From: a virus | Reading direction: 5' to 3' (one strand) | Virus record (IMG/VR): IMGVR_UViG_3300033141_001655 | Span: 1-20,868 of that record | Length of the DNA stretch: 20,868 bases | Shown here: piece after piece, positions 1 through 20,868 of the stretch | How the letters are laid out: the number at the start of each line of letters is the position of its first letter | How positions within the stretch are numbered: position 1 is the stretch's first letter | Notes under the pieces: model-generated | What the model was told of the DNA's origin: nothing | Seen by the model: the letters and a program-made list of their open reading frames with translations, nothing else | The model's database searches: none | Position numbers and translations under genes: made by a program

Positions 1-231
1 GCGAAAAAGGCTTTACAAAAACTTGAGGGGGTACATCTCGAAAATAGGCCGATTACAGTTAGACACGCAACGCCGGAAGGATTTAGGAACGGGAACGGAA
101 GCCCCTCAACCTTGGATCATGTTTTGGATTTTATTAAAGTTAAGGCAAATCCCGGCGATAGACTAAAAGTACAATATGGACAAAAGAACTTTACAATAGT
201 CCGGGAAGTGGATACTGCTAATGCTAGTTAG
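1..231 (+). CDS. C-terminal fragment of an unrecognised protein (5' end outside window)
   Basis: An open frame runs from base 1 to a TAG at 229-231, giving the last 76 residues of a protein whose start lies upstream of the window. The segment is mixed charged and hydrophobic, with a basic stretch near the middle (VRHATPEGFRNGNG) and a C-terminal part that looks like a small beta-alpha fold (GDRLKVQYGQKNFTIVREV). I see no Cys cluster, Walker motif or membrane segment and do not recognise the family. The next gene starts 11 bases before this stop, which suggests they share an mRNA and are translationally coupled. The coding call rests on the uninterrupted frame and the overlap. Confidence 0.6.
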   Translation, partial: AKKALQKLEGVHLENRPITVRHATPEGFRNGNGSPSTLDHVLDFIKVKANPGDRLKVQYGQKNFTIVREVDTANAS

Positions 232-490
232 AACAGAGGATACATACGAGGCGAGTTTTTATATATTGATGGGTGGGCGCGTTACCGAAATAAGATTCGG
301 AAAATTGCAACCCAACAAGAGATCCAAAAAAGGATTTACTACCAAGTACATAGTTACAGTAGAGGGAGTTGAGCAGAGATTTGTTAAATACTGGAAAGCG
401 CATAACCCAATTGGAAATATCCGGGCATTTGCAGAGATAAGGAAAAAACTAAAACGGAGAATTCAGAAATTAGAAAGAAAAAGATGGTGA
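221..490 (+). CDS. Small basic hypothetical protein
   Basis: This encodes 89 residues. The N-terminal half looks beta-rich, and the C-terminal 25 residues are very basic and probably helical (RKKLKRRIQKLERKR), which would suit nucleic-acid or protein contacts. I do not recognise the family. The ATG at 221 overlaps the end of the preceding gene by 11 bases; a second in-frame ATG at 269 would give a 73-residue protein, and no strong SD separates the two. The 3' end overlaps the next gene in the arrangement ATGGTGA (484-490), a typical coupled start. Its place in a tight row of small genes ahead of the terminase supports it being real. Confidence 0.6.
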   Translation: MLVRTEDTYEASFYILMGGRVTEIRFGKLQPNKRSKKGFTTKYIVTVEGVEQRFVKYWKAHNPIGNIRAFAEIRKKLKRRIQKLERKRW

Positions 491-846
491 CAACCAAAAA
501 ACATTTCGAAATATTTAGAAAAGAGTGTCAAAAGTGGGTTAAAATATTTAATCTGTCTAATTGGCAGGTTTACTACGAACACAAAGTAATAGAAGGAGAT
601 GCGGAGTGTTATGCAAGGCTCAATGCTAATTTATATGGTTATGTAGCATTGATTCAATTGAATAAGTGCTGGAAAGGCGTACCTACTAATAAAGGACTAA
701 AGAAATCGGCGCGCCATGAAATAGTACATTTATTACTTGCGAGGTTGGGAGAATTGGCTAAATCGCGCTATATCTCAGGTACAGAATTGATTGAAGCTGA
801 AGAAGAAGTGGTAAATAGATTAGTAAAATATCTTGGAAGTAGGTGA
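484..846 (+). CDS. Phage HExxH putative metallopeptidase
   Basis: This 120-residue protein carries the zinc-metallopeptidase signature HEIVH at residues 78-82 inside a helix (SARHEIVHLLLARL). An acidic helix about 25 residues later (ELIEAEEEVVNRL, 101-113) could supply the third zinc ligand. The upstream part (about residues 17-66) resembles the short beta-sheet lead-in of SprT-like and small phage metallopeptidases. Such proteins are common near phage packaging and replication modules, but their substrates are mostly unknown. The small size argues for a minimal catalytic domain only. The ATG overlaps the stop of the previous gene, and the stop TGA lies within the SD of the next gene. Zinc binding is inferred from the motif; the phage role is not known. 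Confidence 0.75.
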   Translation: MVTTKKHFEIFRKECQKWVKIFNLSNWQVYYEHKVIEGDAECYARLNANLYGYVALIQLNKCWKGVPTNKGLKKSARHEIVHLLLARLGELAKSRYISGTELIEAEEEVVNRLVKYLGSR

Positions 847-852
847 ATCGAA

Positions 853-1047
853 ATGGCTAGAGTAAAAAAAATCAAACTGTGTGGACACTTGAGAGTTGAA
901 AAGCCTGAAGCAAAGATTCCGGCAAGACTTAGGTGCGGTCAATGCTATAAGGTTTGGATTTGGAACGCAAAAGAAAAAGCCTATGTATGTATATTCGATC
1001 CGGAGAAGAACGAAAAGCTAAGTGCAGTTGGTAAATTATTCAAATGA
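853..1047 (+). CDS. Small zinc-ribbon-like protein
   Basis: This encodes 64 residues. Cys10 and His12 (CGH) pair with Cys28 and Cys31 (CGQC), a spacing that fits a single treble-clef or zinc-ribbon knuckle of the Cys-His-Cys-Cys type. The rest is basic at the N terminus (MARVKKIK) and aromatic after the knuckle (YKVWIW). Small zinc ribbons in phages often bind nucleic acid or a host polymerase subunit, but nothing here decides that. The start is well supported by an SD, AGGTGA at 841-846, six bases before the ATG, whose TGA is also the stop of the metallopeptidase-like gene. It overlaps the next gene through ATGA at 1044-1047. Confidence 0.65.
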   Translation: MARVKKIKLCGHLRVEKPEAKIPARLRCGQCYKVWIWNAKEKAYVCIFDPEKNEKLSAVGKLFK

Positions 1048-1304
1048 GAATCAGAATCAGAAAAGGTCGAATCGAGTTTTGGAGAGAGAAGAAACCTCTT
1101 GGTTGGAATGTCTGGACATTCTATTTCAAAAAGAGAGAAAAGATATATGGATATTGGATTTCCATTCCCAAAATAAGAAACGGACATAAGATATTCGAGA
1201 ATACAAAGTTTATATACAAAGAAAATCCGTTTCCGGACAACCCAGAAGTAAAAGCAACACTGGGAGTAAAATTGAAAAAAGAAGATGATATAAGTCGGAG
1301 GTGA
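1044..1304 (+). CDS. Small basic aromatic hypothetical protein
   Basis: This encodes 86 residues, rich in Arg, Lys, Trp, Tyr and Phe, with an alternating beta-strand-like pattern (RIRKGRIEFWREKK, WNVWTFYFKKREKIYGYWI). No known motif is visible. The ATG sits in an ATGA overlap with the stop of the preceding gene and there is no SD, so translation probably depends on reinitiation. The stop TGA (1302-1304) lies inside the strong SD of the next gene. It could be a small beta-barrel or a DNA-mimic-interacting protein, but that is speculation. Gene status rests on the tight overlaps on both sides. Confidence 0.55.
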   Translation: MRIRIRKGRIEFWREKKPLGWNVWTFYFKKREKIYGYWISIPKIRNGHKIFENTKFIYKENPFPDNPEVKATLGVKLKKEDDISRR

Positions 1305-1310
1305 GAAATA

Positions 1311-1613
1311 ATGACAGATCTAAAAAAGATATTTATTAGAGCGAAAGGAGTAGATGGCAAATGGGCGAGTTTTAGTTTGGATGAATTAGTTGAGTTAGAT
1401 TCTTCACCATCCGATCCGTTGGACACTCGACCTGCGGCCAAGCCGGCCTTTGATGGAGTGGGGCAGATCAAGAGATGGTTGATTGATAAGTACATTGATC
1501 ATGTTGGTTTGGAAGAAGGTGCAGCGCTGTCAAAGAAAGAAACAAAGAAAATGATTTCCAGAATTGTTGACGATATGGAGAAGCTAGGCATTACGATCTA
1601 CAAATTGAAGTAA
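1311..1613 (+). CDS. Hypothetical helical protein, last gene of the upstream operon
   Basis: This encodes 100 residues. The N-terminal third has a strand-like stretch (KIFIRAKG, KWASFSLDELVEL), followed by a Pro/Ser/Asp linker (SSPSDPLDTRPAAKP) and a C-terminal helical half (GQIKRWLIDKYIDHVG, KKETKKMISRIVDDMEKLGI). I do not recognise the family. The start is firm: GGAGGTGA at 1297-1304 is a near-perfect SD ending six bases before the ATG. It is the last member of the small-gene row. The following 96 bases hold no gene but carry the terminase promoter, so the transcription unit probably changes here. Confidence 0.65.
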   Translation: MTDLKKIFIRAKGVDGKWASFSLDELVELDSSPSDPLDTRPAAKPAFDGVGQIKRWLIDKYIDHVGLEEGAALSKKETKKMISRIVDDMEKLGITIYKLK

Positions 1614-1644
1614 AAAGATATAAGCGCCTTTGTGTAATCAATTC

Positions 1645-1654
1645 TAACGCGTTA
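1645..1654. repeat. Perfect 10-bp palindrome upstream of terminase
   Basis: TAACGCGTTA is exactly self-complementary and lies in the only sizeable spacer before the terminase genes. It is too short and lacks a U-tract, so it is not an intrinsic terminator. It could be an operator or part of a packaging recognition region, or chance. Confidence 0.3.
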
Positions 1655-1691
1655 TTTCTTCAGAGAGGACTATACCATCATCTTTCCAAAG

Positions 1692-1700
1692 TGTTATAAT
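1692..1700 (+). promoter_or_regulatory. Extended -10 promoter of the terminase small subunit
   Basis: TG-T-TATAAT, with the -10 hexamer at 1695-1700, is a consensus extended -10 element. The ATG follows after nine bases (aaatttact), so the predicted mRNA leader is about three bases or none. No good -35 is visible 16-18 bases upstream, as is usual for extended -10 promoters. Confidence 0.7.
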
Positions 1701-1709
1701 AAATTTACT

Positions 1710-2150
1710 ATGCCCAAGACGGAAAAACCGAAGGGAAGTAAAGAACTTCAAAAGTCTAACAATGGACAAAATTTGACAAAAGAAGATCCACCTTTCAAAC
1801 CAACAAGGAAGATGATTCGGTGGCTTGAAACTACATTGGAATTAGGACATACGGCTTCAATTACAGATATTTCTAAGGAATCAAAAATAAAACGGCAATC
1901 TTGGTATTTATGGTTGCAGGATGATGGCTTTGTCAAGTGGTGGGATGACCAAATGCAAAAGGTTTTGCATCAAAACAGGTGGAAACTAGATGCAATCGGG
2001 TTAAAACAAGCAAAAACTAAGTATAATTTCTGGAAAGACATGATGAATCGTGTCGGAAATACAATTCCGGAGCCAATGAGTATTGGCACACAAGTTAATA
2101 CTCAATTCAATATACCCGATGCCAACTTGGAACGAATTACCAAAAAATAA
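1710..2150 (+). CDS. Putative terminase small subunit (DNA-recognition HTH protein)
   Basis: This encodes 146 residues. A polar, basic N-terminal tail (about 1-30) precedes a helix-turn-helix-like region (about 31-80: KMIRWLETTLELGH, SITDISKESKIKRQSWYLWL) of the kind found in small terminase subunits and phage HTH proteins that read 'W..W..d..F..WW'. The rest is helical and may mediate oligomerisation. Its position directly before the large terminase, overlapping it by about 32 bases, is the main support. In headful or cos packaging the small subunit binds the viral packaging site and hands DNA to the large subunit. There is no SD; an extended -10 box ends nine bases before the ATG, so initiation is probably on a leaderless or near-leaderless mRNA. 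Confidence 0.7.
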   Translation: MPKTEKPKGSKELQKSNNGQNLTKEDPPFKPTRKMIRWLETTLELGHTASITDISKESKIKRQSWYLWLQDDGFVKWWDDQMQKVLHQNRWKLDAIGLKQAKTKYNFWKDMMNRVGNTIPEPMSIGTQVNTQFNIPDANLERITKK

Positions 2151-3639
2151 ACAGATAGAAGTTCGGGAAGCGATGGCTGCTGCTTCCGAAGATCCTATTG
2201 CGTTTATAAATAAATTTCTTTACACCTTTGATCCAAAGCGTGAGCCGTACCATTTGCCGTTTATTCTATTTGATTATCAAGAAGAATTGGTTGAGCAACT
2301 TGTGGATTTTATAGTAACCGGCGAGGATGTATTTGTTGAGAAGTGCCGGGAGATGGGAGTTACCTATGTTACTTTAGCGGTGTTCCTTTGGTTTTGGAGA
2401 TATGTTCCCGGATCTAACTTTCTTCTTGGATCGCGCAAAGAACAGTATGTAGATAATCGGGGCGGATCTGGTGAGGGAGAAGTTAAAAACAAAGAAGAAT
2501 CATTGTTCGGAAAACTAGAATATATGATTGATAGAGTTTTAATGACCTTTCCTTATATCTTGCCGGAACAGTTTAATAAGAAAAAGAATTTTACCTATAT
2601 GTCTTTGATAAATCCGGAGAATGGAAATGTAATATCTGGTGAATCATCAAACCAAAACTTCTCAAGGGGTGGTCGGCACAAAGCAGTTTTATTAGATGAG
2701 TTTGCTTTTTGGGACAATGACACCGCCGCTTGGGGGGCAACTGCCGACACTACTAATTGCCGAATCATTTTAACAACGCCGGGTATTAGACCTTGCAAAG
2801 CAAAACGATTGAGATATGGAAAAGACGGAGAAGAAATAAGCCTGATTACCCTTCCGTATAACTTAGATCCGCGCAAAACCCCGGTATGGCTTGAAAGAGA
2901 GAGGCGCAGAAGATCCGCAGAGGACTTTGCCCGTGAAATTATGATCAATTGGGAGGTTTCAGTCAAAGGCAAAGTGTATCCGGAAATATCAAATGCACTC
3001 TATGGAGTGTTCCCTTACAATCCGGATTGGCCTCTTTATAAATCATGGGACTTTGGACTTGATGGGGTGGCGATTCAATGGTGGCAGAAGAATATGATCA
3101 ATGGGAAAAAGAGATTGGTTGAGGCGTATGAGAATAAAAACCAACCGATTGACTTTTACTTTCCGTTTGACGGCAAAGACATAGATTCAAAGTTTGAGTA
3201 CACCGAAGAAGATTTGGAACTAATTGAGAAAGTCAAAGATTATAAAAAAGCAATTCATTACGGAGATCCAGATGTTTCTAAAAGGTCTTTGATAACCGGC
3301 ACTTCAACACGCCAAGCGTTAAGAAAACAAAAAATATATATTCAGACTAACACCTTGTCCAACGATTTCGTTTCTCGTAGAGAAAAGACTAAGGTGATGC
3401 TTCAGGGTGGGATCGAAGTTAATCAAACGCCGGGAACAGAATACTATATGGAATGTATGAGAAATGCTCGTTACCCTCAGAGAGAAGAACACAGCCAAGC
3501 TACTACACCAATTAGGCTTCCTATCCATGACTGGACAAGCCATCACAGGACATCTACCGAGTTTTTTGCTGTAAACTACAAAGAGCCACCAAAACCTATA
3601 CCGGCAACAGAAGAAGTCATTGAGGACGATCCTTACTAA
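2119..3639 (+). CDS. terL: Terminase large subunit (ATPase and nuclease)
   Basis: This 506-residue motor packages viral DNA into the prohead. The ATPase half shows a Walker-A-like loop KCREMGVTYV (75-84), which is variant because the GKT/S lysine has moved upstream as in many terminases. Walker B plus catalytic Glu are VLLDEF (190-195), followed by a motif III-like ILTTPG (217-222). The RNase-H-like nuclease half has candidate metal-binding Asp residues at SWDFG (D311), YGDPD (D383, D385) and HDW (D471). Length and order match the family. The chosen ATG overlaps the small subunit by 32 bases; a TTG at 2083 and an ATG at 2173 are alternatives, and none has a clear SD. The frame ends in TAA followed by T and the next ATG. 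Confidence 0.92.
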   Translation: MPTWNELPKNKQIEVREAMAAASEDPIAFINKFLYTFDPKREPYHLPFILFDYQEELVEQLVDFIVTGEDVFVEKCREMGVTYVTLAVFLWFWRYVPGSNFLLGSRKEQYVDNRGGSGEGEVKNKEESLFGKLEYMIDRVLMTFPYILPEQFNKKKNFTYMSLINPENGNVISGESSNQNFSRGGRHKAVLLDEFAFWDNDTAAWGATADTTNCRIILTTPGIRPCKAKRLRYGKDGEEISLITLPYNLDPRKTPVWLERERRRRSAEDFAREIMINWEVSVKGKVYPEISNALYGVFPYNPDWPLYKSWDFGLDGVAIQWWQKNMINGKKRLVEAYENKNQPIDFYFPFDGKDIDSKFEYTEEDLELIEKVKDYKKAIHYGDPDVSKRSLITGTSTRQALRKQKIYIQTNTLSNDFVSRREKTKVMLQGGIEVNQTPGTEYYMECMRNARYPQREEHSQATTPIRLPIHDWTSHHRTSTEFFAVNYKEPPKPIPATEEVIEDDPY

Positions 3640-3640
3640 T

Positions 3641-3841
3641 ATGGTAGAACCATTTGTACCAGAAAAACCAGAGAAATATGTAGTAGTGAAAATTACTAAG
3701 AAAGAGGCTGTATTGATCCAAAAGTTAAGAAAATATGCTTTTGGGAAGTTTGTAATACATAAGGCAAACGGTATTTTGACTAGAATTGAGATAAACGACA
3801 GCCAAATGATCGAGGAAGATGTGGAGATAGACTTGGGTTAA
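3641..3841 (+). CDS. Small DUF2292/YezD-like protein
   Basis: This encodes 66 residues. The core, from 'KLRKYAFGKFVIHKANG' to 'ILTRIEINDSQMI', resembles the short DUF2292 (YezD-type) fold, in which a helix leads into two strands reading 'FG.v.i...G.i..Ie'. The match is by eye and should be tested with a profile search. Function of that family is unknown. The ATG is one base after the terminase stop (TAA-T-ATG), with no SD, so translation is probably coupled to the terminase. An in-frame non-ATG start inside the terminase frame was rejected because this junction recurs at five other genes here. The acidic C terminus (EEDVEIDLG) is unremarkable. Confidence 0.6.
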   Translation: MVEPFVPEKPEKYVVVKITKKEAVLIQKLRKYAFGKFVIHKANGILTRIEINDSQMIEEDVEIDLG

Positions 3842-3851
3842 TTTTTTGGTG

Positions 3852-3857
3852 TATAAT
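3852..3857 (+). promoter_or_regulatory. -10 box with leaderless start
   Basis: TATAAT is followed by AAATTT and the ATG at 3864, a six-base discriminator, so transcription should begin at or next to the start codon. No TTGACA-like -35 is seen at standard spacing; G/T-rich bases precede the box. Confidence 0.6.
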
Positions 3858-3863
3858 AAATTT

Positions 3864-4169
3864 ATGTACCCAGATATGCCAATGCACGAAGGAAGGGAGT
3901 TGCCTCAATTTACCCTAAGACAAAATGATTTACCCGATGTTGCGAAGTTAGAAGTTAATGAGGAAAAATATTTAATTGTCAAGGTAAAAATGATCTCCAA
4001 AAGAAACAGGCAGGATATAGAAGCCTCGGAAGAAAAGCAAAAGATTGAAGGTAGATTTCAAATAATGGCAATAAAAGCACTAGGAGATAAGCCGGTTGAT
4101 GCTAAGTCTTTAGAGCGAGAACATTTCGAAAAGACTACTGCTAAGGTATTATCAGGCGAAGTTAAATGA
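3864..4169 (+). CDS. Small hypothetical structural-module protein
   Basis: This encodes 101 residues. The N-terminal 40 residues are Met/Pro-rich (MYPDMPMHEGRELPQF), then a strand-like stretch (KYLIVKVKMISKRN) leads into a charged helical tail (EASEEKQKIEGRFQIMAIKALG, REHFEKTTAKVLSG). I do not recognise the family. The ATG at 3864 is chosen over a TTG six codons upstream because that TTG lies inside the promoter and the -10 box is six bases from this ATG, as at six other genes in the window. The gene ends TGA-T-ATG into the next gene. Confidence 0.6.
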   Translation: MYPDMPMHEGRELPQFTLRQNDLPDVAKLEVNEEKYLIVKVKMISKRNRQDIEASEEKQKIEGRFQIMAIKALGDKPVDAKSLEREHFEKTTAKVLSGEVK

Positions 4170-4170
4170 T

Positions 4171-4467
4171 ATGTCTTACCCAACAGGAACACCAACGGCT
4201 TACAATATAACTCTAACTGTTGCTGATACTGAATACCCTCTAGCACTTCCCTCAAGCACCAGAGAAATAAGATTCCGATGTAGAACCCTCTTTGATGTGA
4301 GATTTGCCTACGAAAAAGATAAGGTTGCCACTCCTACTGCTCCTTACTTAACGCTCCCTGCTGGTTGTGATTATCATTCAGATGAGAGCGAAGTAACAGC
4401 GAAAAGTCTTTACTTTGCCTCTAGTGAAGCCGGGGTTGTTGTTGAAGTTGAAGTTTGGACACCATGA
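4171..4467 (+). CDS. Beta-rich virion protein, likely decoration or fibre-associated
   Basis: This encodes 98 residues, low in Lys and rich in Thr, Ser, Val and aromatic residues, with alternating strand patterns throughout (AYNITLTVADTEYPLAL, REIRFRCRTLFDVRFAY, AGVVVEVEVW). This fits a small beta-sandwich such as a capsid decoration or tail-associated protein, but there is no specific motif. It starts one T after the stop of the previous gene (TGA-T-ATG at 4167-4173). Its stop overlaps the next ATG as ATGA (4464-4467), tying it to the tail-fibre-like gene that follows, perhaps as a partner. Function is inferred from fold-like composition and context only. Confidence 0.6.
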   Translation: MSYPTGTPTAYNITLTVADTEYPLALPSSTREIRFRCRTLFDVRFAYEKDKVATPTAPYLTLPAGCDYHSDESEVTAKSLYFASSEAGVVVEVEVWTP

Positions 4468-5903
4468 AAAGAATATCATCACCATCAATAGGACAGCTTG
4501 ATAAACGCTATGTAAATGTGGAGGATTGGTTTTTAATGCCTCCAGTAGAAGATTGGTATGACCCCACAGATGGGTTGCCAGAAGATCCCGAAATTGGCGA
4601 TAGATATATTTCTGATGCTACCGCAGAAGGTTGGGAAATTGACCATATTTACGAGTGGGATGGTGATGAGTGGATAGAATCAGAGCCAGAGGAAGGGTGG
4701 ATGATATGGATGTTATTTGAACTTATGTTTTATGTTTTCTTTTCTGGCGGGTGGATGGAAGTCGGAAGTGAGTCGTTTGTCAATGTGACTGGCGACACCA
4801 TGACTGGTGATCTAATTTTAAGTGGCGCAAAGCTCATTTCTGATACTGGCGAGCCTTTAACATTGGATAGTGCGACAAACTATATAGATATTGGCGTAAG
4901 CCCTACAAACAACAAACAACTCCGCTTTTATCAAGGAAGCAATGGTACTTCAGGGAACACCTGTCAAATAAGGGCGGACTACGATAACCTGTATATAACT
5001 AACGCCAATGGAAAAATAATGATTGAAAACGCAGCTGACCAGAACCACTCTCTAAGCGTGCAAGAATCTGGAAGCCCTTACGAGAAAATGGACTGGTGGT
5101 TCGATGGCTCAAGTGGTACCGGAACAGGTATATGGATGAGTGCCAATTACAATGCTGGTGATATTAACATGAAACTAGGAGATGCTGATGCCGCTACTTG
5201 GGATTTCAAGATAGTTGATTGGTGGGATAGAGATTTAGTTACTATCAGTTCTTTGGGTGGAGCGCATTTTAATATTCAATCTAAAGATGCTGATTTTATT
5301 ATAGAAGGGAATACTGAGGCCAATTTATTTAGAGTAGATGCAGGAACAGACGAAGTGAGGATGGGAGATTGGGATACTTTAACTGGTACAGCCAGAGTAA
5401 TCAGAGACTTGTGGATTGATGCGGCGGGGATAAAAGCCCCAGGAGCTAAGCCAGCTACTGAAGTTTCTTTTGGAACGCTGGAAACGATGGCTTGGGAGTT
5501 TAGCAATGAGGGAGTAGAAGCTAATCAAGAAAGCGTCAGCTGGCGGATTGCTATCCCCTATGACCTTGATAGAACTGAAGGGGTAATAGTAAGGCTTGGT
5601 TGGAGTTCTGCCTCTGCAGGCAATTGTAAGTGGCAACTAAAATACCGCTGGTTTAGCGAAGATGAGGATATGACACAGGACGGCGAAGAAACGCTAACGG
5701 CGGTAGATGTCGCTTCTTCTACTGCTAATGGATTGGTGGTTACCACCATTGAGGGAATAGACGCCCCTAGTGATACTGACGCTACCATTATGTTCAAATT
5801 AACTAGACTTTCTGCTGATGGTGAAGATACGATTTCTGACACGGTAGAGCTACACGGGATTTGCTTTAACTATACAAGTGATAAGTTGGGAGCAGCAATG
5901 TAA
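4464..5903 (+). CDS. Tail-fibre / receptor-binding-like protein with DUF2793-like N-terminal module
   Basis: This encodes 479 residues. About 30-85 resemble a DUF2793-type module (EIGDRYIS, HIYEWDGDEWIESEPEEGW), followed by a hydrophobic Met/Phe-rich strand (MIWMLFELMFYVFFSGGW, 80-97) that is more likely buried than membrane-spanning. At 107-117 is the fibre repeat motif VNVTGDTMTGD, known from many phage fibres. The middle is glycine- and Asn-rich beta structure. From about 330 a further domain (EVSFGTLETMAWEF, IPYDLDRTEGVIVRLGWSS, ELHGICFNYTSDK) looks like a C-terminal jelly roll. The ATG overlaps the previous stop (ATGA); a TTG three codons upstream is less likely. Such proteins bind host surface glycans. 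Its location between terminase and portal is unusual. Confidence 0.75.
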   Translation: MKRISSPSIGQLDKRYVNVEDWFLMPPVEDWYDPTDGLPEDPEIGDRYISDATAEGWEIDHIYEWDGDEWIESEPEEGWMIWMLFELMFYVFFSGGWMEVGSESFVNVTGDTMTGDLILSGAKLISDTGEPLTLDSATNYIDIGVSPTNNKQLRFYQGSNGTSGNTCQIRADYDNLYITNANGKIMIENAADQNHSLSVQESGSPYEKMDWWFDGSSGTGTGIWMSANYNAGDINMKLGDADAATWDFKIVDWWDRDLVTISSLGGAHFNIQSKDADFIIEGNTEANLFRVDAGTDEVRMGDWDTLTGTARVIRDLWIDAAGIKAPGAKPATEVSFGTLETMAWEFSNEGVEANQESVSWRIAIPYDLDRTEGVIVRLGWSSASAGNCKWQLKYRWFSEDEDMTQDGEETLTAVDVASSTANGLVVTTIEGIDAPSDTDATIMFKLTRLSADGEDTISDTVELHGICFNYTSDKLGAAM

Positions 5904-5916
5904 AGGAGGTGGTAAT

Positions 5917-6153
5917 ATGATAATTTTACTTGAAATACCAGATGCTCAAAAAGACCGAATAATAGACGCTTTTTGTGCTAAATATGATTACGATACTCGT
6001 AAAGCAAAGAGTGAAACAAAAGCACACTTCGCTAAAAGAATACTGTATAGAATTATTAAGAATAATGTTATTTCTTATGAAGCTCAACAGGCCGCAAAAG
6101 AAGCAAGGGATGCTATAATAGAACAAGGTCAAAAAGAAATAGTTTTGGAGTAG
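5917..6153 (+). CDS. Small charged helical phage protein
   Basis: This encodes 78 residues, largely helical: a short hydrophobic strand (MIILLEIP) precedes helices (KDRIIDAFCAKYDYD, ETKAHFAKRILYRIIKNNVI, YEAQQAAKEARDAII). I recall similar short proteins of unknown role in phage structural regions, but cannot assign a function. The start is decided by the strongest SD in the window, AAAGGAGGT at 5902-5910, which overlaps the TAA stop (5901-5903) of the fibre-like gene and lies six bases before this ATG. An upstream in-frame GTG at 5878 is therefore rejected. High translation relative to neighbours is likely. Confidence 0.7.
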   Translation: MIILLEIPDAQKDRIIDAFCAKYDYDTRKAKSETKAHFAKRILYRIIKNNVISYEAQQAAKEARDAIIEQGQKEIVLE

Positions 6154-6190
6154 CGTTGTCAATAAGCTAGGGATAGCGACTTAAAAAATT

Positions 6191-6199
6191 TGCTATAAT
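6191..6199 (+). promoter_or_regulatory. Extended -10 promoter with leaderless start
   Basis: TG-C-TATAAT (hexamer 6194-6199) is followed by five bases (aaaat) and the ATG at 6205. Transcription should start at or within a base of the A of the ATG. The nine-base element is identical to the one before 15188. Confidence 0.7.
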
Positions 6200-6204
6200 A
6201 AAAT

Positions 6205-6558
6205 ATGACCAGAAGAATAAGACGATTAAAACCCAAAAAGATTAAAGGCAAGATTCAGCTTTTGAAGGCACTTCCGTACAAAGGGAACATGATTTATGTC
6301 CGGTGTGTAGATAAGTTTATTTTCGAATATATCGCGGTTTTCAAGAACGAGGTTTATACTAATTATATGGTTATTACTCCACGAAAAGGTCAAACAAAAC
6401 TCAGTAAAGATGAGATGTCCCAATGTGCAGAGTTACTTTGGGCTGGTGGGGAAGCATCAATAGACGCGCTTCTTGGCGTAAAACTCGATAAAAAGAAATC
6501 CGAAATAGTTGAAGCCCTTGAGAAATCACAATTAGGCGCAGAAAAATTACCTAACTAA
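6205..6558 (+). CDS. Hypothetical protein
   Basis: This encodes 117 residues. A basic N-terminal tail (TRRIRRLKPKKIKGK) precedes a strand-rich central part (MIYVRCVDKFIFEYIAVFKNEVYTNYM would be the core, described here in outline) and a helical C terminus with repeated Lys/Glu (KDEMSQCAELLW, DKKKSEIVEALEKSQLG). I do not recognise it. It has its own extended -10 promoter ending five bases before the ATG and no SD. It ends TAA-T-ATG into the next small gene and lies upstream of the portal, so it is probably expressed with the head genes. Confidence 0.6.
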   Translation: MTRRIRRLKPKKIKGKIQLLKALPYKGNMIYVRCVDKFIFEYIAVFKNEVYTNYMVITPRKGQTKLSKDEMSQCAELLWAGGEASIDALLGVKLDKKKSEIVEALEKSQLGAEKLPN

Positions 6559-6559
6559 T

Positions 6560-6712
6560 ATGCCGAAAGCATTTAATGATTGCGTAAAAAGAGGTGGAAG
6601 GGTTCGCTCCAAGCGGATTAGCAAGACGGAATATGTTAAGATTTGTTTTATAGGAGGAAAAAGTTATACCGGGGAAAAGCACACTTATAAAAAGGTTCTA
6701 AAAGGGAAATAA
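6560..6712 (+). CDS. Very small basic protein before the portal
   Basis: This encodes only 50 residues, starting MPKAFNDCVKRGGRVRSKRI and ending KKVLKGK. The pattern 'MPKAF.DCV..GG.VR.K..' followed by 'Y..IC...GKSY.GE.H' resembles short phage proteins of unknown function that I have seen near packaging genes. The start is one T after the upstream stop (TAA-T-ATG), and the TAA at 6710-6712 shares its last base with the portal ATG. These exact junctions are strong evidence that a frame this short is a gene. Two cysteines (C8, C34) are too sparse for a standard zinc knuckle. Confidence 0.7.
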   Translation: MPKAFNDCVKRGGRVRSKRISKTEYVKICFIGGKSYTGEKHTYKKVLKGK

Positions 6713-8679
6713 TGAAAAACAAAACACGATTTATTAAAGAAGAAGGTTTTGACACCACACAAGGTCGGGATACTTTCTTGGATTTGTCCAGACAGGCTCA
6801 AGCAGAATATACTCTTTGTTGGAAAAACCAGAAGCCCAAGAAAGATGAGTATGAAGTCCGTTTGAAGCTCTATAACAACCAGAAACGCGATAAGAAGGCC
6901 GTAGGAGATACTACAATGTTCACGATCCACCAGACAGTCCTTGCTTCTTTATATGTGGATCGGCTTGATGCTGAGTTCGGAGGTCAAGAAGATGGAGATG
7001 AGGATGTTGCCGACAACCTAAACGCTCTTGCTAGAAGCGACTATGACGATATGCAAAAGGATATGGTCGATTACGATTGGGATTGGGACACCTGTTTCTT
7101 TGGTTGGGGAATTATTGATCTTTATGAGTATATCAGAGAACCGGAAAAGAATGTCTTTTTACCTGCTCCTAGAGTTTTAGATCCGATTACATTCCTGAGA
7201 GATCCCGATGCGACTTCCGTGAACGGAGGTTTATTAAAACATGGGGCTGCAAAATTCTTTGGGTATCCGGTGAAGATGACAAAGAGTGAGATGCAGGATC
7301 ATCCCCATATTTTTAGTGATATAGATTTCAAAAATCTTAAATTCGGTTCCGGAACTCAATCTCTCCTTCAAAGTGCAGCCGAAGCAAGAGTTCAAGCACA
7401 GGGAAGGCAGAGTACCCTTAAAGATGAAGCTACAGCAAAACTAGGCGCTAATGCCAGTTACGAAATTACCGTATGGCATACTCATTATAAAATAGACGGC
7501 AAGGTTAAAAAGGTTAGATGCTGGCTGGCAAATGACAGAGCTAAGGTTATCGGGGTTCAAGTCCTCAAAGAAGATTACTGGAAAATTATAAAACGATCAC
7601 TTTATCCTCACTCCCACGATTGGGATGGAACATCAATTCCTGATCTGACAGAAGATAAGCAAAGAGCAAGAGCAGTCGCGGTAAATTTGGGACTAAGAGC
7701 GATGAAAGCGGATCTCTACCCCAATTATCTTTATGATTCAAACAAAATTACTAATCGAAAAGACCTCAAGTTTGGCTTCAATAAGTTCATTCCAGTAGAT
7801 GCAAAAGGCGAACCGATTACCGGTGCGATTATGCCAATGATTAAGTCCAGACCGAATATGCAGTTGCTAGACTTTATTTTTACTACTTTGGCTGTATCGG
7901 CAGAGCGCGCAACCGCAACCCCAGATATTCAACAAGGCGCGCAATCCGAAAAAGATAGACCACTTGGAGAAACAAATCTTATCGCTTCAAGAGTAGATAC
8001 AAGATATTCACTATCCGCAAAGATATTTGGTTGGAGTGAAAGAGATTTTTGGATGATGTGGTATTGGAGCCACAAAGAGAATTTTGCCGATGAGATTGAC
8101 GAGAAGGTATTAAGAATAGTTGGTGCTTTTGGCGCAAAGTGGCGACCTCTAGGAAAACAGGATATTACAACAGACAGGTTTGATCCAGATATAAAGATCG
8201 AAAGCAGAACTGTAAGTCGTGCCAAACAACTTGAGGAAAGGGGTTTGCTAACTGTCTATTTCGGCCTTGCTCTACAAGAACAAACCGCTAATAGAAGATG
8301 GGGACTTAAAAAGCTGGCAAGATTAAACGGCCTTGAAAAAGATGAAATTGACAGACTTTATCCTCCCACAATTGATGAGCGCATAGCAGAAAATCAGAAC
8401 GATTTACTGAGTGAAAATGAAACAGCACCCGTTTTGGCCGAAGATGACCACAATGTTCATTTAGAGATCCATTCTAAGGCCAAGGATACACCGGCAACGA
8501 GGGTTCATATAGAATCACACGAATTTGCGCTTACATTGAAAAAGGTCAAGCCAGAGTTGTTCCCAGAAGAACCAGAAGTGGCTGCTTTCCAGCCGCCTGG
8601 ATCTGAGAAAACATTACCAGTACCGGAGAAACAGGTAAAACCAGTATCGCCAAGTCAAACATCTGCACAACCAAGTTAA
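6712..8679 (+). CDS. Portal protein (P22-like family)
   Basis: This encodes 655 residues, typical of the long portals of short-tailed phages. The N-terminal wing contains an aromatic-acidic stretch (DYDWDWDTCFFGWGIIDLYEY) with the usual 'Tslf..ih..La.ly.d' type segment before it (TTMFTIHQTVLASLYVDRL). The middle has the conserved-looking ERATATPDIQQG and GETNL segments, and later PTIDERIAENQ and the DDHNVHLEIH segment near the C-terminal crown and barrel. The last 50 residues are Pro/Glu-rich and probably disordered. Twelve copies form the ring through which DNA enters and leaves the head. Upstream, AAGGGA (6702-6707) is a weak SD; the ATG shares a base with the previous stop. Family assignment is from recognition by eye. 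Confidence 0.85.
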   Translation: MKNKTRFIKEEGFDTTQGRDTFLDLSRQAQAEYTLCWKNQKPKKDEYEVRLKLYNNQKRDKKAVGDTTMFTIHQTVLASLYVDRLDAEFGGQEDGDEDVADNLNALARSDYDDMQKDMVDYDWDWDTCFFGWGIIDLYEYIREPEKNVFLPAPRVLDPITFLRDPDATSVNGGLLKHGAAKFFGYPVKMTKSEMQDHPHIFSDIDFKNLKFGSGTQSLLQSAAEARVQAQGRQSTLKDEATAKLGANASYEITVWHTHYKIDGKVKKVRCWLANDRAKVIGVQVLKEDYWKIIKRSLYPHSHDWDGTSIPDLTEDKQRARAVAVNLGLRAMKADLYPNYLYDSNKITNRKDLKFGFNKFIPVDAKGEPITGAIMPMIKSRPNMQLLDFIFTTLAVSAERATATPDIQQGAQSEKDRPLGETNLIASRVDTRYSLSAKIFGWSERDFWMMWYWSHKENFADEIDEKVLRIVGAFGAKWRPLGKQDITTDRFDPDIKIESRTVSRAKQLEERGLLTVYFGLALQEQTANRRWGLKKLARLNGLEKDEIDRLYPPTIDERIAENQNDLLSENETAPVLAEDDHNVHLEIHSKAKDTPATRVHIESHEFALTLKKVKPELFPEEPEVAAFQPPGSEKTLPVPEKQVKPVSPSQTSAQPS

Positions 8680-8680
8680 T

Positions 8681-9007
8681 ATGCCAAAGAATTTATTTGA
8701 TACAGACGAAAAAAAGGAACAGGCAATCTCAGCTTTTGGAAGCCTTTTAGAACATCCCGGATGGAAGCTCTTAGTGCAAGTATTGGATCAGGACATAGAA
8801 TCCCTGAGAAATGATTTGGAAACAATAAAAGACGATACTGAAACAAAAGAGCAGATTGATTTACAGAGATACAAATTATCCTTTTGCAAGGAGCATAGGG
8901 ATAAACCAGCAGAGATGATTAAAAAACTACGAAGTGGAGATGAGGCGGAAGTACCTAATCCAGATCCTTTTCCAACCAAAGAAAGTTTGGTTAAAGAAAG
9001 GGCTTGA
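8681..9007 (+). CDS. Small acidic helical protein between portal and scaffold
   Basis: This encodes 108 residues with a long predicted amphipathic helix or coiled coil (WKLLVQVLDQDIESLRNDLE, then KEQIDLQRYKLSFCKEHRDK) and a proline-rich acidic tail (EAEVPNPDPFPTKE). Similar proteins, with 'HPGWKLL...LD..I..L' and a 'K......R..P..mI..L' ending, occur next to portals in other phages, but their role is not known; a head-assembly factor is plausible. It starts one T after the portal stop (TAA-T-ATG). Its own TGA stop (9005-9007) is embedded in the TTGACA -35 box of the scaffold promoter. Confidence 0.65.
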   Translation: MPKNLFDTDEKKEQAISAFGSLLEHPGWKLLVQVLDQDIESLRNDLETIKDDTETKEQIDLQRYKLSFCKEHRDKPAEMIKKLRSGDEAEVPNPDPFPTKESLVKERA

Positions 9008-9032
9008 CAAGATTATTTATAAGACCTACTAT
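9004..9032 (+). promoter_or_regulatory. Promoter of the scaffold-like gene
   Basis: TTGACA at 9004-9009, 17 bases, then TACTAT at 9027-9032. The -35 contains the stop codon of the previous gene. The predicted start near 9039 leaves about 16 bases of leader, enough for the SD AAAGGA at 9042-9047, seven bases before the ATG. Confidence 0.65.
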
Positions 9033-9054
9033 TAAATAGCTAAAGGAAAAACCT

Positions 9055-9732
9055 ATGCCAGAGCCAGAAAACAACCCCCCAGAATTAGTTTTAGAAGAAG
9101 TAGTTGAAGTATCCCCTGAAGAACTTTCCGAAGATCAAACAACTTATCTCCGAGAAAATGTTGATGATTTAACAGACGAGCAAAAGGTAACATTCAAAGA
9201 AGTTCTTGAAGAAGAAGAAGAAGAAATAGATTTGGACAAGGTAAAGCCGGAAAGCCGTGTCCCCAAGAAGAAGAAACCTGCCGAACCTACCGAACCCGAA
9301 GATGATGATGACGAAACTGCTCCAGAGGATAAAGCAGTCATTGATAAGAGGGTTGATCAGAGAGTTAAGCCACTAGAGGAGAAAATAGATGCTCAAGCTA
9401 AACGCGCCCAAAAATTAGCGGATGAAGGAGAAGTTGATGCTTTCATAAGAGGCAAGCCGGAATTTGCAAAGTATCGCGGTGTAGCTCTTAAATATATGGG
9501 ACATTCAGCTTACTCTAATATTCCAGTTCATAATATTATGGCGATAGTCGCGAAAGAGGATTTGCAAAAAATGGGTGCAAAAAAAGAGAGAGATGCCAGA
9601 AAGAAAACTGATGATACAAAAAGTCCCGGCGGATCAGTTAGAAAACCGGGTGAAGGAAAAATAGATTGGAGCAAGGCAAGTAAAGAGGAAGTTGAAGCCC
9701 ACAGAGCCAAAGTTTTAGGACAACAGGGCTAG
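9055..9732 (+). CDS. Putative capsid scaffolding protein
   Basis: This encodes 225 residues. The first 100 are strongly acidic and low-complexity (EEEEEIDLDK, EPEDDDDETAPED) with one basic island (RVPKKKKP). The middle is helical (VIDKRVDQRVKPLEEKIDAQ) and the C terminus is basic (KKERDARKK) ending in WSKASKEEVEAHRAKVLG, a helix-turn-helix-like tail. Acidic helical proteins placed between portal and major capsid protein, with a basic C-terminal coat-binding tail, are typically scaffolding proteins, which guide prohead assembly and then leave. There is no protease domain. The promoter and SD in front give it an independent expression signal, as expected for a protein needed in high copy. The call is from composition and position. 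Confidence 0.75.
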   Translation: MPEPENNPPELVLEEVVEVSPEELSEDQTTYLRENVDDLTDEQKVTFKEVLEEEEEEIDLDKVKPESRVPKKKKPAEPTEPEDDDDETAPEDKAVIDKRVDQRVKPLEEKIDAQAKRAQKLADEGEVDAFIRGKPEFAKYRGVALKYMGHSAYSNIPVHNIMAIVAKEDLQKMGAKKERDARKKTDDTKSPGGSVRKPGEGKIDWSKASKEEVEAHRAKVLGQQG

Positions 9733-9734
9733 TA

Positions 9735-9764
9735 TTGACAAGATACTTTATAAGTTTATATAAT
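9735..9764 (+). promoter_or_regulatory. Promoter with leaderless start
   Basis: TTGACA at 9735-9740, 18 bases, then TATAAT at 9759-9764. Both hexamers are consensus. Five bases (aaatc) separate the -10 from the ATG at 9770, so the mRNA should begin at the start codon. Confidence 0.8.
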
Positions 9765-9769
9765 AAATC

Positions 9770-10432
9770 ATGGCCGCAAAACAAAAAGACAAAAAGAAAA
9801 AAGAAAAAAAGATAAAAGTAGAGAAGATAGGGGGTTCTAAAAAGGGATCTAAAGTAAAGGGATCTAAAGTAAAAAAGACTTCAACCAAAAAAGTAACTCT
9901 GGAATCACTCCGTAAAGAGGCAATTGTTCTTGGTATGCTCAAAAAAGATGTGAAGAAATTTGAGAGTAAAGAATTACTGCAATTAACAATCGATACTCTA
10001 AAAGCGGTTAAAGCTACTGTTTCAATTGAGGAAAAACTAGATCCAGTTGAGGAAAAAAAGGTAGAAAAGCGTTGGAGGGGTAAAGCCGCAAAACAAAAAG
10101 CATATTTCGATAGTCTTATTCCAGTTAGAATGTTGATTCCGTGTGTGGGAGAAGAAAAGCCCGGAGTTGTTGAAGAAAGACTGGTTGATGGAGTAATGCA
10201 AACAGTAGTTATTTCCGGTGCAGTTTGGAGCAAGAGCTTCAACGGATATAGGGTAACAATTCCAAAAGGTGTTTATGTCAATGTTCCGGGAGTAGATCCA
10301 GAAACAAATGAGATTGCCGGAGTAGCCGAAAATATCCAAGATGAATTTAGCCAAGTTCAAAAATCCAATCAACAATTTAGTATAGATAGAATTGATCCAA
10401 AAACCGGCAGACCTGTAAAAGATCAGTTGTAA
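9770..10432 (+). CDS. Basic-tailed protein preceding the major capsid protein
   Basis: This encodes 220 residues. Residues 1-45 are extremely Lys-rich (KQKDKKKKEKKIKVEK) and include a duplicated KGSKV pentapeptide. Residues 46-100 are helical (LESLRKEAIVLGMLKKDVKKF). About 118-190 form a beta-rich domain with FDSLIPVRMLIPCVG and 'FNGYRVTIPKGVYVNVPG', a pattern ('iNGyr..IkKGv.v.vPe.va') that I recall from small proteins next to N4-gp56-type capsid genes. It could be a minor capsid, DNA-contacting or head-completion protein; function is unproven. The basic tail might bind packaged DNA or the acidic scaffold. It has its own consensus promoter and no SD. Confidence 0.6.
   Translation: MAAKQKDKKKKEKKIKVEKIGGSKKGSKVKGSKVKKTSTKKVTLESLRKEAIVLGMLKKDVKKFESKELLQLTIDTLKAVKATVSIEEKLDPVEEKKVEKRWRGKAAKQKAYFDSLIPVRMLIPCVGEEKPGVVEERLVDGVMQTVVISGAVWSKSFNGYRVTIPKGVYVNVPGVDPETNEIAGVAENIQDEFSQVQKSNQQFSIDRIDPKTGRPVKDQL
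9841..9870 (+). repeat. Two exact tandem 15-bp repeats in the Lys-rich tail
   Basis: AAAGGGATCTAAAGT occurs twice head to tail (9841-9855 and 9856-9870), with a diverged part-copy just before it. The repeat is in frame and encodes KGSKV units, so copy-number change would lengthen the tail by five residues without breaking the frame. Confidence 0.8.
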
Positions 10433-10442
10433 AAATTGGTGC

Positions 10443-10472
10443 TTGACAGAAGATATCTAGCTGGTTGATAAT
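10443..10472 (+). promoter_or_regulatory. Promoter upstream of the capsid gene leader
   Basis: TTGACA at 10443-10448, 18 bases, GATAAT at 10467-10472. The predicted transcription start is near 10479. Only about 20 bases later the transcript would enter the terminator-like hairpin at 10498-10524. Confidence 0.65.
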
Positions 10473-10497
10473 ATTACTAAGTCGAGGAAAAAATCCA

Positions 10498-10524
10498 GAC
10501 GAGGCGAAAGCCCCGTCTTTTTTT
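10498..10524 (+). terminator. Intrinsic-terminator-like hairpin directly before the capsid gene
   Basis: Stem GACGAGGC (10498-10505) pairs with GCCCCGTC (10510-10517) with one A-C mismatch, around a GAAA tetraloop, and is followed by seven T residues (10518-10524). This is a good intrinsic-terminator shape. It lies downstream of the 10443 promoter and eight bases before the capsid ATG, so it may act as an attenuator, end the transcript of the preceding gene, or protect the 5' end of a processed mRNA. Confidence 0.75.
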
Positions 10525-10532
10525 ATTGAAAT

Positions 10533-11498
10533 ATGCCCGGACTAACTACAAGAACACAAATACCAGTAGAAGTTAATAACTTTTACGACAGATCCTTACT
10601 AGAAAGGGCGCTTCCCTTTTTAGTCCATAATAGTTATGCTCAAATTAGAGATATTCCTTCAAAATCTGGAACAAATGTTGTTAAATTCCGAAAATATGGT
10701 AGCTTAACAGCTACAACTACTGCTCTTTCCGAGGGTGTTACTCCAGCCGGCAATCAGCTTTCAGTAACAGATATTACAGCAACAGTCCTCCAATATGGTG
10801 ATTATGTAACCTTGACAGACAAGGTTTTGATGGAAACATACGATCCAATCTTAACCGAAACAGCCGATATTTTGGGAGAACAGGCTGGAGATTCACTTGA
10901 TCAGCTTTGCCGAAATGTTCAGATAGCCGGTGCTTCACAGCAGTTTGCTTCTACGGCAGTTTCAATAGCAACAGTTGGCGCGGCGATGAAGTTTGATAGG
11001 GCTGAAGCTAAAGAAGCAGTAAGAACCCTTAAAGGCAATAACGCAAAGCCAGTTACATCAATGGTTAATCCTTCAACCGGATATAACACAAGCCCGATCA
11101 ATAGGGCTTTCATAGGGATTGTTCACCCAGATACAACTTATGACTTAGATGATGCAACAGGTTGGATTCCAGTAGAAAAGTACGCAAATAAGAAAGATGT
11201 TATGCCCGGAGAGGTTGGATCACTTGCCGGAATCAGATTTATTGAATCTACAAATGCTTACACAGTTGCCGGAACTTTAGTAACCACAGTTTACGGAACA
11301 CTAATCTTCGGACAAAATGCTTATGCGCAAACCAGAATTTCAGGTGAGGCTCTTAAAAATATTGTTAAACCTCTTGGATCAGCAGGAACAGATGATCCTC
11401 TTGATCAAAGAACCACAAGCGGTTGGAAAGCGACTTATGTAGCCAAAGTCTTAGATGCAAACCTTATCATAGTTGTATATCACGCAGTTTCAAGCTAA
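10533..11498 (+). CDS. Major capsid protein, N4-gp56 family
   Basis: This encodes 321 residues of the HK97-fold coat protein. The N terminus and E-loop region show FYDRSLLERALPFLVH and ALSEGVTPAGNQLSVTDITA, then 'LQYGDYVTLTDKVLMET' and GEQAGDSLDQLCRNV, all characteristic of the N4-gp56 capsid family. Later segments FIGIVHPDTTYDL, and 'PGEVGSLAGIRFIEST' fit the P- and A-domain order. The length is normal, and no N-terminal delta domain for cleavage is obvious, consistent with a separate scaffold. The in-frame codon two before the ATG is TGA, so no upstream start is possible. There is no SD between the hairpin T-run and the ATG, odd for the virion's most abundant protein. Confidence 0.92.
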   Translation: MPGLTTRTQIPVEVNNFYDRSLLERALPFLVHNSYAQIRDIPSKSGTNVVKFRKYGSLTATTTALSEGVTPAGNQLSVTDITATVLQYGDYVTLTDKVLMETYDPILTETADILGEQAGDSLDQLCRNVQIAGASQQFASTAVSIATVGAAMKFDRAEAKEAVRTLKGNNAKPVTSMVNPSTGYNTSPINRAFIGIVHPDTTYDLDDATGWIPVEKYANKKDVMPGEVGSLAGIRFIESTNAYTVAGTLVTTVYGTLIFGQNAYAQTRISGEALKNIVKPLGSAGTDDPLDQRTTSGWKATYVAKVLDANLIIVVYHAVSS

Positions 11499-11508
11499 AT
11501 AAAATAAT

Positions 11509-12018
11509 ATGGAAGCACTAAAAAAGACAGAAGGATTCTCTCACCAAGCATTTATGGATATGTTTGATGAGTTGAATACAAATCTTAAATATCGGGCTTT
11601 AGTTGATCCCGGTATAGCCATTGGATCTAGTGATGCTAGTAAAATTAAAATTACCAATACTGTTAAATATCTACACAATGGTATTTTCAAGTCCAAATCA
11701 ACCGCCGAAACTGCTTTTACCGCTACGACCCATGATATTGAGGCTGATGCTGACGAAGTTCAGGAGGCTTGTTATCTTGTTTGTTTGAATGCGGCTGGGA
11801 CTGTTACAATCCACATGGGAGAGATTGCCAGTGGTTCTGGAAACGCTTTACTTCCTGAAATTCCCACAGGTTTAACTCCAATCGGTTATCTAAGATTGGC
11901 AGTTGAAGCAGGAAGCACAGACTTTGACGCAAGCTCAGATGATTTAAGCGATAGTCATTTAACTGACACTTATTACAGTTTTGGCTTCTTATCACCAAGA
12001 TTTGATGCGGCTCAGTAA
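11509..12018 (+). CDS. Beta-rich virion protein, likely capsid decoration
   Basis: This encodes 169 residues. After a short helical N terminus (FSHQAFMDMFDELNTNLKY) the protein is Thr/Ala/Ser-rich and beta-like (KIKITNTVKYLHNGIF, TAETAFTATTHDIEADADEV, YLVCLNAAGTVTIHMG) and ends with a 'P.GYLRLAVEAGSTDFDAS' segment seen in phage structural proteins. Its place directly after the capsid gene suggests a decoration protein or head fibre. It starts ten bases after the capsid stop in an A/T-only stretch without an SD; TAAAAT at 11500-11505 is only a weak -10 candidate, so I do not call a promoter. Confidence 0.65.
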   Translation: MEALKKTEGFSHQAFMDMFDELNTNLKYRALVDPGIAIGSSDASKIKITNTVKYLHNGIFKSKSTAETAFTATTHDIEADADEVQEACYLVCLNAAGTVTIHMGEIASGSGNALLPEIPTGLTPIGYLRLAVEAGSTDFDASSDDLSDSHLTDTYYSFGFLSPRFDAAQ

Positions 12019-12042
12019 GGCTAGGTTAAGAAAGGAAAAAAT

Positions 12043-12978
12043 ATGAAAGCACCCGGACTAAATCAAGAAACAGTACACGGAAACACAGGACTTGAAAAAT
12101 TCCTCGCTAGCTCTTTGGCTTATTCACAAAATCTTTCTATGGGATATATCAAAGGTGATAAGTGGTATGTTGATAAAGGTGTTGCTGGTAGCGGAGATGG
12201 TACTTCTTGGGAAAAAGCATTTAAGACCATTACAGAATCTATTGCAGTCGCAGGAGATGATGACAGAGTGATTGTAGCCCCCGGCCAATATGATGAAGAA
12301 CCAGCTACCCTCGCTATTACTCAAAATAATTTCAAACTTTTAGCACTTGAAACCGGGCCAAATAAAGCACTTACTAGAACTGAAATTAGGATGCACGGAG
12401 TTAGCGATACTGATGTTATTAGCGTTAATTCTCATAATGTAGAAATCGCTGGATTTAGAATAACTCCATATGACAGTACAACCTCTTGTGGTATCACAGT
12501 AGCAAGTGACGCTGAAACTTATGGTGTTTATATCCACGACAACTACTTCTATGCTCCAGCAGCAACCAACACAAGACCACTTGTGCTTGGAGATGGAGGT
12601 ACATACAATGCTGATTCTGCTGCTATTATCAACAATGAGTTCTGGAAAGGTGGCGGAGCTTCTATTTATCAGATAGAAATAGGGCAATCTAATAAATGTC
12701 TTATTGCTGGCAATACTTTCACTCAAATCGGTAGCGGACAATATTCATTGAAATTAAGCGACAATGGTGCTGAAAACAGCAAAATTCTTAATAATGTATG
12801 GTGGGCTGCGGAAAGTGGTGCAAAAGCAATTTGGACACCAGCCACTTTAGTTGCTGGAGATTACTGTATTGATGGCAACCACTTTGTTAATTACAGTTCT
12901 GCTGATGCAATCCTTGATCCAGCAGATGAGGCGGTTGGTTTGAACTACTACAACGAATCAGTTATTACAACAAACTAA
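12043..12978 (+). CDS. Right-handed parallel beta-helix protein
   Basis: This encodes 311 residues. From about residue 45 it has the pectate-lyase-like start 'WYVDKGVAGSGDGTSWEKAF' followed by KTITESIAVAGDDDRVIVAPGQY, and then turns rich in Asn, Gly and aliphatic residues (VEIAGFRIT, GVYIHDNYFYAP, AIINNEFWKGG, CLIAGNTFTQIG, SKILNNVWW), the ladder of a right-handed beta-helix. Such domains form phage tailspikes and glycan-degrading or glycan-binding adhesins. No catalytic residues can be assigned by eye. It lies only one gene after the capsid gene, so a capsid-surface adhesin is possible. The SD AAAGGA at 12031-12036 supports the start. No signal peptide. Confidence 0.75.
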   Translation: MKAPGLNQETVHGNTGLEKFLASSLAYSQNLSMGYIKGDKWYVDKGVAGSGDGTSWEKAFKTITESIAVAGDDDRVIVAPGQYDEEPATLAITQNNFKLLALETGPNKALTRTEIRMHGVSDTDVISVNSHNVEIAGFRITPYDSTTSCGITVASDAETYGVYIHDNYFYAPAATNTRPLVLGDGGTYNADSAAIINNEFWKGGGASIYQIEIGQSNKCLIAGNTFTQIGSGQYSLKLSDNGAENSKILNNVWWAAESGAKAIWTPATLVAGDYCIDGNHFVNYSSADAILDPADEAVGLNYYNESVITTN

Positions 12979-12979
12979 T

Positions 12980-13165
12980 ATGAACTATTGTAAAGAATGT
13001 GCCAGCGAATTTGAAGGAGAAGGTAATATTTGCTTGGCTTGTAAGGAATCAATAGAAAGAAGAAAGGTGGAAGCAAAGAAAGCAAAAGCCAGGAAAACTT
13101 CAAAAAAGAAAGCAAAAGCCAAGAAAGCTCCAAAGAAGAAAACTTCAAAAAAGAAAGGTAAATAA
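12980..13165 (+). CDS. Zinc-knuckle protein with histone-H1-like Lys/Ala tail
   Basis: This encodes 61 residues in two parts. Residues 4-21 form a Cys4 knuckle, C4-x2-C7 and C18-x2-C21, in an acidic setting (CKECASEFEGEGNICLACKE). From about 28 the protein is Lys/Ala/Ser/Pro-rich (KAKARKTSKKKAKAKKAPKK), closely resembling histone H1 and bacterial H1-like tails. It is likely to bind nucleic acid through the tail, with the knuckle as a protein or nucleic-acid docking site. An exact 20-base repeat (13093-13112 and 13138-13157, 45 bases apart) suggests the tail grew by in-frame duplication. It starts one T after the previous stop. Possible roles are DNA condensation in the head or host chromatin interference. 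Confidence 0.7.
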   Translation: MNYCKECASEFEGEGNICLACKESIERRKVEAKKAKARKTSKKKAKAKKAPKKKTSKKKGK

Positions 13166-13169
13166 CCCC

Positions 13170-13649
13170 ATGACTGTATTTGATGCCCTCATTGACCTAG
13201 ATGGCAACGGCAGACCTCTTTACGGATTACTTCCTTTTAGGGCAGTAAAAAGAATTACTTTCGCTGGTGGAACAACTCATGCCATTGGAGATCACGATGG
13301 AGATGGTGATCCTTTCGATATTTTCAAAGTTACCGGTGATGTTCAGGTAATGGTTATTGGTATTTGTAAAACTACTTTGGTTGGCGCGGCTACCCTAGAA
13401 GTTGGAGTAACTGATGCAACAGCTTCTATTCTTGCTCAAATTGCAGATGCAACGGACTTGGTAGAAAATGAACATTACAGCGATGCAACACCCACGCTTG
13501 CTGAAGGTAGAACTCCCCAAATTCACCCGATTGGTGGTGGGCTAGATATTATCGGAACAGTTGGTACGGCCAACATTACCGCCGGGGTGATTGACTTCTA
13601 CTGCTTCTGGCGACCTCTCTCAGACGATGGATTAGTTGAAGCCGCTTAA
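13170..13649 (+). CDS. Beta-rich virion structural protein
   Basis: This encodes 159 residues, Gly/Ala/Thr/Val-rich and acidic, with almost no Lys. Features include a possible Asp-rich turn 'DHDGDGDPFDIF' (about 42-53), which resembles a metal-binding loop, then strand-like segments (QVMVIGICKTT, AATLEVGVTDATASILAQI, ANITAGVIDFYCFWRPL). Proteins of this composition between capsid and connector genes are often decoration or head-tail junction components. I do not recognise a named family. AAAGG (13154-13158) lies 11 bases upstream of the ATG, a loosely spaced SD inside the preceding gene. The stop is followed at once by the promoter of the connector gene. Confidence 0.6.
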   Translation: MTVFDALIDLDGNGRPLYGLLPFRAVKRITFAGGTTHAIGDHDGDGDPFDIFKVTGDVQVMVIGICKTTLVGAATLEVGVTDATASILAQIADATDLVENEHYSDATPTLAEGRTPQIHPIGGGLDIIGTVGTANITAGVIDFYCFWRPLSDDGLVEAA

Positions 13650-13653
13650 TTAG

Positions 13654-13662
13654 TGTTATAAT
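13654..13662 (+). promoter_or_regulatory. Extended -10 promoter with leaderless start
   Basis: TG-T-TATAAT (hexamer 13657-13662), identical to the element before 1710, is followed by six bases (aatttt) and the ATG at 13669. A TTGAAG at 13636-13641 is only 15 bases upstream and is a poor -35. Confidence 0.7.
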
Positions 13663-13668
13663 AATTTT

Positions 13669-14427
13669 ATGGCCTCACCAGCAAAATTTGCAGCCTATGT
13701 AAGATATAAGACTAAGACTAACGCGACTACCTTTCCTGATGAAGAAATGCTGAGTTATATGGCATTTCGTCAAGAGGAGCTTGCACAGTCAATTCTTAAA
13801 ACTGATGAAGATATACTTTTAATTCCTCAAACAGCAGATCTAGTAGCTTCTTCAATAACTGCTAGAGAATATCCTTTACCTCAAGACATACTTTCCCGGA
13901 TCAAAAGAGTTGAGGCTCAACTTAACGGGACTGATTGGATCCCTCTAACAGAAATTGATATTACTCAGATAGATTCTTCTCTCGCCACAGAAGATGAAAT
14001 TACCTCAATGTTTAATAATTCTCAAGTAAGTAAGGGTAATCCTAATGGGGCTAGGTTCGATATTTTGAGAAAATCAATCTTTATATATTCCGGCACGATT
14101 ACGGCTACAACCGATGGGCTAAAAGTTTGGTGCAACACTTGGCCTACCCCCGTTACTGATCTATCTGCTTCTGCGGATATGAGCCAAGATCCTTCCACTA
14201 CCACGCATGGTATCCCTAGAGCGATGCACAAACTTTGGGCAACAGGCGTGATTATTGATTATAAAGAGAGCAAAGAAAAACCAATCCCTCTTAATGAAAC
14301 TGAATTGTATTATGAGAAAGATCTGCAAAAAGCAATCGCGACATTAAAGCACGGGAACCTAGATCGAGAAGTAATAGCCGAATTACCGCCTCCAAGTGAT
14401 CGTGGTAACGAGGGCGCTGATTATTGA
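13669..14427 (+). CDS. Putative head-tail connector / adaptor protein
   Basis: This encodes 252 residues. The helical N terminus (KFAAYVRYKTKTNATTFPDEE, then MAFRQEELAQSIL) is followed by a strand-helix core 'REYPLPQDILSRIKRVEAQL' with NGTDWIPLTEIDI, a 'YPLP.D....irv' pattern common in adaptor proteins that sit under the portal. The C-terminal part is helical (HKLWATGVIIDYKESKEKP, LYYEKDLQKAIATLKHGNLD). Adaptors of the gp6/P22 gp4 kind extend the portal channel and receive the tail. The location after capsid and before nozzle-like genes agrees. It has its own extended -10 promoter and no SD. The family is inferred from pattern and position. Confidence 0.65.
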   Translation: MASPAKFAAYVRYKTKTNATTFPDEEMLSYMAFRQEELAQSILKTDEDILLIPQTADLVASSITAREYPLPQDILSRIKRVEAQLNGTDWIPLTEIDITQIDSSLATEDEITSMFNNSQVSKGNPNGARFDILRKSIFIYSGTITATTDGLKVWCNTWPTPVTDLSASADMSQDPSTTTHGIPRAMHKLWATGVIIDYKESKEKPIPLNETELYYEKDLQKAIATLKHGNLDREVIAELPPPSDRGNEGADY

Positions 14428-14452
14428 CGAGGATAGAACAAGTATATACAAT
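14424..14452 (+). promoter_or_regulatory. Promoter with leaderless start
   Basis: TTGACG at 14424-14429, 17 bases, TACAAT at 14447-14452, then six bases (aaaact) to the ATG at 14459. The -35 contains the TGA stop of the connector gene, as at 9004. Confidence 0.7.
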
Positions 14453-14458
14453 AAAACT

Positions 14459-14674
14459 ATGGCAAAACTTACTCCGAAATTCAAAGTAGGCCAGGAAGTC
14501 AAAGAGAAAGGACTTGAGAACTCCGAGGGAGGAGCAATCACAAAAATACTCTACGATTCCGATATCGGATTCCGCTATGTTTTTGAAGCAAAAGAAGTAG
14601 ATCACAAACTAAAAAGAGTGATTGACGGCCACAAAATATGTTCTGAGGAAGAACTGGAGGAATTTGATGAATAA
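14459..14674 (+). CDS. Small SH3/KOW-like protein
   Basis: This encodes 71 residues. 'KFKVGQEVKEKGLENSEGG' followed by AITKILYDSDIGFRYVFE reads like a small SH3-type or KOW-like barrel, in which 'f..G..V' opens the domain and 'G.i..i' strands follow. The C-terminal tail is acidic (CSEEELEEFDE). Function is unknown; similar small barrels occur as accessory phage and plasmid proteins. The ATG at 14459 is preferred to a GTG at 14396 because a complete promoter with a six-base discriminator ends just before it. The gene overlaps the next by eight bases. Confidence 0.6.
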   Translation: MAKLTPKFKVGQEVKEKGLENSEGGAITKILYDSDIGFRYVFEAKEVDHKLKRVIDGHKICSEEELEEFDE

Positions 14675-15161
14675 ACTAACTGAAAAAATTAAGTCTTCTA
14701 AGGGTAGATTTAGCATTACAGAGAATGTAACAATTCTTGCTTTTGACAAAGACGGCAATCTTAAGGATGAAAGACATATTTCCAACCTTATAACTAACGC
14801 TGGATTTGCTGGTATGGCCTCTAGGTGCAACGGAGACGGCGCAGAAGCCGCTTTTACCTATATAGCGGTGGGAACTGGTACTAACGCAGCAAATGTTACA
14901 GATACAGCCTTACAAACCGAATTAGCGGCTGATGGACTTTCAAGAGCGGCTGGAACTGCCTCAAGAAAAACAACTGATGTAACAGACGATACCGCCAGCC
15001 TTACAAAAACATTCACAGTTACAGGTACTCAAGCTGTTACTGAATCCGGTGTATTAAACGCCGGTGCTGCTGGTGTACTTCTTTCTCGCCAAGTATTCGC
15101 AGCCGTCAATGTAGTTGATGGTGATTCGCTTCAAATTACTTGGGATTACGACTTCGACTAA
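14667..15161 (+). CDS. Phage structural protein (tail or decoration, beta-sandwich type)
   Basis: This encodes 164 residues. The order 'ISNLITNAGFAGMASRCNGD', then FTYIAVGTGTNAANVTDTALQ, LSRAAGTASRKTTDVTDDTA, FTVTGTQAVTESGVLNAG and LLSRQVFAAVNVVDGDSLQI matches a common phage structural pattern with 'NLitn.G', 'vG.Gt......T.L..e', 'ItEsGvfn' and 'll.rq.f..v.v..gdslqitw'. In other phages this sits among tail or baseplate genes; the exact role is uncertain. The GGAGG at 14656-14660 lies six bases before the ATG and decides the start over an upstream TTG at 14622. It overlaps the SH3/KOW-like gene, whose translation probably feeds into it. Confidence 0.7.
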   Translation: MNKLTEKIKSSKGRFSITENVTILAFDKDGNLKDERHISNLITNAGFAGMASRCNGDGAEAAFTYIAVGTGTNAANVTDTALQTELAADGLSRAAGTASRKTTDVTDDTASLTKTFTVTGTQAVTESGVLNAGAAGVLLSRQVFAAVNVVDGDSLQITWDYDFD

Positions 15162-15173
15162 CTCACTTGAGAT

Positions 15174-15182
15174 TGCTATAAT
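15174..15182 (+). promoter_or_regulatory. Extended -10 promoter with leaderless start
   Basis: TG-C-TATAAT (hexamer 15177-15182) is followed by five bases (aaaat) and the ATG at 15188. The nine-base element and the five bases after it are identical to those at 6191-6204. Confidence 0.7.
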
Positions 15183-15187
15183 AAAAT

Positions 15188-17392
15188 ATGGCAACAGAAA
15201 ACGAATACTCAGTTAGTTTAGATGGTAATGATGCGGTTTCCATGACCGACCACGCAGATTTAGCTCCGACAGGTGATTTTACAGTTGGTGTATGGATGAA
15301 AACTTCTAACACAAATACCCAAATTATCATTGCCAATTATTATTTTGATGACCCACTTACTACAAGATATGGATGGTATTTGGCAATAGATACTACTGGT
15401 AAAGCTAGGTTTAATAGTGCAAAAGGTACTGGAAATGTTCCAGATACGGATTATAAAAATCTTACTTCCACAGGGCTTCTTATTGATGATGGTAAGTGGC
15501 ATTTTGTCGTTGCTACTTGGGATGGAAGCGATATGAATATTTATGTTGATGGGATTTTAGATGCGACTGTTGCCTGGGCTAACGCCCCTGGATACTGGAC
15601 TACAAAATATCCAAGAATAGGTTGTTCTCATATTGAAACGGGTGATGGAACTTTCTTTGATGGTAATATAGACGGGGCTTTTATTGTTAATGGCACAGCC
15701 CTCACCCAAGCAGAAATAGTAGAAATGATGCTCCAAAAAGCAAATACGACATTACTTCCTAACTTAAAAGCATATTACGAATTTGAAAACGGATTAACAG
15801 ATACTTCAGGAAGCACAAACACCCACAATGGCTCTGCGATAGGTACTCCCACTTATGATTCAGGAGCAGATGATGTTCCTTTTACTTATTATTTAGAGAG
15901 TACAGATAATTTGGCTTCTGTTGATTTAGAATTATCTTCTTCGCAATATGCTTATCATGCCGACAATGCTTCCCTCTCAATAACAGGAGATTTCACAGTA
16001 GAAGCGTGGATTAAATTAGAACAATTACCAACAACTGCAGAAAGTGCTTTCACTATTGTTTCAAAATATAGAACATCAGCAACAGCCCTTCGTTCTTATG
16101 TAGTTATGTTATATCCAACGGACAAATTGGATATTTTCTATTCCAATGACGGAACAAATACTACAAGAATAGAAACAGATGCGGTTATTGTTGATAGTAA
16201 TGATGTTGGAAAGTGGGTACATATTGCTTGTGCTGTAGATGTTTCCGCTAAAAGTGCAGCCATTTACAAGAATGGAACTTTAGTTGCTAGTTCTTTAGAG
16301 GCTGGTACTCAAACTTCTATTCAAGATAATGCTTCAGTATTTTGTATAGGTGCTAATAATGAGGGAAATTCCGATTTATTTGATGGCAAAATTGACGATG
16401 TCAGGCTTTGGAATGACATCCGTACAGCCACAGAAATCAGAGAAAATATGAATATTATTGTTCCTTCTGATTCAGCAAACCTTGTGTCTAATTGGTTGCT
16501 TAATACCGACTACACAGATGAAACCTCAAACGGAAATGATTTAACACCTGTAAACTCTCCTATCTTTGTTCCCGACCAAGCCTTTGATGTAGCAAACAGA
16601 CATTCAATGGACTTAGAATTAAGTAGTTCTGAATATGCTTCTATTACTGATGGAAACCAATCAGGATTAGACTTAAATTCAGATTTTACAATAGAGGCGT
16701 GGATTAAATTAGAACAATTACCTTCAACGGCTGGAACAGCTTTTGAAATAGTATCTAAATATGGATGGACTGGTGCTAACAAGCGTCAATATACTGTAAC
16801 AATTAGGACTTCTAACAAAATGAGAGTTTATTGGAGTAATGGCACAGTTACTTCGTATGTAGAATGTGATACGGCTTTTGACGCAGGGGATGTCGGAGCT
16901 TGGAATCATGTAGCCGTAGCTGTTGATCTTTCTGCTCAAACTGCCGCATTTTACATAAATGGCTCTGCACAATCTACCACTCCTACTCCTGCTGGAGCAA
17001 CTTCCATTGCGAATAGTACCGATCCCTTTGTGATAGGGGCTGTTAATGCTTCTGCTGCTGTTCAGTTTTTTGATGGACAAATAAACGATGTCCGTGTTTG
17101 GAATGATATTAGAAGTGAAGCAGAAATACAAGACAATATGGATGTAATTCTTGATGGAGATGAAGCTAATTTAGTTTCTTGTTGGAGACTAAATAACAAC
17201 TACGCAGATATAACCTCAAACGGAAATCACCTTACGCCTGTAAATACGCCTACTTTTAATTGGATTGTTCCTTATGATGGCGGGATAGGGTTTTACAGCA
17301 AAAGCCTAACCGAAACGATTACAATAACCGATTCGTTGGCTAAATTCCCTAAGAGAACTTTCCTAGAATCAGTTTCCATAGTAGAAGCCTAA
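15188..17392 (+). CDS. LamG-repeat adhesin, N-terminal part of a split gene
   Basis: This encodes 734 residues with three concanavalin/LamG-like domains at about 5-235, 240-468 and 472-700. Each has the signature order 'DFTVxxWxK', 'KWHFVVATWDG' or 'KWVHIACAVD', 'YKNGTLV' or 'YINGSAQ', 'FDGKIDDVRLWN' and 'LVSNWLLN'. Domains two and three are recent copies: a 26-base identity (at 16004 and 16697) and the 'ETSNGNDLTPVN' block repeat at a 690-693 base spacing. Such domains bind glycans on cell surfaces. After domain three, SLTETITITDSLAK starts a 20-residue repeat that continues in the next frame. The stop at 17390-17392 is created by the 83-bp tandem duplication. Own extended -10 promoter, no SD. 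Confidence 0.85.
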   Translation: MATENEYSVSLDGNDAVSMTDHADLAPTGDFTVGVWMKTSNTNTQIIIANYYFDDPLTTRYGWYLAIDTTGKARFNSAKGTGNVPDTDYKNLTSTGLLIDDGKWHFVVATWDGSDMNIYVDGILDATVAWANAPGYWTTKYPRIGCSHIETGDGTFFDGNIDGAFIVNGTALTQAEIVEMMLQKANTTLLPNLKAYYEFENGLTDTSGSTNTHNGSAIGTPTYDSGADDVPFTYYLESTDNLASVDLELSSSQYAYHADNASLSITGDFTVEAWIKLEQLPTTAESAFTIVSKYRTSATALRSYVVMLYPTDKLDIFYSNDGTNTTRIETDAVIVDSNDVGKWVHIACAVDVSAKSAAIYKNGTLVASSLEAGTQTSIQDNASVFCIGANNEGNSDLFDGKIDDVRLWNDIRTATEIRENMNIIVPSDSANLVSNWLLNTDYTDETSNGNDLTPVNSPIFVPDQAFDVANRHSMDLELSSSEYASITDGNQSGLDLNSDFTIEAWIKLEQLPSTAGTAFEIVSKYGWTGANKRQYTVTIRTSNKMRVYWSNGTVTSYVECDTAFDAGDVGAWNHVAVAVDLSAQTAAFYINGSAQSTTPTPAGATSIANSTDPFVIGAVNASAAVQFFDGQINDVRVWNDIRSEAEIQDNMDVILDGDEANLVSCWRLNNNYADITSNGNHLTPVNTPTFNWIVPYDGGIGFYSKSLTETITITDSLAKFPKRTFLESVSIVEA
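16004..16029 (+). repeat. Exact 26-base repeat shared by LamG domains two and three (second copy 16697-16722)
   Basis: The same 26 bases, encoding AWIKLEQLP, occur 693 bases apart at 16004-16029 and 16697-16722. A further block encoding TSNGN and TPVN recurs at 16524 and 17214, 690 bases apart. The spacing equals one domain, indicating in-frame duplication of a whole LamG unit. Confidence 0.8.
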
Positions 17393-17468
17393 CCGAAACG
17401 ATTACAATAACCGATTCGTTGGCTAAATTCCCTAAGAGAACTTTCCTAGAATCAGTTTCCATAGTAGA
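17302..17468 (+). repeat. Perfect 83-bp tandem duplication that shifts the reading frame
   Basis: Bases 17302-17385 are identical to 17385-17468, an 84-base match at period 83. Because 83 is not a multiple of three, the second copy is read in another frame and the first open frame ends at TAA 17390-17392. Removing one unit joins the two frames into a single 1074-residue protein, with SIV followed by DSVDRTK. Confidence 0.95.
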
Positions 17469-18010
17469 TTCAGTCGATAGGACAAAAATTGCGGTTAAGG
17501 ATTTGTCCGAAACAATAACAATTACAGATAAAAATACTTACTATTTTGATATTTCTGATGGTGGTGCAACTGATGCCGATGCTGTTTGGACAGACCCTGA
17601 TAGTGATGTCTTTGACGGAAGTACTTTAACTTATTCTCAAGGTGCTACTGCTGGAAGCACATCTTCGAATTTCTTGTTTGGGGCTGGAACTAGTGCACCA
17701 ACAAGCGGAAATACAATTACTCAAGTTAGAGCAAGAATTTATGCCTACAATGCAGGGACAACGACATCTGCTGCAATATATACCGATGGACTTGGAGAAC
17801 TTTTAGGAACTCCTACAAATAATAATTCAACCGGTGGTGGTAGTTGGGATAGTTACGCCACATTATCTACACCGGCTGGTGGATGGACTTGGCAAAAAGT
17901 CAATGATTTAGAAGTAAAAGTATATACATCTGGGAATTTCTCAAATGTTTATAAAGTAGAAATAGAAGTTGTAGCTCTTGGGGGGTCTGTAATTAAGAAA
18001 GTAAATAAGG

Positions 18011-18350
18011 CTCAAAAAGAAACGATAACAACTACTGATGCCCTTGCAAAGAAAACATCCCGGGGACTTTCAGAGACGATAGCTATTGTAGAAACATTTG
18101 CCAAGTCAAAAATTGCCATCAGGGGATTCTTGGAAACAATTACACTCACAGATATTTTTGCGAGAGCAGTTACCTATGCCAGAACCCTAACTGAAACGAT
18201 TACTCTCACAGATACTTTTACGAAGATGGCTACTTTTGTCAAAAGTCTTACGGAAACAATCACAATCGCCGAAACATTTGCTAAATTGCAAACTCATATT
18301 AGAACTTTCACCGAAACGATTACAATACATGATAAGATTAGAAGGTATCT
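18011..18350 (+). repeat. Six 60-base (20-residue) ETIT repeats
   Basis: The encoded units have the pattern [L/F]-x-E-T-I-x-[I/L]-x-[D/E]-x-[F/I]-x-[K/R], at a regular 20-residue period for the middle units. Related units precede the inserted domain (around 17300-17540). A repeated-strand stalk is the likely structure. Confidence 0.8.
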
Positions 18351-18393
18351 CAATGGCCTTTTGGTCAGCATTTGGAGTAAGATAGAGAAACAA

Positions 18394-18441
18394 ACAACAA
18401 CATTTACTAAGAGTGCGAAGCCGACAACAACATTTACTAAG
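18394..18441 (+). repeat. Two exact 18-base repeats, 30 bases apart
   Basis: ACAACAACATTTACTAAG occurs at 18394-18411 and 18424-18441. It encodes the TTTFTK units of a C-terminal 'TTTFTK..KP' tail, related to the Thr/Trp/Lys/Pro repeats seen at the ends of some phage structural proteins. Confidence 0.75.
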
Positions 18442-18498
18442 GTGGTAAAATCATTGACAGATATTTGGACTAAAAGCGAAAAACCAGAAGCCTAAATT

Positions 18499-19950
18499 AT
18501 GCCTAAACAACAATCAAACCTAATTCCAATTGAGGACTTCAACCTAGGGGGACTAGCCCATTCAAAGTGGTCGGGTGTTAAGAATTCTCTCTATAAGTTA
18601 ATCGGATGGGATCTACATTCAACTCCGGGACTTCTAAAAGTAGCCCAAAAAATGACTAAAGAAACTAGCGGATCGCCACCTACGGAATTTTGCAAAGCCA
18701 GAGTAAATTCTTCAAATGGCGCTCAATATTGGGGTAGTTCCACAAGTGGTAAGATCTGGGAACGCCCTGCCACCGGAACTTGGCGCTTAGTCCATACTGT
18801 TACCCCTGCTGCCGGTGAAGCCAAGATTCTTGAGATGAAAGAATATCAAGGATATATTTATGTTGTTACTGAAAGTAGAGTTCATAGGATCTTAGTTTCA
18901 GAGGCAGGTGATAATACTTGGAATGCTGACCTTACCGAAGATTGGGCTACTTTTGATGTTACAGATAGCGACCTTCATCCAATGTTTGTTCATCCAAAAA
19001 CACTTGTTCTCTATATCGGCGATGGCAACCAACTCGCTCAAGTTGATGGAAACACCTTTACTGCCAATGCCCTCGATATTAAAACTCCTCTTAGAATTAA
19101 ATCTCTTGGGAAAATAGGTCAGGATATTTTACTTGGTACTTATGTTGCCGATACTGTTACTCAGACAGAAATCATACGCTGGAACACCTATTCTGTTAGT
19201 TTTACTACCTCAGATACAATTCCCGAAGTCGGGATCAATGCCTTTTTGCCAGCAGATAATTTCGTTATTGTTCAGGCAGGGAATCAGGGAAATCTTTATT
19301 ATTATGATGGCGAGAGATTAGAGGAATATCTAAAAATTCCCGGTGATTATTCTCCTACTGCTTATGGTGAGATCTATCCCACAGCAGTTGGCAACTTGGG
19401 AGGAAAGATACTTTTTGGCTTCTCAAATGGTTCAGGAAATCCAGCAGATCAAGGAATCTACCAAATCGCCAGAAGTACGCGAGATCATCCTTATATACTC
19501 GATATGCCCTACCCTACCTCTGTACGCTCTGACGATGCTCTGGTGCTAACTGACACAGAAATAGGAGGGATATTAGTAGTTGGGACTGATGTTTACGCCT
19601 CTTATAAAAATGGCGCTAATATCGGAATTGATAAATTAGATTATAGCAATAAATTAGAAGTAGCCTATCTTGAAACTAGGGTGATGATTGTCAATAGAGA
19701 ACAATTTTCTACTTTCTCAAAGTTTGTAGTAGCCTATGCAGATATGCCGGATGATACTGCTATCGAAATTCAGTACGAAAAGAATTATGCTGATGAATTT
19801 ACGGGAACAACGGAAAAAACGGATACCAGCAAGAACATTGTTTTTGCAGAGGAAGGCGTAGATGCAACAACCTTGCGATTAAAAATATTGCCGACAGTCA
19901 ATGATAATGATGCACCTACAATCGAAAGCGCCGGAGTTTTTGTAAGTTAA
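18499..19950 (+). CDS. Beta-propeller-like tail nozzle or tail protein
   Basis: This encodes 483 residues. The N terminus (LIPIEDFNLGGLAHSKWSGV, then SLYKLIGWDLHSTPGLLKV) resembles proteins that begin with a 'GG.a.s...g..nS...l.g.dihs.PG.l' segment and continue as a propeller. Repeated blade-like strands follow (RVNSSNGAQYWGSSTSGKIWE, LEMKEYQGYIYVVTESRVHRI, TLVLYIGDGNQLAQVDGN, NFVIVQAGNQGNLYYYDG, KILFGFSNGSGNPADQGIYQ, GGILVVGTDVYASYKNG). In short-tailed phages the tail nozzle (P22 gp10) is a propeller at this genome position; homology here is by pattern only. A C-terminal beta domain (about 395-483) follows. The ATG is three bases after the preceding stop, with no SD. Confidence 0.65.
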   Translation: MPKQQSNLIPIEDFNLGGLAHSKWSGVKNSLYKLIGWDLHSTPGLLKVAQKMTKETSGSPPTEFCKARVNSSNGAQYWGSSTSGKIWERPATGTWRLVHTVTPAAGEAKILEMKEYQGYIYVVTESRVHRILVSEAGDNTWNADLTEDWATFDVTDSDLHPMFVHPKTLVLYIGDGNQLAQVDGNTFTANALDIKTPLRIKSLGKIGQDILLGTYVADTVTQTEIIRWNTYSVSFTTSDTIPEVGINAFLPADNFVIVQAGNQGNLYYYDGERLEEYLKIPGDYSPTAYGEIYPTAVGNLGGKILFGFSNGSGNPADQGIYQIARSTRDHPYILDMPYPTSVRSDDALVLTDTEIGGILVVGTDVYASYKNGANIGIDKLDYSNKLEVAYLETRVMIVNREQFSTFSKFVVAYADMPDDTAIEIQYEKNYADEFTGTTEKTDTSKNIVFAEEGVDATTLRLKILPTVNDNDAPTIESAGVFVS

Positions 19951-19951
19951 T

Positions 19952-20868
19952 ATGTTAATTAAAGCCTTTAATGATATATCCAGAAAACCACTTCCTAGAA
20001 AAGAAGGGATAGGTGGTTTTAGTGATCTTCGTAGTGTTGCTGCTTTTGAAATTGGAACAGGAAACAGAGCCGTAAAAGCAGATCAGAGTGGTCTTTGGCT
20101 AGGCGCTCACAAATTCGCGGATGCTCCTTTTAGTGTCAATATGGCCGGGGATGTTATTGCTTCTTCGGCTGATTTTTCCGGTTCAGGTTATACAAAAATC
20201 AATATTTTCAAGCAAGATGGAATCCCCACTTCTATCTCTACCGGGGATTTGTGGTTTGATACGGATGATAAAAATAAGTTATATAGAGCTGGAAGTGTTG
20301 GAGCAAATGAGATTACAGGGGGAGAATGGGAGGCTGTTAGAGATACAGATATTGCCCAAGCTATTTCAGACGCGGCAGATGCGGCGGCAGATGCGGCAAC
20401 TGCTATCGCTGATGCGGCAACTGCTCAAGGAACTGCCGATGGCAAAGTAACAACTTTTTATCAAGCTGAAGCACCCACAGCCGAAGGAACTGGTGATCTA
20501 TGGGTAGATACAGATGATGATAGACTTTATCGCTGGAGTGGTGCAGCGTGGGTAGAAATACAAGATGTCGATATTGCTCAGGCTATCTCAGATGCGGCAA
20601 CTGCTCAAACTACTGCTGATGGAAAGATAGTTACTTTTGCTCAGGATGCAGAACCAACCGCAGAAGGCACAGGGGATTTTTGGATTGACACTAACGATGG
20701 CAACAAGATATATCGTTGGAGTGGTTCTGAGTGGGTAGCAGTAGATGATACTAGAAAAATTAAAGTTTTCGCTCAAGATGCAATTCCTACTTCAATAACG
20801 ATAGGTGATATTTGGTATGACACTAACGATGACAACAAGCCTTATGTGGCTGAATCAGTTGGAGCAAA
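19952..20868 (+). CDS. Repeat-rich tail fibre, 5' part (runs off the window)
   Basis: The frame is open to the window end, giving at least 305 residues. The N terminus (SDLRSVAAFEIGTG, GLWLGAHKFADAPFSVNMAGD) is like the adaptor part of phage fibres with 'GlwLGa..f..apFsV...G'. From about residue 83 there are four copies of a module reading 'F.Q...PT....GD.W.DT.D.N..YR..G..W', linked by Ala-rich coiled-coil-like stretches (DIAQAISDAADAAADAATAI). This module is common in tail-tip and fibre proteins. It starts one T after the nozzle-like gene (TAA-T-ATG), with no SD. It may be the main host-range protein, complementing the LamG and beta-helix adhesins. Confidence 0.8.
   Translation, partial: MLIKAFNDISRKPLPRKEGIGGFSDLRSVAAFEIGTGNRAVKADQSGLWLGAHKFADAPFSVNMAGDVIASSADFSGSGYTKINIFKQDGIPTSISTGDLWFDTDDKNKLYRAGSVGANEITGGEWEAVRDTDIAQAISDAADAAADAATAIADAATAQGTADGKVTTFYQAEAPTAEGTGDLWVDTDDDRLYRWSGAAWVEIQDVDIAQAISDAATAQTTADGKIVTFAQDAEPTAEGTGDFWIDTNDGNKIYRWSGSEWVAVDDTRKIKVFAQDAIPTSITIGDIWYDTNDDNKPYVAESVGA
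20198..20868 (+). repeat. Four tandem GDxWxDT modules with Ala-rich linkers
   Basis: Modules begin near 20198, 20448, 20630 and 20767. Short DNA repeats such as GATGCGGCAACTGCT recur in the linkers around 20391, 20411 and 20590. The repetition continues to the window end and may extend beyond it. Confidence 0.7.

Follow-up and report, generated by a model that had tools for sequence, protein, structure and literature searches.

The leader of the major capsid gene in IMG/VR virus record IMGVR_UViG_3300033141_001655, which derives from an uncultured phage, raises the question of how a virion gene is expressed when a terminator is placed between it and its promoter. In the window, i.e. the complete 20,868-base record, a σ70-like promoter on the + strand (10443-10472; TTGACA at 10443-10448, an 18-bp spacer and GATAAT at 10467-10472) matches the consensus at 11 of 12 positions, a score exceeded by a single site in the window, and has its predicted transcription start at ~10479. 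It is followed on the same strand by an intrinsic terminator hairpin (10497-10518; 5 bp, an A.C mismatch and 3 bp, with a GAAA loop at 10506-10509) and a U-run (T7, 10518-10524), the predicted 3' end of a short RNA. The gene that would be gated (10533-11498, + strand, ATG at 10533) encodes the major head protein (PHROG 1357, E 4.7e-67; Pfam Phage_capsid_4, E 5e-10), and the best annotated phage capsids are 35-40% identical to its product. We know of no standard phage arrangement in which a self-contained RNA switch attenuates a capsid gene.

A preliminary description of this DNA had listed the promoter, a ~45-nt leader, a GC hairpin and seven T, all of which we found in place, and had argued that no second promoter fits between the T-run and the ATG, where eight bases indeed leave no space for one. 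Its conclusion, namely that expression of the capsid gene depends on read-through, antitermination or processing, or that the promoter instead makes a small RNA, is supported as well. Antitermination is favoured over an independent small RNA by the conservation of an antiterminator pairing that excludes the terminator, as described below. The predicted folding of the leader was stronger than that of 199 of 200 shuffled sequences (z -3.2). Promoter-like and terminator-like matches were not clearly commoner in the window than in its shuffles (34 vs 50.7 and 21 vs 15.2, respectively), and the case that the capsid-leader element is not a chance occurrence thus rests on its conservation. Further strong σ70-like promoters are located at 9735-9764, 9004-9032, 14424-14452 and 15154-15182, directly before or near the ORFs at 9770, 9055, 14622 and 15188, and these lack attenuators, which would limit gating in the window to the capsid promoter. 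One of them (9735-9764) is a perfect 12/12 match one gene 5' of the capsid leader, and its RNA would therefore also need to cross the capsid-leader terminator.

Conservation of the capsid leader in related phages

A search of IMG/VR with the capsid protein gave 29 loci, and nearly all of those with upstream sequence contained a promoter, a xxGAAAAACxx motif, a variable GC-rich hairpin and a T-run, followed by the capsid gene. An exact search with the terminator hairpin of the window had found no relative, because terminator stems drift; the conservation surfaced only via the capsid protein. In the window the motif forms a mini-hairpin directly before the terminator (10486-10496, + strand; GGA at 10486-10488, loop AAAAA at 10489-10493, UCC at 10494-10496). 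We searched with a descriptor of 3 bp, a loop of five bases of which no more than one differs from A, and 3 bp, followed within 3 nt by a hairpin of -8 kcal/mol or better and a T-run. It had a single match in the window (at 10486), its A5 case was absent from 626 kb of sequence shuffled to first order, and across roughly 1 Mb of phage loci its matches were, with few exceptions, just 5' of virion genes or at the entry of the late region.

The preliminary description had made its proposal depend on relatives not lacking both promoter and hairpin. This check came out in its support: the element was kept in 44 of 51 distinct capsid leaders of relatives (44/47 at a capsid identity of at least 50%), and a σ70-like promoter of at least 9/12 was present within 60 bp of 48 of 62 elements (77%, vs 14% of shuffles). 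The distance from the -10 box to the mini-hairpin is near-constant (median ~19 nt), which places the predicted antiterminator at the extreme 5' end of the transcript. Almost every element retains the T-run immediately 3' of the stem, and the elements are located 6-50 nt upstream of virion start codons, with the exact distance and the quality of the ribosome binding site differing between them. The seven leaders without the element comprise one with a degenerate copy, one which has diverged, and others in which the capsid gene closely follows the upstream gene. The degenerate copy (L147, ~13600-13716) has UGG-AAAAA-CCA and a terminator tail CTTAATTTTT 5' of the capsid gene, and would provide a natural test of the contribution of the U-run, while the diverged leader (L156, ~11500-11623) has a promoter, a strong long hairpin AAATACCCATG...CGTGGGTA and T8, with no clear A5 mini-hairpin. 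Rfam covariance models gave no credible match for the window, ten relatives and fifteen Bacillota loci, and no prior description of the element was found in searches of open-access literature.

Two mutually exclusive pairings

Neither the mini-hairpin nor the pairing that encloses it featured in the preliminary description, which had proposed looking for compensatory changes in relatives and had stressed the GAAA loop of the terminator. Such changes were found, in all three pairs of the mini-hairpin, while the GAAA loop is not conserved; the conserved loop is the A5 loop of the mini-hairpin, present in 43 of 44 leaders with AACAA in the remaining one. Its stem occurs as CGG/CCG, AGG/CCU, CCG/CGG, CUG/CAG, CAG/CUG, UGG/CCA, UGG/CCG, UAG/CUA and, in the window, GGA/UCC. 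In 22 elements, 100% of upper-stem cells were paired (shuffles 76.7 +/- 2.5%), and 11 cells had changed on both sides (1.1 in shuffles).

A segment a few bases 5' of the mini-hairpin is complementary to the terminator 5' strand of its own element and not to those of others, with a summed score of 551 vs 302 +/- 27 for re-paired elements (z 9.3; reached in 0/2000 permutations), and 155 vs 74 +/- 15 (z 5.4) for 17 representatives less than 50% alike. When this lower stem was included in its commonest register, 80.3% of cells were paired (61.3 +/- 2.8% in shuffles), and slid versions reached at most 39%. In the window the lower stem has only 3 bp, formed by GUC at 10481-10483 and GAC at 10498-10500 (both + strand), the latter shared with the terminator 5' strand, and the complete antiterminator reads GUC-GA-GGA-AAAAA-UCC-A-GAC. 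The lower-stem pairing encloses the mini-hairpin and is incompatible with a closed terminator.

RNAfold predicted the antiterminator with its lower stem in 61 of 62 elements, and predicted the terminator to be stronger in all of them, by roughly 3-16 kcal/mol, a difference which implies that a factor would be needed to hold the antiterminator. For the nascent window RNA, folding with 10 nt hidden in the polymerase, which is an equilibrium estimate per length and not a kinetic simulation, predicted that the antiterminator appears with polymerase at ~10510 and lasts to ~10526. The terminator base would close only later, when the U-run has already been made, and the two folds would thus be balanced over the U-run. 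A pseudoknot between the A5 loop and the U-run is conceivable and was also considered; in the leader with the AACAA loop, the U-run shows no compensating change.

A putative attenuator and the alternatives

We consider it fairly probable (roughly three chances in four) that the leader is a terminator/antiterminator attenuator which gates capsid (late) transcription, off by default and opened by stabilisation of the antiterminator. RNA polymerase would begin at ~10479, and the first ~20 nt would fold into the antiterminator hairpin, with the lower stem, a 2x1 internal loop, the 3-bp upper stem and the A5 loop, so holding the terminator 5' strand. Unaided, the stronger terminator would displace the lower stem and transcription would stop at ~10524, leaving a ~45-nt RNA; if something were to stabilise the A5 hairpin by binding, the terminator base would stay open and polymerase would read through into the capsid gene. 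Transcripts from promoters further upstream would face the same gate. General attenuator features are present, namely an intrinsic terminator between promoter and gene and a conserved alternative pairing that excludes it. The predicted attenuator anatomy is well supported by the promoter, the two exclusive conserved pairings, the nearly invariant A5 loop and the site before virion genes, and regulated antitermination of late genes is likely. We further infer that termination is the default and that a trans-acting, phage-encoded factor operates the switch; the stabiliser of the antiterminator is probably a phage protein.

An attenuator without a dedicated protein, in which a host factor (e.g. 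NusA/NusG), polymerase speed or the choice of start site sets the level of read-through, is unlikely. The predicted start in the window, just 2-3 nt before the lower stem, means that start-site choice could include or omit the antiterminator 5' strand, and the folding balance over the U-run fits such a timing device, but the invariant A5 loop and the covarying upper stem are unneeded for timing alone and suggest a binding partner. It is quite improbable that the promoter and complete terminator delimit a stand-alone ~45-nt small RNA acting in trans, with the A5 loop as a possible contact site and the capsid gene expressed from promoters further upstream or by ordinary leakage through the terminator: the antiterminator pairing, which covariation maintains, would have no role in a plain small RNA, conservation is limited to the short A5 motif with no longer targeting sequence, and the elements are placed closely before virion genes, with copies before several late genes in the same phage. 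That both hairpins serve to stabilise the capsid mRNA at its 5' end or to direct its processing, with termination as a by-product, plausible for the 5' terminus of an abundant late message and in keeping with start codons just behind the hairpin in several leaders, is also quite improbable given the near-constant T-run, an alternative pairing that would open the hairpin, and the variable start-codon distance and ribosome-site quality.

The putative attenuator was compared with known systems. The RAT leaders of BglG, SacY and LicT rely on one imperfect, internally looped hairpin that extends into the 5' part of an intrinsic terminator, with read-through decided by the bound protein. The capsid element has the same overlap of imperfect hairpin and terminator, but differs in its sequence, its A5 loop, its very short leader and its placement before virion instead of sugar genes. 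The CAT RNA-binding domain (PF03123) was found in 0 of 11 phage records (the control was positive in 4 genomes); these records are incomplete, and the host might supply such a protein. In ANTAR systems (EutV/AmiR) the antiterminator hairpin likewise overlaps the terminator stem, and two hexaloops carry A1 and G4 (PMC8934654), whereas the capsid element has one hairpin with a loop of five A and lacks the A1/G4 hexaloop; an ANTAR-domain search gave no match in the 11 records, and its controls matched nothing either. The element thus appears, from its sequence features, to act like a RAT- or ANTAR-type attenuator, yet lacks, in the 11 records, the CAT domain of the former and, in its loops, the hexaloops of the latter. 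The arrangement resembles that of lambda Q at pR'/tR' (and of AlpA and GafZ), where polymerase leaving a late promoter immediately encounters a terminator and has to pass it to express the late genes. The factor-binding element of lambda Q is part of the promoter, between -35 and -10. Factors of the Q type are loaded at the promoter DNA, where they remodel the polymerase (PMC11150451), whereas the capsid element has a conserved RNA antiterminator with copies before several late genes. Lambda N boxB in nut and the HK022 put RNA are also small nascent RNA hairpins, and the boxB pentaloop is purine-rich. BoxB has a ~5-bp stem and a GNRRA-type pentaloop, features which the capsid element lacks, with its 3-bp upper stem, AAAAA loop and direct overlap of the terminator strand.

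Other late genes, Bacillota prophages and a candidate protein

Copies of the element were also found before other virion genes, the names of which are our reading of the sequences. Two loci have it 5' of homologues of the window gene at 13669-14427 (L014, L126), four have extra copies 5' of other late genes (L042, L054, L023, L143), two contigs from Microgenomates assemblies have it before a terminase small subunit-like gene (L067, L097), one has it before a probable terminase small subunit (L056), and in a Chloroflexi assembly with another capsid family (L072) it precedes a scaffold-like gene and the capsid gene. The two Microgenomates contigs weakly suggest Patescibacteria hosts, and phage contigs can be mis-binned. 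On host chromosomes the exact pattern was present in 1 of 299 Bacillota and 1 of 380 Patescibacteria genomes, in both cases the seed itself, and a host housekeeping signal was rejected as the chromosomes of the two sampled phyla otherwise lack the exact motif. Most of 57 exact-pattern matches in genomes were attributed to chance, with only weak hairpins.

The same A5 element was found at the entry of the late region of some Bacillota prophages (L032, L038, L046, L113, L161), and AAGAA loop variants in two others (L164, L168). A commoner form occurs around XtrA genes (GUUCUA-CCAG-NNNN-CUGG-AGGAC...), the lower stem of which pairs with the terminator 5' strand. An exact search for this form returned 102 IMG/VR stretches with 97 distinct elements, 82 of these with a terminator, and an XtrA/DUF3954 gene was upstream in 50 of the 56 elements with 2.5 kb of upstream sequence. 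These leaders (GUUCUACCAG-NNNN-CUGGAGGACAC...GUGUCC plus T-run; L201-L302 from IMG/VR and L171-L200 from Bacillales genomes) are absent from Rfam, and are placed downstream of XtrA and 5' of late-regulator-like genes. In three Bacillota loci (L038, L161, L169) a DUF3954/XtrA-like gene ends beside the element. The XtrA/DUF3954-linked leaders thus share with the capsid leader a hairpin overlapping the terminator 5' strand at the late-region entry and, upstream, a gene for a small protein, but their commonest class has CCAG-NNNN-CUGG in place of 3 bp and A5. A mixed alignment of Bacillota and window elements was out of register (4-bp vs 3-bp stems), which makes its pair count unusable.

The leading candidate for the trans-acting factor, by guilt by association, is a weakly DUF2292-like protein of 66 aa (3641-3841, + strand). 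Members of its family have 58-78 residues, with E, R, G and R kept invariant, and their genes occur in 9 of 11 long records including the window. In two records (L072, G008) the candidate gene ends ~22-26 nt 5' of an element. The window has it at a distance from the capsid leader, placed between the terminase and portal genes. The curated cut-off of DUF2292 (PF10055) was not reached, with 2 of 11 members matching (best E 0.033), and the L038 DUF3954/XtrA-like protein scored E 0.008 in a tiny set only, so that homology between these families is at most a possibility. An AlphaFold model gave a helix and a beta-hairpin, for which Foldseek found no PDB match and no known RNA-binding fold. The candidate may be just a gene that these phages have in common, and gene order where early and late regions meet may also be maintained by unrelated constraints. 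An RRM-type RNA-binding protein (NLSW...GRSRGFGFVEM), to our knowledge unusual for phages, was considered as the factor and rejected, being encoded by five contigs only (L133:17215-17580, L137:4065-4535, L059:11331-11702, L141:621-1004 and L143:1551-1979). Separately, the structural genes of the window include one for a small protein with four cysteines, a lysine-rich tail and weak zinc-ribbon matches (12980-13165).

A tentative and rather doubtful extension is that this is a widespread phage late-gene switch, in which a small family of proteins (DUF2292-like in the phage group of the window, XtrA/DUF3954 in Bacillota prophages), the genes of which often lie immediately 5' of the late region, binds a nascent-RNA hairpin and opens the terminator that starts late operons, so that capture of an RNA hairpin would achieve what lambda Q does via polymerase remodelling. 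The capsid leader looks like a switch, apparently undescribed, by which late genes are turned on. If this is correct, it would represent a compact device for the timing of late genes in phages with unrelated capsids, and would provide a function for the orphan small proteins (XtrA, DUF3954, DUF2292-like) that many Bacillota prophages encode where their early and late regions meet. Ordinary Bacillus prophages would lend themselves to testing this, even though no cultured host exists for the phage of the window.

Follow-up and report, generated by a model that had tools for sequence, protein, structure and literature searches.

The window analysed here, an entire IMG/VR record of 20,868 bases classed as linear, contains an exact 83-base tandem duplication that cuts a long lectin-like structural gene (15188-18495, plus strand) in two, at a TAA codon within the second copy. 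An assembly error or a one-off loss mutation is most likely the origin of this duplication, and a reversible genetic switch is unlikely. A short-read assembly artefact is the favoured reading; it is not proven, and we consider its chance of being correct to be about even.

The duplicated unit and the split gene

Positions 17302-17385 are identical to positions 17385-17468, which corresponds to 84 matches at a period of 83. The first copy of the unit occupies 17302-17384 and the second 17385-17467 (both on the plus strand; position 17468 matches too and adds one base), and immediately beyond the repeat the bases mismatch, A/G at the left flank and A/T at the right. TRF returned a period of 83, 2.0 copies, 100% match and a score of 334, so that the identity claimed in the initial annotation was confirmed both in this way and by direct sequence comparison. 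An exact match of 84 bases at such a spacing cannot have arisen by chance; in the rest of the window, the sole other exact match to the unit of at least 13 bases was one of 18 bases (17309 against 18310).

Since 83 = 3n+2, the unit shifts the reading frame. The frame change and the premature TAA reported earlier were both found, the latter at 17390-17392 in the second copy, where it closes an upstream frame of 734 aa (15188-17392, plus strand) containing three LamG (concanavalin A-like lectin) stretches (Pfam Laminin_G_3, E=3.9e-73). The downstream frame (17419-18495, plus strand), whose first listed start is indeed the TTG at 17419, comprises a short array, a beta-domain, an ETIT-type array and the conserved tail YLNGLL...WTK; it matched no Pfam or PHROG family. 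This frame is free of stops from 17353 to 18492, the two frames overlap by 37 bases (17353-17389), and the second copy, read in the downstream frame, continues directly into the next array repeats. The length of 1074 residues predicted after removal of one unit is arithmetically correct, being (3308-83)/3 minus the stop. The repeat pattern said to run across the join does continue there, but with spacings of 18 and then 20 residues and not strictly of 20.

The gene lies among virion genes (terminase, portal, capsid) and encodes LamG stretches, both of which are features of a tailed-phage structural protein with LamG domains; the terms 'adhesin' and 'host range' applied to it initially have no basis other than these two features.

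Relatives of the gene and of the phage

The next gene (18499-19950, plus strand) has relatives in L083-L086 with 53-57% best-segment identity, and in L002, L083 and L084 a gene of this type comes immediately after one for a repeat protein in a single frame. Two of these contigs, L002 and L084, carry, at the position of the gene of the window, a structural phage protein of modular kind with LamG domains and a short repeat array. The ETIT-type array and the tail YLNGLL...WTK share a single open frame in L328 (243 aa), L371 (253 aa), L372 (249 aa) and L380 (926 aa), and L370 has the beta-domain seen in the downstream frame within one frame of 672 aa. A modular family of phage proteins could be recognized in L328, L371, L372, L380 and the window (17500-18495), in which variable lectin or beta-domains are set in an array of approximately 20-residue repeats followed by the conserved tail.

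Each of these relatives is encoded in one frame, whereas the copy in the window is in two pieces, and the tandem-duplication scan described below detected no 83-base tandem repeat in L002, L083, L084, L328, L370, L371, L372 or L380. Since the relatives are in single open frames and lack the repeat, the split state of the window is derived. The tail that would be lost by the truncation is conserved in all of the array relatives.

As to the comparison of unit number among related contigs, proposed in the initial annotation, no other contig with the unit was found and the one near-identical contig stops before the repeat. An exact 24-mer of the unit was found nowhere else across all IMG/VR contigs, a search from which records very near the window may have been excluded. 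Over 8.6 kb, the near-identical contig, L088, is distinguished from the window by 5 substitutions and a single in-frame indel of 36 bases; it spans only positions 1083-9660 of the window, ends 7.6 kb short of the repeat and is therefore silent on it.

The phage is a tailed one, encoding an SU10-type portal, a Phage_capsid_4 capsid protein and a terminase, and a DNA search against annotated phages gave no match. The closest relatives of the terminase (2083-3639) in cellular assemblies were found in Moraniibacteriota and Saccharibacteria MAGs (L265, L266) at about 60% identity, and one further, partial match came from a cyanobacterial MAG in the bacterial and archaeal genome collection. Judging from these terminase relatives, the phage probably infects a member of Patescibacteria.

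Assembly or mutation as the source of the duplication

A scan of 5.7 Mb of viral DNA (about 5.0 Mb non-redundant) for perfect tandem duplications, with the period set to 40-400 and the identity run required to equal or exceed it, yielded 17. Of the 17 periods, 14 were divisible by 3, which is to be expected if duplications that break the frame are removed by selection. The three remaining periods were 43 (L298, intergenic), 55 (L034, in a gene) and 83 (the window, in a gene). In L034 (5574-5685), the exact 55-base duplication has an identity run of 57, i.e. two extra bases; it shifts the frame near the end of a small phage gene, altering the last residues only, and it could be a tolerated real mutation.

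The k values published for MEGAHIT in JGI-type metagenome assemblies are 23, 43, 63, 83, 103 and 123 (PMC6081815, PMC5839234, PMC6243002), and those for JGI SPAdes are 33, 55, 77, 99 and 127 (PMC6243002). The duplications of the window and of L034 share three properties, namely almost no identity past one unit, a shifted frame and a period equal to a published k; these are two events noticed post hoc, and only that of L034 is independent, the window having prompted the scan. In the window the repeat run is 84 against a published k of 83, the lists being taken from published pipelines that may not be the one used for this record. The period-43 repeat of L298 was discounted as support, although 43 is in the MEGAHIT list, because it is intergenic and its run of 61 overshoots the unit by 18 bases.

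A period of 83 with one extra base of identity is what would be expected if an overlap of length k had been retained twice, and the agreement of the period with a published assembler k favours the artefact over a loss mutation. Two contig pieces sharing an 83-base overlap, k at that stage of the assembly, would have been joined with the overlap left uncollapsed, and the faulty join would have fallen in the stretch of the gene that is variable and bears repeats. The real phage gene would then be one continuous frame, with LamG lectin-like domains, the repeat array and the conserved tail. The exact repeat, the frame break, the uninterrupted frames of the relatives and the agreement of the period with published k values were observed; the join in software, and the step at which it may have occurred, we infer. 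Overlap artefacts of k-mer length are known for de Bruijn graph assemblers at the ends of circular contigs. Like the repeat of the window, they are exact direct repeats as long as a standard k and share hardly any identity outside that length, but the repeat described here is internal to a linear contig, and nothing specific on internal duplications of length k was found in the literature on metagenome assemblies. It also counts against the artefact that many odd numbers are used as k somewhere and that the software step was not reproduced. If the duplication is an artefact, it offers a practical caution: perfect two-copy, frame-breaking repeats of assembler-k length in collections of viral contigs call for suspicion first and a proposal of phase variation only afterwards.

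A real and recent one-off tandem duplication in the phage population, which would truncate the lectin-like protein and produce a loss or partial-loss allele and no switch, is a serious rival with a probability somewhat below one half. The two copies are without any difference, which would make the duplication recent, and the gene is variable and modular, so that damage to it may be tolerated. Moreover, other small indels occur in the same phage population. The 36-base indel at about 5375 of the window (4293-4328 in L088), separating contigs that are otherwise 99.9% identical, is real small-scale variation of the phage; it is flanked by a 3-base ACT repeat and falls within a gene that matches DUF2793 weakly. 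Against a one-off mutation, the breakpoints of the one-unit allele have only one base of exact homology and there is no unusual hairpin, hence no evident slippage substrate; the part removed includes the tail conserved in all array relatives; and the period equals an assembler k. Slippage driven by a hairpin was rejected, the fold showing nothing unusual, and so was misregister of the array repeats, since the natural period of the array is about 60 bases, of which the 83-base unit is neither one period nor a multiple, and its ends are out of register with the repeats. If real, the duplication is a single loss mutation, affecting a phage lectin gene that is variable.

Switching and two-frame expression

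The initial annotation had offered a switch, a loss mutation and an artefact as three options. The artefact has gained from the agreement of the period with a published k and the loss mutation remains its rival, while the evidence is against the switch. A reversible slip or recombination switch, in which loss of the unit would turn the full-length protein on and gain of the unit would turn it off, must be considered very improbable. Long direct repeats can shed a unit by slippage or recombination, the loss of one of two long units being easy, and a receptor-binding role is plausible for the gene. However, the one-unit state has a single base of homology from which the unit could be regained, so that regain would be an ordinary rare duplication and would not proceed at a switch-like rate. 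The unit is also out of register with the protein-repeat period of about 60 bases, and the array therefore provides no template for regain. Fast reversal in phase variation calls for a repeat in both the on and the off state, and one base of homology is all that the one-unit state of the window offers. The intact single-frame array relatives are all without repeated units, and no variation in unit number was found, the unit occurring in no other viral contig of a search from which records very near the window may be missing. As in slipped-strand phase variation at bacterial contingency loci, a tandem repeat lies in a likely surface-binding gene and unit number sets the frame; those loci, however, consist of many short units, whereas the window has two long ones and a one-unit state without any repeat, from which there would be no high-rate return. 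Just as improbable is a ratchet-like on-switch for receptor binding in a Patescibacteria phage, by which one-unit and two-unit forms would coexist and loss of the unit would restore the full-length lectin-like protein at a high rate.

It is equally doubtful that the two frames are functional and stably kept, whether through translation of a second protein that starts at TTG 17419 or through programmed -1 frameshifting within their 37-base overlap. The frames do overlap, and the array is a small, free-standing gene of about 250 aa in L328, L371 and L372; those genes, however, have their own start region, MYGGNE(F/Y)GS.PYG, which is absent from the second frame of the window. When the sequence was read directly, the TTG was seen to lack a Shine-Dalgarno-like sequence upstream, and the overlap to lack an X XXY YYZ heptamer, which leaves programmed -1 frameshifting without a visible signal.

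A related 20-residue repeat array in L087 (8100-8600) extends over all three frames, perhaps owing to sequencing errors; it was rejected as a parallel case, since small frame shifts, rather than a duplication, split it.
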